Shown: piece by piece, positions 1-64,000 of the stretch
Layout: every line of letters starts with the position of its first letter
Position numbering within the stretch: position 1 is the stretch's first letter
Assembly: GCF_016806835.2 (NCBI RefSeq)
Contig: NZ_CP086111.1
Location: 5,945,471-6,009,470, forward strand
Direction of reading: 5' to 3'
Origin: Skermanella rosea
GTDB lineage: Bacteria; Pseudomonadota; Alphaproteobacteria; Azospirillales; Azospirillaceae
DNA length: 64,000 bases
The notes under the pieces: model-generated
What the model saw: only the letters and a program-made list of their open reading frames with translations
The model's database searches: none
Told to the model about the DNA's origin: nothing
Program-made: the position numbers and the translations under genes

Positions 1-335
1 TGATCGTGCGCGGCCAGGCGAAACTCCTTGACGACGTGACCGCGCTTTCCGATCTGGAGCGCATCCGCGCCCTGTTCGAGGCGCTGGAGACCAAGGAGGC
101 GATGCTCCGCCTGCTCGACGCCGCCAACAAGGCGGAGGGCGTGCAGATCTTCATCGGCGCGGAGAACACCCTGTTCAGCCACGCCGGCTGTTCGATGATC
201 ATCGCCCCCTACCAGGACAGCCGCGAGCAGATCGTCGGCGCGATCGGCGTGATCGGTCCGACCCGGATCAATTACGCGCGGATCATCCCCATGGTGGATT
301 ACACCGCCAAGGTGATCGGCCGCCTGCTCGGCTGA
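1..335 (+). CDS. hrcA: Heat-inducible transcription repressor HrcA, C-terminal part (cut by window start)
   Basis: About 111 residues of open frame run in from the window edge and stop at 335. They match the C-terminal end of HrcA, the repressor that binds CIRCE operators and controls groESL/dnaK-type heat-shock genes. The conserved stretch [18 protein letters not shown] and the ending region [19 protein letters not shown] are characteristic of the family. The N-terminal winged helix lies outside the window. grpE follows 69 bp downstream on the same strand, the usual alphaproteobacterial hrcA-grpE order, which supports the call. A GTG at position 6 is internal, not the start. Confidence 0.93.
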
Positions 336-404
336 CCGCCCGGCCCCGGGGTTCCCCGGAATTCATCGCAACCCATTCATCGAGCCACGAACCGAGTATT
401 TGCC

Positions 405-1040
405 ATGAACGAACCCCAGAAGAAGCCCAACGAGGCCGACGCCGACACGGTTACCGCTCCCGACGCACCCGAAACCGCCGCGGCGCCCGGTGAGGAAGCC
501 GCAGGTTCGGACGGCCAGGGCGACACCCAGGGCGGAGATCGGGTCGCGGCGCTGGAGGCCGAGGTCGCCGGCCTGAAGGATCAGCTCCTGCGCACCCTGG
601 CCGAGACGGAGAACATCCGCCGCCGTTCCCAGCGCGAGCGCGAGGACACCGCCAAGTACGCGGTCAGCAGCTTCGCCAAGGAACTGCTGGCGGTCGCCGA
701 CAACCTGCGCCGGGCCGTCGACGCCGTTCCCGCCGAGCAGCGCGAGCAGGACGAGACGCTCAAGAACCTGCTGGTCGGCATCGAGGCGACCGAGCGCCAG
801 CTCCACGCCGCGTTCGACCGCGGCGGCATCAAGAAGATGGAAGCGCTGGGCGAGCAGTTCGATCCCAACTTCCACCAGGTGGTGTTCGAGGTCGAGAACA
901 CCGGCAAGCCCGGCGGCACCATCGTCCAGGTCCTCCAGGACGGCTACACCATCCACGGCCGCCTGCTGCGCGAAGCCATGGTCGGCGCCGCCAAGCGCGG
1001 GGCCGACGAGCCGGTCAGCCGGGTCGATACTCAAGCCTGA
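405..1040 (+). CDS. grpE: Nucleotide exchange factor GrpE
   Basis: 211 residues. Co-chaperone that releases ADP from DnaK in the cytoplasm. The first ~45 residues are acidic and low-complexity. A long helix with coiled-coil character follows (about 46-115, containing RRRSQREREDTAKYA). The C-terminal beta domain carries the GrpE signature around FDPNFHQVVFEVE and VLQDGYTIHGRLLREAMV. Length is normal for alphaproteobacterial GrpE. It follows hrcA in the same direction, consistent with a heat-shock transcription unit. A strong hairpin lies about 40 bp past the stop. Confidence 0.97.
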   Translation: MNEPQKKPNEADADTVTAPDAPETAAAPGEEAAGSDGQGDTQGGDRVAALEAEVAGLKDQLLRTLAETENIRRRSQREREDTAKYAVSSFAKELLAVADNLRRAVDAVPAEQREQDETLKNLLVGIEATERQLHAAFDRGGIKKMEALGEQFDPNFHQVVFEVENTGKPGGTIVQVLQDGYTIHGRLLREAMVGAAKRGADEPVSRVDTQA

Positions 1041-1081
1041 ACCATGCCGGGGGGAGGCTGCGGGCCCCTCTTCAGCTTAGG

Positions 1082-1107
1082 CATCGCGGGCCGGGCGGCC
1101 CGCGATG
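1082..1107. terminator. GC-rich hairpin between grpE and a convergent small gene
   Basis: Perfect 11-bp inverted repeat, CATCGCGGGCC (1082-1092) and GGCCCGCGATG (1097-1107), with a 4-nt loop. It lies between the grpE stop (1040) and the end of the convergent small gene (1190). There is no clear T-tract, so termination in either direction is inferred from position and stem strength only. Confidence 0.5.
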
Positions 1108-1189
1108 GCGCTCTACTTCCGATCCTGGTGTTTCGGCCGGAACGATAGAGTCTTCCACATCATGTTCTGAGATGCGTTGGGCTGTGGCC

Positions 1190-1423
1190 CTATGCAGGGC
1201 AGCGAATGTCCCGGCCGGAACACTCGCCGGACTTCCGGTCAGCGGCCTTGGAAACTTTCGGGCTGCGCACGAGCTTCGAGCCACGGAACATGCCGTAGCC
1301 ACCGTTGACGCGCTGCAATTCCTCGCGCGAGATCCGTCCCGATACCAGGGCCTCCTCGTCGCGGCGACGGGACTCGGCCTTCTCACGGGCGCGCTGATCG
1401 GGATCGTAGTAGCTCACTCGCAT
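1190..1423 (-). CDS. Small basic hypothetical protein
   Basis: 77 residues, strongly charged, starting MRVSYYDPDQRAREKAESRR; no domain recognised. The start is set by a near-ideal Shine-Dalgarno AGGAGG 5 nt before the ATG at 1423; longer in-frame starts upstream lack one. The central helix-like part (KAESRRRDEEALVSGRISRE) and the downstream VNGGYGMFRG suggest a folded or nucleic-acid-associated small protein, but that is only an impression. It converges on grpE. The strong ribosome site makes it a likely real gene. Confidence 0.6.
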   Translation of the reverse strand: MRVSYYDPDQRAREKAESRRRDEEALVSGRISREELQRVNGGYGMFRGSKLVRSPKVSKAADRKSGECSGRDIRCPA

Positions 1424-1641
1424 TCCGGCCTCCTGATCCGTCAAATAGGGTAGGCCGCGTCGTGTTTCAAACGCCATCGGACTCAGTTGGCACCGCGCAT
1501 TGCGACGAGGACAGTCACGTTGCAACGCCGTGCCCGGATGCGTCAGCGGTCCTCGACCGGCCGCCGAGGGACCCTCGGCGGAGGCTCACCGTTCGGGTAC
1601 AAATAATACGACTCAAGCAGGCAGCCTGTCGTCCCAGATAC

Positions 1642-1824
1642 TCACGGCAGGGGAGGTGGCGGCCGTTCGCCTGCGGCAAGAGCCAGCAGCCACCGGCGCA
1701 TTTGGTCATGCGATACGGTCTCACCCCGCCGCTCGGCGGCACGCGATTCCTCGACGGCGGCATGAAGCTGGGCCGTTTCGGGATGGTCGCTCGCATGAGC
1801 GGATTTCTGCGTCGCCGTGCTCAT
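1642..1824 (-). CDS. Possible orphan antitoxin-like small protein
   Basis: 60 residues. The C-terminal half (ESRAAERRGETVSHDQMRRW, then a Pro-rich tail) resembles the short C-terminal part of CopG/RelB-like antitoxins, in which a 'V-x-H-x-x-V/M' element precedes a tryptophan. No toxin-like partner is visible next to it: the next gene downstream on this strand (ending 1190) is a different kind of small protein and upstream is an SDR gene. The ATG is preceded by GGAAGG directly and by GGGAGG 12 nt upstream, so initiation is plausible but not decisive. Function is a weak inference. Confidence 0.42.
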   Translation of the reverse strand: MSTATQKSAHASDHPETAQLHAAVEESRAAERRGETVSHDQMRRWLLALAAGERPPPPLP

Positions 1825-1861
1825 CCTTCCGAGCGCCCTCCCTTCCAGACCCGCTCCCCCC

Positions 1862-2602
1862 TCAGGATATCAAATAACCGCCGTCCACCGGCAGCACCGT
1901 TCCGGTGACGAACGCGGCCGCCGGGGAGCACAGGAAGACCACCGCCCCGGTCAGGTCCTGCGGCGTGCCCCAGCGCTTCAGGGGGGTACGGGACAGGATC
2001 GCCTCCGACCGGGCGGGGTCGTCCTGGAGGCCCTGGGTCAGGGCGGTCGCGATCCAGCCCGGCGCTATGGCGTTGACCCGGATGCCGTCCATGGCCCAGG
2101 CGATCGCCAGGCTCTTGGTCAGTTGCGCGATGCCGCCCTTGCTGGCGCTGTAGGCCGGCACCAACCCCCCGCCGAAGAAGCTCAGCATCGAGGCGACGTT
2201 GACGATGCTGCCGCCCTGACGGGCCAGCAACGGCCGGCAGGCGGTGCACAGCCGCATGGTGCCGGTCAGGTTGACGTCCACCACCCGCTCGAAAGCGTCC
2301 AGGTCGAACTCCGCGCCGCGCCGGATGATCCCGGCCGCGTTGACCAGGATGTCCAGCCGGTCCAGCCCCTTGGCGAGGCGCTCGACCGCCTGCGCGTCGG
2401 TCACGTCCAGATCGACGGTCTGGATCGGCCCGGTCGGGTCGGGCGCCGCGTCCGCCACGGGCAGGCCGGCGGCGACCACGTGGCAGCCGGCATCGGCCAG
2501 CCCGGCCGCGATGGCGGCGCCGATCCCGCTGGTCCCTCCCGTCACCAGCGCGCGGCGGCCGGAGATGTCGAAAGCCGAAATCGCAGGCGTTTGCTCGGTC
2601 AT
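1862..2602 (-). CDS. SDR family oxidoreductase
   Basis: 246 residues, a classical short-chain dehydrogenase/reductase. The N-terminal cofactor motif is TGGTSGIG, followed by the NAAG strand and the catalytic YSASK (YxxxK) with an upstream Ser in NVASMLSFFGG. The end PVDGGYLIS is typical of the gluconate 5-dehydrogenase / 2-deoxy-gluconate 3-dehydrogenase (KduD-like) branch, but the substrate cannot be fixed from sequence. The start at 2602 (MTEQTP) is chosen because GGAGG lies 12 nt upstream; the open frame continues further but would run into the divergent acyl-CoA synthetase gene. The two genes share a 172-bp divergent promoter region. Confidence 0.88.
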   Translation of the reverse strand: MTEQTPAISAFDISGRRALVTGGTSGIGAAIAAGLADAGCHVVAAGLPVADAAPDPTGPIQTVDLDVTDAQAVERLAKGLDRLDILVNAAGIIRRGAEFDLDAFERVVDVNLTGTMRLCTACRPLLARQGGSIVNVASMLSFFGGGLVPAYSASKGGIAQLTKSLAIAWAMDGIRVNAIAPGWIATALTQGLQDDPARSEAILSRTPLKRWGTPQDLTGAVVFLCSPAAAFVTGTVLPVDGGYLIS

Positions 2603-2774
2603 CTTGGCGTTGATCCTCCGTCCTCGGTCGGTTCTTCGATTCGCTTCGTTATCGACAGGTTTACCCCAGGCCGGCGCGGATGGACAGACCCGACCACGCC
2701 GCCTAAACTCCCGCCGCGAATAAGGGGGCCGGGCATCCGGCATCGGACCCCCAGGGGGACGGAGGAAGAACGAC

Positions 2775-4481
<1,707 letters not shown>

Positions 4482-4498
4482 CGGGCCGGAGCGGCAAA

Positions 4499-4538
4499 GG
4501 GCGGGAGTGCCGGACCGTGCGGCCCGGCACTCCCGCCC
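4499..4538. terminator. Long GC-rich hairpin, likely bidirectional terminator
   Basis: A perfect 15-bp inverted repeat, GGGCGGGAGTGCCGG (4499-4513) and its complement (4524-4538), with a 10-nt loop, sits between the convergent ends of the acyl-CoA synthetase (4481) and porin (4557) genes. A short A run precedes it, giving T residues after the stem for the porin transcript. Confidence 0.72.
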
Positions 4539-4556
4539 TCAATCTCCGACTCCGGA

Positions 4557-5672
4557 TCAGAAGTCCAGGCGGGTGCCCACGACGAAGACGTAGCCTTCGT
4601 TGCTGAAGGTCGGGCCGGCGGTGGCCGGGCGGACATCCTCGTCGACGAACATCAGGTCGGACTGCACGACGAGGCCCGGCGCCAGGGTATAGGCGACGCC
4701 GACGCCGTACGACTTGTAGTCGCTGGCATAGGTCGAGGAGTCTCCCTTGTAGCCTTCGGCATCCATGTAGCTGGCGCCCACCGCGATCGGGCCGGCGGTG
4801 TAGCTCACGCCGATATGCCACACGGACTGGTCGTTCTCGACGGCGCCGGTGGGGACGTTGAAATCGTCGGCTTCCACATAGCCGCCGCCCAGGACGAAGC
4901 CGGCATAGCCGACCTGGCCGCCGACGTTCCAAGCGGTGAAGTCCTCCAGGGTCCCGATGACGGGGTTGCCCTGGCCCGAGGCGGTCGAGATCGTGGCGCC
5001 GGCCGCGACCGAGAAGCCCGCGAACTCGCCGGTGTAGTTGATGCCGCCTTCGATCCAGTCCTTGTAGCTCAGGTTCACATCTTCCAGGGCGACCACGTTC
5101 TGGCCCTGGCTGTCGCTCTCCGGCGCATAGCTGACGCCGGCCTGGAAGCCCGCGAACCGCGGGGTCAGGTACATGACCTTGGTCGCGTCGCTGGAGTTCG
5201 GGATGTGGATGCCGAACGCGATCTGCGAGCCGAGGGAGAGGCCGGTATCCGACTCCGCTCCGAGGAAATCGTAGGCGTCGCCGTCGACCTGCTCGATGCC
5301 GATCACCGGGGCATAGATCTTCAGGGTATCGGCGGCGCCGTCGAAGTCGCCGAGTTCGAGCCGGCCCCAGGTGCCGCCGAGATAGACCGACGCCTCGTCG
5401 GTGCCGACGCTGGTGGAGCTGCCGCCGGTGCTGTTCTGCAGCTCGACCTTGGCGCCGTACAGCAGGCCGTTGTCGGCCTTGCCGTCGGCGCGGATGACGA
5501 TCTCGGTCTCGAGCTGGAACTCACGGTCGGTGCGGCCCGGCGCGTCGTCTTCGTAGAAGCCGGCGAAGAACTCCGTATAGCCGCCAAGGCTGACCGTGAT
5601 CTGGGCTTGTGCAACCGACGCGAACAGCATGCCGCTTGCCAACGCCGTTCCAGTGAGAAGGATCCGCTTCAT
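4557..5672 (-). CDS. Porin (Gram-negative porin, Porin_4-like)
   Basis: 371 residues, outer-membrane trimeric beta-barrel porin for passive solute uptake. A signal peptide is clear: MKR, a hydrophobic stretch, and cleavage after AQA (residue ~23). The mature part is rich in Gly, Tyr and alternating hydrophobic residues (SLGGYTEFFAGFYEDD; WNVGGQVGYAGFVLGGGYVE) and ends in a phenylalanine (VVGTRLDF), the outer-membrane insertion signal. No specificity can be assigned. It has its own transcription unit with an AT-rich upstream region and a strong hairpin after the stop. Confidence 0.9.
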   Translation of the reverse strand: MKRILLTGTALASGMLFASVAQAQITVSLGGYTEFFAGFYEDDAPGRTDREFQLETEIVIRADGKADNGLLYGAKVELQNSTGGSSTSVGTDEASVYLGGTWGRLELGDFDGAADTLKIYAPVIGIEQVDGDAYDFLGAESDTGLSLGSQIAFGIHIPNSSDATKVMYLTPRFAGFQAGVSYAPESDSQGQNVVALEDVNLSYKDWIEGGINYTGEFAGFSVAAGATISTASGQGNPVIGTLEDFTAWNVGGQVGYAGFVLGGGYVEADDFNVPTGAVENDQSVWHIGVSYTAGPIAVGASYMDAEGYKGDSSTYASDYKSYGVGVAYTLAPGLVVQSDLMFVDEDVRPATAGPTFSNEGYVFVVGTRLDF

Positions 5673-6008
5673 AAGTCTGCCCCGTTCGAAGTTTGTTATC
5701 CCGGTGCGGTCATTGAGTTCATTAGTGCCGCATCGGTCGCCTTATTGATGCGCAAACGCGACAAATCCAAAAGCCGGTTTCTCTGTGACTTAGCAAAATT
5801 GCACCCTTCAGTGCTCATTAGGTAACATCATCCGGAATGTCTATATTCATTTATGCGAAATTCTCTTCTTTTTCCCCGAAAGTGGTAATTGACTTAGCTG
5901 AGTTTACGCTTGCAGCACTTCGGGACTGCGGCATCGCGACGGTATCGGCGGGTTTGACAGCGCCCCCGGCGCGACCCCATATTCCGGCAAACAGGATCGA
6001 TCGGAACC
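5673..6008. promoter_or_regulatory. AT-rich divergent intergenic region, porin / ccmC
   Basis: 336 bp without a credible gene. It is clearly richer in A+T than its surroundings and must hold the promoters of the porin (leftward) and ccmC (rightward). The 9-mer TGACTTAGC occurs twice as a direct repeat (5786-5794 and 5890-5898), a possible regulator site. No confident -35/-10 pair could be assigned by eye. Confidence 0.5.
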
Positions 6009-6728
6009 ATGCACCGCTTCGCCAATCCCGCACGCTTTCTCCGCCTCTCCGGCGTCGTTCTGCCGTGGGTGGCGGGTGCCACCGTCGTGCTGACGATCGT
6101 CGGGCTCTATCTGGCGCTGTTCGCCTCGCCGCCCGATTACCAGCAGGGCGAAACGGTCCGGATCATGTACATCCATGTCCCGGCCGCCTGGATGGCGCTG
6201 TTCGTCTACACCAACATGGCGATCGCGGCGGCCGTCGGCCTGGTCTGGAAACATCCGCTGGCCGACCTGTTCAGCAAGGCCGCCGCCCCCGTCGGGGCCG
6301 GCTTCACGGCGGTCTGCCTGATCACGGGCAGCCTGTGGGGCGAGCCGATGTGGGGCACTTGGTGGGTCTGGGATGCCCGGCTGACCAGCGTGCTGATCCT
6401 GTTCTTCCTGTACCTGGGCTACATGGCCCTGGTGAACGCCTTCGACGACCCGACGCGCGGCTCCAAGGCCGGCGCCATCCTGCTGCTGGTCGGCGTGGTC
6501 AACGTGCCGATCATCAAGTTCTCGGTAGACTGGTGGAACACCCTGCACCAGCCGGCCAGCGTGGTGAAGATGGGCGGCCCGAGCATCGATCCCAGCATGC
6601 TGTGGCCCCTGCTGATCATGGGCCTCGCCTTCACGACCTATTTCATCACCGTCGTCCTGCTGCGCGTCCGAAGCGAGATCGCCGCCCGCAAGATCCAGAT
6701 GCTCCGCCTGACCCAGGCGCAGGGGTAG
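6009..6728 (+). CDS. ccmC: Heme exporter / cytochrome c biogenesis protein CcmC
   Basis: 239 residues, inner-membrane protein of system I cytochrome c maturation; it loads heme onto CcmE in the periplasm. The tryptophan-rich heme-handling motif WGTWWVWDARLTS is near residue 115. Six hydrophobic segments are visible, and conserved histidines flank the motif (IMYIHVPAAWM; NTLHQPASV). ccmC is normally followed by ccmD, ccmE and others; here it is followed by a repeat and a convergent regulator, so it is an isolated copy. ccmB-ccmA are elsewhere in this window (37.1-38.5 kb). Confidence 0.96.
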   Translation: MHRFANPARFLRLSGVVLPWVAGATVVLTIVGLYLALFASPPDYQQGETVRIMYIHVPAAWMALFVYTNMAIAAAVGLVWKHPLADLFSKAAAPVGAGFTAVCLITGSLWGEPMWGTWWVWDARLTSVLILFFLYLGYMALVNAFDDPTRGSKAGAILLLVGVVNVPIIKFSVDWWNTLHQPASVVKMGGPSIDPSMLWPLLIMGLAFTTYFITVVLLRVRSEIAARKIQMLRLTQAQG

Positions 6729-6730
6729 GA

Positions 6731-6853
6731 ATTTTGGCCGCAGATGCACGCAGATAAACCCAGATAGCCTCCGGCTGCCGACGCTCCGGTCGGATGCCGA
6801 CGATCATCCGTCGATCCCATCTGAGTTTATCTGCGTGCATCTGTGGCCAAAAT
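6731..6853. repeat. Large imperfect inverted repeat (dispersed intergenic element)
   Basis: Two arms of about 35 nt, 6731-6765 and 6819-6853, are near-perfect complements; the outer part reads ATTTTGGCC(G/A)CAGATGCACG then CAGATAAAC. They enclose about 50 nt. The element begins 3 bp after the ccmC stop and ends just before the end of the convergent regulator gene, so it could act as a bidirectional terminator. A diverged relative occurs at 14500-14580. Confidence 0.75.
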
Positions 6854-6856
6854 CGT

Positions 6857-7318
6857 TCAGCCCCCCGGCACCGGCAAGGTCATGTCGTCCTTGACCGTCT
6901 CCATCACCACGAAGGTGTGCGTCTGCTGCACATGGGGCAGGCGCGAGATCGTGTCGCCCAGCAGCCGGCGGTAGTGCTGGATGTCACGCGTCCGCACCTT
7001 GAGCAGATAGTCGAAGTCGCCGGCGATCATGTGGCAGGACTGGATCTCCGGCACCCGGCGGACCGCCTCGTTGAAGCGCTCCAGCTCGTCCGCGGTCGTC
7101 CCGCGCAGCACCACCTGGACCAGCACCACGTGGTCCGCCTCCAGCGCCACCGGGTCCAGCTCGGCGCGGTAGCGCCGGATCACGCCGGCCGCCTCCAGCC
7201 GCCTCAGCCGCTCCGAGCAGGGCGTCTTGGTCAGGTTGACCTTGCCGGCAAGTTCCACGACCGAAATCCGGCCGTTCTGCTGAAGCTCGCGCAGGATCGC
7301 GCGATCGATCCGGTCCAT
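6857..7318 (-). CDS. putR: Lrp/AsnC family regulator, probable PutR
   Basis: 153 residues. An N-terminal winged helix (MDRIDRAILRELQQNGRIS, recognition helix around LTKTPCSERLRRLEAAGVI) precedes a RAM ligand-binding domain (about 65-140, HMIAGDFDYLLKVRTRD). It is transcribed divergently from putA with a 144-bp gap. In rhizobia and Agrobacterium a divergent Lrp-type protein, PutR, activates putA in response to proline; the same arrangement here makes that role likely. The protein family is seen directly; the proline response is inferred from context. Confidence 0.88.
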   Translation of the reverse strand: MDRIDRAILRELQQNGRISVVELAGKVNLTKTPCSERLRRLEAAGVIRRYRAELDPVALEADHVVLVQVVLRGTTADELERFNEAVRRVPEIQSCHMIAGDFDYLLKVRTRDIQHYRRLLGDTISRLPHVQQTHTFVVMETVKDDMTLPVPGG

Positions 7319-7411
7319 CGCCCCTCCCAGGCCGTTTCGCCTGCCAATTCCCCATCCACAGGCATTATGGCTGAAATTCCGCCAAAGTCGGAGCCTATGC
7401 CTACTGCCGTT

Positions 7412-7425
7412 CTGGAATAATCCAG
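7412..7425. promoter_or_regulatory. Candidate operator in the putR-putA intergenic region
   Basis: CTGGAATAATCCAG is a 14-bp dyad (5-bp arms CTGGA/TCCAG) with an AT centre, 38 bp before the putA start. Its size and AT-rich centre fit an Lrp-type half of a regulatory site. Binding is inferred only. Confidence 0.4.
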
Positions 7426-7462
7426 GTCATCGAGTTTTGACCCGAGGGGGAGTGCCGGAGCG

Positions 7463-10400
7463 ATGGACCAGGCGGTGCTGCGCGAAGAAATCAACAGGGC
7501 CTATTTCGCCGACGAAGCCCTCACCGTCCATCAACGCAGGGAGGCGATCCGGCTGGACCACGCCGCCCGGCGCAGGATTACCGACCGGGCCGAAGCGATC
7601 GTCCGCCGGCTGCGCACCGACCCGACGCCCAACCTGATGGAGACCTTCCTCGCCGAGTACGGCCTGTCCACGGACGAGGGGGTGGCGCTCATGTGCCTGG
7701 CCGAGGCCTATCTCCGGGTGCCCGACGCGCCGACCCTGGACGCGCTGATCCGCGACAAGATCGGCGGCGCCGACTGGTCCAAGCATGCCGGCGAGACCGA
7801 CAGCCTGCTGGTCAGCGCCTCGACCTGGGCGCTGATGCTGACCGGCAGGATCTTCCGCAACGACTCCCCCGCCGGCCCGCAGGTCGCGGGCACCCTGCGC
7901 CGCCTGGTCCAGCGGGTGGGCGAGCCGGTGGTCCGCTCCGCGGTCGCCCAGGCGATGAAGGTGATGGGCCAGCAGTTCGTGCTCGGCCGGACCATCGAGG
8001 AGGCGATCCGGCGCGGCGAGTCGCGGCGCGCCAAGGGATACCGCTTCTCCTACGACATGCTGGGCGAGGCGGCGCGGACCGGCCCGGACGCCAAGCGCTA
8101 CTGGGACAGCTACGCCGCCGCGATCGACGCCATCGCGCGCCATGCCGACGCCAGGGCGCCCGTCCACGACAATCCCGGCATCTCGGTCAAGCTGTCGGCG
8201 CTCCACCCGCGCTACGAGGCCACCCAGCGCGACCGGGTGCTGGCGGAGCTGGTGCCGAGCCTGCACGCCCTGGCGGTCAAGGCCAGGGCCGCCAACATCG
8301 GCTTCAACATCGACGCGGAGGAGGCGGACCGCCTGTCCCTGTCCCTCGACGTGATCGAACGGGTGCTGGAATCGCCCGACCTTGCGGGCTGGGACGGCTT
8401 CGGCGTGGTGGTCCAGGCCTATTCCAAGCAGTGCCTGCCGGTCCTGCGCTGGGTCCGGGCGCTGGCCGACCGGCTCGACCGCAAGCTGGCGGTGCGGCTG
8501 GTCAAGGGCGCCTACTGGGATTCGGAGATCAAGAATTCCCAGGTGCTGGGCCTGCCGGGCTATCCGGTCTTCACCCGCAAGACCTCGACCGACGTCTCCT
8601 ATCTGGCGGGTGCGCGCTTCCTGCTGGACAACCGCGACCGCCTCTATCCCCAGTTCGCCACCCACAACGCCCAGACCGCCGCCGCGGTGCTGGAGATGGC
8701 CGGCAACGACGGGGGCGGGTTCGAGTTCCAGCGGCTGCACGGCATGGGCCAGGCGCTGCACGACCGGCTGCTGGAGGAAGCCGGCCGGCCGTGCCGCATC
8801 TATGCGCCGGTCGGCGTCCACAAGGACCTGCTGGCCTACCTGGTGCGCCGCCTGCTGGAGAACGGCGCCAACTCCTCCTTCGTCCACCAGCTCCTGGACG
8901 AGGACGTGCCGCCGGACGTGCTGGTCCGCGACCCCATCGCCGCGACCGAGTCGGCCGCCTTCATCCCGAACCCGAGGATCCCGCTGCCCCCGGACCTGTT
9001 CGACGGCGAGCGGCGCAACTCCGCCGGCTGGAACCTCAACAATCCCGTGATGGAAGCCGAGGTCGAAGCCGGGATGGCGCCGTTCCGCACCGCCCGCTGG
9101 ACCGCGGCGCCCCTGGTCGGTGGCTCCGCCCTGGACGGGGAGGAGTTTCCGGTGCTGAACCCGGCCGACCGCGCCGACCGGGTCGGCACGGTCCGGCAGG
9201 CGGACAAGGAGGCCGCCGGCCGCGCGCTGGAGGTCGCCGCCGCCGCCTTCCCGGCCTGGCGCGACCGGGCGCCGGCCGACCGCGCCGCGATCCTGGACCG
9301 CATCGCCGACCTCTACGAGGCCAGCACCTTCGAACTGATGGCGATCCTGACGCGCGAGGCCGGCAAGACCCGCATGGACGGGGTGCTGGAAGTCCGCGAG
9401 GCGGTGGATTTCTGCCGCTACTACGCGGCGCAGGCCCGGCGGACGCCGGACGGTTCACGGGGGCAAGGACAGGGACTGGGGCCGTTCGTCTGCATCTCGC
9501 CGTGGAACTTCCCGCTGGCGATCTTCACGGGCCAGGTGGTCGCGGCCCTGGTCGCCGGCAACACCGTGATCGCCAAGCCGGCCGAGCAGACGCCCCTGGT
9601 CGCCGCCCGGGCCGTGGCGCTGATGATCGAGGCCGGCGTGCCGCCCGAGGTCCTGTCCCTGCTGCCCGGCGACGGCGCCACCGTCGGGGCCGCCCTGACC
9701 GCCGACCCTCGGACGGCGGGCGTCTGCTTCACCGGCTCGACCGAGACGGCCATCCTGATCGACCGCGCGCTGGCGACCCACGGATCGGCCCGCGCGCCGC
9801 TGATCGCCGAGACCGGCGGCCTGAACGCCATGATCGTGGACAGTACCGCCCTGGTCGAGCACGCGGTCCGCGACATCGTCAACTCGGCCTTCCAGAGCGC
9901 CGGCCAGCGCTGCTCGGCGCTCCGCGCCGTGTTCGTCCAGTCCGACATCCGGGACCACCTGCTCGCCATGCTGGAAGGGGCGGCGATGGAGCTGCGGGTC
10001 GGGGATCCCTGGAACCCCGCGACCGACGTCGGCCCGGTGATCGACGCGGAGTCGCGGGGCATCATCGAGGAGCATTGCCGAAACTTCGCGAAGGCCGGGC
10101 GGGTGCTGTTCCGCCACCCGCTACCCGGCACCGGCGGGGACGGGCTGTTCGTCGCCCCCACGGCGATCGCCCTGGACCGGTTCGACGCGCTGGAGCGGGA
10201 GATCTTCGGCCCCGTGCTGCACGTCGTTCCGTTCGAGGCGCACGAGATCGACCGGGTGGTGGATGCCGTCAACGCCCGCGGCTACGGCCTGACGCTGGGC
10301 ATCCATTCCCGCCTGGACGACCGGGTCGAGGAGATCTGCCGGCGCGCCCGGGTCGGCAACATCTATGTCAACCGCAACCAGATCGGCGCGGTGGTCGGCG

Positions 10401-11185
10401 TCCAGCCGTTCGGCGGCGAGGGCCTGTCCGGCACCGGGCCGAAAGCCGGCGGCCCGCACTATCTCGCCCGCTTCACCCGTCCCGTCCCGGCGTCCCTGCC
10501 GGCGGCGGCCGGCTTCGTGCCGCCGGCCGGCCCGGGCGAGGGGGCAGGCGATGCCGCCGCTTTCGCCACGGCCGCCCGGCTGGCCGGGCCGGACTGGGAC
10601 GCCCGCACCGACCGCGCCGCGGTCCTGGGCCGGGCAGCCGCCCTGCTGCCGGCGGCTTTGCGGCCGACGGCCGAGGCGGCGCTGGCGGCGGCCTCGCCCG
10701 CCTTCGCGCCGGCGGAACCCTTGCCCGGCCCGACCGGCGAGAGCAACCACCTGACCCTGCACGGCCGGGGCATCGCCCTCTGCCTGGGCGGGGGTCCGGA
10801 CCCGGCCGGAGCCCTGGCGGCCCAGGCGTTCCTGGCGTTGGCCGCGGGCAATGCGGCGGCGCTCGCGGGGAGCGGTCCCGCGGCGGGCACCGTCGTCGCG
10901 GCCCTGCGCAAGGCCGGCGTTCCCGACGGCGTCGCCGCCGCGGTGACGGTCGCCGACGCCGCCGGAACGCTTCGGAGCTTCCCCGGCCTGGGCGTGGTCG
11001 CGTTCGAGGGGACCGACGCGGAAGCCGTCCCGCTGCGCCGGGCGCTGGCGGAGCGGGACGGCCGGCGCGTGCCGCTGGCCTCGCTTGACGACGGCGTCGA
11101 GCGGTTCGCGACCGAGCGGGTCGTCAGCATCGACACGACCGCGTCCGGCGGCAACGCCTCGCTGCTGACGCTGGGCGACGGCTGA
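7463..11185 (+). CDS. putA: Bifunctional proline dehydrogenase / L-glutamate gamma-semialdehyde dehydrogenase PutA
   Basis: 1240 residues. Oxidises proline to P5C (FAD, electrons to quinone), then glutamate semialdehyde to glutamate (NAD+). The N-terminal ribbon-helix-helix repressor domain of the enterobacterial protein is absent, so a separate regulator (the divergent Lrp protein) is expected. The PRODH barrel spans about 170-500, with RLVKGAYWDSEIKNSQ. The P5CDH domain follows, with VCISPWNFPLAIFTGQ, FTGSTETA and the catalytic cysteine in SAGQRCSALR (~817). After KAGGPHYLARF, a ~200-residue Ala/Gly-rich C-terminal domain is the extra aldehyde-dehydrogenase-like module of longer (type B) PutAs. 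Start supported by an upstream purine-rich GAGGGGGAG. Confidence 0.97.
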   Translation: MDQAVLREEINRAYFADEALTVHQRREAIRLDHAARRRITDRAEAIVRRLRTDPTPNLMETFLAEYGLSTDEGVALMCLAEAYLRVPDAPTLDALIRDKIGGADWSKHAGETDSLLVSASTWALMLTGRIFRNDSPAGPQVAGTLRRLVQRVGEPVVRSAVAQAMKVMGQQFVLGRTIEEAIRRGESRRAKGYRFSYDMLGEAARTGPDAKRYWDSYAAAIDAIARHADARAPVHDNPGISVKLSALHPRYEATQRDRVLAELVPSLHALAVKARAANIGFNIDAEEADRLSLSLDVIERVLESPDLAGWDGFGVVVQAYSKQCLPVLRWVRALADRLDRKLAVRLVKGAYWDSEIKNSQVLGLPGYPVFTRKTSTDVSYLAGARFLLDNRDRLYPQFATHNAQTAAAVLEMAGNDGGGFEFQRLHGMGQALHDRLLEEAGRPCRIYAPVGVHKDLLAYLVRRLLENGANSSFVHQLLDEDVPPDVLVRDPIAATESAAFIPNPRIPLPPDLFDGERRNSAGWNLNNPVMEAEVEAGMAPFRTARWTAAPLVGGSALDGEEFPVLNPADRADRVGTVRQADKEAAGRALEVAAAAFPAWRDRAPADRAAILDRIADLYEASTFELMAILTREAGKTRMDGVLEVREAVDFCRYYAAQARRTPDGSRGQGQGLGPFVCISPWNFPLAIFTGQVVAALVAGNTVIAKPAEQTPLVAARAVALMIEAGVPPEVLSLLPGDGATVGAALTADPRTAGVCFTGSTETAILIDRALATHGSARAPLIAETGGLNAMIVDSTALVEHAVRDIVNSAFQSAGQRCSALRAVFVQSDIRDHLLAMLEGAAMELRVGDPWNPATDVGPVIDAESRGIIEEHCRNFAKAGRVLFRHPLPGTGGDGLFVAPTAIALDRFDALEREIFGPVLHVVPFEAHEIDRVVDAVNARGYGLTLGIHSRLDDRVEEICRRARVGNIYVNRNQIGAVVGVQPFGGEGLSGTGPKAGGPHYLARFTRPVPASLPAAAGFVPPAGPGEGAGDAAAFATAARLAGPDWDARTDRAAVLGRAAALLPAALRPTAEAALAAASPAFAPAEPLPGPTGESNHLTLHGRGIALCLGGGPDPAGALAAQAFLALAAGNAAALAGSGPAAGTVVAALRKAGVPDGVAAAVTVADAAGTLRSFPGLGVVAFEGTDAEAVPLRRALAERDGRRVPLASLDDGVERFATERVVSIDTTASGGNASLLTLGDG

Positions 11186-11200
11186 GCCGGAGACCCTGCC

Positions 11201-12235
11201 TCAGTCGTACCCCAAGTCCCGGTGGCGGAGTTGACGCCCGCCGCCGACCATGAGGGCACCCAGCGCCGCGACCCCGGCCACCAGGGCGGCGGCGGCGACG
11301 GGATGCATGGCGGCCGTGGTATAGTAGCTCCGCTCCCGGACCAGGCTGTGCCGGCCGGCGCGCTCATCGCCGTCATGCCCCGCCGGGCCGTACAGGTTGT
11401 CGGTCCGCCGCCGCAACGGTCCGCCGCTCCGCTGCCAGCCCGGGGCCACCGCCTCCATGACCCGGTCGGTCAGGCGCGGTGCCAGGGCCTCCGACAGGGA
11501 GATCAGCTTGCCGGCGCTGCCGACGGTCAGCTCCCGCACGGGATGCTCGGCCGCGTGCAGGATGGCTTCGGCGACCATCTCCGGCGCGTAGACCGGAGGT
11601 GGGTTCAGCGGCTCCGCGCCGGTCAGGCTCCGGGCGTGCTCCTCCAGCTGGGTATCGACCGCCGCGGGCTTGATCAGCGTGACCGAGACCGGGGCGCCGT
11701 CGGCCTCCAGTTCCATGCGCAACGCGTTGGTGAACCCCTTGACCGCGTGCTTGGTCGCGCAATAGGTCGCCTGGAGCGGCACCGCCCGGTCGGACAGCAC
11801 GCTGCCCACGTTGACCAGCGCGCCGCCCTGGCGGCGCAGGTGCTTGGCCGCGATGCGCGACCCGATCACCGTGCCCCAATAGTTGGTCTCGAACAGCCGC
11901 CGCTGGTCCTCCATCGGGGTGTCCTCGACCTTGCCGTAGATCGAGGTGCCGGCATTGTTGACCCAGGTGTCGAAGCCGCCGAACTCGCGGAGCGCCGTCT
12001 CGGCCAGCCCCATCATGGCGTCCTCGTCGGCGACGTCGGCCACCGCGAAGATCGCCTGGCCGCCGTCGCGGCGGATGTCGGTCTCGACCTCGCGCAGCGC
12101 GTTCTCGTCGCGTGCCGCCAGGATCAGGCGCGCACCGCGCCGGCCGGCCATCCGCGCCGTCGCGAGCCCGATGCCGCTGCTGGCGCCTGTGATCACGATG
12201 ACCTGGTCTTCCACGGGTTTCAGTCGTACGCGCAT
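11201..12235 (-). CDS. SDR family oxidoreductase with C-terminal membrane segment
   Basis: 344 residues. Classical SDR features: TGASSGIG (residues 16-23), WVNNAGTSIYG, and the catalytic YCATK (~158). The C-terminal extension carries a hydrophobic helix near 312-334 (HPVAAAALVAGVAALGALMV), so the enzyme is probably membrane-anchored. This layout is common in a broad group of SDRs of unknown substrate. ATG at 12235 has GAAAGG 6 nt upstream. It is convergent with putA (15-bp gap). Confidence 0.85.
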   Translation of the reverse strand: MRVRLKPVEDQVIVITGASSGIGLATARMAGRRGARLILAARDENALREVETDIRRDGGQAIFAVADVADEDAMMGLAETALREFGGFDTWVNNAGTSIYGKVEDTPMEDQRRLFETNYWGTVIGSRIAAKHLRRQGGALVNVGSVLSDRAVPLQATYCATKHAVKGFTNALRMELEADGAPVSVTLIKPAAVDTQLEEHARSLTGAEPLNPPPVYAPEMVAEAILHAAEHPVRELTVGSAGKLISLSEALAPRLTDRVMEAVAPGWQRSGGPLRRRTDNLYGPAGHDGDERAGRHSLVRERSYYTTAAMHPVAAAALVAGVAALGALMVGGGRQLRHRDLGYD

Positions 12236-12474
12236 GGGAAACCTTTCAAGGATTCGAAAAACATCGGCCACCAACAGCGCGGAGGGGTCCGGGGTTCCCT
12301 ACCGGGCTTTCCATAAGGAAGATCCCGGGGCAGGGGGCGCGGCATAATAACCCTTCGATCATTGGTACTATTATCCGGCCCTTCCGCCCGGGCCTATAGT
12401 GCGCGGGCCAGGGTTGCGGTGGGGTGCCGGAATGGGGCCGGCCGCGGCAGCCCTGTTGAACAGAGGCAAACACC

Positions 12475-12858
12475 ATGAGACTGCTGGCCCGAAAACTGCC
12501 GGTAATGATGCTGGCCCTCGCAGGCGCCCTCGCCGCAGGCCAGGCATCGGCGCAGACCAAGTCCATCCCGGACAGCCATCCGTTCCGCCAATGCGCCGGC
12601 TGCCACTCGCTGGACACCTCCGCCAACGCCTTCGGCCCGACGCTGATCGGCGTCTATGGCCGCCAGGCGGGGGCGGTGCCGCGCTTCGCCTATTCCGAGG
12701 CGGTGCAGAAGTCCGGCGTGGTCTGGAACGACGAGACGCTCCGCAAATGGATCGCGGGCAACGACACCTTCATTCCCGGGACGCGCATGCGCCACGTCGC
12801 CATCACCGACAAGGCGCAGCAGGACGAGCTGATCGAGTTCCTGAAGGCCCTGAAGTGA
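12475..12858 (+). CDS. Small periplasmic class I cytochrome c
   Basis: 127 residues. Signal peptide with AxA cleavage after residue 26 (GQASA|Q). A single heme-binding site CAGCH (40-44) follows, then GPTLIGVYGRQAG, and the likely axial Met105 in PGTRMRHV. Size and motif spacing fit a cytochrome c2/c-556-like soluble electron carrier. It depends on the Ccm system encoded in this window. It is expressed alone; its donor and acceptor are unknown. The ATG follows AGAGG with suitable spacing. Confidence 0.9.
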   Translation: MRLLARKLPVMMLALAGALAAGQASAQTKSIPDSHPFRQCAGCHSLDTSANAFGPTLIGVYGRQAGAVPRFAYSEAVQKSGVVWNDETLRKWIAGNDTFIPGTRMRHVAITDKAQQDELIEFLKALK

Positions 12859-12864
12859 CCTCCC

Positions 12865-12902
12865 GGCGGGACGGGCGGCCCGGCGGTCCGCCCTGTCCCG
12901 CC
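12865..12902. terminator. Hairpin between convergent cytochrome c and pterin dehydratase genes
   Basis: GGCGGGAC then GGGCGG (12865-12878) pair with CCGCCC and GTCCCGCC (12888-12902) with one bulged base, giving a strong ~14-bp stem between two convergent stops (12858 and 12907). No T-tract; function as a shared terminator is inferred. Confidence 0.55.
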
Positions 12903-12906
12903 GCGC

Positions 12907-13209
12907 TCAGCGATCGTGCTCCAGCGCGATGCCGTCCATGTGGTGGGCCAGTTCCACGTCGCGCTCGGACAGGCCCTCCACCTCGTGGGTGGCCAGGATC
13001 ACCTCGACCCGGTTGTAGACGTTGAACCATTCCGGGTGGTGGTCCATCTTCTCCGCCTTGAGGGCGACCCGGGTCATGAAGCCCCACGCGGTCGCGAAGT
13101 CGGGGAAATGATAGGTCTTGCGGATCGCGTCGCGATCCTCCACCTCCGACCAGCCGTGAAGCTCCGCGAGTGCCGATTGACGCCTGGCACCGACCAGTTT
13201 CTCGACCAT
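12907..13209 (-). CDS. phhB: 4a-hydroxytetrahydrobiopterin dehydratase (pterin-4a-carbinolamine dehydratase)
   Basis: 100 residues, full length for the family. Dehydrates 4a-hydroxytetrahydrobiopterin, normally in recycling the cofactor of phenylalanine hydroxylase. The active-site signature [17 protein letters not shown] contains the paired histidines, and a third histidine lies in ATHEVEGLS. No phenylalanine hydroxylase gene is adjacent, as is common for stand-alone PCD/DCoH genes. It is divergent from the zincin gene. Confidence 0.93.
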
Positions 13210-13267
13210 ATTGAGCCTCCCTCTTTATCGTGTCATCTCCAGCGGTCGATCAGGAGAATGCGCCCCC

Positions 13268-13684
13268 ATGACCAAGCAAATCAATGCCTCGCCGATCAAC
13301 GCGCCGACCATCGCCGACATCGAGGAACTGGCCGACCAGGCTCTCCGGACCATCCCGCCCGAACTGCTGCGCTTCGTCGGCAACGTGGTGATCCATGTGG
13401 AGGACTTCCCCGACGAGGAGACCGAGCGGGAGATGGAGCTGGACTCGCCGTTCGACCTGCTCGGCCTCTACCGGGGCGTCGACCTGGCGCACAAGAGCGT
13501 CACCGCCACGCCCAGCGACCTGGACATGATCTATCTCTACCGCCGCCCGCTGCTGGACTACTGGTGCGAGACCGGCGAGGATCTGGCCCACTTGGTCCGC
13601 CATGTCCTGATCCACGAGATCGGCCACCATTTCGGCTTCTCCGACGACGACATGGACGCGATCGAGGCGAGCGTACCGGACTGA
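13268..13684 (+). CDS. Metallopeptidase family protein (zincin, PF06262-like)
   Basis: 138 residues. The HExxH zinc motif is near the C-terminus: HEIGHHFGFSDDD (from His116), the form seen in the small predicted zincin family found widely in alphaproteobacteria. The middle (SPFDLLGLYRGVDL, DMIYLYRRPLLDYW) is also family-typical. The start at 13268 follows CAGGAGA; an upstream in-frame ATG has no ribosome site. Substrate unknown. A methyltransferase gene starts 13 bp after the stop, so the two are probably co-transcribed. Confidence 0.87.
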   Translation: MTKQINASPINAPTIADIEELADQALRTIPPELLRFVGNVVIHVEDFPDEETEREMELDSPFDLLGLYRGVDLAHKSVTATPSDLDMIYLYRRPLLDYWCETGEDLAHLVRHVLIHEIGHHFGFSDDDMDAIEASVPD

Positions 13685-13697
13685 ACGGCGCCACCCG

Positions 13698-14450
13698 ATG
13701 GATTTCGCGCTTTTCTTCGAACTTCACCACGACCTGCCGCGCCAGGCGCCCGGATCGGACGCGCTGACCGCGCAGGCGCTGGGCATCGCCGCCGCCACGG
13801 GTCTCCTGCCGCATGCACCTGCCATCCTGGATGCCGGTTGCGGCCCCGGCCGGTCCGCGCTTCTGCTGGCGCGGGAGACCGGCGGGCGGGTCGCGGCGAT
13901 CGACCTGCACCGGCCCTTCCTGGACGAACTGGCCGCCCGGGCCGCCTCGGAAGGGCTGGCGGACCGGATCCAGCCGCTGGCGGCCGACATGGCGGCACCG
14001 CCGTTCCCGCCGGGATCGTTCGACCTGATCTGGTCCGAGGGGGCGATCTACTCGATCGGGTTCGGCGCCGGCCTGCGGGTCTGGCGCCCGCTGCTGAAGC
14101 CCGCCGGGCTGGTGGTGGTCACCGAATGCGCCTGGCTGACCGACTCCCCTCCGGCCGAGGCGCTGGAGTTCTGGACCGAGGCCTATCCCGCCATGACCAC
14201 CGTCGAGGGCAACCGGCGGCTCGCGGAGGAGGCCGGCTATCGGGTGATCGACGCCTTCACGCTGCCGCGCGAGGCCTGGTGGAACGAATACTACGCGCCG
14301 CTGGAGGCGCGCATCGCGGCGTTCCGCCGGCGCCACGCGGAGGACGGCGCCTGGGCGGAGGTGCTGGACGGATCGCAGCGGGAAATCGACCTCCACCGCC
14401 ACCACGGCGACAGCTACGGCTACGTCTTCCTGATCCTGGCCCGATCCTAG
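13698..14450 (+). CDS. Class I SAM-dependent methyltransferase
   Basis: 250 residues. SAM-binding motif I is ILDAGCGPGRSALLLA (Asp45). Motif II has the acidic end AAIDLHRPF, and FDLIWSEGAIYSIGF is a motif-IV-like segment. The C-terminal helical part (WWNEYYAPLEARIAAFRRRH) may form the substrate cap. Substrate unknown. It lies directly behind the zincin gene. Confidence 0.87.
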   Translation: MDFALFFELHHDLPRQAPGSDALTAQALGIAAATGLLPHAPAILDAGCGPGRSALLLARETGGRVAAIDLHRPFLDELAARAASEGLADRIQPLAADMAAPPFPPGSFDLIWSEGAIYSIGFGAGLRVWRPLLKPAGLVVVTECAWLTDSPPAEALEFWTEAYPAMTTVEGNRRLAEEAGYRVIDAFTLPREAWWNEYYAPLEARIAAFRRRHAEDGAWAEVLDGSQREIDLHRHHGDSYGYVFLILARS

Positions 14451-14499
14451 AGCGTTACCCGACCCGGCCCGCCTTGTTCGAAGCCGGCATGGAATGAAG

Positions 14500-14580
14500 A
14501 AAATCGGCCACGGATGACGGCGATATCCTCAGATGATCCGGTCCGTATCTTTGTCCATCGCCGTAATCTGTGGCAAAAAC
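14500..14580. repeat. Diverged copy of the 6731-6853 inverted-repeat element
   Basis: Left arm (14500-14534) contains GGCCACGGATGACGGCGAT; right arm (14547-14580), read on the other strand, contains TTTTTGCCACAGATTACGGC. Outer ends and the (T)GCCACAGAT core match the larger element near 6.7 kb. It lies between convergent methyltransferase and transglutaminase genes. Confidence 0.55.
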
Positions 14581-14618
14581 CTGAATCACGCTTGCCTCGC
14601 CCCCGCCGGGGTCCCGCC

Positions 14619-15455
14619 TCAGCGCTCCGACAGGCTCACCGCGTCGGTCGTCAGCGGCCCGTCGGCGGCGCGTTCGGGCGAGCTGATGGCGACCTCCATC
14701 TCGTCCGGCTTGGCCTTGCCGAAGAAGGACGAGAACGACACCTCGGCGGCGTCGCGGCCGACTCCGATCCGGATCAGCCCGTCCAGCGCCGCCTTGCGGG
14801 TCGCGTCGAACAGGTACCAGCGCCCGCCCAGGAAGGCCTCGAAGGTCGCGTGGAAGTCGGGAGGGTCGAGCCGGAAGGCATAGGCGCTGACATAGCGCGC
14901 CGGAATGTCCATCGCCCGGCACAGGGTGATCCCGAGATGGGCGAAGTCGCGGCAGACGCCGGCATGGTCGATGATCGTATCGACCGCCGAGGTCGTCCCG
15001 TGGGAGCTGCCCGGCAGGTATTCCAGGTTGTCGTGGATCCAGTTGCAGATCGCCGTCACCCGCTGGTGGCCGGGAGCGAACCCGCCGAACTGGCGGAAGG
15101 CGAAGGCGCGCAGCCGGTCGGACTGGCAGAAGCGCGACGGGTTCAGGTGCGGCAGCACGTCGAGCGGCAGGTCGATCGGCGCCACCTGGCCGACCCCGGC
15201 GGGGTCCTCCACCAGCGGGTCCAGGTCCACCTCGGCCCGGTATCGGACCATCAGCTTGCCGGGAGGGGCGACGACCTTGAAGAAGCGGTTGCCCGACTCG
15301 CCCATGGTGAAGCGGTCGACCTCGCGCCCGCCGTCCAGGTCCAGGTGCTCGTCCAGGATCACCTGGCGATCGAACTGGGCGGGCTGAAGGTTGAAAAAAC
15401 AGACCGTTTCTTCCTCGACGTCGTAACCCAGCTTGCAGCTTACCGAATATTTCAT
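14619..15455 (-). CDS. Transglutaminase-like cysteine peptidase family protein
   Basis: 278 residues. The papain-like triad of the transglutaminase superfamily is visible: Cys168 in HAGVCRDFAHL, His202 in PDFHATFEAFL, and Asp217 in WYLFDATRKA. The N-terminal ~100 residues form the beta-rich region found in bacterial transglutaminase-like proteins. No signal peptide, so probably cytoplasmic. The start at 15455 is supported by GGAGG 5 nt upstream. Whether it is a protease or acts on other amides is not known. Confidence 0.9.
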   Translation of the reverse strand: MKYSVSCKLGYDVEEETVCFFNLQPAQFDRQVILDEHLDLDGGREVDRFTMGESGNRFFKVVAPPGKLMVRYRAEVDLDPLVEDPAGVGQVAPIDLPLDVLPHLNPSRFCQSDRLRAFAFRQFGGFAPGHQRVTAICNWIHDNLEYLPGSSHGTTSAVDTIIDHAGVCRDFAHLGITLCRAMDIPARYVSAYAFRLDPPDFHATFEAFLGGRWYLFDATRKAALDGLIRIGVGRDAAEVSFSSFFGKAKPDEMEVAISSPERAADGPLTTDAVSLSER

Positions 15456-15549
15456 GACGGCCTCCACGACGCGCACCGGTTGGAACGGCGTCACAACGCC
15501 GGACGGGCGGCGCTGTTCCCAGCGGAAGCGGCCTTAACCCCTATCCGCC

Positions 15550-16089
15550 CTAAAGACCGCCCAGCATGAGCTGTTTGTCGTCCTGCTTGAGCCTGGGGGC
15601 CGGCTTCTCCGGAGCCTTGGCATCGGCCCGCCGGACGGCCCGCGTCGCCTCCGCCAGCTTGGAGCCGGCATCGGCGGCATCCTTCTTCCCGGAAGCCGCC
15701 TTCCGCGCGCGGGCCGGCTTCTCCGCCTTCACCGGCCTGGCCGCCTTGCCGACGCCGCGGGCCGCCCGGTCCAGCGCCGCGTCGCGGTCCTGCGCCTCGG
15801 GTGACTGGGGATCGCCGCTCAGCCATTTGCCGCGCTTGATCACCTCGTTGACGCGGCCCTGGTTGACCCCGACCTTGAAGGCGATCTCCTGCTGCGTCAT
15901 CTTGGTCCTCTCATGAAGATCCAGGATCTCGCGCGCCAGTTCGGGCGTCATCTTGCGGCCCGTTACTCGCCGGGCCGGCGCCACGGACCGTTTCGCACGG
16001 TCGCGGTCCTTCAGTTTTTCCAGGATGGCGAGGGCGGAGTCCATCCCCTGCTCGCGCAATGCTTCCTCGAATTCCTTGAGTGTCGTCAT
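15550..16089 (-). CDS. HTH DNA-binding protein with basic Ala/Lys/Pro-rich tail
   Basis: 179 residues. Residues ~50-88 form a helix-turn-helix (MTPELAREILDLHERTKMTQ, then EIAFKVGVNQGRVNEVIKRG). The N-terminus (MTTLKEFEEALREQGMDSAL) is acidic and helical. Residues 91-179 are rich in Ala, Lys, Arg and Pro, reminiscent of histone-H1-like or AlgP-like tails. The ATG at 16089 is preferred over an in-frame GTG at 16098 because GGGAG fits its spacing. An 18-bp perfect dyad 30 bp upstream suggests autoregulation. A transcriptional or nucleoid role is inferred. Confidence 0.72.
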   Translation of the reverse strand: MTTLKEFEEALREQGMDSALAILEKLKDRDRAKRSVAPARRVTGRKMTPELAREILDLHERTKMTQQEIAFKVGVNQGRVNEVIKRGKWLSGDPQSPEAQDRDAALDRAARGVGKAARPVKAEKPARARKAASGKKDAADAGSKLAEATRAVRRADAKAPEKPAPRLKQDDKQLMLGGL

Positions 16090-16118
16090 GCCAGGCACAC
16101 TCCCGAGTCATCGGCGCC

Positions 16119-16136
16119 GAATTCGTAATCGAATTC
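16119..16136. promoter_or_regulatory. Perfect dyad upstream of the HTH gene, candidate operator
   Basis: GAATTCG-TAAT-CGAATTC: 7-bp arms around an AT spacer, 30 bp upstream of the start codon at 16089. Position and symmetry fit an operator, possibly bound by the adjacent HTH protein. Confidence 0.5.
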
Positions 16137-16249
16137 ACCGGGACCGACCGCGCGACCGGTCTCTTCCCGACACGAATATTAAGTGTCTTCGACGCATATC
16201 AACAAGGGGGAATCGGAACAGTTGCGGAACGCCGGCGATCACTGCGCCG

Positions 16250-17647
16250 TCATGCCGCGACCGGAAGCTCGACCGTCACCGTCGTGCCCTGGCCGGGGGC
16301 GCTGTCGATCCGCAGCCTGCCGCCCTGCAAGCCGACCAGGGCGTCCACGATGGGCAGTCCCAGCCCGGTGCCCTGCCCGGCATTGGCGTAGATGTTGAAC
16401 GACTGCTCGAAAGGCTTGAGCAGCCTGGGAATCTCGCTCGGGTCCATGCCGATCCCGCTGTCGGTCACGATGAACCCGACGCGTCCGGGGTCCAGCCCGA
16501 CGATCCGCAGGCTGATCATGCCGCCGGGGCCGGTGAACTTGACCGCGTTGGACAGCAGGTTCAGCAGGATCTGGCGCAGCGCCTGGGCGTCGGCCATGCA
16601 CCGGGGCGCGGGCTGCGGATCGTGGGCGATCGTGATCCGCTTGGCCAGGGCCGCGTGGCTGATGACCCGCAGCATCTCGTCCGCGATCGGCAGCGGATCG
16701 ACCGGCGCCACCGCCACCTCCAGCTTGCCCGCCGACGCCTTGGAGATGTCGAGGATCGAGTTGATCAGCCCGAGCAGGTGCGTGCCGGAGGAATGGATGT
16801 CCCCGGCATATTCCAGGTAGCGCGGGTGCCCCAGCGGCCCGAAGATCTGGTTGCGCTGCAATTCGCTGAAGCCGAGGATCGCGTTGAGCGGCGTGCGCAG
16901 TTCGTGGCTCATCATGGCGAGGAACTGCTCCTTGGCCCTGCTGGCGTCCTCCGACCGGTGAAGCGCCTCCTCCAGCTGCCGGCCGCGCTGGACCAGGTCG
17001 CGGTTCAGCCGCTGGACCGCCATCATCAGCAGGCAGAAGACCAGCAGGATGCTGCTCAGGATCGACACCAGGAAATGCACGGCGTGCGCCGGATAGCGGC
17101 CTATGTGGTCGGGCACCGGCGGCTCGACCAGGGTCGAGGCCGCGCGCGCCGCCAGCGTCAGCCCGGCCACCGCGAACAGCGCCGCCGCGGTCAGGACGGT
17201 TGCCCGCATGTTCGGCCCCGCCACCCGCAGCAGTTCCCGCGCGGTCAGCAGGCAGCCGGCGCACAGGGTCAGGGACAGGGCCACGATCCGGATCGCCACG
17301 TCGTCCCGGACCAGGGTGAACCAGGCCTGGAACAGCACCAGCAGGACCACCGCCGCGACCGCGTGCCGCCAGCGCGAAGGATTCTCCCCGAACTCGCGGA
17401 CGCCGTTGTAGAAGAAGCCGAAGCTCAGCACGATCATCCCGTTGGAGACCAGGATCGCCGGAACCTCGGGAAGGGTGCCGCGCATCGTGGACACCAGGGT
17501 GCTGGCGCCCAGCAGGAGCGTCGCGACGGTCCAGTGCCTCAGGCCGGGAAGGCTGCGGTTGGCCGACCAGAACACCAGCATCAGGCCGCCCAGCGCAACC
17601 GAAACCAGCGAATGCACCAGGACCAGTGTGAAGATATCGATGTTCAT
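16250..17647 (-). CDS. Membrane sensor histidine kinase (HisKA type)
   Basis: 465 residues. The N-terminal half holds about six to seven hydrophobic segments (residues ~5-215), likely a 7TM-type sensing module. The transmitter follows: H-box MMSHELRTPLNAILGF with His248, N-box NLLSNAVKFTG, G1 DSGIGMD, G2 GQGTGLGLPIV. There is no PAS, HAMP or receiver domain and no neighbouring response regulator, so its partner is unknown. An earlier GTG in frame (17689) is possible; the ATG at 17647 places the first hydrophobic helix at the N-terminus. Confidence 0.85.
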   Translation of the reverse strand: MNIDIFTLVLVHSLVSVALGGLMLVFWSANRSLPGLRHWTVATLLLGASTLVSTMRGTLPEVPAILVSNGMIVLSFGFFYNGVREFGENPSRWRHAVAAVVLLVLFQAWFTLVRDDVAIRIVALSLTLCAGCLLTARELLRVAGPNMRATVLTAAALFAVAGLTLAARAASTLVEPPVPDHIGRYPAHAVHFLVSILSSILLVFCLLMMAVQRLNRDLVQRGRQLEEALHRSEDASRAKEQFLAMMSHELRTPLNAILGFSELQRNQIFGPLGHPRYLEYAGDIHSSGTHLLGLINSILDISKASAGKLEVAVAPVDPLPIADEMLRVISHAALAKRITIAHDPQPAPRCMADAQALRQILLNLLSNAVKFTGPGGMISLRIVGLDPGRVGFIVTDSGIGMDPSEIPRLLKPFEQSFNIYANAGQGTGLGLPIVDALVGLQGGRLRIDSAPGQGTTVTVELPVAA

Positions 17648-17736
17648 CGGCGCGAGCTTGCAGGGACTCCCACCCTGATAAACCAACACCGATTGATTTC
17701 ATATGGATACTATATGAGGGTGCCGGAATCCTCGGC

Positions 17737-18723
17737 TCAGAACCAGTGCTTCACCTTCAGCAGAAGCAGCGTCGCGACCGCCGAGGCGACCATCAGCAGC
17801 AGCACCCAAAGGAAGGAATGGCCGTCGTGGGTTCCCGGCAGCCCGGCCACGTTCATGCCGAAGATTCCGGTGACCAGCGTCATGGGCAGGAAGATCAGGG
17901 TCACGATCGACAGCCGGAACAGGTTGCGGTTCCCCTCCTCGGCCAGCTTGGCGTACAGCTCGTCCTGGAGCACCTTGGCGCGGTCCTCGGCGGCGCCCAG
18001 GTCCTCCGCGACCGAGGAGAAGCGGTCCACCGCCTCCCGCAGGTCGTAGGTGTCGTCGGACGACCACCAGCCCGGCGGGTGGCTGAGCAGCCTCGCCAGC
18101 GCCTGGCGCTGCGGCCGCAGCTGACGGCGCAGGCTGACCGCCTGCCGGCGCAGGTTGCCCAGCTGGCTGCGCAGGTCCGCGGAGGAACCGGCCAGCAGCG
18201 CGTCCTCGATCTCGTCCAGGGTATCGGCCATCCCCTTGATCACCTTCTGGAAGCTGGCCGCCAGATGGTCGATCAGGGCGCCGATCAGCTCGCCGGTGCT
18301 GGCCGGCCGGAACCCGTCCCGGATGTCCAGCCGCAGCTTGTCCACCGCGGTCAGCGGGTGGTTGCGCGAGGTGATCAGCATCGTCCGCGTGAACCAGACA
18401 TGCAGGGTGCCGATATCGCCGCTCTGGCCGGAGAAATCGTGCTGCACGTCGCTCAGGGTGCCGATCAGCCCGTCCTCGCAGCGCTCGAACCGGGGACGCA
18501 CGTCCTCGATCGACACCAGCACCGCGCGCACCGTCTCCGGCAGGTGGCCGCGCTCGGCGATCCAGGTGCGCATCGGCCAGACCGCAATGTTCAGGTGCGC
18601 CCAGACGAAGCCGTCCGGCGTGCGCAGCAGGTCGGCCAGCACCGGCAGCGACAGCTCCCGCGCCGTGCCGTCCTGGCCGAAGCCGTAAGCGCAGATCAGC
18701 CCGTTGGCGAGTGTATCGGTCAT
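17737..18723 (-). CDS. CorA-family divalent cation transporter, ZntB-like
   Basis: 328 residues. A large cytoplasmic N-terminal domain with long helices (NLRRQAVSLRRQLRPQRQAL) precedes two C-terminal membrane helices. The pore motif GMN is present as FGMNVAGLPG near 288, the form typical of ZntB (zinc) rather than the Mg2+-type 'GMNF...PE' of CorA. Topology and length fit a pentameric CorA-like channel. Ion specificity is inferred from the motif only. Confidence 0.88.
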   Translation of the reverse strand: MTDTLANGLICAYGFGQDGTARELSLPVLADLLRTPDGFVWAHLNIAVWPMRTWIAERGHLPETVRAVLVSIEDVRPRFERCEDGLIGTLSDVQHDFSGQSGDIGTLHVWFTRTMLITSRNHPLTAVDKLRLDIRDGFRPASTGELIGALIDHLAASFQKVIKGMADTLDEIEDALLAGSSADLRSQLGNLRRQAVSLRRQLRPQRQALARLLSHPPGWWSSDDTYDLREAVDRFSSVAEDLGAAEDRAKVLQDELYAKLAEEGNRNLFRLSIVTLIFLPMTLVTGIFGMNVAGLPGTHDGHSFLWVLLLMVASAVATLLLLKVKHWF

Positions 18724-18782
18724 GCCAGGCGCGCCGCGTCCATGGGTTTCCTGCCGCAGATGAACGTTCGGGAAAAGCGACC

Positions 18783-18920
18783 TCAGAACGGGATGCCGAC
18801 CCGCCAGCGCGTCGGGCTGGCGCTGCCGCCGCTGACCTCCACGTTGGGGGTCGGGACGGCGCAGGCCGCCAGCAGGACGGACAGGGCCAGGGCGGCCAGC
18901 AAGGCTGCGTGCCGCGTCAT
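18783..18920 (-). CDS. Tiny lipoprotein translationally coupled to glnD
   Basis: 45 residues. N-terminal MTRHAALLAALALSVLLAAC is a lipoprotein signal with the lipobox LLAAC; the mature peptide of about 26 residues starts at that cysteine and ends RWRVGIPF. Its ATG overlaps the glnD stop in an ATGA, so translation is probably coupled. No family recognised. It could be a small envelope peptide or simply an uncharacterised member of the many short alphaproteobacterial lipoproteins. Confidence 0.6.
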   Translation of the reverse strand: MTRHAALLAALALSVLLAACAVPTPNVEVSGGSASPTRWRVGIPF

Positions 18921-21781
18921 TCCGCCGCCGACTCGGCCGGGGTCTTGCGCCGGGGAACCGCCGGCTTCTTCTGCCGGGAGCGCGCCCGGCTGCGCTCCGC
19001 CGCGGAGAACCGGCCGCTGTCCGCCTGGGCCTCGGCGACCGGGTCGCTGAGCGCGGTCAGGACCTTCTCGCGGATCTGGGCCAGCTTGCTCTCGTGCGTG
19101 ATCTTCAGCCCGAACACGTCCTTCACATAGAACACGTCGATCGCCTTCTCGCCATAGGTCGAGACCTTGGCCGAGGAGATCTGGAGGCTGAGGTTGGTCA
19201 GCGCCCGGGTCACGTCGTACAGCAGGCCCGGCCGGTCGCGGCCGTTCAGCTCGATCACGGTGTGGGTGGTGCTGGCCTTGTTGTCGATCAGCACCCGCGG
19301 CGGCACCTTGAACACCCGCGTGCGGTTGTTGAACGCCGGCTTGCGCTTCGCCAGCTCCTGCAGCGGGCGGAGCTGGCCGGACAGGGTGCGCTCGATCATG
19401 ACCGACAGCTTGGCCAGCTTGTCGCCGCTGTCGAACGGCCCGCCGGCGGCGTCCTGGACCGAGAAGACGTCCACCGCCATGCCGTTGGTCATGGTGAAGA
19501 TCTTGGCGTCCAGGATGGTGGCGCCTGCCAGCGCGAAGGCGCCTGCCAGCCTGGAGAACAGGCCCGGATGGTCGTGGGTGTAGATCGTCACCTCGGTGAC
19601 CGCTCGGCCGCGGTCGATCCGGGTGTCCACCGTCAGCGGCGCGCCGTCCCGGTCGGCGTTGCGCATCAGCCGGGCGTGGCGGGCGTGGGTCTCGGGATCG
19701 AAGCTCAGCCAGTAGGCCGGGTAGCCGTGGGCCAGGTGGCTCTCGATCTCGGCCTCGCTCCAGTCGCCCAGCAGCCCGCGCAGCGCCGCCTGGGCGGCGT
19801 TGACCCGGCGCTCGCGCCGCTGGGCGCTGACCACGCCGGACATCAGGTCCTCGGCGCGGTGGTACAGCTCGGCCAGCAGGGTGGCCTTCCAGCCGTTCCA
19901 GCGGCCGGGGCCGACCGCCCGGATGTCGGCGGTGGTCAGCACCAGCAGCAGCCGCAGCCGTTCCGGCGACTGGACCAGCTCGACGAAGTCGCGGATGGTC
20001 TTGTCGTCCTCCAGGTCGCGCTTGAAGGCGGCGTCCGACATGGTCAGGTGCCAGCGGACCAGCCAGGAGACGGTCTCCGTCTCCTCCGCGCTCAGCCCCA
20101 GGCGCGGGCACAGCTTCTCCGCCACCTTGGCGCCCAGCACGCTGTGGTCGCCGCCGCGCCCCTTGGCGATGTCGTGCAGCAGCATCGCGACATACAGCGC
20201 CCGGCGCGACACCAGCTTGTGGATCACCTCGCTGGCCAGCGGCAGCTCGTCCCTCAGCCCGCCCGACTCGATGTCGTGCAGGATGCCCAGCGCGAACAGG
20301 GTATGCTCGTCCACCGTGAAGACATGGTACATGTCGTACTGCATCTGGGCGACGATCCGGCCGAAATCGGGTACGAACCGCCCCAGCACGCCGGCCTCGT
20401 TCATCCGCCGCAGCGGCACCTCCGGGTCCTTGCGCGAGGTCAGCATCTCCAGGAACAGCCGGTTGGCCTCCGGGTCGGACCGCAGCTTCGGCCCCACCGC
20501 GCCCAGCGCGCGGGTCAGCGCCCGCAGCGCGTTGGGGTGGATGTCCAGCCCGTTGACCTGCGCCACGTGGAACAGCCGGATCGTGTCCACGGGGTTGTCC
20601 TTGAACTGCCGGTCGTAACGCACGTTCAGCCGCTCGCCGTCCAGCAGGAAGCCCTCGATGTCCTTGCGCGCCAGGGCGATGCGCAGCAGGCTGAAGCGCG
20701 GCTGGCGCTTGGCCTCCGCCTCCAGGTTGGCGCAGAAGATCCGGGTCAGGTCGCCGACATCCTTGGCGACCAGGAAATAGTGCTTCATGAAGCGCTCGAC
20801 CCCGATCAGCCCGGCATGGTCCACATAGCCCAGCCGCCGGCTGATGTCCGCCTGCACGTCGAAGGTCAGCCGGTCCTCGCCCCGTCCGGCCAGGTAATGC
20901 AGGTGGCAGCGCACGGTCAGCAGGAAGTCCTGCGCCTTGGCGAACTTGGCGACCTCCTCCTCCAGCAGGACCCTCTTGTCCAGCAGCTCGGAGACGTCGT
21001 CCACCTGGTAATAATACTTGGCGATCCAGAACAGGGTCTGCAGGTCGCGCAAGCCCCCCTTGCCCTCCTTGATGTTGGGCTCCAGCACGTAGCGGCTGTC
21101 GCCCAGCCGGCGGTGGCGGGCGTCGCGCTCGGCCAGCTTGGCCTCGATGAAGGCGGGGCCGGTCCCGGTCGCGATCTCCTTGGTGAAGCGGCGGCGCAGC
21201 TCGGCGTACAGCTTCTCGTCCCCGTGCAGGAAGCGCGACTCGAGCAGGCTGGTCCGGATCGTCACGTCGCCCTTGGCCTGCCGGATGCACTCGTCCACCG
21301 AGCGCACGGCATGGCCGACCTTCAGCCCCAGGTCCCACAGCATGTAGAGCATGTATTCGAACACCTGCTCGACCCGCGGCGTCCGCTTGTAGGGCAGCAT
21401 GAACAGCAGGTCCACGTCCGAGAACGGCGCCATCTCGCCCCGCCCGTAGCCGCCGATCGCCACGATCGCGAAATGCTCGCCCGACGTCGGGTTGGCGACG
21501 GGGAAGATGCAGTCGGCCGTGTGCTGCGCCAGCGCGCGGATGACCTGGTCCATCAGGTAGGCGTTCTGGCGCACGCAGTCGGTGCCGGTCCCCCCCGCCT
21601 CCAGCCGCCGCCGCACCTCGACGCGCCCGTCGTCCAGCGCCTTGCGCAGGGCCGCCAGCGTATGGGGGCGCAGCGCGGCGCCCGTGCCGTGCTGCTCGGC
21701 CAGGGACTGGAGCTCGGCGACCAGGCGGCGCTTGGAGACGATGGCCCGGCGATCGGGGATGGTTTCGGAAAGGGTCAGCAT
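18917..21781 (-). CDS. glnD: [Protein-PII] uridylyltransferase / uridylyl-removing enzyme GlnD
   Basis: 954 residues, full length. Sensor of glutamine status; uridylylates and deuridylylates PII proteins. Domains in order: nucleotidyltransferase with GGYGRGEMAPFSDVDLLF (~113-130), a linker helical domain, an HD phosphohydrolase domain (AMLLHDIAKGRGGDHS), and two ACT domains at the C-terminus (TIYTHDHPGLFSRLAGAF; ELNGRDRPGLLYDVTRAL). The ATG at 21781 is the first possible start, since a stop lies two codons upstream; the ribosome site is weak. A small hairpin (21800-21824) lies just ahead. Confidence 0.97.
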   Translation of the reverse strand: MLTLSETIPDRRAIVSKRRLVAELQSLAEQHGTGAALRPHTLAALRKALDDGRVEVRRRLEAGGTGTDCVRQNAYLMDQVIRALAQHTADCIFPVANPTSGEHFAIVAIGGYGRGEMAPFSDVDLLFMLPYKRTPRVEQVFEYMLYMLWDLGLKVGHAVRSVDECIRQAKGDVTIRTSLLESRFLHGDEKLYAELRRRFTKEIATGTGPAFIEAKLAERDARHRRLGDSRYVLEPNIKEGKGGLRDLQTLFWIAKYYYQVDDVSELLDKRVLLEEEVAKFAKAQDFLLTVRCHLHYLAGRGEDRLTFDVQADISRRLGYVDHAGLIGVERFMKHYFLVAKDVGDLTRIFCANLEAEAKRQPRFSLLRIALARKDIEGFLLDGERLNVRYDRQFKDNPVDTIRLFHVAQVNGLDIHPNALRALTRALGAVGPKLRSDPEANRLFLEMLTSRKDPEVPLRRMNEAGVLGRFVPDFGRIVAQMQYDMYHVFTVDEHTLFALGILHDIESGGLRDELPLASEVIHKLVSRRALYVAMLLHDIAKGRGGDHSVLGAKVAEKLCPRLGLSAEETETVSWLVRWHLTMSDAAFKRDLEDDKTIRDFVELVQSPERLRLLLVLTTADIRAVGPGRWNGWKATLLAELYHRAEDLMSGVVSAQRRERRVNAAQAALRGLLGDWSEAEIESHLAHGYPAYWLSFDPETHARHARLMRNADRDGAPLTVDTRIDRGRAVTEVTIYTHDHPGLFSRLAGAFALAGATILDAKIFTMTNGMAVDVFSVQDAAGGPFDSGDKLAKLSVMIERTLSGQLRPLQELAKRKPAFNNRTRVFKVPPRVLIDNKASTTHTVIELNGRDRPGLLYDVTRALTNLSLQISSAKVSTYGEKAIDVFYVKDVFGLKITHESKLAQIREKVLTALSDPVAEAQADSGRFSAAERSRARSRQKKPAVPRRKTPAESAAE

Positions 21782-22087
21782 GTCGACTCAACGCACTCAC
21801 GGTCTGGACGGCACCGTCCGACCGGTTCGCTCCGGCGGGACCACACCTGGTTCACCCATCGGTCGGGTTCGCCCGGGATATGGGGCGGCCGGCGGGTGGG
21901 ATTACCCGTTCTAAGGAAGATAGTGTAAAGATTCCGATCCCGCACCGCCGGTATTGCTGCCATTAGCGCGGAAGATGGGTGCCGCCGCTTCCGGAAAACC
22001 GCCCGCGCGCCGGAATGCCCCTTGCCAGTCGAGAAGGAAGCGGGGACAAAGTCCGCTCCCTCTGTTTACCAATTATCAACATAGTCG
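21782..22087. promoter_or_regulatory. Divergent intergenic region, glnD / histidine kinase
   Basis: 306 bp without a credible gene. It must hold both promoters. CGGTCTGGACG (21800-21810) and CGTCCGACCG (21815-21824) form an imperfect hairpin next to the glnD start and could lie in its leader. Nothing else recognisable. Confidence 0.4.
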
Positions 22088-23713
22088 ATGATGATCTCCG
22101 AAGGGGCACCGGTGGACGCGCGCGTTGAACCCAGGCATCTCGGGGCGCTCTCCGGCGAAGGCGCCACGCCGGCCGCCCGGCGCACCATCGCCTTCCTCTG
22201 CCTCGCCTACATCCTCGCCACGCTGGCGATCCTGCCGTTCGCCGACAGGCCGGGACCGGTGCTCCCGGCCATCACGACGACTTTCGGGGCCGGCGTGATG
22301 ATCGCGGACCTGTGCACGGCATTCCTGCTGCTCGCCCAGGTCCGCGCGGCCCGGTCCCGGTCGCTGCTCCTGCTGTCCGCAGCCTATCTCTACAGCGCGG
22401 CGATGGCGCTCCTGCACGTCCTCACCTTCCCCGGCGCATGGATCCCGGACCAGCCCCTGATCGGAACCCCCCAGTCGGTCGGATGGCTCTTCATCGCCTG
22501 GGTGCTGGGATTCCCGGCCCTGGTCCTGGCGGCCGTGGCCGCCGAGGCGCGTTCGGGAACCGGCGCGATCGCGCCCGACCGGGTGGAGCGGGCGATCGCC
22601 CGAACCCTGGCCACTGTCCTGGCGGCCGTCGTCCTGCTGGCGCTGGCTGCCACAACCGGGCAGGCCTGGATACCCCGGCAGATCCAGGGCAACGTCTTCG
22701 CCACCTGGGGCAACGCGGTCCAGTGGACGTCCGTCGCCCTCTCCATGACCGCCTTCCTGATGCTCTGGCGGATCACGCGCGGCCGCAACGTGCTGTTCGG
22801 CTGGCTCGGCCTGGCCCTGGTCGCCTTCGCCGCCTCCAACGCGCTCGCCGTCGCCGGCGGCGCCCGCTACACGGTCGGCTGGGACCTGAGCCGGCTCAGC
22901 GGGTTCATCTCGGCCAGCCTGCTGCTCGTGTTCTTCCTCGGCCAGTTCGCCAGGCTCCACCGGTCCCTCGCGGCCGCGCTGGTCCGTCTGCGCGACGTCA
23001 ACGGGACGCTGGAACGCCGGGTCGCCGAGCGCACCTCGGAACTCGAGGACACGAACCGGCAGCTGCGCAAGGCGCTGGACGAGCGGAGCCTGCTGCTGCG
23101 CGAGGTCTATCACCGCGTCAAGAACAACCTCCAGGTCATCGACGGCATGATCGCCATCCAGGCGCTGGGCTGGGAGGGTTCCCCGACCGAGGAGCTCCTG
23201 AACGATCTCCGCCGGCGCATCAACGCCCTCGGCCTGGTCCACCAGCAGCTGATGACGTCGGACGATCTGGCGACCTTCGACATCCGCCCCTTCCTCGAGG
23301 AACTCAGGGGCAACCTGTCGACCCTGGGCGGCGGCGCGCGCCACGGCATCGACATCTCCGTCGAGGCCGACGCCCTGCGGGTGGACCTGGACTTCGCCAT
23401 TCCCCTCGGCCTGATCGTGACCGAGCTGGTCCAGAACGCCCTGAAGCACGCTTTCCCCGACGGCGGCAGCGACGGCCGCAGGATCCAGGTCGGCCTCCGG
23501 CGCTGCCCCGGGGAGCGGCTGTTGCTGTCCGTCCACGACAACGGCAGGGGCGGAAGCGACGGGCGAAATCATGGAACCACGTCGGCAAGCAAAGGGTTGG
23601 GCCTGAGTATCGTGCAGGCCCTGGTGGTCCAATTGGAGGGTGAAATGGCCGTATCCGGCGCCGACGGACTCAGGGTGGAGGTGAGGATGCCGGCACCCGA
23701 GGCCGGGCAATGA
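22088..23713 (+). CDS. Membrane sensor histidine kinase, HisKA_2 type (MASE4-like sensor)
   Basis: 541 residues. About eight hydrophobic segments (roughly 33-300) form a MASE-like sensor. A coiled coil follows (VNGTLERRVAERTSELEDTN). The HisKA_2 dimerisation/phosphoacceptor box REVYHRVKNNLQVIDGM carries His342. The ATPase has ELVQNALKHAFPDG and the final GLGLSIVQALV. HisKA_2/HWE kinases in alphaproteobacteria often work with single-domain or PhyR-like regulators; here a receiver gene overlaps the stop by 4 bp. Confidence 0.9.
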   Translation: MMISEGAPVDARVEPRHLGALSGEGATPAARRTIAFLCLAYILATLAILPFADRPGPVLPAITTTFGAGVMIADLCTAFLLLAQVRAARSRSLLLLSAAYLYSAAMALLHVLTFPGAWIPDQPLIGTPQSVGWLFIAWVLGFPALVLAAVAAEARSGTGAIAPDRVERAIARTLATVLAAVVLLALAATTGQAWIPRQIQGNVFATWGNAVQWTSVALSMTAFLMLWRITRGRNVLFGWLGLALVAFAASNALAVAGGARYTVGWDLSRLSGFISASLLLVFFLGQFARLHRSLAAALVRLRDVNGTLERRVAERTSELEDTNRQLRKALDERSLLLREVYHRVKNNLQVIDGMIAIQALGWEGSPTEELLNDLRRRINALGLVHQQLMTSDDLATFDIRPFLEELRGNLSTLGGGARHGIDISVEADALRVDLDFAIPLGLIVTELVQNALKHAFPDGGSDGRRIQVGLRRCPGERLLLSVHDNGRGGSDGRNHGTTSASKGLGLSIVQALVVQLEGEMAVSGADGLRVEVRMPAPEAGQ

Positions 23714-24099
23714 CGGACGGGGGCGGCTGCGTTCTCGTCGTCGATGACGAACACCTGATCGCGCTCAGCCTGACCCTCACCCTTCAGTCGATGGGGCTCC
23801 GGGTCTGCGGAACGGCCGCCACCGCCGCCAAGGCCGTCGAGCTGGCCCAGACGCACCGCCCCTCCCTCATCCTGATGGACGTGCGGCTGAAGGGGAAAAC
23901 GGATGGCGTGGACGCCGCGATCGAGATCCACCGCCACCGCCCCACGCCGGTCATCTTCATCACCGGATCGCGGGAGCCCGAGACCGTGGAGCGCATCCAC
24001 CGGGACCACCCCGCGGCGCTCCTGTTCAAACCCATCCTCCCCGGCAACCTGAGGGAGGAAGTGGACCGGGTGCTCAACAGGGGCGCAGCCGGTCCCTGA
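23710..24099 (+). CDS. Single-domain response regulator
   Basis: 129 residues, receiver domain only. Acidic pocket VVDDEHLIA, phosphoacceptor Asp57 in LILMDVRLKGKTDG, Thr in VIFITGS, and Lys in LLFKPI. No output domain, so it probably passes the signal on by protein contact or phosphotransfer. The ATGA overlap with the kinase gene indicates coupled translation and a cognate pair. Confidence 0.93.
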   Translation: MTDGGGCVLVVDDEHLIALSLTLTLQSMGLRVCGTAATAAKAVELAQTHRPSLILMDVRLKGKTDGVDAAIEIHRHRPTPVIFITGSREPETVERIHRDHPAALLFKPILPGNLREEVDRVLNRGAAGP

Positions 24100-24164
24100 C
24101 GCGGCGCGTGGGTCGGGCGATAATGGAAGCGGGAGGTTTTGCCCGCCGTTCCAGCCGCCGCGAA

Positions 24165-24250
24165 GCGTTGGGCCACGGCCCGACCTAGGGTTTGACGCAG
24201 GGCAGAAGTAACGCATCCCGTCGATCGTAGGTTGGGCCGCGGCCCAACGC
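24165..24250. repeat. Inverted repeat, intergenic
   Basis: Arms of 23 nt, 24165-24187 (GCGTTGGGCCACGGCCCGAC then CTA) and 24228-24250, complementary except for two positions. Each arm is itself nearly palindromic (TTGGGCCGCGGCCCAA), so the structure resembles a REP-like dispersed element. It lies between the response regulator and the IS630 element. Confidence 0.65.
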
Positions 24251-24326
24251 GTCGGCCCGGCTTCCCCAGGCAGGTCAAACGGATCGGGCTTTGCTCTAGT
24301 GGCTCGGCACAGTGGTTTTGATGAGT

Positions 24327-25460
24327 TCAGGCGGCTTGCTTGAGGGAGGGCTCCGGATCGGGATAGGCATGGCCCATCTTCTCACGCGCCCGCTCGGTGG
24401 TGAACATCCAGGTAATGCGGGCGCCCTCGGCGTTGCGCCGGCGCTGCCAGGCTGCCACCTCGGCCTCGAGGCGCTCGCGCTCGGCGATGCGGCGGTCCAG
24501 GCACTGGGAGCGCAGCACGCCGATCTCGATCTCGACCATGTTCAGCCAACTCGCGTGCTTGGGCACGAAGTGGAAGTCCAGCCGGCGCAGCACCCGGCGC
24601 GCCTCGCACGCCGGGAACGCCTCGTAGAGCGCCCCGGCCGAATGGGTTGACAAATTGTCCAGCACCACGCGGATCCGCTCGGCCTCGGGGTAGTGGACGT
24701 CGACCAGGTCGCGCATGCACGCGGCGAAGTCGCGCCCCGTGCGCCGGTCGGTGACCTTGACCGCGCGCCAGGGGCGGTGCGCGTCGAGGAACACGAACAG
24801 GTTGGCGGTGCCGTTGCGCCGGTACTCATAATCGAACCGCTCCGGCTGCCCCGGCGCGGCCGGGACCGGCTCGCGCGCCTCGCCGATCAGCTGGGTCGGG
24901 CTCTCGTCGAAGCACACCACCGGGCGCGCCGGGTCGGGCGCCTCGGCGTAGAGGTCGAGCACGTCCTCCATGCGCGCGACGTACTCGGCGTCGACGCGCG
25001 GGATGCACCACATGTCCCGGCGCCACGGCTTCAGGTCGTTCTCGGCCAGCCGCCGCCGGACCGTCTCGCCGGACACGGCGTCGTGCCCGGTCAACGCGAC
25101 CAGCGCTCCCGCCAGCAGGTCGAGCGTCCAGCGCGCCCGGCCCTCGGGCGGCTCGGAACAGGCGGTCGCCACCAGCAGGGCCTCCTCCTTGCCCGACAGC
25201 TTGCGCGGCGCCCCCGGCCGCGGCCGTTCGCCCAGCGCGGCGTCCAGGTTGCCCGCGACGAAGCGGCGCCGGGTCCGGTGCACCGTGGCCGTGCCGACCG
25301 CCAGGGTGGCGGCGATCGCCTCGTCGCCGTGGCCCGCGTCGGCCGCCAGCAGGATCTGCGCCCGCTTGACCTTGCGCACGGCTTGCCGACCCCCGCTGAC
25401 CAGGGCCTGCAGCTCGGTCCGCTCGGCTTCGCTCAGATCCACGCGGTAGCGTACAGTCAT
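24327..25460 (-). CDS. IS630-family transposase
   Basis: 377 residues. The N-terminal helix-turn-helix region (VRKVKRAQILLAADAGHGDE, then AIAATLAVGTATVHRTRRRF) is followed by the DDE catalytic core: Asp in VVCFDESPTQL, Asp in RVVLDNLSTHS, and Glu in WLNMVEIEIGVL, typical of IS630/Tc1-mariner. The ATG at 25460 follows AGGAGG with good spacing. The frame is uninterrupted and it lies inside intact terminal repeats, so it may be active. Confidence 0.95.
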   Translation of the reverse strand: MTVRYRVDLSEAERTELQALVSGGRQAVRKVKRAQILLAADAGHGDEAIAATLAVGTATVHRTRRRFVAGNLDAALGERPRPGAPRKLSGKEEALLVATACSEPPEGRARWTLDLLAGALVALTGHDAVSGETVRRRLAENDLKPWRRDMWCIPRVDAEYVARMEDVLDLYAEAPDPARPVVCFDESPTQLIGEAREPVPAAPGQPERFDYEYRRNGTANLFVFLDAHRPWRAVKVTDRRTGRDFAACMRDLVDVHYPEAERIRVVLDNLSTHSAGALYEAFPACEARRVLRRLDFHFVPKHASWLNMVEIEIGVLRSQCLDRRIAERERLEAEVAAWQRRRNAEGARITWMFTTERAREKMGHAYPDPEPSLKQAA

Positions 25461-25495
25461 CGGGCCTCCTCGACGCTCAAAGCCCCGACAACCCG

Positions 25496-25783
25496 ATGGC
25501 CGCCGCGATGTCACAGCCCCACCCGGAACCGAATTTCACGCCCAAGCAAGGGCAGTATTTGGCGTTCATCCACGCCTACACCTGCATCAATGCCCGACCG
25601 CCCGCCGAGGCCGACCTGCAGCGCTTCTTCGGCGTCACCCCGCCCACCATCCACCAGATGGTCCTCGCCCTCGAACGCACCGGCCTCATCCAGCGCACCC
25701 CCGGTGCCGCCCGCAGCATCAGGCTGCTCGTGCCACCGGAGAGCCTGCCGGTCCTTCAAAGGCCCGAAGCCAGCTCATCATAA
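25496..25783 (+). CDS. LexA-like winged-helix protein, passenger in the IS630 element
   Basis: 95 residues. The core (FTPKQGQYLAFIHAYTCINA, then RPPAEADLQRFFGVTPPTIH) is the LexA-type N-terminal winged helix; QMVLALERTGLIQRTPGAAR continues the domain. The autoproteolytic LexA peptidase domain is absent. It is divergent from the transposase (35 bp apart) and its stop lies inside the right terminal repeat, so it belongs to the element. A second ATG (25508) is possible. A role as repressor of transposition is inferred, not shown. Confidence 0.75.
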   Translation: MAAAMSQPHPEPNFTPKQGQYLAFIHAYTCINARPPAEADLQRFFGVTPPTIHQMVLALERTGLIQRTPGAARSIRLLVPPESLPVLQRPEASSS

Positions 25784-25849
25784 TCACTGTGCCGAGCCAC
25801 TAGGCGGCGGGTGTCGGCTCCGCATCCTTCTCCGGCAGGGGAATTCCTA

Positions 25850-25964
25850 CAAGAGGTGCCCAGTTCGGCGACCTGCGCCGCCTGACGCTCGATCAGCGCC
25901 GCCTGCTCGACAGTAGGGCATCCTTCTCAGCCTCCCTCAGGCGGTAGCGTGGCGGTTTCTCCAT
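25850..25964 (-). pseudogene. Remnant of an IS66-like transposase N-terminus
   Basis: From an ATG at 25964 the frame reads MEKPPRYRLREAEKDALLSS and stops soon after. In a shifted frame it continues AALIERQAAQVAEL, the coiled-coil-like start typical of IS66 TnpC. The rest is missing: the IS630 element begins about 50 bp beyond. Short and decayed, so the family call is tentative. Confidence 0.4.
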
Positions 25965-26088
25965 CCCATCGTTGACTTATATTCCAAGCTGTAGCGCAAC
26001 CCTTTTCGCTAACCCCGTGAGCAATCACCTGAGCGCTCCCCGAAATGCATTCTCAGCACCGTCGAATACGAAAAATCAATTGTTCCAT

Positions 26089-28869
26089 TCACGATGCTAA
26101 ATAAACTGTACTGATATCTCTAGGTGTATCAAGTAGGATTCTGGTCTCTTCCTCCCAATAGATTGTATATTGATAACCACAATACTCCTCCATTTTTCGA
26201 ACTTCTGCCTCTAGCCACTGGCGCATATGGGTGGCTACGTAAGATTTCTTAATGTTTGTTTTGGAGACTCTTGAGGATATCTCCGAAACAAGGTCGTCGT
26301 GTGTTATTATTCCACAACGAAGAGCATAAACAAAGCAGTTCAACACACCTCCGAACAACTTATCATCATTCTTGCATATTAAGAAAATTCTTTTCCAAAC
26401 CTCCATTGGTAAATGGTGATACAAAGAGCGTTTAGATTTCGCGCTAATGCGAGCCACTTCGTGATCAGCGATCCCACATCTATGAATTGTGTGAAGAGCT
26501 TCAACAATGTCATTAAATCTATTTGGGTGATCTAGCCGGTTGCGTTGGCGATAGATTAGCGCAAGTGGGATCGATAATACCGGATCAAACATCCTGTCTA
26601 CATCTAACAATACAATTTCGATAGGAATCAACATGTGAACATTGTGGATTTCATAGAACTTCTCAAAATCACTGTTATACCACCTCCAGTAGAAACCAGC
26701 ATATGAGGAATCCTTTAATGCCATATCATACAAGTAGGGCTTTACCAGTTCCTTGGCTTTCATTGTTGTCTCATGAGGTAATCTAACTTCCTTAGATAAT
26801 ACTCCAATTGGAAATGTGGAATCCCTTCCACTGGTGATTGCAGCGCACGCAGCCAATGAAACAGGTCTCGTCGAACCTAAGATCTGCTTAGCAAAAAAAT
26901 CCCCCATTGTACTTCTAGCAAAATCTCTCCGGTCCTGAGTACAATTGGATGCAACATTTATGATATCCAGTTCTAAACGATCTTTCTTATCTACAGCAGC
27001 ATCAAAACTTATTGAGCAGATCAGATTGCAAATTTCTTTGATATCGGCTTCTGATCCAGGAAGATATTCGAGCGCTCGAGCTGAGAATAGTAAAACTGCA
27101 GATAAATCTTGTCTCTCGAGAAGAGCCTTTTGGATACTATTTTTTAGCAAATTAACGGCAATGGCAATCCTTTTCTGATTACGGAAAGTTTTAATTTGAA
27201 GTGCAAGATGTGAAATTACGTCCCACTCTCTATTTATTATACGAGGCATTAGGGCAGTGATTAGCTGCTCCACTGTCTCGTGTATCTCATCTAAATTTCT
27301 AGCAAAAAAGTACTCCAAGAACGTTTGATGACTAAATTTATATAGATCTGGGGAGAACTCGGACATAACCCAAGATCTTTCAGTGACAAACTTTGTAACT
27401 AGCTTTGCAGCTTGGTTGGACTTGGCCCGACTCTCAAAGAGATCTCCAAAATAAGACTTGTTTTGTTTCTCTATCCAATCCTTATCAACACCCTCCTCAA
27501 GATTTGCATGACCATATATTCTGGATGCCAAATCGCTGAACAAATGCAGCATATCAAAACCTGGAGGAATCTCTGCACGAATATCCCGATTCTGATCCCA
27601 TTTCTCAAACATCAATATGGCACATTCTTTATAGATCTCTGGTCTGTTCGATGGTACATTGCCCTTCATTGTGAATAGATATGACATTAGGCCAAGCATT
27701 AATGGATTCTGACGTAGGTCATTCGCATTCTTTTCCGTTTGCCTCAGAAAATCGTTTGCGTGATCCAGTGCGTCTTGTTTCTTCAGCCCTGCTACAACTT
27801 GCATAAATTTTGAAAGGTAGGAACGGATCTCGGGTTCGTCAAATCTTTCTAACACAAGCTCCTCAAATTCGTTAGATAGTTGAGCGTCTTCATAGCCTAT
27901 CAAACGAGAGGTTACAATAACTGGGCACAAAGGATATTCATCACAGAAATTTAGAACAAGCTGCACAAATTCCCGCCGCCTAGCAGTATTTAATATCTCG
28001 TCTAATCCATCAAACGCCAAAATGGCTCGGCCATAGCCTAATAGGTACTTAAGACTGTTTACCGCTTCGTCCTCTGCAATCGTTATTAATTTTCTAATAT
28101 CGTTTACTAAGTACTCAAACAGTCCTAGCTGGACATTCTCAAGCCTAGCCGCTTCAAAATTTCTCAGTACAATTCTCAAAGGGACCTTTAAATTTCTCGA
28201 TTCGAATTTGGATTTTTCATCTGGATATTGAAAATGAAGAGAACATTGCTTAGCAAGCTCGAAACATAAATACTGGCAAAGTGTTGACTTTCCTCCGCCA
28301 GGATCTCCTAAGACAACTACTCGCCGAAAACTGGATCGAAAGTCACCATAACTAATCTTAGAAAATAGGATATGCTTCTCCGTTTCGGTCTCCTCCAGTA
28401 TCTTTCCCCTCTCTCGCGATTTATCGAGCACAATATCTGCTAAACGCATGTGTGTTTCCGACAACTGTCTGTAGCGGAGCTTGGATGGAATGTAAATTTT
28501 GTTTATGTCTATTGGCTTAGATCCTTTATTTGTTTCAATTTGTATTGTCCTGTAGTTCGATTGCAAGCCCTTGGATATCCTCTGTAGACAATTTATTGTA
28601 TTTTCGTAAGGATCTCCGTTATCTACAAGAGACAAAGCTAGCGAAATCTTTTCATCAACTAAATCAATCCGTTGCAAAATTTCATTTGATAAGGACCTCA
28701 TTGCTAATGCAAGTGCATCATCATTAAACATATACTGCATAGATGCTTCAAATGAAGTCGCTATCTGTTCATAAAGCTTAGTAGAGTTACCGCAGTTTTC
28801 TCCGAGTACAAGGTCATGCAACTTGACGAATGCCTCCTGTGTAAATGGGCAACGTTTCTGTATAACCGC
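26089..28869 (-). pseudogene. NACHT-domain NTPase (STAND, probable anti-phage), 3' part of an IS-interrupted gene
   Basis: 926 codons after the insertion point. Walker A VVLGDPGGGKSTL and the NACHT-type Walker B AILAFDGLDEIL (a 'DGLDE' box) lie near residues 272 and 372 of the reconstructed protein. The sensor region includes PVIVTSRLIGYEDAQL and KFSHQTFLEYFFA, the usual end of NACHT modules. A helical C-terminal region of ~400 residues could be the sensing part; no TPR, WD or LRR pattern was recognised. Base composition is far more AT-rich than the genome, a sign of horizontal transfer. Bacterial NACHT proteins are established anti-phage defence genes; this role is inferred from family. The 5' end lies beyond the ISAs1 element (30155-30415). 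The frame stays open into the element as far as 29082, so a chimeric product is conceivable. Confidence 0.88.
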
Positions 28870-28879
28870 CTGCTCGGCC

Positions 28880-30154
28880 CAGGGCTGTTCAGTTCTCGCT
28901 ATGAGAGGCGATATGCGAGCGCATTGTCGAAGTTGAGCGCGTTGACGTAGAGTTCGCGGGCGATGTTCTGGACGCCGTTGGCCCGCAGGATGTTGATCGC
29001 GAAGCTGCGGAACCGGGCGACGTGGGTGGGCTTGACGCGGGTTCGGCTGGCGTCCTCGCCGAACGTGACGTCGCGGACCCAATGGCTCCGGTTTTCAATC
29101 GCCCAGTGCCCCCGGACCGCCCGTCCGAACGCCTCGGCGCCGAGCGCGACCTGGCAGGCGTAGAACGAGACGTCCTCGGTGGCGTGCCACAGGCCTGACC
29201 TGGTGTCCTTGTGCCAGGTCAGGCGGGCGACGCGGGCGGCGCAGACGATTAGGCCGTCCCATTCGGCGTCGAGTTTGCCCCGGACATCGAAGGTCTCGAC
29301 CGTGCGGGTCTCGTGGCGGCCGTGGCCCTTGGGATCAACGCTCCTGTGGCTTTCGGCCGGGGGCTGGGTGGCGGCGATGGCCTCGAGCGTGGCCAGCAGG
29401 GTCGGCTGGTTGGCCTTGACCTGGGCGAGCAACGCGTTGCCGGTGTCGCGGGCCGCCTCAAAGGTTTTTTTGACAGTGCAGCGCGTCGGCGGTGAACAGC
29501 ACGCCGCTCAGGCCGAGCTCCGCGATCAGGCGCTGGGCCGCCGGGATCTCGTTGCTCTTGTCGTCGATCTCGCTGTGCGCCAGCAGGATCGCCGCCTCCG
29601 AGGCGAACGCGCTGAGCGCCTGGGCCGCCTTGCGGTCGTTGAGGTGGTCGAAGCTGCCCTTGAGCGTCTTGCCGTCGAGCGCGATCGCCGGCATCCCGCC
29701 CTCGGGGCGCGCCAGCAGGCTGGCGGCGTGCCGGCGGAACGCCCGCTCCAGGGCGTCGGCGTCGAGGTCCTGGAGCACGGTGCGCAGGGTGTTGACCGAT
29801 GGCGCCCGCCTCAGGGCGACGCCGAACAGCTCGTTGAGCAACTCCCGGCGCTGCTCCAGGAAGACGATGATGCGGCGGTACGAGGTCGCGCCGGACAGCA
29901 GCGCCAGCACGGTGAACAGCAGCAGCGGCGCCAGCGGGTAGCGCTTGCCCGCCGCGCGCCGCGGATCGGGAACCTCGCCCAGGGCCGCGAGAAGCCGGCC
30001 GAACGGTACCATGGCAACCCCCAAGTCCAGGAATTGCCGAGCAAGGATTCACACATTCGCGCGAGATGGTAGACTCTTTCTACGCTGCTTCACACCCCGC
30101 CAGGACTCGCTGCGCGCGAGTCAGGCGCGCAACGGGGAGAACTGAACAGCCCTG
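28880..30154. mobile_element. ISAs1-family insertion sequence interrupting the NACHT gene
   Basis: 1275 bp bounded by perfect 18-bp inverted repeats, CAGGGCTGTTCAGTTCTC (28880-28897) and its complement (30137-30154). Both sides carry the direct repeat CTGCTCGGCC (28870-28879 and 30155-30164), a 10-bp target duplication as ISAs1 elements make. Taking out the element plus one repeat rejoins the NACHT frame exactly. It is GC-rich, in contrast to the AT-rich gene it sits in. Confidence 0.95.
28899..30012 (-). pseudogene. ISAs1-family transposase, frameshifted at an A7 run
   Basis: Two frames together give a ~370-residue ISAs1 transposase. The first (30012 to ~29467) contains EVPDPRRAAGKRYPLAPLL and AIALDGKTLKGSFDHLNDR with the catalytic Asp, and ends HCQKNL then stop. 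The second holds LLAQVKANQPTLLATLEAIA, RGHWAIENRSHWVRDVTFGE with the catalytic Glu, and runs to 28899. The switch occurs at seven adenines; six would restore HCQKTFEAARDTG. It is either an inactivating insertion, slippage-dependent expression, or a read error. Confidence 0.85.
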
Positions 30155-30415
30155 CTGCTCGGCCATTGCTGTTACTAAACCGCTCTTTTCAAATTCACGT
30201 AAAAAACGTTCTAGATTAGATGTAAGCTCTCCATAGTAACTTCCTACAACTATCTCATAATCAGCCAGCGCTCTTTGAATGGCTGGATTGCTTATTCTTG
30301 TTCCCTTGAGAGCAGAATCTACTTTGTTGAGACGCATTACTTTCTGGAATGCGATCGGGCCGATTCGGCTCAGTGCTGTGTTGAAAAGCGATCCTAGTGT
30401 GCTGCTAACTAACAT
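30155..30415 (-). pseudogene. NACHT gene, 5' fragment upstream of the ISAs1 insertion
   Basis: 87 codons from an ATG at 30415 (AGAGG 8 nt upstream) to the insertion point: MLVSSTLGSLFNTALSRIGP... ending TAMAEQ. The remaining 3' part resumes in frame with AVIQKRCPFTQEAF. Together they give a helical N-terminal region ahead of the NACHT module, in the position of the effector or NNH (NACHT N-terminal helical) domains. AT-rich like the 3' part. In its present state it would be read through into the element for about 20 codons. Confidence 0.85.
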
Positions 30416-30731
30416 TTATCGAACCTCTAAAGCGCCTTCGGCGGGGCATCACAATCTCCCATAAACTAACAGAGAAAGCATTAGCTGTATAGCATCGAAA
30501 CCCGTCGCGCTAAAAGGTCGATTACATACTATCATAGTCAAAGTAATTGTTCCTTTCCGCCAAAGTCGAAATTATGTTCATCCTAGCGATAGCATGGGAA
30601 AGCGACTGCCTGCGTCGCCATAGGCTTCCTGCGGACGCTGCTGAAGGTGGTGGTGCACTACACATTGCCTACCGGTTGAGAGCGCCTAACAAAACCTTGG
30701 CTTAATAGCGGGCCGTGCCCAACTGATTGGC
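30416..30731. other. Gene-free AT-rich leader grading into IS debris
   Basis: 316 bp. The first ~170 bp are AT-rich and probably hold the NACHT promoter (leftward). From about 30600 the composition becomes GC-rich and looks like the left part of the decayed insertion sequence that follows. No gene is supported. Confidence 0.45.
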
Positions 30732-31235
30732 ATGTCCGAACCTCTTGTCAGCGATGAGTTTTGGGCGGTTGTGGCGCTGCTATTGCCGTCCCGTCCGGCA
30801 CGTCCGTAAGGTGGCCGGCCACCGTTTGATGACGGGGCGGCCCTGACCGACATCCTGTTCGTTCTGAAGAGCGGCATTCCGTGGGAGATGCTGCCACGGG
30901 AGATGGGCTGTGGTTCAAGCATGACCTGCTGGCGGCGGCTTCGCGACTGGTAGGCCGCCGGGTATTGGGAAAAAGCTACACCATGTTCTGCTGGACCGGT
31001 TGGGCAAGTCCAATGCGATCGACTGGATTCGGGCGGCACTGAACAGCGCCAATGTTCCGGCAAACAGGGGGATGTCGGCACAGGGCCGAAACCCGAAAAC
31101 GGACGAGAGTGTCAGGAATTTCGTGTAGTCGGATGCTGGAAGCCACGGTCGATGCTGTCCCTCCGATCCGTCAGTGCGCCGGCCGGCCACGCCGCCGGCG
31201 GGCCAAGCTTCATGGGGACAAGGCTTATGATTTCT
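30732..31235 (+). pseudogene. Decayed IS5-family transposase
   Basis: Reading from ATG 30732: MSEPLVSDEFWAVVALLLPS, then an in-frame TAA, GGRPPFDDGAALTDILFVLK, SGIPWEMLPREMGCGS, WRRLRDW and a TAG, then frame changes. Later fragments read VDAVPPIRQCAGRPRRR and KLHGDKAYD. These are the ordered motifs of IS5-type transposases; the C-terminal catalytic part is missing. Several stops and shifts make it non-functional. Confidence 0.8.
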
Positions 31236-31337
31236 CCAGGGAAGGTGTCACTAAGACCATGATCCTATTTCCCTTGAAAATCAACCTACGCCATGGTAAG
31301 GAACCAATTCCTTTTCCCTGGTTCCGAAGGCCCCACC

Positions 31338-32066
31338 ATGCCCGCTCCAGTCCCCGTTCCCTCTCCCGCTCCGGCCCCCGCCGTCCCCTCCATCTACACC
31401 CCCCTCCCGCACCGCCAGGAAGCCTTCGCCCGGCACGTCGCCGCCGGCAGGGGCTATGCGGGGGCGGCGCGGCTGTCCGGCTATGCCTGGGCAAGCGCCC
31501 GCCAGACCGGCTCGCGCCTGATGAAGCAGCCGGAGGTCGCCGCCCGGGTGGTCGAGCTGACCGAGGCCGACAAGACCCGCCGCCATGCCGAGCTGGACGA
31601 GCTGGTCGCCGCCGCCAAGCGGGTGCTGATCGACGCCATGGAGAAGCAGAACCATTTCGCCGCCCTGCGCGCCATCGACCAGATCGCCCGCCTGCGCGGC
31701 CTCGCCGGCCCCACGGCGGAGGCCCGCGATACCGCGCTCGACGCCGACCCCGAACCGGACGACAACGCCTCCGCCTGCTCCTCCATCGCCGAACCCGAGG
31801 CCCAGTTCGAGCCGCAGATGCCGCCCGCCGGCCTCGCCCCGGTCGAGCCCGCGCCCGAGGACCCGGAAAAGGCCGATGCCAGGCAGTCCAAGGCGCACAA
31901 CCGCCATATCAACCGCTGTATCGAAACCCTCAGGAAGCGGCACCCCGACCTCTACGCCCGGGTCCGCCGGGGCTCGATTGAGGATGCCGGCCTCTATTTC
32001 GACGCGGGCCTCAACCTCCTGCCGGCCGACCGCTGGCCGGGCGCCGCCTCCCCGGCGCATCCGTGA
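31338..32066 (+). CDS. Orphan terminase-small-subunit-like protein
   Basis: 242 residues. After a Pro/Ala-rich start (PVPVPSPAPAPAVPS), residues ~20-75 resemble the DNA-binding N-terminal helix bundle of Terminase_2 phage small subunits (LPHRQEAFARHVAAGRGYAG, SGYAWASARQTGSRLM). The middle is acidic and the C-terminus (NRHINRCIETLRKRHPDLYA) is basic. No large terminase, portal or capsid gene is nearby, so it is not an intact prophage. The ATG at 31338 follows GAAGG. It may be a domesticated phage gene or a cellular HTH protein. Confidence 0.6.
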   Translation: MPAPVPVPSPAPAPAVPSIYTPLPHRQEAFARHVAAGRGYAGAARLSGYAWASARQTGSRLMKQPEVAARVVELTEADKTRRHAELDELVAAAKRVLIDAMEKQNHFAALRAIDQIARLRGLAGPTAEARDTALDADPEPDDNASACSSIAEPEAQFEPQMPPAGLAPVEPAPEDPEKADARQSKAHNRHINRCIETLRKRHPDLYARVRRGSIEDAGLYFDAGLNLLPADRWPGAASPAHP

Positions 32067-32095
32067 AGACGTATGTTGACACAAGCGGCCACGCC

Positions 32096-32114
32096 CCGGG
32101 GGTGGATCCCCCGG
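32096..32114. terminator. Possible hairpin terminator between terminase-like gene and NAD-GDH
   Basis: CCGGGGG and CCCCCGG arms with a 5-nt loop lie between the convergent stops (32066 and 32151). Short stem, no T-tract; weak call. Confidence 0.35.
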
Positions 32115-32150
32115 CCTCCGGGCCTCCCAGGCAACACAACCCCCGGCCCC

Positions 32151-35100
32151 TCAGCTCGCGATCAGTCCCCGAAGCTGCCGGTTCGCCACCGCCAGCATCG
32201 CCAGGTCCACCCGGGTGACCCCGCGCAGCTCCGTCAGCAGCTGGCGGTTCCGCTCCACCGGCCCCTGGCGGCATGCCGCCCAGGCGTCGATGGCGGCGGT
32301 CTGGTCCTGGCCGTCGTTCAGGATGCGGGCGGTCAGGTCGCTCTGAAGGCCGTAGAGATCGTCCACGATCGCGCTGACCGCCTGCTTCTGCCAGTGGTTC
32401 TCGGTCTTGACCCGGACCGCCTGGCAGCGCAGCCATTCCATGCCGAATCGGTGGCCCAGCTCGAAATAGACCAGCGCCACGGCGGGCACGTCGCGCCGGC
32501 ACAGCCGGGCGATCCGGGTGACGTCCAGCCCCGACGCCAGGATGCCCAGGCTGGCGACCCGGCGCGCCAGGTCGGCCGGCACGCCCTGCTCCGTCCAGTG
32601 CGCGGCGCGCTCGTCCAGCAGCCTCCTGTCCTCCTCGGACAGCACGGTGTCCAGGTCGGCCGCCAGCTGCTCGACGCCGGGGGTATAGTTGGCCGCCTCC
32701 GCGCCCAGGTCGAGCGGCTGCGGGGCGTTGATCAGGAACCACGGCACCGTGCGGTGGAGCAGCGCCTGGGTGGCCAGGATCATCTCGTACTGGCAGGCCG
32801 CCGGCACCCGGTTGTCCAGCGCCTCGATGGCGCTCCAGACGGTCCGCAGCGCGAAGGCGTCGCGGCTGACCGTATAGGCCCGCGCGATGTCGCCCGGCCC
32901 CATGCCGGTCTTCTCCATCATCTCCGACAGGAAGGTCGGGCCGACCCGGTTGACCATGCTGTTGGTGGTGTATGTCGCGATGATCTCGCGGCGCAGCCGG
33001 TGCCGCTCGATCGCCTCGCGGAAGTCGCGGCGCAGCGCCTTGGGGAAATATTTGACCAGGTCCTCCGCCATGCGCGGGTCGTCGGGCAGGTTGGAGGCCA
33101 GCAGCTCGTCGTACAGCGTGATCTTGGAATAGGCCAGCAGCACGGCCAGCTCCGGCCGGGTCAGCGCCTGCCCGCGCGACGTCCGGGATGCGATCTCCTC
33201 GTCGTCGGGCAGGAACTCGATCGCCCGGTTCAGATGGCCGCTCTTCTCCAGCAGCCGCATGAAGCGGACCTGCCCCTCCAGCGACTCGGCCCCGCCCACC
33301 CCGGCGACGCTGATCGCCTGGGTCTGGAGGTAATTGTCGGCCAGCACCAGCTCGGCCACCTCGTCGGTCATGCTCGCCAGAAGCTGGTCGCGCTGCTTCA
33401 TGGTCATGTCGCCGCGGGCGATCACGTCGCCGGTCAGCACCTTGATGTTGACCTCGTGGTCGGAGGTATCGACGCCGGCGGAATTGTCGATCGCGTCGGT
33501 GTTGATCCGTCCTCCCCCCTGGGCGTACTCGATCCGGCCGCGCTGGGTCACGCCCAGGTTGGCGCCCTCGCCGACGATCTTCGCGCGGACCTCCCGGCCG
33601 TCGATCCGGCTGGAATCGTTGGCCTTGTCGCCGACCTCGGCATGGGTCTCCTCGGTCGCCTTGACGAAGGTGCCGATGCCGCCGAACCACAGCAGGTCCA
33701 CTTGCCCCCGGAGCATCGCCTGGATCAGCTCCACCGGGGTCACCTTGTCGCGGGTCAGGCCGAAACGGGCCTGGATCTCGGGCGACAGCTTCAGCGACTT
33801 GGCCTTGCGGTCGAAGATGGCGCCGCCCGGCGACAGCAGCCCCGCGTCATAGTCAGCCCAGGTCGAGCGCGGCAGGTCGAACAGCCGGCGCCGCTCCTCG
33901 AAGCTGGTCGCCGGATCCGGGTTCGGATCGCAGAAGATGTGCAGGTGGTTGAAGGCGCCCACCAGCTTCGTGTGGCGCGACAGCAGCATGCCGTTGCCGA
34001 ACACGTCGCCCGACATGTCGCCGACGCCGACGCAGGTGAAGTCCTGGGTCTGGCAATCCACGCCGATCTCGCGGAAGTGTCGCTTGACCGACTCCCAGGC
34101 GCCGCGCGCGGTGATGCCCATCTTCTTGTGGTCGTACCCGCGCGACCCGCCCGACGCGAAGGCGTCGCCCAGCCAGAACCCATAGTCCAGCGACACGCCG
34201 TTGGCGATGTCGGAGAAGGTCGCCGTGCCCTTGTCGGCCGCCACCACCAGGTACGGGTCGTCGCCGTCGATCCGGACCACCCGCGGCGGCGGCACGACCG
34301 ACCCGTCGGCCGCGAAGTTGTCGGTGATGTCGAGCAGGCCCCGCATCAGCGTCTTGTAGCACTCGATCACCTCGGCCATCAGCACCTCGCGGCCGGCATC
34401 GGCCGGCGGCGGGCGCTTGACCACGAAGCCGCCCTTCGACCCCACGGGCACGATGACCGCGTTCTTGACCATCTGCGCCTTCATCAGGCCCAGGATCTCG
34501 GTGCGGAAATCCTCGCGCCGGTCGGACCAGCGGATGCCGCCGCGGGCGACCTTGCCGCCGCGCAGATGGATCGCCTCGACCCGCGGGCTGTAGACCCAGA
34601 CCTCGACCATGGGGCGGGGCAGGGGCAGCTCGTCCACGCCCCGGCTGTCCAGCTTCATGGACAGGTAGGGCTTGACCCCGCCGTCCTCGGCCTTCTGGAA
34701 ATAGTTGGTCCGCAGGGTGCAGCGCACGAGGTTGAGGAACCGGCGCAGGATGCGGTCCTCGTCCAGGTTGGCGACCTCGTCCAGCGCGTGGTCGATCTCC
34801 ACCAGCAGCCCGTTGACCGCGACCTGCGCCTCGTCGGCGCCGCCCGGCGTCGCCCGCCGGTCCGGGTCGTGCAGGGTCTGGAACAGCCGGACGATCAGCC
34901 GCGTGATGGCGGCGTGGCCGGCCAGCGTGTCCTCCATGTAGTCCTGGCTGAACTGGAAGCGGATCTGGCGCAGATACTTGGCATAGGCCCGCAGCATGGT
35001 GATGTCGCGCCAGCCCAGCCCGGCGCGGATCACCAGCCGGTTGAAGCCGTCGTCCTCCATCCGGCCTTCCCAGACCCGCAGGAACGCGTCCTGGAACGCC

Positions 35101-37010
35101 TGCCGCACGCGGCCCAGGTCCACGGCGATGCCGGCCCGGCTGGTCATGGCGAAGTCATGGATCCAGACCGGCTCGATCCGGCCGGGGATCGTCACCTCGA
35201 ACGGTCCGCCCTCCGAGATCACCTTGACGCCCATATGCTCCAGCATGGGCAGGATGTCGGACAGGGCCACCTGCCCGCCGTCATGGTAGAGCTTCAGGTA
35301 AAGCTCGGTCTCGCCGGCCTCGATCGGCCGGTAGAGGTTCAGGCCCAGGCGCCCGGTATGGAGCACCTCCTCGATCCGCTCGATGTCGTAGACGGCCAGT
35401 TCGGCGCCGAAACGGTCCCGGTATCCCACGTCGAAGGACGCGGAGTAGCGCCGGTGCAGGCGCAGCCCCTCCTCCTCGCCGCGGGCTTCGACCAGGGCGT
35501 CCTGCAAGCGGTCGGGCCAGGCGCGGCTCGCCTCGATCAGCCGTTCCTCGATCTCCCCGGCATCGTAATCGGGAATGCCGCCGGGCTTCGTTTCGATGAC
35601 GAACTGGACCCGCGCCAGCACGCTCTCGGCCAGCTGCGTGAAGAAGGCGGAGCAGGTTCCGTCGAAGGCGCGCTCCAGGATCGCCTGGATGCGCCGGCGC
35701 AGGTCGGTGTCGTAGCGGTCGCGCGGGACATAGACCAGGCAGGTCATGAAGCGCTCGAACGGGTCGCGGCGGATGAACAGGGCGGTGCGCTGGCGCTCCT
35801 GCAGGTGAAGCACCCCGATCGCGATCTCGTACAGCTCGTTGTCGGTGATCTGGAACAGTTCGTCCCGGGGGAAATTCTCCAGGATATGGGTCAGCGCCTT
35901 GCCGTCGTGGCTGCGCGGATCGAACCCGGCGCGCTCCAGCACCCGGGCCACCTTGTTGCGCAGGAACGGGATGTCGCGGGCGCTGGCGCTGTAGGCGGCC
36001 GACGTGAACAATCCCACGAACAGGTGCTCGCCGACCACCTTCCCGTCGTCGTCGTAGGCCTTGATGAAGATGCTGTCCATCAGGGCCGGGCGGTGCACCG
36101 TGGCGCGGCGGTTCGACTTGGTCACCAGCAGCAGGCGCGGCTGGCGCAGGAACTGCTGGGCGTCGGGCGGCAGGGAGGCGAAGTTGCGCAGCCCGTCGAA
36201 CACCCGGATGTCGTCGTTGCGCAGGATGCCCAGCCCCTCGCCGGGGACCGGGGTCAGCCGGGCCTCGTCGCCCTCGCCCTCGAACCGGTAGAGGCGATAG
36301 CCCAGGAACGTGAAATTGTCGTCGCTCAGCCAGTGCAGGAAATCCCGCGCCTCGTTCAGCTCCGCCTCGGGCAGCGCGTCCGGCATGGAGTCCACGCCGG
36401 CCATGATGCGCCCCATGGGCTCGTGCATCGCCTTCCAGTCCTCGACTGCGGCGCGCACGTCGGCCAGCACCTTCTCGATCCCCTGGGCGATCCGCTCCAG
36501 GAACTGGGGGTCGGTCTGCTCGTCCACCTCGATATGCATGAAGGATTCGGGCACGGCCTCGGCCGGGGCGGCCTGCGGCTCGTACAGGTCGGTCAGGCGG
36601 CCCGACGCGTCGCGGCGCACCCGCACCACGGGGTGGATCACCAGATGGACGGTCAGGCCCTGGCGGTTCAGCTCCGCCGTGACCGAATCGACCAGGAACG
36701 GCATGTCGTCGTTGACGATCTCGACCACGGTATGGCCGGACTGCCAGCCGTGCTCGTCGACCTGCGGGTGATAGGCCCGGACCCGGGCGGTCCGCTCCTG
36801 CCGCTGGGCGGCGAACTGCCAGATCGACAGCGCCGCGCTGTAGAGCTGGTCGGGGCTGGATTCCAGCAGGTCGTCGGGGGGCACGTTGGCATAGAACTGG
36901 CGGACGAACCGTTCGGCCATGTCGGCCCGGTCGCGGTTCAATCGGTCGCGAACGCGGCTGACGATCTGCTCGGTCAGCTCGCCTTTAAGTTGTTCGGCCT
37001 TGAGGGCCAT
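32151..37010 (-). CDS. NAD-specific glutamate dehydrogenase, large (~180 kDa) type
   Basis: 1619 residues, the usual length of the L-GDH180 family (called gdhB in Pseudomonas and gdhZ in Caulobacter). Oxidatively deaminates glutamate to 2-oxoglutarate and ammonia. The N-terminal ~700 residues are regulatory. The catalytic core (~750-1200) has [48 protein letters not shown] and [15 protein letters not shown], typical of Bac_GDH. It degrades the glutamate that PutA, also in this window, makes from proline. It stands alone in its orientation. Confidence 0.96.
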   Translation of the reverse strand: [1619 protein letters not shown]

Positions 37011-37150
37011 GCCTGCCTCCCGTAATGCGGTCCGCTTCGGCGGTTTTCACCGCTTCTGTTCGGACCCGAGTGTAGCAGGTGAACATGGGTCCGTGGGGGA
37101 AGGTTGCGTGACGGGCCTATGACCTTCCGGCCGGACCTGCCCTACTCGCT

Positions 37151-37816
37151 CTACTCGATCGCTTGGCGCAGCGCCGCGGCCCCGGCCCAGGGCGCCAGCG
37201 GCAGCGCCGCGACCAGCAATCCGCCCAGCAGCAGCAGGTGCGGCCGCGCGGTGAAGCCGGACAGGGACGCGTCGATCGCGCCGGCCCCGAAGATCAGCAC
37301 GGGGATGTAGAGCGGCAGGATCAGCAGCGACAGCAGCACGCCGCCGCGCCGGGCGCCCAGGGTCAGCGCGGCGCCGATCGCCCCGATCAGGCTCAGCGTC
37401 GGCGTGCCGATCAGCAGCGTCGCGACCAGCACGGGAAAGCCCGCCGGCTCCATGTTCAGCAGCAGCGCCAGCAGCGGGGCCGCCACGATCAGCGGCAGGC
37501 CGGTGACCAGCCAGTGCGCCAGCACCTTGGCGAACACCACCGCCTCCAGCGGCAGGCTGGACAGGGTCAGCAGTTCCAGGCTGCCATCCTCGTAGTCGTT
37601 CTGGAACAGCCGCTCCAGCGACAGCAGCGACGCCAGCAGCGCCGCCACCCAGATCACCCCCGCGGCGATGCGGGCCAGGATGTTCGGCTCCGGCCCGACG
37701 CCGAACGGGAACAGCACCACGCACAGCACGAAGAACATCACCGCGACCGTGGCGTCCGATCCCTGCCGCAGCGCCAACCGCAGGTCGCGCGACACCAGCT
37801 TGAGGAAGCGGTTCAT
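37151..37816 (-). CDS. ccmB: Heme exporter protein CcmB
   Basis: 221 residues. Inner-membrane permease subunit of the CcmABC(D) complex of cytochrome c maturation. Six hydrophobic segments. Family hallmarks include RDLRLALRQGSD at the N-terminus and LERLFQNDYEDGSLELLTLS. The start overlaps the ccmA stop by ATGA (37813-37816), so the two are co-translated. ccmC is not next to it but at 6.0 kb. Confidence 0.96.
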   Translation of the reverse strand: MNRFLKLVSRDLRLALRQGSDATVAVMFFVLCVVLFPFGVGPEPNILARIAAGVIWVAALLASLLSLERLFQNDYEDGSLELLTLSSLPLEAVVFAKVLAHWLVTGLPLIVAAPLLALLLNMEPAGFPVLVATLLIGTPTLSLIGAIGAALTLGARRGGVLLSLLILPLYIPVLIFGAGAIDASLSGFTARPHLLLLGGLLVAALPLAPWAGAAALRQAIE

Positions 37817-38466
37817 AATCCGGCCTCTTCCGTTTCCGCCGCCAGGGCGAAGTCGTCCAGATGCAGGGTCGAGGCGCCGGGCAGGGCGATCTCCGCATGG
37901 GTCGAGACCACGACGATCCCCCCGCCCGCGCGGTGGTCGGCGATCGCCGCCTCGAGCTGCCCGATGCCGGCCCGGTCGAGCGCCACCGACGGCTCATCCA
38001 GCAGCCACAGCGGCGCCGGCGCCGCCAGGATGCGCGCCAAGTTCAGCCGCCGCTTCTGCCCGGCGGACAGGTAGCGGCCCGGGATGTCGGCGATGTGCGG
38101 CACGCCCAGCCGCTCCAGGGCGGCCAGCGCCGCGCCGCCGGGATCGGCGGCTCCCCCCATGGCAGCCCAGAAGGCCAGGTTCTCCCGCGCCGACAGCACC
38201 GGCTTCACGGCGTCGAGATGGCCGACATAATGGATGCGCGCCCGGTGCACGTCCGGATCGTCGGACACCGGCACGCCGTCCCAGCTCATGCTTCCGGAGA
38301 AGGGCCGCAGCAGCCCGGCCATCAGCCGCAGCAGGCTGGACTTCCCGCTGCCGTTCGGCCCCAGCAGCACCAGCGCGCCGCCGGCCGGAACCGCGAACGA
38401 GAGATCCTGGAACACCAGCCGCTCGCCGCGCAGGCAGGTCAGGTCGGTACCGGCGAACAGGGGCAT
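37813..38466 (-). CDS. ccmA: Heme ABC exporter ATP-binding protein CcmA
   Basis: 217 residues, short ABC ATPase of the cytochrome c maturation complex; ATP hydrolysis releases holo-CcmE from CcmC. Walker A LLGPNGSGKSSLLRLMAG, Q-loop region HYVGHLDAVKP (a CcmA hallmark), signature LSAGQKRRLNLAR, Walker B LWLLDEPSVALD, and the H-loop VVSTHAEI. ATG 38466 gives the normal family length; a GTG 60 bp upstream is possible but would add an atypical extension. Confidence 0.95.
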   Translation of the reverse strand: MPLFAGTDLTCLRGERLVFQDLSFAVPAGGALVLLGPNGSGKSSLLRLMAGLLRPFSGSMSWDGVPVSDDPDVHRARIHYVGHLDAVKPVLSARENLAFWAAMGGAADPGGAALAALERLGVPHIADIPGRYLSAGQKRRLNLARILAAPAPLWLLDEPSVALDRAGIGQLEAAIADHRAGGGIVVVSTHAEIALPGASTLHLDDFALAAETEEAGL

Positions 38467-38563
38467 GGGCGCGGAGCGGTCGGCATGAAGGTTGAAAAAC
38501 CGGGCGGGTGCCGAGTGGTACAGCACCCCGCCACCGCTGCCAAGGGCATTCGGGCCGGCTGCG

Positions 38564-39286
38564 TCACCGCTTCAGCGCCAGCAGCCGCTCGACGAAGGCC
38601 GGCACCGCCCCGGTGGCGGGGCCGTAGATCTTCTCGTCGAACAGGGTGGCGCCTTCCGACGGTTCCAGGTTCAGCTCGACGGTGTGGGCGCCGTTGATCC
38701 GCGCTTCCTGCACGAATCCCGCGGCGGGATACACGTTTCCGGAGGTTCCGATTGACACGAACAGGGCCGAAGTGGCAAGGTTCTGATAAATGCGCTCCAT
38801 TTCCAGGGGCATCTCGCCGAACCAGACCACGTGGGGGCGCATCTCGGCGACGGCCCCGCAGTCGGCGCAATCATCCTCCACGGACAGGTCGGCGCGGATC
38901 TCGGAGATCGCGCCGCACACGCCGCACCGGGCCTTCAACAGCTCGCCGTGCATGTGGATCAAATTGCGCGATCCCGCGCGCTCGTGCAGGTCGTCGATGT
39001 TCTGGGTCACCAGCAGGACCTCGCCGGGCCATTCCCGCTCCAGCCGGGCCAGGGCGTCGTGGGCGGCGTTCGGCCGGACATCGGCCTGGAGCAATCCGCG
39101 CCGCCGGTCGTTGTAGAAGCGGTGGACCATGTCGGGGTCGCGGGCGTAGCCCTCGGGCGTCGCGACGTCCTCCAGCCGCACCCGTTCCCATACGCCGCCG
39201 GCGCAGCGGAACGTGTCCAGGCCCGATTCCTTGGAGATGCCGGCGCCTGTCAGGATGACGATCCGGTCGGAAGGCTTTAACATCAT
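38564..39286 (-). CDS. cobB: NAD-dependent protein deacylase, sirtuin CobB
   Basis: 240 residues. NAD-dependent removal of acyl groups from lysines. NAD-binding GAGISKESGLDTFR, catalytic TQNIDDLHERAG and HMHGELL, then the zinc ribbon CGVC...CADC. Sirtuins of this class reactivate acetyl-CoA synthetase by deacetylating the lysine in its PKTRSGK motif; acsA is 6 kb away in this window. ATG 39286 (or the next codon, also ATG, 39283) is chosen from family length; no clear ribosome site. Divergent from the DUF6314 gene. Confidence 0.95.
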   Translation of the reverse strand: MMLKPSDRIVILTGAGISKESGLDTFRCAGGVWERVRLEDVATPEGYARDPDMVHRFYNDRRRGLLQADVRPNAAHDALARLEREWPGEVLLVTQNIDDLHERAGSRNLIHMHGELLKARCGVCGAISEIRADLSVEDDCADCGAVAEMRPHVVWFGEMPLEMERIYQNLATSALFVSIGTSGNVYPAAGFVQEARINGAHTVELNLEPSEGATLFDEKIYGPATGAVPAFVERLLALKR

Positions 39287-39315
39287 GATGCTTTTTCCGA
39301 AGCGGGAGAGGTTGC

Positions 39316-39801
39316 GTGAGTTTAGAGGCGACCCCGGCCGGGGCCAACGGAAGAGTCCATGCGGTGGCGGATCTGCGCGCATTCCTGGCGGGCGCGTGGC
39401 GCATCGTCCGCACCGTGCGTGACGCCCGGCTGGGGCAGGACGGCTCGTTCGACGGGACAGCGCTTTTCGAGCAGGGAGCCGGCGGGGATCTGTTGCTGCG
39501 GGAAACCGGCACCCTGCGCTTCGGCGACCATGCCGGGCCGGCCGATCAGACCTACCGCTATAGCTTCCCGGACGGGCCGCGGCGCGCGATGGTCTTCCGC
39601 CACGACGGCTCGCCGTTCCACGACCTGGACCTGTCGGACGGCACTGCCGAGGTTCTGCACCATTGCGGCGCCGACGTCTACCGCGGCGGCTTCCGGGTCG
39701 AGGGCCATGACGCCTGGACCGTCCGCTGGCTGGTCACGGGACCGCGCAAGGACTATGACATGATGACGCGGTACAGCCGCGTTCCGGTTCCGGAGGAGTA
39801 G
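39316..39801 (+). CDS. DUF6314-like protein
   Basis: 161 residues. Resembles the DUF6314 group of small beta-rich proteins of unknown function, with WRIVRTVRDARLGQDGSFDG near the start and YRYSFPDGPRRAMVF and WTVRWLVTGPRKDYDM further on. Start is GTG with GGAGAGG upstream. It is followed after 2 bp by a tyrosine phosphatase gene and then a kinase-like gene, an apparent three-gene operon. Confidence 0.72.
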   Translation: MSLEATPAGANGRVHAVADLRAFLAGAWRIVRTVRDARLGQDGSFDGTALFEQGAGGDLLLRETGTLRFGDHAGPADQTYRYSFPDGPRRAMVFRHDGSPFHDLDLSDGTAEVLHHCGADVYRGGFRVEGHDAWTVRWLVTGPRKDYDMMTRYSRVPVPEE

Positions 39802-39803
39802 CG

Positions 39804-40310
39804 ATGGTCAAGGTCCTGTTCGTATGCACCGGCAACATATGCCGCTCCCCCACCGCCGAAGGGGTGTTCCGGCACCTCGTCGCCGAGGCCGGGCTGGCCG
39901 GCAGGATCGAGACCGACAGCGCCGGGACCCACGGCTACCATGTCGGCGAGCCGCCCGACCGGCGCTCCGTCGCGGCAGCCGCGAAGCGCGGCGTCGATAT
40001 CGGCGACCTGCGGGCCCGCCGGGTGAAGCCGGCCGACTTCGAGGAATTCGACCTGATCCTCGCGATGGACCAGGGGCATTACGACCAACTCGTCCGCATG
40101 GCACCCGACGGGGCCAGGGACCGCGTCAGGCTGTTCATGGACTATGCGCCCGACGCCCCCCGGCGCGAGGTGCCCGACCCCTATTACGGCGAAGGCACCC
40201 ACTTCACCGAAGTGCTCGACCTGGTCGAGGCCGCCGCGTCCGGCCTGCTCGACCAGCTCCGCCATTCCCGGCCGGGAGCCGTCCATGTCCATGCCGCCGA
40301 AGATTCCTGA
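39804..40310 (+). CDS. Low molecular weight protein-tyrosine phosphatase
   Basis: 168 residues. The P-loop CX5R is at the N-terminus (VCTGNICRSP, Cys8-Arg14) and the general acid Asp in DPYYG near 130. Hydrolyses phosphotyrosine, or other phosphate esters, in the cytoplasm. Its end overlaps the fructosamine-kinase-like gene by 26 bp. In several bacteria an LMW phosphatase and a fructosamine kinase are paired, consistent with repair or dephosphorylation of sugar-modified proteins. Confidence 0.94.
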   Translation: MVKVLFVCTGNICRSPTAEGVFRHLVAEAGLAGRIETDSAGTHGYHVGEPPDRRSVAAAAKRGVDIGDLRARRVKPADFEEFDLILAMDQGHYDQLVRMAPDGARDRVRLFMDYAPDAPRREVPDPYYGEGTHFTEVLDLVEAAASGLLDQLRHSRPGAVHVHAAEDS

Positions 40311-41118
40311 CGGCGTCGGAACCGTCGCCTCGGCCAAGCCGCTGGCCGGCGGCAACGCCGCCGAGCTGTGGCTGCTCGACCTCGCGGACGGGCGGCGGGT
40401 CGTTGCCAAGAGCGGCAAGGGGCTGGCGCTCGAAGGCATGATGCTGCGCCATCTCGCGGAGCATTCCCGCCTGCCGGTGCCGGAGCTGTTCCACGCCGAC
40501 GACCGCCTTCTGGTGATGTCCCACGTCGAGAGCGACGGCGGCCTGACCGCTTCGGCCCAGGAGCACGCCGCCGAACTGGTCGCGGCGCTGCACGGCATCG
40601 GTGCCGCCCGCTACGGTTTTCCGCAGGACACGCTGATCGGCCCGCTGCCCCAGCCGAACCCTGAGTCGGACGACTGGATCGCCTTTTTCCGCGACCACCG
40701 CCTGATGCACATGGCGCGCAAGGCATTGGACGAGCGGCGAATCGACGGCGCCCTGATGGCCGCGATCGAGCGGCTTGCCGCCCGGCTGCCCGACCTGATC
40801 GGCGAGCCCGCCCCGCCGAGCCTGATCCACGGCGACCTGTGGGGCGGCAACGTGCTGGCATTCCGGGGCCGCGTCGCCGGCTTCATCGACCCGGCGATCC
40901 ATCATGCCGATCCGGAGATCGAACTGGCCTTCAGCACCCTGTTCGGCACCTTCGGCGAGCCCTTCTTCCGCCGCTACCACGAGCTTCGCCCGATCCGGCC
41001 CGGCTTCTTCGAGGTGCGCCGCGACCTCTATAACCTCTACCCCCTGCTGGTCCATGTCCGCCTGTTCGGCGGCAGCTACCGCGGGCAGGTCGCCCGCATC
41101 GTGAACCGCTTCGGCTGA
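40285..41118 (+). CDS. Fructosamine kinase family protein (FN3K-like)
   Basis: 277 residues. Phosphotransferase of the FN3K/aminoglycoside-kinase fold: the nucleotide-binding beginning PLAGGNAAELWLLDL and Lys in RVVAKSGK; catalytic HGDLWGGNVL with Asp184; metal-binding FIDPAIHHADPEIELA. Family members phosphorylate protein-bound ketosamines or free sugar-amines. ATG 40285 has GGGAG at good spacing (a second ATG follows at 40291). It overlaps the phosphatase gene, so the two are coupled. Confidence 0.9.
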   Translation: MSMPPKIPDGVGTVASAKPLAGGNAAELWLLDLADGRRVVAKSGKGLALEGMMLRHLAEHSRLPVPELFHADDRLLVMSHVESDGGLTASAQEHAAELVAALHGIGAARYGFPQDTLIGPLPQPNPESDDWIAFFRDHRLMHMARKALDERRIDGALMAAIERLAARLPDLIGEPAPPSLIHGDLWGGNVLAFRGRVAGFIDPAIHHADPEIELAFSTLFGTFGEPFFRRYHELRPIRPGFFEVRRDLYNLYPLLVHVRLFGGSYRGQVARIVNRFG

Positions 41119-41127
41119 TCGCACCCC

Positions 41128-41784
41128 TCAGGGGAACAGCTGCCGGTACAGCAGCACCGCCGCCTCGACGATCAGGACGACCACGGCGACCACGACCGTG
41201 ACGCTGCTGGCGGCGACGCACAGGCCGATGGTCACGCAGACGCCGTCCTTCTCCAGCAGCCCCAGCGCCATCAAGGCCACGGCGAACGCGGGCAGCAGGT
41301 TGCCGAGCGGGATCGGCAGGATCAGGATCAGCGAGAGCACGAGGCAAACCGCGCCCAGCAGCCGCTCGCCCGGGCCGTCGGTCAGGACCGACCAGCGCGG
41401 CCTGAGCAGGCGCTCGGCCCACACCAGATAGCGCCGGGTGGCACCGACCATGGTCAGGAAAGTCTCCCGCCTGACGGTCAGGCGTGCCAGCCGGGCGGGC
41501 AGCCAGGGCGCCGGGTGGCCCAGCATCAGCTGGGCCGCGAACAGCACCATCGGCAGGCCCAGCACGGTGGACAGGCCGGGCAGGGGCACCGGGATCATGT
41601 TGGGCAGGGCGAAGATCAGCAGCAGCGCCCCGAAGGCCCGGTCGCCCAGCAGCGTGATCAGGTCTCCCAGCACGATCCGGTCGTCGGGATGCCCTTCCAC
41701 GAAGATGTCCAGCAGTTCGGACGCCCGCGGGCGCCCATGGGGGGAGGTCGCGTGCTTCGCGTGCGGCAACATTTCGTCTGGCAT
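41128..41784 (-). CDS. exoD: Exopolysaccharide synthesis protein ExoD
   Basis: 218 residues. ExoD family (PF06055), required in Sinorhizobium for normal exopolysaccharide and alkali tolerance. Typical start: a cytoplasmic segment with LLDIFVEGHPDDRIVLGDLI, then several membrane helices with ALPNMIPVPLPGLSTVLGLP and PIPLGNLLPAFAVALMALGL. The molecular role is not established. Followed upstream by a small 2-TM protein on the same strand. Confidence 0.88.
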   Translation of the reverse strand: MPDEMLPHAKHATSPHGRPRASELLDIFVEGHPDDRIVLGDLITLLGDRAFGALLLIFALPNMIPVPLPGLSTVLGLPMVLFAAQLMLGHPAPWLPARLARLTVRRETFLTMVGATRRYLVWAERLLRPRWSVLTDGPGERLLGAVCLVLSLILILPIPLGNLLPAFAVALMALGLLEKDGVCVTIGLCVAASSVTVVVAVVVLIVEAAVLLYRQLFP

Positions 41785-41809
41785 GTCGGAAACCGCTCTC
41801 CGGCCTCGA

Positions 41810-42091
41810 TCAGGGGTCGCGAAGGTTCAGGAGGTCGTGCTTGACCGATTTCCAGACCATCGAGAGCATGTAGATGAAGGCGAATCCGACCAGGTTGAGC
41901 ACCAGGACCACGGCGATCATGCCGAACATGGACTGCTGGTCCAGGAACAGCCTCAAGGTGCCGTCCAGGTGCAGCATGACCAGCACCGCCACGCTGGCGC
42001 CGATCACGGCGAGCGGCAGCAGCACCTTCAGCAGGACGGTGCGCGCCGTCCTGCGTCCTCGCCGGTCGCGCCGCTCCCACGGATCGGTCAT
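41810..42091 (-). CDS. Small two-helix membrane protein
   Basis: 93 residues. A basic N-terminus (MTDPWERRDRRGRRTARTV) precedes two membrane helices (about 20-40 and 57-78), ending VWKSVKHDLLNLRDP. No family recognised. GGGAG lies 6 nt before the ATG at 42091. It lies 25 bp ahead of exoD in the same direction, so a common transcript is likely. Confidence 0.65.
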   Translation of the reverse strand: MTDPWERRDRRGRRTARTVLLKVLLPLAVIGASVAVLVMLHLDGTLRLFLDQQSMFGMIAVVLVLNLVGFAFIYMLSMVWKSVKHDLLNLRDP

Positions 42092-42162
42092 CTGAAGCTC
42101 CCTGGCGTCGTCGGGTACCGGCCCGCCGGTGCCGGTACCCGTCATATAGGCTGCCGGAGCGC

Positions 42163-43152
42163 TCAGAACATCGCTTCGAGCACGCGGTCCGGCGGGGCGT
42201 GGCCGTCGGCGAAGGTCTTGATGTTGATGATCACCTTCTCGCCCATGTCGATGCGGCCCTCGATGGTCGCCGAACCCATGTGGGGCAGCAGGACGACGTT
42301 GTCCAGCGTCAGCAGCTTGGGATTGATCGCCGGCTCGTGCTCGAACACGTCGAGCCCGGCCCCGGCCAGCTCGCCCTTCTGGAGCATGCGGGTCAGGGCG
42401 TTCTCGTCCACCACCTCGCCGCGCGAGGTGTTGACGATGTAGCAGTGGGGCCGCAGCAGCTGCAGGCGGCGGGCCGACAGCAGGTGGTACGTGGCCGGGG
42501 TGTGCGGGCAGTTGATGGAGACGATGTCCATCCGCGCCAGCATCTGGTCCAGGCTCTCCCAGTACGTCGCTTCCAGCTCGCCCTCGATCTCGGGATGGAC
42601 GCGGCGGCGGTTGTGGTAATGGATCGACAGGCCGAATCCGCGGGCGCGCTTGGCGAGCGCCTGCCCGATCCGGCCCAGGCCGATGATGCCCAGGCGCTTG
42701 CCCCAGATCCGGTGGCCCAGCATGGTGGTCGGGCCCCAGCCCTTCCACTCGCCCGACCGGACCAGCCGCTCACCCTCCGACAGGCGGCGCGACACCGCGA
42801 GCAGGAGCGCCATGGTCATATCGGCCGTGTCCTCGGTCAGCACGCCGGGCGTGTTGGTGACCGTGATGCCGCGCTGGCGGGCGGTCTTCAGGTCGATATG
42901 ATCCACGCCGGTGCCGAACGAGGCGATCAGCCGCAGGTTCGGACCGGCCTGGGACAGGACGCGCGCGTCGATCCGATCGGTCACCGTGGGCACCAGCACG
43001 TCCGCGGTCTTGACGGCCTCGATCAGTTCCGCCGCGGTCGGCGGCGTGTCGTCGTGGTTGAGGCGGGTGTCGAACAGCTCCATCATCCGCGTCTCGATCA
43101 CGTCCGGCAGCTTGCGGGTGACGACGACGACGGGTTTCTTCTTCTCGGGCAT
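42163..43152 (-). CDS. D-2-hydroxyacid dehydrogenase (glyoxylate reductase-like)
   Basis: 329 residues, NAD(P)-dependent. Rossmann motif GIIGLGRIGQALAKRA, catalytic Arg in VNTSRGEVVDE, Glu in DVFEHEPAIN, and His in LLPHMGSAT. The sequence SFGTGVDHIDLKTARQRGI is typical of the glyoxylate/hydroxypyruvate reductase (GyaR) branch. The start at 43152 follows GGGAGA; longer starts have no ribosome site. Substrate inferred from branch only. Confidence 0.92.
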   Translation of the reverse strand: MPEKKKPVVVVTRKLPDVIETRMMELFDTRLNHDDTPPTAAELIEAVKTADVLVPTVTDRIDARVLSQAGPNLRLIASFGTGVDHIDLKTARQRGITVTNTPGVLTEDTADMTMALLLAVSRRLSEGERLVRSGEWKGWGPTTMLGHRIWGKRLGIIGLGRIGQALAKRARGFGLSIHYHNRRRVHPEIEGELEATYWESLDQMLARMDIVSINCPHTPATYHLLSARRLQLLRPHCYIVNTSRGEVVDENALTRMLQKGELAGAGLDVFEHEPAINPKLLTLDNVVLLPHMGSATIEGRIDMGEKVIINIKTFADGHAPPDRVLEAMF

Positions 43153-43365
43153 CGGACCGGATCTCCCTGGCGGCTTCGCCTTGCCATACCAAGCGCCGTG
43201 CCGTCTTGTCCAGCGACGCGGTAACATCCGGCATCCGGCGGGTGACCACCTCTTAACGGACTTGGTCTAGGCTGAGCCGCCTCGGGGCGGTCATATCCCC
43301 GCCACATTGAGGCAATAGCCCGTTCCAGGGCTTTCCAGACCCGTTACAGACCTGAGTTCGCGTCC

Positions 43366-43905
43366 ATGATATCTGCCGCCCGTTTCGGCATTCTCGCCAT
43401 CTGCTTCGGCGCCCTGCTGCTGCCCGCCACGCTTTCCGCTCCCGAGGCGCTCGCGCAGGAGCCCGAGTCGGTCCCCGGCATGGCTCCTCCGACGGGCCTG
43501 CCGGTTCCGCGCTTCGTCTCGCTCCGCTCGGCGGAAGTCAACGTGCGGACCGGGCCGGGCACGCGCTATCCGGTGGAGTGGGTCTTCGTGAAGCGCGACA
43601 TCCCTGTGGAGATCACCGCCGAGTTCGACACCTGGAGACGCATCCGCGACTGGGAAGGCACCGAGGGCTGGGTCCATCAGAGCATGCTGTCGGGCAAGCG
43701 CGCCATGATCGTCACGGGCGGCGTGCGCGTGCTGCGCCGCGCCGCCGGCGATGCCGCGGCGGGCCTTGCCAAGGTGGAGCCCGGCGTCGCCGGGAAGCTG
43801 CTGCGCTGCGAGCAGGCCTGGTGCGAGGTCAATGTCGACGGCTACCGCGGCTGGCTCCAGCGGTCCGAATTCTGGGGCGTCTATCCGGCCGAATCCATCG
43901 AGTAG
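43366..43905 (+). CDS. Periplasmic SH3-like domain protein
   Basis: 179 residues. Signal peptide (1 to ~31, ending EALAQ). Two bacterial SH3-like repeats (SH3_4): SLRSAEVNVRTGPGTRYPVE with WRRIRDWEGTEGWVHQSML, then VRVLRRAAGDA...AWCEVNVDGYRGWLQRSEF. It resembles the alphaproteobacterial family of single-gene SH3 proteins of unknown target, possibly cell-wall binding. The frame ends GVYPAESIE. Confidence 0.88.
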   Translation: MISAARFGILAICFGALLLPATLSAPEALAQEPESVPGMAPPTGLPVPRFVSLRSAEVNVRTGPGTRYPVEWVFVKRDIPVEITAEFDTWRRIRDWEGTEGWVHQSMLSGKRAMIVTGGVRVLRRAAGDAAAGLAKVEPGVAGKLLRCEQAWCEVNVDGYRGWLQRSEFWGVYPAESIE

Positions 43906-43933
43906 GAGTGGTCCCGTCGCGGCCCCCGCCCGG

Positions 43934-44350
43934 TCACTCCAGCCGGTCCAGGACTTTCTGGAACCGGGCGGCATGGGCTTTCTCCGCCTTCGCGAGCGTT
44001 TCGAACCAGTCGGCGACCTCGTCGAAGCCCTCCTCGCGGGCGGTGCGCGCCATCGTCAGGTACATCTCGGCGGCCTCGAAGGTCTCGCCCGCGATGGCGG
44101 CGGCCAGGTTCTGCCGGGTGGTGCCGATCGGCTTCCCGGTGGCCGGGTCCCCGACTTCCTGGAGGAATTCGAGATGCCCGTGCGCGTGCCCGGTCTCCCC
44201 CTCGGCCGTCGTCCGGAACGCCGCGGCGGCGTCGTGGAAGCCTTCCACGTCGGCCTGCTGGGCGAAATAGAGATAACGCCGGTTCGCCTGGCTCTCGCTG
44301 GCGAAGGCCGCCTTCAGGTTCTGTTCCGTCCTGGACCCCGAGAGCGACAT
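43934..44350 (-). CDS. Rubrerythrin family protein (no rubredoxin domain)
   Basis: 138 residues. Ferritin-like four-helix bundle with a di-iron site: EQNLKAAFASESQANRRYLY, EGETGHAHGHLEFL, and AAIAGETFEAAEMYL, KAEKAHAARFQKVL give the Glu/His ligands. The C-terminal rubredoxin domain of classical rubrerythrin is absent. Likely peroxide detoxification or iron handling. Its gene lies directly downstream of irr on the same strand, which fits an iron and peroxide context. Confidence 0.9.
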   Translation of the reverse strand: MSLSGSRTEQNLKAAFASESQANRRYLYFAQQADVEGFHDAAAAFRTTAEGETGHAHGHLEFLQEVGDPATGKPIGTTRQNLAAAIAGETFEAAEMYLTMARTAREEGFDEVADWFETLAKAEKAHAARFQKVLDRLE

Positions 44351-44495
44351 TCCATCCTCCTCATCTTGGGGACGGTCCCGATCGCGCCGCCGGCCGGGCC
44401 GGGTCCAACCATCCCGGCACCTTATGCATCCCGAAGGAGGTAGGAGTCAATCAACCGGTAATAACCGAAACTGATCCGGGTCCGGAAATGACCGA

Positions 44496-44936
44496 TCAGC
44501 CCGCCGCCGGGTCTTCCGGCATCAGGCGGATAATCACGTCGACGCGCGCCACCCTGGTCCCCGCAGGCGCCTGGGGCAGGTGGGCGACTGTCACGCTCTC
44601 GCTCGGGATGTCCTGGAGATTGCCCGACCCTTCGAAGAAGAAATGGTGGTGGTCGGCCACGTTGGTGTCGAAATAGGAGCGCCCTGCCTCGACGACCACT
44701 TCGCGCAGCAATCCCGCATCGGTGAACTGGTGCAACGTGTTGTAGACCGTCGCCAGCGACACCCTCACCTCGGCGTCGGTCGCCTCGCCGTGAAGCTGTT
44801 CCGCCGTGACATGGCGGTCGGCCTTGTCGAAGAGCAGGCGGGCAAGTGCCAGCCGCTGACGCGTCGGGCGAAGGCCGGCCTGCTGAAGCCGGTCGAGGAC
44901 GTGCTTGAAGGGGCGTGTTCCAGTCATGGTTCGCAT
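44496..44936 (-). CDS. irr: Iron response regulator Irr (Fur family)
   Basis: 146 residues. Fur fold: a winged helix (LQQAGLRPTRQRLALARLLF, then SLATVYNTLHQFTDAGLLRE) and a dimerisation domain with SYFDTNVADHHHFFFEGSG. The HHH stretch and the lack of the usual Fur Cys pairs mark Irr, which represses or activates iron and heme genes in alphaproteobacteria when iron is low. Later ATG at 44927 is also possible; a TTG at 44957 is less likely. It fits the many heme-related genes here. Confidence 0.9.
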   Translation of the reverse strand: MRTMTGTRPFKHVLDRLQQAGLRPTRQRLALARLLFDKADRHVTAEQLHGEATDAEVRVSLATVYNTLHQFTDAGLLREVVVEAGRSYFDTNVADHHHFFFEGSGNLQDIPSESVTVAHLPQAPAGTRVARVDVIIRLMPEDPAAG

Positions 44937-45055
44937 ATGGTAGCGGTTGGACACCAATGAAAGGTGCCTCGAAATTCACCGTTAACATTTAGAACGAATA
45001 CAGCTCCAAGCGCAAGGCGGGGTATAGCGGCAAGCCCTCCGGCGGTCCGTGAACG

Positions 45056-45082
45056 AAAAAGGGGGGCTCAAGGCCCCCCTTT
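45056..45082 (-). terminator. Rho-independent terminator of acsA
   Basis: On the minus strand a 10-bp stem (AAAGGGGGGC / GCCCCCCTTT, loop 5 nt) is followed by a T run, 28 bp after the acsA stop. A classic intrinsic terminator. Confidence 0.88.
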
Positions 45083-45109
45083 CTCCGACCGGCCCGCCGA
45101 AGGGACAGG

Positions 45110-47065
45110 TCAGCCGTGGTTCATGCGGTTGTCGACCAACTCGGTGACCACGTTGGGATCGGCCAGCGTGGAGGTGTCGCCCAGCGCCTCGTGCTCGTTC
45201 GCGGCGATCTTGCGCAGGATGCGGCGCATGATCTTGCCGGACCGGGTCTTCGGCAGGCCCGGGGCCCACTGGATCAGGTCCGGCGTGGCGATCGGGCCGA
45301 TCTCCTTGCGGACCCAGGTCACCAATTCCTTGCGCAGCTCCTCGCTCGGGTGTTCGCCGGCGTTGAGCGTGACGTAGGCGTAGATGCCCTGGCCCTTGAG
45401 GTCGTGCGGATAGCCGACGACCGCGGCCTCGGCGACCTTGGGATGGGCGACCAGCGCGCTCTCGATCTCCGCCGTGCCCATGCGGTGGCCGGACACGTTG
45501 ATCACGTCGTCGACGCGGCCGGTGATCCAGTAGTACCCGTCGGCGTCGCGGCGGCAGCCGTCACCGGTGAAGTACTTGCCTTCGAAGGTCGAGAAGTAGG
45601 TCTGGACGAACCGGACGTGGTCGCCGAACACGGTGCGCATCTGGCCCGGCCAGCTGTCGGCCATGCACAGGTTGCCCTCGGTCTCGCCTTCCAGCAGCTT
45701 GCCGTCGTTGTCCACGACGACCGGCTGGACGCCGAAGAACGGCAGCGTGGCCGAACCGGGCTTGGCCGTGGTGGCGCCCGGCAGCGGCGAGATCAGGATG
45801 CCGCCGGTCTCGGTCTGCCAGAAGGTGTCCACGATCGGGCAGCGCTCGTCGCCGACCACCTTGTGGTACCACAGCCAGGCCTCGGGATTGATCGGCTCGC
45901 CGACCGAACCCAGGATGCGCAGCGACTTGCGGCTGGTCTTCTTGACCGGGGCCTCGCCCTCGCGCATCAGCGCGCGGATGGCGGTCGGCGCCGTGTAGAA
46001 GATCGACACGTTGTGCTTGTCGATCACTTCCCAGAAGCGCGACACCGACGGATAGTTGGGGATGCCCTCGAACATCAGGGTCGTGGCGCCGTTGGCGAGC
46101 GGCCCGTAGACGATGTAGGAGTGGCCGGTGACCCAGCCCACGTCGGCCGTGCACCAGTAGACCTCGCCCGGCTTGTAGTCGAACACGTACTGGTGCGTCA
46201 TCGACGCATAGACCAGATAGCCGCCGGTGGTGTGGAGCACGCCCTTGGGCTTGCCGGTCGAGCCGGAGGTGTAGAGGATGAACAGCGGGTCTTCCGCGCT
46301 CATCTCCTCCGGCGGGCAGTCGGCCGAGACCTTGGCGATCTCCTCATCGTACCAGAAGTCGCGGCCCTCGGTCCACGCGACCTCGCCGCCGGTGCGGCGG
46401 ACGACGATCTGGGTCCTGACGTTCGGCGATTCCTTCAGCGCCTCGTCGGCGTTCTTCTTCAGCGGCACCTTGCGGCCTCCGCGCAGGCCCTCGTCCGCGG
46501 TGATCAGCAGGTGGCTGTCGCAGTCGACCAGGCGGTCGCGCAGGCTGTCGGGCGAGAAACCGCCGAACACGATGGAGTGCATGGCGCCGATGCGGGCGCA
46601 GGCCAGCATGGCGTAGGCGGCCTCGGGGATCATCGGCAGGTAGATGGTGACCCGGTCGCCCTTCTTGACGCCCTTGGCCTTCAGCACGTTGGCCAGCCGG
46701 CAGACCTGCTCATGCAGTTCGCGGTAGGTGATGTGCTTGCTTTCGGCCGGGTTGTCGCCTTCCCAGATGATCGCGGTCTGGTCGGCCTTGTCGGCGAGGT
46801 GGCGGTCGATGCAGTTGGCGCTGACGTTCAGCGTACCGTCGAAGAACCACCGGATATGGACGTCGCCGGTGAAGCTGACGTCCTTGATCTTGGTGTAGGG
46901 GCGCATCCAGTCGAGGCGCTTGCCATGCTCGCCCCAGAAAGCCTCCGGATCCTTGACCGACTGCTCGTACATCCGGGCGTAGCCTTCGGCATCGACCCAG
47001 GCCGACTTCGCAACAGCTTCGGGAGGCGGGAAGGTGCTGGGAGTCGTGTTCGGCGTTGTGTTCAT
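45110..47065 (-). CDS. acsA: Acetyl-CoA synthetase (acetate-CoA ligase)
   Basis: 651 residues, full length. Two-step activation of acetate to acetyl-CoA via acetyl-AMP. [16 protein letters not shown]-binding [15 protein letters not shown], acetate pocket [18 protein letters not shown], and the C-terminal [11 protein letters not shown] whose lysine is the regulatory acetylation site. ATG 47065 has GGGGGAA 9 nt upstream; upstream in-frame starts would give a nonstandard extension. A CobB deacylase gene lies 6 kb away. A clear terminator follows. Confidence 0.97.
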
Positions 47066-47821
47066 TGGCTCGCGGTTCCCCCGGTTCATTCTGGTTACTG
47101 TTCTCGGCCGATCTTGGAACAATCGATCCGCTAACCTCATCGGTCAACACGTGATTATCCACAGCGGCCTATCTTTAACAAGCCGTTCAGGCGCAAGGCA
47201 CGGGACCCCGCATCAGCCGTCGAAGCTGCGGAAAACGCGTGCCAGATCTTGTAAAGGCAGCGCCGCCTTGGGGCATTGATCTATCTCAACCGCTGATCCG
47301 GCTTCCCGCGCGGCCCGGGCAGGGCGGGACCCTTCGCCTGATCCGGCCAAATATTGGATGCTGCGGGACAGGCCCAGTCATGGAGCGGGGCAGATGAAGC
47401 GGAAACGCGGTCCTGTTCCCGGCATGACGACTACCCATGTTGCATTGCGGTATCAATGGTCCGGCATTGACCGGCGTCTGGGAACAGGAGCGTGCAGCCC
47501 CGAAATGGACTGCCTGCGGAAGATCCGGCCATGGCACATCATTGCGTATCGGAAGTCCGTCCGGACACGCTGCCGGGGAGGTGGTTACGCAAGTGGTCTT
47601 TCCACTCCGGGGATCCTGCGCCCCGCCGGTCCTGCGGAGCCGGGCGCCTCGCCGGGCAACCCCTGGACAATAAGTCGCAAGGCATAGTCCGCCTGGAGGT
47701 AGCCCCGGCTCGTGCGATCCGGAGAGCAGGACGTTCCGCCAAGACAACATTTACCCGGCATTAAGGGACCCGGGGCTAACGTCGCGACGACGAGCGTGGT
47801 GCAAGGCGACGGGGCGGCGAC
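47066..47821. other. Gene-poor stretch upstream of acsA
   Basis: 756 bp. Several open frames on both strands overlap here, but none has a ribosome site with recognisable protein features, and their composition looks non-coding. It must hold the acsA promoter. No known RNA, IS end or long repeat was recognised. Confidence 0.5.
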
Positions 47822-48064
47822 ATGTCGGGCGACAGGGGTGCGGACAGCGGAACGGAGGATGGCGCCGACGGCGGGGCGGATTGCGTCGGCCGGCTGAGCC
47901 GGATCAGCAGCCGCACCAGCATGATGACCATCGACGCGGTGCTCCGCGCCGTGCCGCGGGACGGCACGGGCTATGCGGCGGCTGCCGAGGAACTGCGCGG
48001 CATCGCGCGACGGGTTGTCCATACCACGCGGGATTTCGCGGCCAGCCTGCCGGACGCCCGCTGA
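47822..48064 (+). CDS. Small protein resembling the MCP signalling tip (tentative)
   Basis: 80 residues. The last ~45 (SRTSMMTIDAVLRAVPRDGT, then GYAAAAEELRGIARRVV) follow the pattern of the conserved hairpin tip of methyl-accepting chemotaxis proteins ('..QTNLLALNAAIEAARAG..GFAVVAEEVR.LA..'), with many changes. The N-terminal part is Gly/Asp-rich. No membrane segment or sensor. The ribosome site is poor. It could be a decayed receptor end or a small stand-alone signalling protein. Confidence 0.38.
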   Translation: MSGDRGADSGTEDGADGGADCVGRLSRISSRTSMMTIDAVLRAVPRDGTGYAAAAEELRGIARRVVHTTRDFAASLPDAR

Positions 48065-48068
48065 AGTC

Positions 48069-48461
48069 TCACGTCGAAGCCCTGTCCGATCCGATCGTGC
48101 GGTCCGGGACGATGACCCGGCCGTCCTTCGTCGTGACCGTCACGGGTGTCAGGAAGCTGCCGATGCAGGGTCCGCCGACGCAGAGCCCCGTCCCGATCTC
48201 GAACAGCGCGCCGTGGGTGGCGCACTGGATATGGCGTCCGTCCAGGCTCATGAAGCGGTCGGGCGTCCAGTCCAGCGGCGACCGTGCGTGCGGGCATGAA
48301 TTGACGTAGCCCACCACCCTGTCGCCCTGCCGCACGACCAGGATGTCGAGCGGTGCCGATCCCGCGGCGGCACCGTCCGCGCGCAGCGTGAAGCCGCGTC
48401 CGGTGCCGTCGGGGATGTCCTCCAGGCGGCAGAGTTCCTCCGGCGTCGGTTCCTCAGGCAT
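48069..48461 (-). CDS. Rieske [2Fe-2S] domain protein
   Basis: 130 residues, a single Rieske domain. The cluster ligands are CPHARSPLDW and CATHGALFE, each giving Cys and His. No oxygenase partner or NAD-binding domain is nearby, so it is a stand-alone ferredoxin-like electron carrier of unknown partner. The start overlaps the end of the EVE gene by 8 bp; the genes form a short operon with the YciI-like gene and perhaps gpsA upstream. Confidence 0.9.
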   Translation of the reverse strand: MPEEPTPEELCRLEDIPDGTGRGFTLRADGAAAGSAPLDILVVRQGDRVVGYVNSCPHARSPLDWTPDRFMSLDGRHIQCATHGALFEIGTGLCVGGPCIGSFLTPVTVTTKDGRVIVPDRTIGSDRAST

Positions 48462-48867
48462 CGATCCCGGCCAGTTGGCAGATATGCCGCCACTGGGTAT
48501 CGGTGACCGGGCAGACCGACAGGCGGGACTGCCGGATCAGCGCCATGTCGGCCAGGACGGGATCGGCCTTCATCTGCTTCAGCGTCACCGGCGCCGCGGC
48601 GGAGACCACGGGCTTGACGTCCACCATGCCGAATCGGCCCGCCTCGTCACCGGGATCCGGATAGTATTCCCGTGCGATCTCGACCACGCCGACGATCTCC
48701 AGCCCCTCGTTGGAGTGGTAGAAGAAGGCCCGGTCGCCCAGGCGCATGGCCTTGAGGTTGTTGGACGCCTGGTGGTTGCGGACGCCGTCCCAGTGGGTGA
48801 CGCCGTCCGCGACCATCCGGTCCCAGGAGTATTTGAAGGGCTCGGATTTCACCAGCCAGTAGGCCAT
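48454..48867 (-). CDS. EVE domain protein
   Basis: 137 residues, a single EVE domain. Family markers are MAYWLVKSEPFKYSWDRM at the start, WDGVRNHQASNNLKAMRLGD and AFFYHSNEG. EVE domains belong to the PUA-like fold and bind modified bases in RNA or DNA. Lone EVE genes are common in proteobacteria. In the middle of a run on the minus strand with the YciI-like and Rieske genes. Confidence 0.93.
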   Translation of the reverse strand: MAYWLVKSEPFKYSWDRMVADGVTHWDGVRNHQASNNLKAMRLGDRAFFYHSNEGLEIVGVVEIAREYYPDPGDEAGRFGMVDVKPVVSAAAPVTLKQMKADPVLADMALIRQSRLSVCPVTDTQWRHICQLAGIDA

Positions 48868-48913
48868 CGCTGCCGCCTCGGGGTCTTGTCTGTCGTTGGT
48901 GCCGGTTCCGGGA

Positions 48914-49204
48914 TCAGGCGGGCGCCTTCGGCAGGACCTTGCGCCAGGGCCGGATCGTTACGCTTTCGAACAGACCGGCCTTGGCGTAGGGGTCGTCGGC
49001 GGAGAAGCGCTCGGCACCGGCGCGGTCGTCGAACTCGACGATCAGGACGCTGCCGGTCATGGCGCTGCCGTCGTCGGTCAGCGTCGGGCCGGCGGCGAAG
49101 ATCTTGTCGCCGAAGCTCTCCAGATAGGCCAGGTGGGCGGTGCGGTTGGCCGCGCGGACGTCTCCGCTGCCCTGCTTGTCGGTGCAGGTGATGATGAAAT
49201 GCAT
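48914..49204 (-). CDS. YciI-like protein
   Basis: 96 residues. YciI/YCII fold: MHFIITCTDKQGSGDVRAAN, then RTAHLAYLESFGDKIFAAGP, VLIVEFDDRAGAERFSADDP and FESVTIRPWRKVL. The His and Asp residues of the putative active site are in place. No enzyme activity is established. It lies between gpsA and the EVE gene on the same strand. Confidence 0.92.
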   Translation of the reverse strand: MHFIITCTDKQGSGDVRAANRTAHLAYLESFGDKIFAAGPTLTDDGSAMTGSVLIVEFDDRAGAERFSADDPYAKAGLFESVTIRPWRKVLPKAPA

Positions 49205-49262
49205 TGCGATGCCTCCCTCGTGTCGTGCTGCTTGTCCGCTGCTGCGGGTGACCAGTCTTACC

Positions 49263-50279
49263 CTACCGGCCCTCGATGCGAAACGGCCGAGCCATCAGGG
49301 CCGCGATCGTCGCGTCGATGTCGGCCCCGCGGTTGAGGATGGCGTCTACCGCCTGGCAGATCGGCATGTCCACCCCCTTGCGCGCGGCGAGCGCGCCGAC
49401 GGCCGCGGCGGTGTGGACGCCCTCGGCGACCGAATGGCGTTCGCCCAGGATGTCGGCCAGCGGCCGTCCTTGCCCCAGAGCCGCGCCCAGCGACATGTTG
49501 CGCGACTGGTGGCTGGTGCAGGTCAGCGTCAGGTCGCCCAGGCCGGACAGGCCGGTCAGCGTCTCCGGCCGGGCGCCCAGCGCCAGGGCCAGGCGGGTGA
49601 TCTCGGCCAGTCCGCGGGTGATCAGGGCGGCGCGCGCGTTGTCGCCCAGCCGCTTCCCCTCGATGATGCCGCAGGCGATGGCCAGCACGTTCTTGACGGC
49701 GCCGCCGATCTGCGCGCCGGTCACGTCGTCCGACAGGTACGGCCGGAAGCTGCGGCTGCCCAGCGTCTCCACGAGGCGCGTGCCCAGGGCAGGATCGCCG
49801 ATCGCCAGCGTGACCGCGGTCGGCTGGCCGCGCGCCACCTCGGCGGCGAAAGTCGGGCCGGACAGCACCGCGATCGGATGCCCCGAAAGTTCCGCCTCGG
49901 CGGCCTCGCTCATCAGGCAGCCGGTCGCGAGCTCGACCCCCTTGGCGCACAGCACGACCGGCGTGCCGGCCGCCGCGATCGGGGCCAGCCGGGCGCAGGC
50001 GGCGCGCAGGTGCTGCGCCGGGGTCACCAGCATCAGCACGTCGGCCGCCGCGGCCTCCGCCAGGTCGCCGGTCAGGCCGAGCGCGGGATCGAGCGGAATC
50101 CCGGGCAGGTAGCGGGTGTTCTCGCGCCGCCGCCGCATCGCTTCCACGACGTCCGGCTCGCGGGCCCACAGGACGGCATCGCGGCCCGCGCGCAGCGCCG
50201 CCAGCGCGATCGCGGTGCCCCAGGCGCCGGCGCCGATCACGCCGACTCGGGCGAAAGGCTGGACATCGGCAGCGGTCAT
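49263..50279 (-). CDS. gpsA: Glycerol-3-phosphate dehydrogenase [NAD(P)+] GpsA
   Basis: 338 residues. Reduces dihydroxyacetone phosphate to sn-glycerol 3-phosphate for phospholipid synthesis. Cofactor motif VGVIGAGAWGTAIALAAL; catalytic Lys in GGAVKNVLAIACGI; GDLTLTCTSHQSRN at the substrate site. gpsA usually follows tsaD in this lineage; here the two are separated by an inserted two-gene operon on the opposite strand. Confidence 0.96.
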   Translation of the reverse strand: MTAADVQPFARVGVIGAGAWGTAIALAALRAGRDAVLWAREPDVVEAMRRRRENTRYLPGIPLDPALGLTGDLAEAAAADVLMLVTPAQHLRAACARLAPIAAAGTPVVLCAKGVELATGCLMSEAAEAELSGHPIAVLSGPTFAAEVARGQPTAVTLAIGDPALGTRLVETLGSRSFRPYLSDDVTGAQIGGAVKNVLAIACGIIEGKRLGDNARAALITRGLAEITRLALALGARPETLTGLSGLGDLTLTCTSHQSRNMSLGAALGQGRPLADILGERHSVAEGVHTAAAVGALAARKGVDMPICQAVDAILNRGADIDATIAALMARPFRIEGR

Positions 50280-50454
50280 GACGGATTCCCCTGGTGGCGG
50301 ACGGCGCAGTCATTACGGGAGCGGCGCCGGGATGGCAACCGGGTTGCTCGGATCGCCGGGTCCGCTTCGCCCAGGCGCATACGATGGGAGGGTGCTGGCG
50401 CTTCCGCACGATTTCGGATAAATTGGGGGCGACTTGGCTCGAAGGATCATCGTC

Positions 50455-50910
50455 ATGGCATCGGTACGCATCACCGTCGGGGGGTCAGACACCGTTCGCC
50501 TTGATCCGGCGGAGGTTCTAACCGGCGGAAGTGCATTCCGGCTCTCCGAAACCTGGAAAGGTTTCGTTCAATCGAGCTGGATCGGTGCTTGCGAGGTGAT
50601 CCATCCGGAATTGCGTCCGCGAGAACCCGAAGAACTTTTGCTGCGCCGTGCGGCGGGCGAAGCCTGGGAAGATTTTTCGGCACGGCTGGATCGTCACTCA
50701 GGCGTGATGGATGATTCCACCGAGAACGATCCTGGTTTTTCTTCGATCGACTTCCTGTTTTTCCAACCACGCCCGAGCCAAGCTGTCGCCGGGAGGATGA
50801 CCGAGCCGGAAATCCACCCACGGGAACCCGGCGATCGGGATCTGCGCCAGGCGTGCGATGAAGCTTGGCAGGCGTTTCTTGGTGATCGGTCTGGACTTTC
50901 CCGGGAATGA
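50455..50910 (+). CDS. Hypothetical protein with an internal repeat
   Basis: 151 residues, no recognised family. Two similar segments are visible: HPELRPREPEELLLRRAAGE plus AWEDF, and EPEIHPREPGDRDLRQACDE plus AWQAF, suggesting a duplicated helical unit. ATG 50455 follows GAAGGA with good spacing; an upstream TTG is less likely. It is followed by another hypothetical gene overlapping by ATGA. Base composition is lower in GC than the flanking tsaD and gpsA. Confidence 0.6.
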   Translation: MASVRITVGGSDTVRLDPAEVLTGGSAFRLSETWKGFVQSSWIGACEVIHPELRPREPEELLLRRAAGEAWEDFSARLDRHSGVMDDSTENDPGFSSIDFLFFQPRPSQAVAGRMTEPEIHPREPGDRDLRQACDEAWQAFLGDRSGLSRE

Positions 50911-51218
50911 CTCCGACGGTACTGAAGCTTCGTCCTTTGCAGTCTCTCAATCATCGGCAGGTTCAGGGGCTGCTTTCCGCAATATCACAAATCATACGCT
51001 CTCCTGAAGAACCGGACCGAATCGCCTCCAGGGATAATGAGACCTATTGCATAGTGTCCCGGCATACCGGCTTCGAAAACGAGATCATTTCCATCATTTA
51101 TCGGTATGAGCGGATGAGGCCGACGGGGGCTGTCACTCTCTGCGACGGCTCCTCGCATGAAGGCGATCTGAACATCATAGACGTTCAATCGGTAAAGGCC
51201 TTACGTCCGGGGACATGA
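50907..51218 (+). CDS. Hypothetical protein, second gene of a two-gene operon
   Basis: 103 residues, no recognised family; mixed alpha/beta character (FENEIISIIYRYERMRPTGA, then VTLCDGSSHEGDLNIIDVQS). The ATGA overlap with the preceding gene indicates coupled translation. The two lie on the plus strand between tsaD and gpsA, which face the other way, so they look like an acquired insertion. Function unknown. Confidence 0.6.
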   Translation: MTPTVLKLRPLQSLNHRQVQGLLSAISQIIRSPEEPDRIASRDNETYCIVSRHTGFENEIISIIYRYERMRPTGAVTLCDGSSHEGDLNIIDVQSVKALRPGT

Positions 51219-51248
51219 TGAATAAGCGGGCCAAGCCGGGCGAGGCCT

Positions 51249-52319
51249 TCACGCCTTGGCGCCCTTGCCCTCCGGCTTCCGGGCGGTCGGGTCGAGCGGC
51301 CAGCGGGGGCGGGGCGCGAAATCGAGGCCGTCGGACTGGCCGAGCCTGAGCCGTTCCAGCCCAGCCCAGGCGATCATCACCGCATTGTCGGTGCACAACC
51401 GCATCGGCGGCGCCTGGAAACGGAACCCCTGCTTGTCCGCCAGGGCGGTCAGCCGGGCGCGCAGGTACTTGTTGGCCGCGACGCCGCCCGCCACCACCAG
51501 AGTGTCGCCGGTCGGGTGCTCGGCGCGGAACCGGGCCATGGCGCGGGCGCAGCGATCGACCATCACGTCGCCGACGGCGGCCTGGAACCCGGCGGCGAGG
51601 TCCTGGACGTCGGCCGGATCGAGCGGGCCGGGCGGCAGTTCGTCCAGGCGGTTGCGCACCGCCGTCTTCAGGCCGGAGAAGGAGAAGTCGCAACCCGGTC
51701 GCCCCTTCATCGGGCGCGGCAGCTCGAACCGCGCGGGATCGCCGCCCTCCGCCGCCCGTTCCAGCAGCGGCCCGCCGGGATAGCCCAGGCCCATCAGCTT
51801 GGCCGCCTTGTCGAACGCCTCGCCGACCGCGTCGTCGATCGTGGTGCCGAGCCGCCGGTAGCGTCCGACCCCCTCGACCGCCAGGATCTGGCAATGGCCG
51901 CCCGACACCAGCAGCAGCAGATAAGGAAAGGCCAGGCCTTCCGGCGCCGGGTCGGTCAGCCGCGCGGTCAGGGCGTGGCCTTCCAGGTGGTTGACCGCGA
52001 CGAAGGGCAGGCCGCGCACGGCGGCGATCGCCTTGGCGGTCATCACGCCGACGATCACCCCGCCGATCAGTCCCGGCCCGCCGGTCGCGGCGACGCCGTC
52101 GAGCCGGTCGAAGCCGATGCCCGCCTCGTCCATGGCGCGGCGGACCAGGCCGTCCAGGTGGTCCAGGTGGGCGCGGGCGGCGATCTCGGGCACGACGCCG
52201 CCATAGGGGTGATGGTCGGAGAGCTGGGACAGCACGACGTCGCCCAGGATCTCGCGCCGGTCGGTGACGACGGCGGCGGCCGTCTCGTCGCAGCTCGTCT
52301 CGATGCCAAGAACTATCAT
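51249..52319 (-). CDS. tsaD: tRNA N6-adenosine threonylcarbamoyltransferase TsaD
   Basis: 356 residues. Transfers threonylcarbamoyl to A37 of ANN-decoding tRNAs, with TsaB and TsaE. ASKHA fold: [14 protein letters not shown] at the start, metal ligands in [11 protein letters not shown] and [21 protein letters not shown], and the phosphate loop [13 protein letters not shown]. Starts 10 bp before the small 116-residue gene's end, so the latter may be in the same transcript. Confidence 0.97.
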
Positions 52320-52329
52320 TCGGATGCGA

Positions 52330-52680
52330 TCAGGTTCGGGTCAGGGTTTCGGTCAGGATCTGCTTGGTGATGACCAGCGAAAGGCAGCCGTTCTCGACTT
52401 CCAGGAACTTCTCGGACGACCGGGGCAGCGGGATCTTGTTCTTGCGGCAGAACAGGATCAGGAAGGCGGCGATCTCGCCCTGGCCGAACCGCAGTTCGTG
52501 AAGCTTGCGGGCGCCGATCTGCTCGATCTGCACGAACAGCTGAAGCTCCGGCTCGGTCGCCGTCCAGACCCGCCGGACCTGCCCATGCGGCATCTTGTCC
52601 GGATGCACGGCCGAGAAAAGCCGGACCGCCTCGCGTACCGCGTCGTTCGAGAAAATCACCTGCCTGCGTTCCGTGATCAT
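52330..52680 (-). CDS. Conserved hypothetical small protein upstream of tsaD
   Basis: 116 residues, [20 protein letters not shown]... No family I can name. Predicted alpha/beta with a Cys in [19 protein letters not shown] 52680 is chosen because GGAGAGG lies 6 nt upstream; the longer frame to 52812 has no ribosome site. It is divergent from hemC and 10 bp ahead of tsaD, an arrangement suggesting co-transcription with tsaD. Confidence 0.68.
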
Positions 52681-52855
52681 CCGTCGCCTCTCCACCAGCC
52701 GCGCCGCACCGCGGCAACGCGATCCCATCGCACCGCAGCGACGGGACATCGAGACATACAGCGTAAAAGCCCCTATACCAACGGACTTTCCACTTGCGCC
52801 GTCCAGGCCCATGTGGGGACTTCCGCAGCGGTCCGTAACGTCCTAAAGAAAAATC

Positions 52856-53800
52856 ATGAGCATCCCTGTGCGAACCGGCCCCGTCCGTATCGGCACGCGC
52901 GGCAGCCCCCTGGCGCTGGCGCAGGCCCACCAGACCCGCGCCCGCCTGGCCGCGGCCCACGCCGCGCTGGCGGCTCCCGACGCGATCGAGATCGTGGTGA
53001 TCAGAACCACCGGCGACCGCATCCAGGACCGTACCCTGATGGAGGCGGGCGGCAAGGGTCTCTTCACCAAGGAGATCGAGGAGGCGCTGGTCGCCGGGTC
53101 GATCGACCTTGCGGTCCATTCCATGAAGGACGTGCCGACCTGGCTGCCCGACGGGCTGGAGATCCGCTGCCTGCTGCCGCGCGAGGACCCGCGCGACGCC
53201 TTCTTCTCCAACGTCGCCGCCCATATCGACGACCTGCCGGAAGGCGCCGTGGTCGGCACCGCGAGCCTGCGCCGCCAGGCCCAGGTGCTGGCGCGGCGGC
53301 CCGACCTGAAGGTGGTGCCGATCCGGGGCAACGTGGAGACGCGGCTGCGCAAGCTGGCCGACGGCGAGGTCGACGCGACCCTGCTGGCGCTCGCCGGCCT
53401 GAAGCGGCTCGACATGACCGACCGGATCACCTCGGTGATCGAGCCCGACGTCATGCTGCCCGCCGTGGCGCAGGGCGCCATCGGCATCGAGACCCGGGCG
53501 GACGACGACGTGACCAACGCGCTGCTGGCGCCGCTCAACTGCGAGGCCACCATGGTCCGGGTCTCGGCGGAGCGGGCGCTGCTGGCGTCGCTCGACGGAT
53601 CCTGCCGCACGCCGATCGCGGCGCTGGCCCGGCTCGACGAGGCCGGCACCTTGACGCTCGACGCGCTGGTGGCCGATCCCGCCGGCAAACAGATTCTCGG
53701 CACGGCGCGCCGGGGAACCGCGGCCGACGCCCTCGCCATGGGCCGCGACGCCGGGGAGGAGCTGAAAAGCCTGATGCCGCCGGACTTCTTCGTGCCGTGA
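52856..53800 (+). CDS. hemC: Hydroxymethylbilane synthase (porphobilinogen deaminase)
   Basis: 314 residues. Joins four porphobilinogens into hydroxymethylbilane. RIGTRGSPLALAQA at the start, catalytic Asp in SIDLAVHSMKDVPT, substrate-binding GTASLRRQAQ and RGNVETRLRKL, and the dipyrromethane cofactor Cys250 in DGSCRTPIAA. hemD follows after 7 bp. Divergent from the 116-residue gene and tsaD, the usual alphaproteobacterial arrangement. Confidence 0.97.
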   Translation: MSIPVRTGPVRIGTRGSPLALAQAHQTRARLAAAHAALAAPDAIEIVVIRTTGDRIQDRTLMEAGGKGLFTKEIEEALVAGSIDLAVHSMKDVPTWLPDGLEIRCLLPREDPRDAFFSNVAAHIDDLPEGAVVGTASLRRQAQVLARRPDLKVVPIRGNVETRLRKLADGEVDATLLALAGLKRLDMTDRITSVIEPDVMLPAVAQGAIGIETRADDDVTNALLAPLNCEATMVRVSAERALLASLDGSCRTPIAALARLDEAGTLTLDALVADPAGKQILGTARRGTAADALAMGRDAGEELKSLMPPDFFVP

Positions 53801-53807
53801 GCGGACC

Positions 53808-54581
53808 GTGACCGGGCAGCCCCAACGCACGGGATCTCTTCCCGCCGGACCGCGGCGCATCCTGATCACGCGCCCGCGCGAGGATTCCGAGGCGCTCGCC
53901 TCGGAACTGCGCGGGCGCGGCTTCGAGCCGGTGGTCCAGCCGCTGCTCGAAATCCGGAACCTGCCCGGCCCGCCGCTGGAGCTGGACGGCGTACAGGCCC
54001 TCCTGTTCACGAGCGCCAACGGCGTACGAGCAACCGCAGCGCGTACGGCCAGGCGCGACCTGCCGGCACTGGCCGTCGGGGACGCCACCGCCCGATGCGC
54101 CCGGGAGGCCGGCTTCGTCCGGGTCGAAAGCGCCCGGGGTGATGTCGGCAGCCTCGCCCGGCTGGTGGCCGACCGTCTCGATCCCGCGGCCGGACGGCTG
54201 TACCATGCCGCCGGCAGCGCCGTGGCCGGCGACCTTGCCGGGGATCTCGGCCGGGCCGGCTTCACGGTGGAGCGCGAAGTGCTGTACGCGGCCGAGCCGG
54301 TGACCGGGCTGCTGCCCGGGACGGTGGAAGCGCTGTACGCAGGTACAATCGACGCAGTCCTGTTTTTCTCTCCCCGGTCGGCGCAAAGCTTTGTTAAGGT
54401 TGTTCAGAAGGCGGGGCTGGCCGATCGGCTCGGAGAAATCCTGGCTTTCTGCCTGAGCGAAGCGGTCGGTACGGCGGTGCGTACGGTGGGGTGGCGCGAC
54501 ATCCTCATCGCACGCCGGCCGGATCAGGCGGCTCTGCTTGATCTCCTCGCACCCGCCAGGACCCTTTCCCAGCCGGATTGA
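53808..54581 (+). CDS. hemD: Uroporphyrinogen-III synthase
   Basis: 257 residues. Closes hydroxymethylbilane with inversion of ring D. Poorly conserved family; recognised by ILITRPREDSEALASELRGR, ALLFTSANGVRA, GDVGSLARLVADRL and VLFFSPRSAQSFVKV, and by position directly after hemC. GTG start. Followed by the mitofilin and hemY genes, which makes the standard hem block of Rhodospirillales. Confidence 0.92.
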   Translation: MTGQPQRTGSLPAGPRRILITRPREDSEALASELRGRGFEPVVQPLLEIRNLPGPPLELDGVQALLFTSANGVRATAARTARRDLPALAVGDATARCAREAGFVRVESARGDVGSLARLVADRLDPAAGRLYHAAGSAVAGDLAGDLGRAGFTVEREVLYAAEPVTGLLPGTVEALYAGTIDAVLFFSPRSAQSFVKVVQKAGLADRLGEILAFCLSEAVGTAVRTVGWRDILIARRPDQAALLDLLAPARTLSQPD

Positions 54582-54697
54582 AAACGTCGGTTGGACCCCG
54601 GACCGGATCCCAACCCCGGACCGGAACCAAGTGCAAGAACAGTCAGACGAATAACCGCCAACGATAAACGCCCCCAGGGAATACGAGAAGGCCGCTC

Positions 54698-56449
54698 ATG
54701 AGTCCCCGTCCCCCCGACCAATCGGATAACGACCCGACCGTGCCGGATCCGTCCGACGGCACCAACCCGACCGGCTCCGCAGCCGAGCGCATCATCGAGA
54801 AGTTCGGCGGCATCCGCCCTATGGCCCACAAGCTGGGCATGCCGGTCACGACGGTCCAGGGATGGAAGAAGCGCGGAGCGATCCCCAGCGCGCGCCATCC
54901 CGACCTGCTCGCCGCCGCCGGCCGCCACAACGTGTCGCTGGACCAGGCCGAGCTCGACGCGGCCGCCCCGGCCGACGAGCGCACCAGCGAGGATCGCACG
55001 GTCGAAGATCGCGCAGCGGACGAGACGACGCCCGCCGGCATCATCGCGCCGGAGCCCTCCGCCGCCGACACGCCGGCGGCCGGGACTCCCTCGGCCACGC
55101 CTTGGAGCAGCCCGCGCAGCTACGAGCGGCCCGCCGACACCTCGACCGAGCCCGAAACAGAAACCGCGACCAGGACCATGGCTGAGCCGACCCATCACGA
55201 CCAAGAGCCGGTCCGCACGTCCGAACCCGCCCGGACGTCCGGCGGCGGCAAGGGCCTCGCGACCTTCGCCATCCTGCTGGCGCTGGCCGGCACCGGGGCG
55301 GCCGTCACCGCGCCCCAGTGGGGACCGCAGGTCATCCCGCAGATCTGGCCGCCGCGCACCGGCGCCGACACCGGTGCTTCCCAGCAGATCTCCGCGCTCG
55401 AACAGCGGGTCCAGGAGCTGGCGTCGCGCGGCACGGATACCGCGCCGCTGAACGAGCGGATTTCGCAACTCGAGCAGCGCCTGTCCGAAGTGTCCCAGGC
55501 GCAGTCGCAGCAGCAGCCGGAGCAGTCCGGTCCGGCCGGCCTCGACCAGGCCCAGGTCGAAGCGATCGTGCAGGACCGCGTCCAGCAACTCGCCGGCCGG
55601 ATCGGCGCGCTGGAGCAGCGGCCCCAGCCGCAGCCGGGCGTCGACCGCCAGGCCCTCGACGCCCGCGTCGCTCCCCTGGAGCAGCAGCTCCAGGCACTCT
55701 CCCAGGTCCGCGACCGGGTGCAGCAGCTCGAAGGCCGCGTCGGCACGCTCGACCAGCAGCAGGCGCAGGCCATCGCGCAGCTGCGCAGCAGCGTCGCCGG
55801 GCTGGAGCAGGAGGCCAACCGCCTCGCCCAGGAGATCAACAACACCTCGAACCGCGCCGCCCAGGTGGCCGAGACGCTGACCCTGCGCCAGGCCCAGGAA
55901 AGCAAGGCCCAGGCCCTGGTGCTCGCTGCCGGCCAGCTCCGCGCGGCGCTCCAGAGCTCGCGGCCGTTCGCGTCCGAACTGTCCGCGGTGCGCGCGGTCA
56001 ACCTGCAGGATCCGCAGGTGGTGCAGGCGCTCGGCGCGATCGAGCCCCATGCCGCCGACGGGATCCCGACCGAGGCGCAACTGAACGAGCGGTTCTCCGA
56101 CGTCGCGGGCGAGATCGTCCGCGCCGGGGTGCTCGCCAGCGGCGAAGGCGGCCAATGGTGGGACAAGGCGCTCTCGACCGCCTCCTCCCTGGTCAGCGTC
56201 CGGCGGACCGCCGGCGAGATCGAAGGCAGCGGCGCCGACGCGGTCACCGCCCGGGCGGAGCGCAACCTGAAGTCCGGCCGCCTGGACGAGGCCGTCAAGG
56301 AGCTCGAGTCCCTGACCGGCGAGCCGGCCAAGGTGGCCCAGCCCTGGATCGAGGACGCCAAGGCGCGCCTCGCCGCCAACGAGGCCGGCGCGCTGCTGAC
56401 CGGCCAGGCCATCGCCCGCCTGGCGGGCTCCGCCGGAGGCAACCAATAA
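54698..56449 (+). CDS. Mitofilin-like (COG4223) membrane protein with N-terminal HTH-like domain
   Basis: 583 residues. Residues ~25-70 resemble a Cro/CarphISopro-type helix-turn-helix (FGGIRPMAHKLGMPVTTVQG, then WKKRGAIPSARHPDLL). A Pro/Thr/Glu-rich linker follows, then a membrane helix (~186-206), a long coiled coil (~230-410), and a C-terminal domain with VQALGAIEPHAADGIPTEAQ and AERNLKSGRLDEAVKELESL, as in alphaproteobacterial Mic60 homologues near hemY. These shape the intracytoplasmic or inner membrane. TAATG overlap with hemY. The HTH portion at the N-terminus is the unusual part. Confidence 0.85.
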   Translation: MSPRPPDQSDNDPTVPDPSDGTNPTGSAAERIIEKFGGIRPMAHKLGMPVTTVQGWKKRGAIPSARHPDLLAAAGRHNVSLDQAELDAAAPADERTSEDRTVEDRAADETTPAGIIAPEPSAADTPAAGTPSATPWSSPRSYERPADTSTEPETETATRTMAEPTHHDQEPVRTSEPARTSGGGKGLATFAILLALAGTGAAVTAPQWGPQVIPQIWPPRTGADTGASQQISALEQRVQELASRGTDTAPLNERISQLEQRLSEVSQAQSQQQPEQSGPAGLDQAQVEAIVQDRVQQLAGRIGALEQRPQPQPGVDRQALDARVAPLEQQLQALSQVRDRVQQLEGRVGTLDQQQAQAIAQLRSSVAGLEQEANRLAQEINNTSNRAAQVAETLTLRQAQESKAQALVLAAGQLRAALQSSRPFASELSAVRAVNLQDPQVVQALGAIEPHAADGIPTEAQLNERFSDVAGEIVRAGVLASGEGGQWWDKALSTASSLVSVRRTAGEIEGSGADAVTARAERNLKSGRLDEAVKELESLTGEPAKVAQPWIEDAKARLAANEAGALLTGQAIARLAGSAGGNQ

Positions 56450-57918
56450 TGACCCGCGCCATCTGGTTCCTGATCAAGCTGGCGATCGTCGTCGCGATCG
56501 CCATCTATCTCGTCGAAAACCCCGGCGCGGTCACGATCGACTGGCAGGGCTACGTCATCAACACGTCCTTCGCCATGCTGCTGCTGGTGACGGTGGCGAT
56601 CATCGCGATCGTGGCGCTGGCCTACCGGCTGTATCGAGGCGTCCGCGGCGCGCCGGGGGCCTTCGGCCGCCGCAGCCGGGCACGCAAGCGCGAGCGTGGC
56701 TACCGGGCGCTGACCCGCGGCATGGTCGCGGTGGCGGCCGGCGACGCCGCCGGCGCGCGGCGCTATGCCCGCGAGGCCGACACCATGCTGCGCGACCCGC
56801 CGCTGACCATGCTGCTGTCGGCCCAGGCCGCCCAGCTGAACGGCGACGAGAAGGCGGCGGAACGCTATTTCCAGACCATGCTGGAACGGCCGGAGACGGC
56901 CTTCCTCGGCGTGCGCGGCCTGCTGACCCAGGCGATCCGGGACGGCAACCAGACCGAGGCGCTGCAGCTGGCCCGCCGGGCCAAGTCTCTCCAGCCGCAG
57001 ACGCCGTGGGTGCTCACCACCCTGTTCGACCTGGAGACCCGGGCCGCCCAGTGGGGCCGGGCCGAGCAGACCCTGCTCGACGGCATGAAGTCGGGTGCCT
57101 TCCCGGCGGAGGCCGGCCGGCACCACCGCGCCGCCCTGTTGCTGGAACGCAGCTACGAGGCCGAGCTGGAGGGGCATCACGACGATGCCCTGCGCCACGC
57201 CCAGGCCGCCGCCAAGCTGGAACCCGCGTTCCCGCCGGCCGCCTCGCGCCTGGCCCGCCTGCTGGCCCGCACCGGCAAGCACCGCAAGGCCGGCAAGGTG
57301 ATCGAGAAGGCCTGGAGCACCCGGCCGCATCCCGAACTGGCCGACGCCTACCGCGACATCAGCCCGGACAGCGACCCGCTGGCCCAGGTCAAGCGGTTCG
57401 AGCGGCTCCAGTCGATGGTGCCCAACGACCTGGAGGGACATGTGGCCCTGGCCCGCGCCGCCATGGCCGCCAAGCTGTGGGGCGAGGCCCGCAACCACCT
57501 GAGCAAGGCGCTGGCGGAGCGTCCGAGCGACCGGGTCTACCGCATGCTGGCCGAACTGGCCGAGGCGGAGCACGGCGACATCGCCGCCGCCCGCGACTGG
57601 CTGGCCAAGGCCGCCAACGCCGAGCCGGACCCGATCTGGGTCTGCAAGGAATGCGGCACCCTGTCAAAGTCCTGGCGCAGCCTCTGCGGCCAGTGCGGCG
57701 CCTTCGACAGCATGGAATGGAAGCTCCCTAGCGTTGCCATCCAGATCGCCGAACCCCACCGCCTGCCGCCCGCGAAGCCCTCCGAGTCCCCCGCTTCGCC
57801 CCAGCCGGCGACCACGACGACGGTGGTGCAGCAGCCGGAGGATACGCCGGCGGCCGCTCCGCCGCAGGGAACACAGCAGGGAACCACGGCGCAGCAGCCG
57901 CAACCGGCTGCGGGTTAG
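56449..57918 (+). CDS. hemY: HemY-like TPR protein with C-terminal zinc ribbon
   Basis: 489 residues. Two N-terminal membrane helices (about 6-24 and 38-60: IWFLIKLAIVVAIAIYLVEN; FAMLLLVTVAIIAIVALAYR) are followed by TPR-like helices facing the cytoplasm (GDEKAAERYFQTMLERPETA). At ~398-417 is a zinc ribbon CKECG...CGQCG with W and FD nearby, then a disordered Pro/Gln tail. HemY is tied to heme biosynthesis by position; its reaction is not known. The start overlaps the mitofilin stop. A terminator lies 21 bp past the stop. Confidence 0.9.
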   Translation: MTRAIWFLIKLAIVVAIAIYLVENPGAVTIDWQGYVINTSFAMLLLVTVAIIAIVALAYRLYRGVRGAPGAFGRRSRARKRERGYRALTRGMVAVAAGDAAGARRYAREADTMLRDPPLTMLLSAQAAQLNGDEKAAERYFQTMLERPETAFLGVRGLLTQAIRDGNQTEALQLARRAKSLQPQTPWVLTTLFDLETRAAQWGRAEQTLLDGMKSGAFPAEAGRHHRAALLLERSYEAELEGHHDDALRHAQAAAKLEPAFPPAASRLARLLARTGKHRKAGKVIEKAWSTRPHPELADAYRDISPDSDPLAQVKRFERLQSMVPNDLEGHVALARAAMAAKLWGEARNHLSKALAERPSDRVYRMLAELAEAEHGDIAAARDWLAKAANAEPDPIWVCKECGTLSKSWRSLCGQCGAFDSMEWKLPSVAIQIAEPHRLPPAKPSESPASPQPATTTTVVQQPEDTPAAAPPQGTQQGTTAQQPQPAAG

Positions 57919-57938
57919 GAACGTCCTGTCAAGCCTGG

Positions 57939-57969
57939 AGAGCCGCCGCGTGGCGGCTCTTCTCGTTCT
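57939..57969 (+). terminator. Rho-independent terminator of the hem operon
   Basis: A 9-bp stem AGAGCCGCC / GGCGGCTCT with a 4-nt loop is followed by TCTCGTTCT, 20 bp after the hemY stop. Ends the hemC-hemD-mitofilin-hemY unit. Confidence 0.75.
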
Positions 57970-58020
57970 GGCCCTCAGCACTGCCTCTGCCGGCGCTCTA
58001 TCGGTCGGGAGGTTCAAGAG

Positions 58021-58524
58021 ATGATCGCCGTGAAGCAGACCCGCCCCTCGCATCATTCCGGCACGATCCGGCCCGCTACGCCCGACGACCTCACGGCCCT
58101 CAAGGCGATCATCGATGCGAACGGCCTGTTTCCCTCGGGCATGCTGGACGAGATGATGGCCGGCTATCTCAACGGCGATGCCGGCGACGACGCTTGGCTT
58201 GCCGACGACGACAATGGGCCGGTAGCGGTCGCCTACTACGCGCCCGAGCGGATGACCGCGGGAACCTGGAACCTGTACCTGATCGCCGTACATCCCGACT
58301 GCCAAGGGCAGGGGCGCGGTGCCGCCCTGCTGCGCCACATCGAACGGATACTGGCGATACGGGGCGAGCGCCTGCTTCTGGTGGAGACTTCGGGACTTCC
58401 GGATTTCGAGCGCACGCGGGCGTTCTACCGCAAGTGCGGCTACGAGGAGGAAGGCCGGATACGGGACTTCTACCAAGCCGACGAGGACAAGGTGATTTTC
58501 CGGAAGGCGCTCGTCCCGGCTTAG
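58021..58524 (+). CDS. GNAT family N-acetyltransferase
   Basis: 167 residues, single GNAT domain. Acetyl-CoA motif A is LIAVHPDCQGQGRGAALLRH; motif B region DFERTRAFYRKCGYEEEGRI. The remainder fits the N-terminal part of small stand-alone acetyltransferases. Substrate unknown. It stands between the hem operon terminator and rsmB. Confidence 0.9.
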   Translation: MIAVKQTRPSHHSGTIRPATPDDLTALKAIIDANGLFPSGMLDEMMAGYLNGDAGDDAWLADDDNGPVAVAYYAPERMTAGTWNLYLIAVHPDCQGQGRGAALLRHIERILAIRGERLLLVETSGLPDFERTRAFYRKCGYEEEGRIRDFYQADEDKVIFRKALVPA

Positions 58525-58584
58525 ACCCGCCCCCGAGCCTTTTCCGATTCGACAAGCCCCCCTCCGCGCGCTAAACCGCGCGGC

Positions 58585-59877
58585 ATGACCGACAGCACGC
58601 TGGCATCCCGCAACGCCGCCCTCGACCTGCTCGAGTCGGTGCTGCGCAAGAAGATCCCGCTCGACGATGCGTTCGACGCGCACGAGGGGCTGGACGCCCT
58701 GGAGCCGCGCGACCGCGCCTTCGTAAGGCTGATGGTGGCGACCGTCCTGCGCCGCCTGGGACAGATCGACGCCCTGGTGTCGGCGGCCCTGACCAAGCCC
58801 GACCCGGTCCGCGCCGGCGTCCTCGACATCCTGCGGCTCGGCACGGCCCAGCTCGTGTTCCTCGACACGCCGCCGCACGCCGCGGTCGACACCTCGGTGG
58901 CCGCGGCGGAACAGCGCGGGCTCAGCCATTACAAGGGCCTGATCAACGCCGTGCTGCGCCGGGTCGCCCGCGAGGGCGCCGACCAGGCGAAGAAGCAGGA
59001 CGCCGGCCGGCTGAACACGCCGGACTGGCTGTGGCTCGCCTGGCGGACCGCCTACGGCACCCCCCGCACCCGCGGCATCGTCGAGGCGAACCTGATCGAG
59101 GCCCCGCTCGACCTCACCGCCAAGGCGTCGCCCGGCGACTGGGCCGCACGGCTGGAAGGCACCGTGCTGCCGACCGGGACGATCCGGCGCGCCTCCGGCG
59201 GCCAGGTCACCGACCTGCCCGGCTATGACGAGGGCGCGTGGTGGGTCCAGGACGCGGCGGCGGCTTTGCCGGCCAAGCTGTTCGGCGACATCCGGGGCAG
59301 GACCATCTACGACCTGTGCGCGGCGCCGGGCGGGAAGACCGCCCAGCTCGCGGCCGCCGGGGCCGAGGTGACGGCGCTCGACCGGTCGGAGCGGCGGCTG
59401 CGCCGCCTGTCCGCCAACCTGGAGCGGCTGAACCTGTGGGCGGAGACCCTGACCGCCGATGCCGCGACCTGGAAGCCGGGGGAGCCGGCCGACGCCATCC
59501 TGCTCGACGCGCCGTGCAGCGCCACCGGGGCTATTCGCCGCCATCCCGACATCCTGCGGCTGAAGACCCAGGAGGACGTCACCAAGCTGGCGGGCGCCCA
59601 GCGCCGGCTGCTGGCCCACGCGGTCGAGCTGCTCAAGCCCGGCGGCATGCTGGTCTATTGCACCTGCTCGCTCCAGCCGGAGGAGGGCGAGCAGCGGATC
59701 GACCATTTGCTGAATTCCGGGGCGCCGGTCGAGCGGCTGCCGGTCGATCCCGGCGAGCTGGGCGGCCTGTCGGAACTGATCAACGAGCGCGGCGAAGTCA
59801 GGACCCTGCCGGGCCACCTCGCCGAACTGGGCGGCATTGACGGCTTCTTCGTGGCGCGGCTCGTCCGCACCAAATGA
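58585..59877 (+). CDS. rsmB: 16S rRNA (cytosine967-C5)-methyltransferase RsmB
   Basis: 430 residues. An N-terminal NusB-like domain (about 5-140, SRNAALDLLESVLRKKIPLD) precedes the Rossmann methyltransferase domain: SAM motif DLCAAPGGKTAQLAA, ALDRSERRLRRL, and the two catalytic cysteines in LLDAPCSATG and VYCTCSLQPEE. Methylates C967 of 16S rRNA. First gene of the rsmB-rpe-heparinase-purH series in this direction. Confidence 0.95.
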   Translation: MTDSTLASRNAALDLLESVLRKKIPLDDAFDAHEGLDALEPRDRAFVRLMVATVLRRLGQIDALVSAALTKPDPVRAGVLDILRLGTAQLVFLDTPPHAAVDTSVAAAEQRGLSHYKGLINAVLRRVAREGADQAKKQDAGRLNTPDWLWLAWRTAYGTPRTRGIVEANLIEAPLDLTAKASPGDWAARLEGTVLPTGTIRRASGGQVTDLPGYDEGAWWVQDAAAALPAKLFGDIRGRTIYDLCAAPGGKTAQLAAAGAEVTALDRSERRLRRLSANLERLNLWAETLTADAATWKPGEPADAILLDAPCSATGAIRRHPDILRLKTQEDVTKLAGAQRRLLAHAVELLKPGGMLVYCTCSLQPEEGEQRIDHLLNSGAPVERLPVDPGELGGLSELINERGEVRTLPGHLAELGGIDGFFVARLVRTK

Positions 59878-59967
59878 TAAGCCGATCTCGATGACGGTCG
59901 ATTTGCGCAATTCAAACCTGCGCCGGCAGGGACCATGTGTGATCTTGCGCACACCCCGCCGGACTTG

Positions 59968-60001
59968 GTAGGACAGCTTCGCTTTCGTAGGACGGCTTCG
60001 C
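59968..60001. repeat. Short tandem repeat in front of rpe
   Basis: GTAGGAC(A/G)GCTTCGC occurs twice, 59968-59982 and 59987-60001, in a 19-bp period ending 1 bp before the rpe start. The second copy contains AGGA, which probably serves as the ribosome site. Confidence 0.6.
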
Positions 60002-60002
60002 C

Positions 60003-60665
60003 ATGCAGCAATCGACCCGAATCGCTCCCTCCATCCTGTCGGCCGACTTCGCCCGCCTGGGAGAGGAGGTGCGCGCCGTCGATGCGGCCGGCGCCGATTA
60101 TATCCATATCGACGTGATGGACGGGCATTTCGTGCCCAACATCACCATTGGCACCGCCGTCGTGTCGGCCCTGCGGCCCCATTCCGCCAAGGTGTTCGAC
60201 GTCCACCTGATGATCTCGCCGGTCGACCTGTTCATCGCCGACTTCGCCAAGGCCGGCGCCGACATCATCACGGTCCATCCCGAGGCCGGCGCCCATACCC
60301 ATCGGACGATCCAGCTGATCAAGTCGCTGGGCAAGAAGGCCGGCCTGTCGCTCAACCCCGCGACCCCGGTCGAAGCGGTGGACTATCTGCTGGACGACCT
60401 GGACCTGATCCTGGTGATGAGCGTCAATCCCGGCTTCGGCGGGCAGAGCTTCATCCGGTCCCAGCTCGACAAGATCCGGGAACTGCGCCGCCGGATCGAC
60501 GCCAGCGGCCGGCGGATCGACCTGGAGGTCGACGGCGGGATCAATTTCGAGACGGCGGGCGCCGCGATCGAGGCCGGTGCCGACGTGCTGGTCGCCGGGA
60601 CGGCGACCTTCTCCGGCGGGCAGGACGCCTATGCCGGGAATATCCGGCGGCTGCGCGGTGCCTGA
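60003..60665 (+). CDS. rpe: Ribulose-phosphate 3-epimerase
   Basis: 220 residues. TIM barrel that interconverts ribulose 5-phosphate and xylulose 5-phosphate. [17 protein letters not shown] at the start, metal ligands in [14 protein letters not shown] and [22 protein letters not shown], and [13 protein letters not shown]. The heparinase gene begins 6 bp after the stop. Confidence 0.97.
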
Positions 60666-60671
60666 GGCGGG

Positions 60672-62324
60672 ATGACTGGCCAGCGCGACACCTTGGGCTG
60701 GCTGAAGCAGGGCGCGCGGGCGTTCGCTTTCGGCAATCCGCTGTACGGGCTTACCCTGGGTGGCCGGCCGGTCAGCGGGCTGGCGACCGTCCCCAACGAT
60801 CCCTGGCCGGGCGATGCCGATATCGGTGCTGCCCTGATGGACGGGGTGTTCCCCTTCGCGGGCGAGGTGATGCAGGCGGACGAGCCGGTCTGGGTGCCGG
60901 CCCTGGGCTTCGGCGAGACCTGGATCGCCCAGATGAACGCGTTCGACTGGCTGCGCGACCTGCGCGCTCTGGGCGGCGACGCGCCGCGCCGGCAGGCGCG
61001 CCTGCTGATCACCGGCTGGCTCGACCAGAACCACGGCTGGAACCAGGCATCGTGGGCGCCCGACGTGCTCGGTGCCCGCATCGCCAACTGGATCGGCCAG
61101 CATGATTTCTACTGCCAGAGCGCGGACGACGCCTTCCGCGGCCGGGTGTTCGAAAGCTTGGCGCGGCAGACCCGCCACCTGACCCGCGTCACCCCCGGCC
61201 CGCTCCAGGGGGCGGCGCTCCTGACCGCGGTCAAGGGACTGGTCTATGGCGGGCTGTGCCTGCCCGGCTGCGAGAAGCACGTGCCCTACGCCCTGCGGCT
61301 GCTGGAACGGGAACTGCCGCTCCAGGTGCTGCCGGACGGTGGCCATGTGGAGCGCAACCCCGAGCGCCACATGCTGGTGCTCCGCCACCTGATCGACCTG
61401 CGCGCCGTCCTGCGCGCGGCCCGCCAGGAGGTGCCGGAGATGCTCCAGCACGCGATCGACCGCATGACGCCGGCGCTCCGCTTCTTCCGCCACGGCGACG
61501 GCGGGCTGGCGCTGTTCAACGGCGGCCGCGAGGCCGACCCGGCCATGACCGACACGGTGCTGGCCCAGTCCGACGCGCGCGGGCGCCCGCTGAAGAGCGC
61601 GCCCCATTGCGGGTTCGAGCGGATGCTGGCCGGCCGGACCACGGTGCTGATGGACACCGGCAAGGCGCCGCCGCCGGGCCTGGACCAGGACGCCCATGCC
61701 GGCACGCTCAGCTTCGAGATGACCATCGGGCGAGAGCGCCTGATCGTCAACTGCGGCTCGCATCCCAGCCGCTTCGGCCCCTGGCGCGGCGCGCTGGCGG
61801 CGACCGCCGCCCATTCGACCCTCGCGGTGGCGGAGACCAATTCCGCGGAAGTGTTCGAGGGGGGCGGCCTGGGCCGCCGGCCGAACCGGATCACCTGCGA
61901 GCGCATCGAGAGCGATGGCGCCACCCTGGTCGAGGCGACCCACGACGGCTATGTCCGCGCCTTCGGGCTGCTGCACCGGCGGCGGCTCTACCTCGCGGAC
62001 AACGGCGACGACCTGCGCGGCGAGGACACGCTGGAAGGCCCCGCCGGCCACCCCTTCGCGCTCCGCTTCCACCTTCATCCCGGCGTGGACGTCACCGTGT
62101 CGCCCAACGGCGGCTCCGCCCTGCTGCGGCTGCCGGGGGGCTCGTCCTGGCGCCTGCGGGCGACCGGCGGGACCTTCGCCGTTTCCGAAAGCATCTATTT
62201 CGGCGGTGGGTTCGGCGACGGCGACGAGCCGCGGCGGACCCGCCAGATCGTCGTGACCGGCGACACCGTGTCCGATCGCACGGTGATCAAATGGGCGCTA
62301 CGCCGCGAGAAGAAGCAGCCCTGA
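60672..62324 (+). CDS. Heparinase II/III family protein
   Basis: 550 residues. The helical toroid domain comprises about residues 60-330 ([38 protein letters not shown]) and the C-terminal beta-sandwich about 330-545 with [20 protein letters not shown] and [17 protein letters not shown], the heparinase II/III-type fold of alginate and uronan lyases. No signal peptide, so the role in this bacterium is unclear; such genes commonly lie between rpe and purH in related species, suggesting a conserved cytoplasmic or envelope-polysaccharide job. Substrate unknown. Confidence 0.9.
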
Positions 62325-62389
62325 AGCATCACCGCACCCGAACCGCAGCCACGCCCGACAGGGCCAGAATTTCGCAGGATACCGCCGTC

Positions 62390-63973
62390 ATGACCGCCGA
62401 TCTCGTCCGCGTCACCCGCGCCCTCGTTTCCGTTTCCGACAAGACCGGCCTGGTGCCGTTCGGCCAGGCCCTGGCGGCGCGCGGCGTCGAGATCCTGTCG
62501 ACCGGCGGGTCCGCCCAGCAACTCCGCGACGCCGGCGTGCCGGTCACCGAGGTCGGCGACCATACCGGCTTCCCCGAGATGATGGACGGCAGGGTCAAGA
62601 CGCTTCACCCCAAGGTCCATGGCGGCATCCTGGCGCGCCGCGACCTGGACAGCCACCTGGCCGCCATGGAGACCCATGGCATCCCGCCGATCGACCTGGT
62701 CGTGGTGAACCTCTACCCGTTCGAGGCGACGGTCGCGCGCGGCGCCGCGTTCGAGGACTGCGTGGAGAACATCGACATCGGCGGCCCGGCGATGATCCGG
62801 AGCGCCGCCAAGAACCACGGCTTCGTCGCCGTGGTGACCGACGTCGCGGACTACGACGCGGTCCTGGCCGAGCTGGAGGCCAATGACGGCGCCACGACGC
62901 TGGCGCTCCGGCGGCGGCTGGCGGCCGGCGCCTACGCCCGCACGGCCGCTTATGATTCAGCGATCAGCCAGTGGTTCGCCGGCCAGAACGGCGAGACCTT
63001 CCCGGCCCGGGTCACGGTCGCCGGCAGCCTGCGCCAGACGCTCCGCTATGGCGAGAACCCGCACCAGCAGGCGGCCTTCTATGTCGGGGCCGACGGTCGG
63101 CCGGGCATCGCGACGGCGACCCAGCTCCAGGGCAAGGAGCTGAGCTACAACAACCTGAACGACACGGACGCCGCGTTCGAGCTGGTGGCCGAGTTCGAGC
63201 GCCCGGCGGTCGCCATCATAAAGCACGCCAACCCCTGCGGCGTGGCCGAGGGCGACAACCTGCCCGACGCCTACGCCCGCGCGCTGGAATGCGACCCGGT
63301 CAGCGCCTTCGGCGGCATCATCGCGGTGAACCGCACCCTGGACGCCGCCACGGCCGAGCAGATCGCCAAGCTGTTCGCCGAGGTGGTCATCGCCCCCGAC
63401 GCCGACGGGGAGGCCCGGGCGTTCCTGGCCGCCAAGAAGAACCTGCGCGTCCTGCTGACCGGCGCCATGCCCGATCCGGCGGCGCCCGGAATGACCGTGC
63501 GGACGGTGTCCGGCGGCTTCCTGTTCCAGAATCGCGACAGCGGCCGGATCGGCCTGCCCGACCTCAAGGTGGTGACGAAGCGGGCGCCCGACGACCGGGA
63601 ACTGGCCGACCTGCTGTTCGCCTTCCGGGTCGCCAAGCATGTCAAGTCGAACGCCATCGTCTATGCCAAGGCCGGCGCGACCGTGGGCATCGGCGCCGGC
63701 CAGATGAGCCGGGTGGACAGCTCCCGCATCGCGGCGTGGAAGTCGGCCGACGCGGCACAAGCGGCGGGCCGGACGGAAGCGGGGACGATCGGCTCCGTGG
63801 TCGCGTCCGACGCCTTCTTCCCCTTCGCGGACGGCCTGCTGGCGGCGGCGGATGCCGGCGCCACCGCGATCATCCAGCCCGGCGGATCCATGCGCGACGG
63901 CGAGGTGATCGCCGCCGCCGACGAGCGCGGCCTCGCGATGGTCTTCACGGGGATGCGCCACTTCCGGCACTGA
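62390..63973 (+). CDS. purH: Bifunctional AICAR transformylase / IMP cyclohydrolase PurH
   Basis: 527 residues. Last two steps of de novo purine synthesis. The N-terminal cyclohydrolase domain (~1-195) has [32 protein letters not shown] and [15 protein letters not shown]. The C-terminal transformylase domain has [39 protein letters not shown] and [17 protein letters not shown] 62390 is the start: AGGA lies 11 nt upstream and the frame matches the usual N-terminus. Confidence 0.97.
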
Positions 63974-64000
63974 GCCTCCAGGTCTCCGTGCATCCTTCGA

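What the first reader, a model, noticed from the sequence alone, without database searches (positions are those of the whole stretch)
26089..30415. NACHT anti-phage-type gene split exactly in frame by an ISAs1 element
Both halves of a NACHT NTPase are present. Removing 28880-30154 plus one copy of the 10-bp duplication CTGCTCGGCC joins ...TAMAEQ to AVIQKRC... without any frame change, giving a single 1013-codon gene. This shows the insertion is recent and the rest has not yet decayed. The N-terminal ~250 residues ahead of the P-loop and the ~400-residue C-terminal tail match no domain I know, so the intact homologue could define a new NACHT subtype. The IS and gene are co-oriented and the frame remains open into the IS, so a truncated or chimeric NACHT protein could still be made.
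Basis: partly seen in the sequence, partly recalled or inferred. Interest (0 to 1): 0.85.

Follow-up and report, generated by a model that had tools for sequence, protein, structure and literature searches.

The report
Bacterial immune-type gene broken by transposon
A bacterial relative of animal NLR immune sensors has recently been cut in two by a jumping gene; its family is widespread, only the first, helical part of the protein looks unfamiliar, and a sister species carries other immune-type genes at the same chromosomal place.

Summary
An ISAs1-family element (28880-30154, perfect 18-bp ends, 10-bp duplication) sits in a minus-strand NACHT gene: 87 open codons before it (30415-30155), 926 codons plus stop after it (28869-26089). 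The halves belong to one protein: in Sphingosinithalassobacter (L084) the N piece aligns to residues 29-111 and the C piece starts at 115. The insertion is recent: seven identical copies in the genome, six with a perfect 10-bp duplication. Open homologues exist (Sphingobium SYK-6, Rhizobium Leaf306) and the family is common (416 relatives in one capped scan), so this gene alone is no new NACHT subtype; its helical N-terminus, however, has no Pfam family over cut-off and no solved fold. The NACHT module resembles NLRC4/NLRP3. One read-through chimera is impossible. Beyond the finding: the same slot holds a TIR-STAND/SIR2/SMC-like operon in one same-genus species and about 1 kb in another, and three of the five members of the window's subclade look cut by different mobile elements. 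An anti-phage role is inferred, not shown.

The parts
30155..30415 (-). N-terminal piece of the NACHT gene, 87 codons; ATG at 30415 with AGAGG just upstream
   Evidence: aligns to L084 residues 29-111
28880..30154 (-). ISAs1-family element, 1275 bp, perfect 18-bp inverted ends
30155..30164 (.). target duplication, copy 1 (CTGCTCGGCC)
28870..28879 (.). target duplication, copy 2 (CTGCTCGGCC)
29458..30024 (-). transposase, first ORF (DDE_Tnp_1_assoc, PF13808)
28899..29432 (-). transposase, second ORF, in another frame
   Evidence: no Pfam match of its own at E 0.001
26089..28869 (-). C-terminal piece of the NACHT gene, 926 codons plus stop
   Evidence: aligns to L084 from residue 115
27802..28326 (-). 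NACHT domain (PF05729), P0001 residues 182-356
   Evidence: 32.3 bits, cut-off 26.7
28282..28308 (-). P-loop GDPGGGKST, P0001 residues 188-196
24147..31284 (.). segment that differs between same-genus genomes (exchange slot)
24327..25514 (-). transposase with DDE_3 and HTH domains (IS630 type; type name recalled), inside the slot
25496..25783 (+). small winged-helix protein (LexA_DNA_bind), inside the slot

Best explanation
A single-gene bacterial NACHT (STAND, NLR-like) protein, horizontally acquired into a chromosomal slot that same-genus species fill differently, and recently split after codon 87 by an ISAs1-family element present in seven identical copies. Intact members consist of a helical N-terminal domain of about 270 residues, the NACHT module, and a helical C-terminal tail. 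Most likely mechanism (inferred from NLR kinship): the tail senses a phage or stress signal, nucleotide exchange lets the NACHT module oligomerise, and the N-terminal helices act as effector or adaptor that stops or kills the cell. In this strain the system is probably off, because the N-terminal domain is cut about a third of the way in; at most a fragment with NACHT and tail could be made by restart. Shown: the split, its recency, the homology, the variable slot. Inferred: defence role, division of labour between domains, loss of function.
For: Split and homology. Recency: 7 of 7 full copies 100% identical, perfect 10-bp duplication at 6 of 7, both pieces free of stops. NACHT over the Pfam cut-off. 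AlphaFold2 model of the open homologue L042 (mean pLDDT 76.2) finds NLRC4 first in the PDB (E 3.7e-9), then NLRP3, NOD2, NAIP5, with Avs3 at rank 42. Foreign origin: 40-43% GC and GC3 0.37-0.38 against 67.7% for the window and GC3 0.95 for the neighbouring dehydrogenase; rare in kin: 2 of 82 genomes of the order at E <= 1e-60, own included. Slot: TIR/NB-ARC/TPR + SIR2_2 + AAA_23 genes in G002 at the same place. Bacterial NACHT proteins of other clades defend against phages (PMC12169576, passages).
Against: No functional data. No PADLOC or NCBIfam defence model fits: mad8 E 0.0043, EruA 38.7 of 1000 bits. Flanks of 27 relatives show little defence company: each PADLOC model shown matched at most 2 of 100 ORFs, and no control set was run; the Pfam families shown are mostly metabolic (25 of 68 shown). 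Foldseek TM-scores are low over the whole chain (TMq 0.19-0.31 for the 42 hits at E <= 0.001), so the likeness is to the NACHT module, not to the ends. The slot comparison rests on 3 genomes.
Confidence: 0.7

Rival explanations
1. The insertion does not fully silence the gene: a shorter NACHT protein is made by restart in the C piece (TTG 28821 or ATG 28740) or from TTG 29082 in the element, and acts as a deregulated or dominant-negative fragment.
For: C-piece frame open up to TTG 29082 inside the co-oriented element; TTG 28821 has AGGAGG 11 nt upstream.
Against: The only minus-strand promoter-like match in 28500-30700 lies upstream of the N piece (2 sites found on both strands, 0.7 expected, so no evidence either way). 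AGGAGG lies within coding sequence and its spacing is long. A restart product lacks at least the first third of the N-terminal domain.
Confidence: 0.15
2. The protein is an NLR-like regulator with a cellular task (stress or development), not an anti-phage protein; its loss is neutral drift.
For: Flanks of relatives look mostly metabolic; many bacterial STAND proteins are regulators (recalled).
Against: Patchy distribution, foreign composition, and TIR-STAND/SIR2 genes at the same place in G002.
Confidence: 0.12
3. Assembly artefact: the element was wrongly placed in the gene.
For: Seven identical copies invite misjoins; one copy (L010) lacks matching flanks.
Against: The flanks of this copy carry the same 10-bp duplication and are the two halves of one homologous protein; a misjoin would hardly give that.
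Confidence: 0.03

Closest known systems
Bacterial NACHT (bNACHT) antiphage proteins, clades 6 and 14
   Same: Single-gene architecture with a central NACHT module; clade 14 has no readily discernible effector domain (PMC12169576, passages), as here.
   Different: Clade 6 has an N-terminal PD-(D/E)XK nuclease; here Pfam shows no nuclease and the N-terminus is helical. The SNaCT and NCH1 tails of clades 14 and 6 could not be tested. Phage defence not shown here.
EruA (NCBIfam NF058535), NACHT antiphage protein
   Same: Best NCBIfam match, in the NACHT region only (P0001 residues 283-429).
   Different: 38.7 bits of a cut-off of 1000.
Animal NLRs (NLRC4, NLRP3, NOD2, NAIP5)
   Same: Best solved-structure matches of the modelled homologue L042; presumably the NACHT module.
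   Different: 13-15% identity for the NLRC4, NLRP3 and NOD2 hits; whole-chain TM low; no CARD/PYD or LRR found by Pfam.
ISAs1-family insertion sequences
   Same: Transposase domain PF13808, inverted ends, 10-bp duplication, related plasmid elements annotated ISAs1.
   Different: Transposase in two ORFs in all seven copies.

Membership tests
NACHT / STAND NTPases | NACHT domain over the Pfam cut-off | tested here: met
   32.3 bits, cut-off 26.7
NACHT / STAND NTPases | Walker A GxxGxGK[ST] and Walker B with acidic pair (motif names recalled) | tested here: met
   GDPGGGKST at residues 188-196 and FDGLDE at 286-291; G188, G193, K194, D287, G288, D290 and E291 invariant in 4 of 4 aligned sequences
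NACHT / STAND NTPases | NLR-like fold | tested here: met
   Tested on the homologue L042, not on the window protein: NLRC4 E 3.7e-9, TM low over the whole chain
bNACHT clade 6 | N-terminal PD-(D/E)XK nuclease and NCH1 tail | tested here: not met
   Nuclease: no Pfam match over cut-off outside NACHT/NPHP3_N in P0001, P0002 or the nine proteins. NCH1 tail not tested.
bNACHT clade 14 | SNaCT C-terminal domain | not testable with these tools
   No model matched; the defining paper is not held
bNACHT antiphage proteins | Protection against phages | not testable with these tools
   Needs a bench test
EruA (NF058535) | Score over the curated cut-off | tested here: not met
   38.7 of 1000 bits
MADS mad8 (PADLOC) | Clear model match | tested here: not met
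   E 0.0043, 14.6 bits
ISAs1 family | ISAs1-type transposase, terminal inverted repeats, 8-10-bp duplication (range recalled) | tested here: met
   PF13808 E 1.4e-20; 18-bp ends and 10-bp duplication, perfect at 6 of 7 copies; plasmid relatives annotated ISAs1
ISAs1 family | One intact transposase ORF (recalled) | tested here: not met
   Two ORFs, same in 7 of 7 copies

The most novel reading that the evidence does not exclude
This branch of NACHT proteins carries an undescribed helical N-terminal effector whose activity is so costly that the gene is repeatedly switched off by whatever transposon is at hand: the window, G016 and Sphingosinithalassobacter copies are each cut by a different mobile element at a different place, while the slot that holds it is traded between unrelated immune-type cassettes in sister species.
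Probability: 0.22. Interest if true: 0.6.

Novelty: new member of a known kind. Interest (0 to 1): 0.36.

Why it matters
It is an NLR-like gene caught shortly after inactivation, with open homologues named for testing. If silencing by mobile elements holds up in a larger sample of this subclade, it would give a measure of the cost of carrying bacterial NLR-like immunity. If the helical N-terminus proves to be an effector, a common NACHT family without a specific label would gain a function. The slot comparison gives a concrete place in this genus in which to look for further immune-type cassettes.

Tried and rejected
Scans with the C piece alone found no relative in viral contigs or genome contigs; a three-sequence profile then did in genome contigs. 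Pore-forming N-terminal helix: the first part was more hydrophobic than the rest in 23 of 37 relatives and reached a mean Kyte-Doolittle value of 1.6 in only 5 of 37, so no membrane claim is made. Sequence search of solved structures gave only weak matches (best E 0.21 for P0001; 0.069 for L042). Defence-island association of the family: weak, descriptive only (100 of the 101 ORFs listed were given, one L042 ORF dropped; ORFs were picked by length, not by gene calling; 25 of 49 PADLOC and 25 of 68 Pfam families were shown; no control set). Single chimeric protein: rejected. Start sites were chosen by a rule that favours a P-loop near residue 265, so that table is no evidence for protein length; stop-to-stop lengths are used instead. 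The 83-row tree dropped L041, which looked identical to L026. SIR2 and SMC-like proteins of G002: no match in plasmids. Paper searches: listings only; none of the titles listed is about an IS-cut bacterial NACHT gene, which does not prove absence.

Papers: PMC12169576, PMC8195603 and PMC13236601: passages only. PMC10294775 (Kibby 2023): not held, known from citing passages and recall. Others: search listing only.
Full report
OBSERVATION. The stretch 25800-30700 was read directly. A 1275-bp element at 28880-30154 has perfect 18-bp inverted ends and lies between two copies of CTGCTCGGCC. On the minus strand 87 open codons precede it (30415-30155, P0002) and 926 codons plus a stop follow it (28869-26089, P0001). 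The pieces were not joined; each was searched alone.

ONE GENE. Single homologues span the junction. In Sphingosinithalassobacter portus (L084) the N piece aligns with residues 1-84 to ORF residues 29-111, and the C piece begins at ORF residue 115 with its own residue 1; the three unaligned residues of the N piece fill 112-114. Scores are 105 and 296 (L084) and 95 and 262 (G016) against shuffled maxima of 46, 55, 40 and 59 in 200 shuffles each. For L042, L043 and L029 the N piece aligns more weakly (59, 67, 60 against 54, 48, 48). Residues before the P-loop: 274 here (87 + 187); 281 in L042 and 289 in L043 counted from the preceding stop, thus upper bounds. From the P-loop to the end: 739 here, 728 and 741 there.

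RECENCY. The genome holds seven full copies of the element, all 100% identical, one 100-base piece at 96% and two matches of under 50 bases. Six of seven full copies have a perfect 10-bp duplication; L010 has none. It is ISAs1 family: DDE_Tnp_1_assoc domain, and related plasmid elements are annotated so. The transposase is in two ORFs through a frame change at a homopolymer run, the same in all copies. Slippage in expression, transposase supplied in trans, or a systematic sequencing error are possible; none was tested.

COULD A PROTEIN STILL BE MADE? Not by reading through: 1285 extra bases are not a multiple of three and stops intervene. The N-piece ORF gives 111 residues (end 30080); the C-piece frame opens at TTG 29082 inside the element, and TTG 28821 has AGGAGG 11 nt upstream. 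The one minus-strand promoter-like match lies upstream of the N piece; two sites were found on both strands where 0.7 (sd 0.8) are expected, so this says little.

WHAT IT IS. Pfam gives NACHT (32.3 bits, cut-off 26.7) and NPHP3_N (32.5, cut-off 24.8) and nothing over cut-off elsewhere in P0001 or P0002, nor in the nine proteins (eight relatives and the G016 N piece). NCBIfam EruA matches at 38.7 of 1000 bits; PADLOC only mad8 at E 0.0043. AlphaFold2 on the open L042 homologue with 37 sequences gave mean pLDDT 76.2 and pTM 0.73, with residues 1-51 below 50: helical N-terminus, small beta hairpin, NACHT module, helical tail. Foldseek found 42 PDB chains at E <= 0.001, NLRC4 first (E 3.7e-9), then NLRP3, NOD2 and NAIP5, Avs3 at rank 42; TMq is only 0.19-0.31. 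The N-terminal domain modelled alone (L084; pLDDT 74.8, pTM 0.46) has no PDB match better than E 1.4; with such a pTM this is weak evidence for a new fold.

HOW COMMON. They fall in Actinomycetota, Cyanobacteriota, Pseudomonadota, Acidobacteriota, Planctomycetota, Methanobacteriota (archaea) and Zixiibacteriota. Near home the gene is rare: at E <= 1e-60, 2 of 82 genomes of the order (own and G016) and 1 of 398 of the phylum sample (own); at E <= 1e-30, 2 of 385 of the class sample (own and G115). At E <= 0.001, 8 of 59 relatives, own included, have some NACHT match. A tree of 83 rows puts the window in a five-row clade (96/96) with G016, L084, L042 and L043; the inner group of window, L084 and G016 is poorly supported (81/62), and L084 fills only 24% of the columns.

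CUT COPIES. Three of these five look cut by different mobile DNA. The window by the ISAs1 element. G016 by an element just after the P-loop with three further copies in that genome at 100% over 907-912 bases (IS5-like by eye, not tested); the downstream part also holds a TAG and a TAA. L084 ends at a contig edge: 126 of the last 127 bases also open another contig of that genome, and the two diverge where NACHT homology ends, with CTAG at both borders. I read this as a third insertion, but only the border is seen and an assembly branch at some other repeat is possible. L042 and L043 are open. Five members found by pattern scans are a lead, not a rate.

SLOT. The flanks of the window gene (histidine kinase and response regulator up to 24119-24146; terminase-like gene and NAD-glutamate dehydrogenase from 31285; names by eye except the terminase-like gene) stand together in 3 of 5 genus genomes (G000, G001, G002). 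In G004 they lie on different contigs; G003 has no long match to the left flank. Between them lie about 7.1 kb here, 1.0 kb in G001 and 9.4 kb in G002, of which about 1 kb is shared by G001 and G002. The G002 insert encodes, in one direction, a TIR/TPR protein of 1023 aa with NB-ARC below its cut-off, a SIR2_2 protein of 815 aa and an AAA_23/SMC-like protein of 971 aa; PADLOC gives these only partial domain-level matches. The window insert also holds a DDE_3 transposase and a small winged-helix protein. The NACHT pieces have 40-43% GC against 67.7% for the window.

AGAINST. Of 100 flanking ORFs from 27 relatives, each PADLOC model shown matched at most two (MADS-like, type I and II methylases), and the Pfam families shown are mostly metabolic; no control set was run. 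A Rhodococcus plasmid relative has an N-6 DNA methylase gene upstream, a single case. Function is not shown for this subfamily in anything I saw.

LITERATURE. Bacterial NACHT proteins of clades 6 and 14 protect E. coli from phages (PMC12169576, passages). Misregulation of a bacterial CARD-NLR-like operon is highly toxic to Caulobacter (PMC13236601, passages), which makes silencing by transposons plausible. The paper that defined the bNACHT clades is not held.

VERDICT. Observation confirmed; interpretation partly supported; a new member of a known kind, with two side results (the exchange slot and the cut copies) that are more interesting than the split itself.

Noticed in passing
L123:2053-10348 (G002, same slot as window 24147-31284): Three genes in one direction: TIR/TPR protein with weak NB-ARC, SIR2_2 protein, AAA_23/SMC-like ATPase. 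The SIR2 and SMC-like proteins have no tblastn match in the plasmid collection; the combination may deserve its own look.
   Followed up: partly
window 28899-30024: Transposase of the element is in two ORFs through a frame change at a homopolymer run, identical in 7 of 7 copies, although the element looks recently active.
   Followed up: partly
L007-L013: All seven full copies lie on the same strand of their contigs, chance about 1 in 64 if orientations are random; one copy (L010) lacks the duplication.
   Followed up: no
L018/L025/L128 (G016) and L084/L109/L110: Two of the nearest homologues also look cut by mobile DNA, of other kinds and at other places.
   Followed up: partly
window 24141-24200: A short repeat at the left edge of the slot; one search lists 8 further places in G000 (42-62 bases) and more in its sister genomes.
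   Followed up: no
window 31052-31250: Plus-strand translation looks like a remnant of an IS5-type transposase at the right edge of the slot (motif recalled, not tested).
   Followed up: no
window 31293-32066: Orphan terminase-small-subunit-like gene (PF03592 26.3 bits, cut-off 26.1) kept beside the slot in G001 and G002 too.
   Followed up: no
G000:C1:3815801-3816298 (L001): The genome has another NACHT frame well over the Pfam cut-off (57.3 bits).
   Followed up: no
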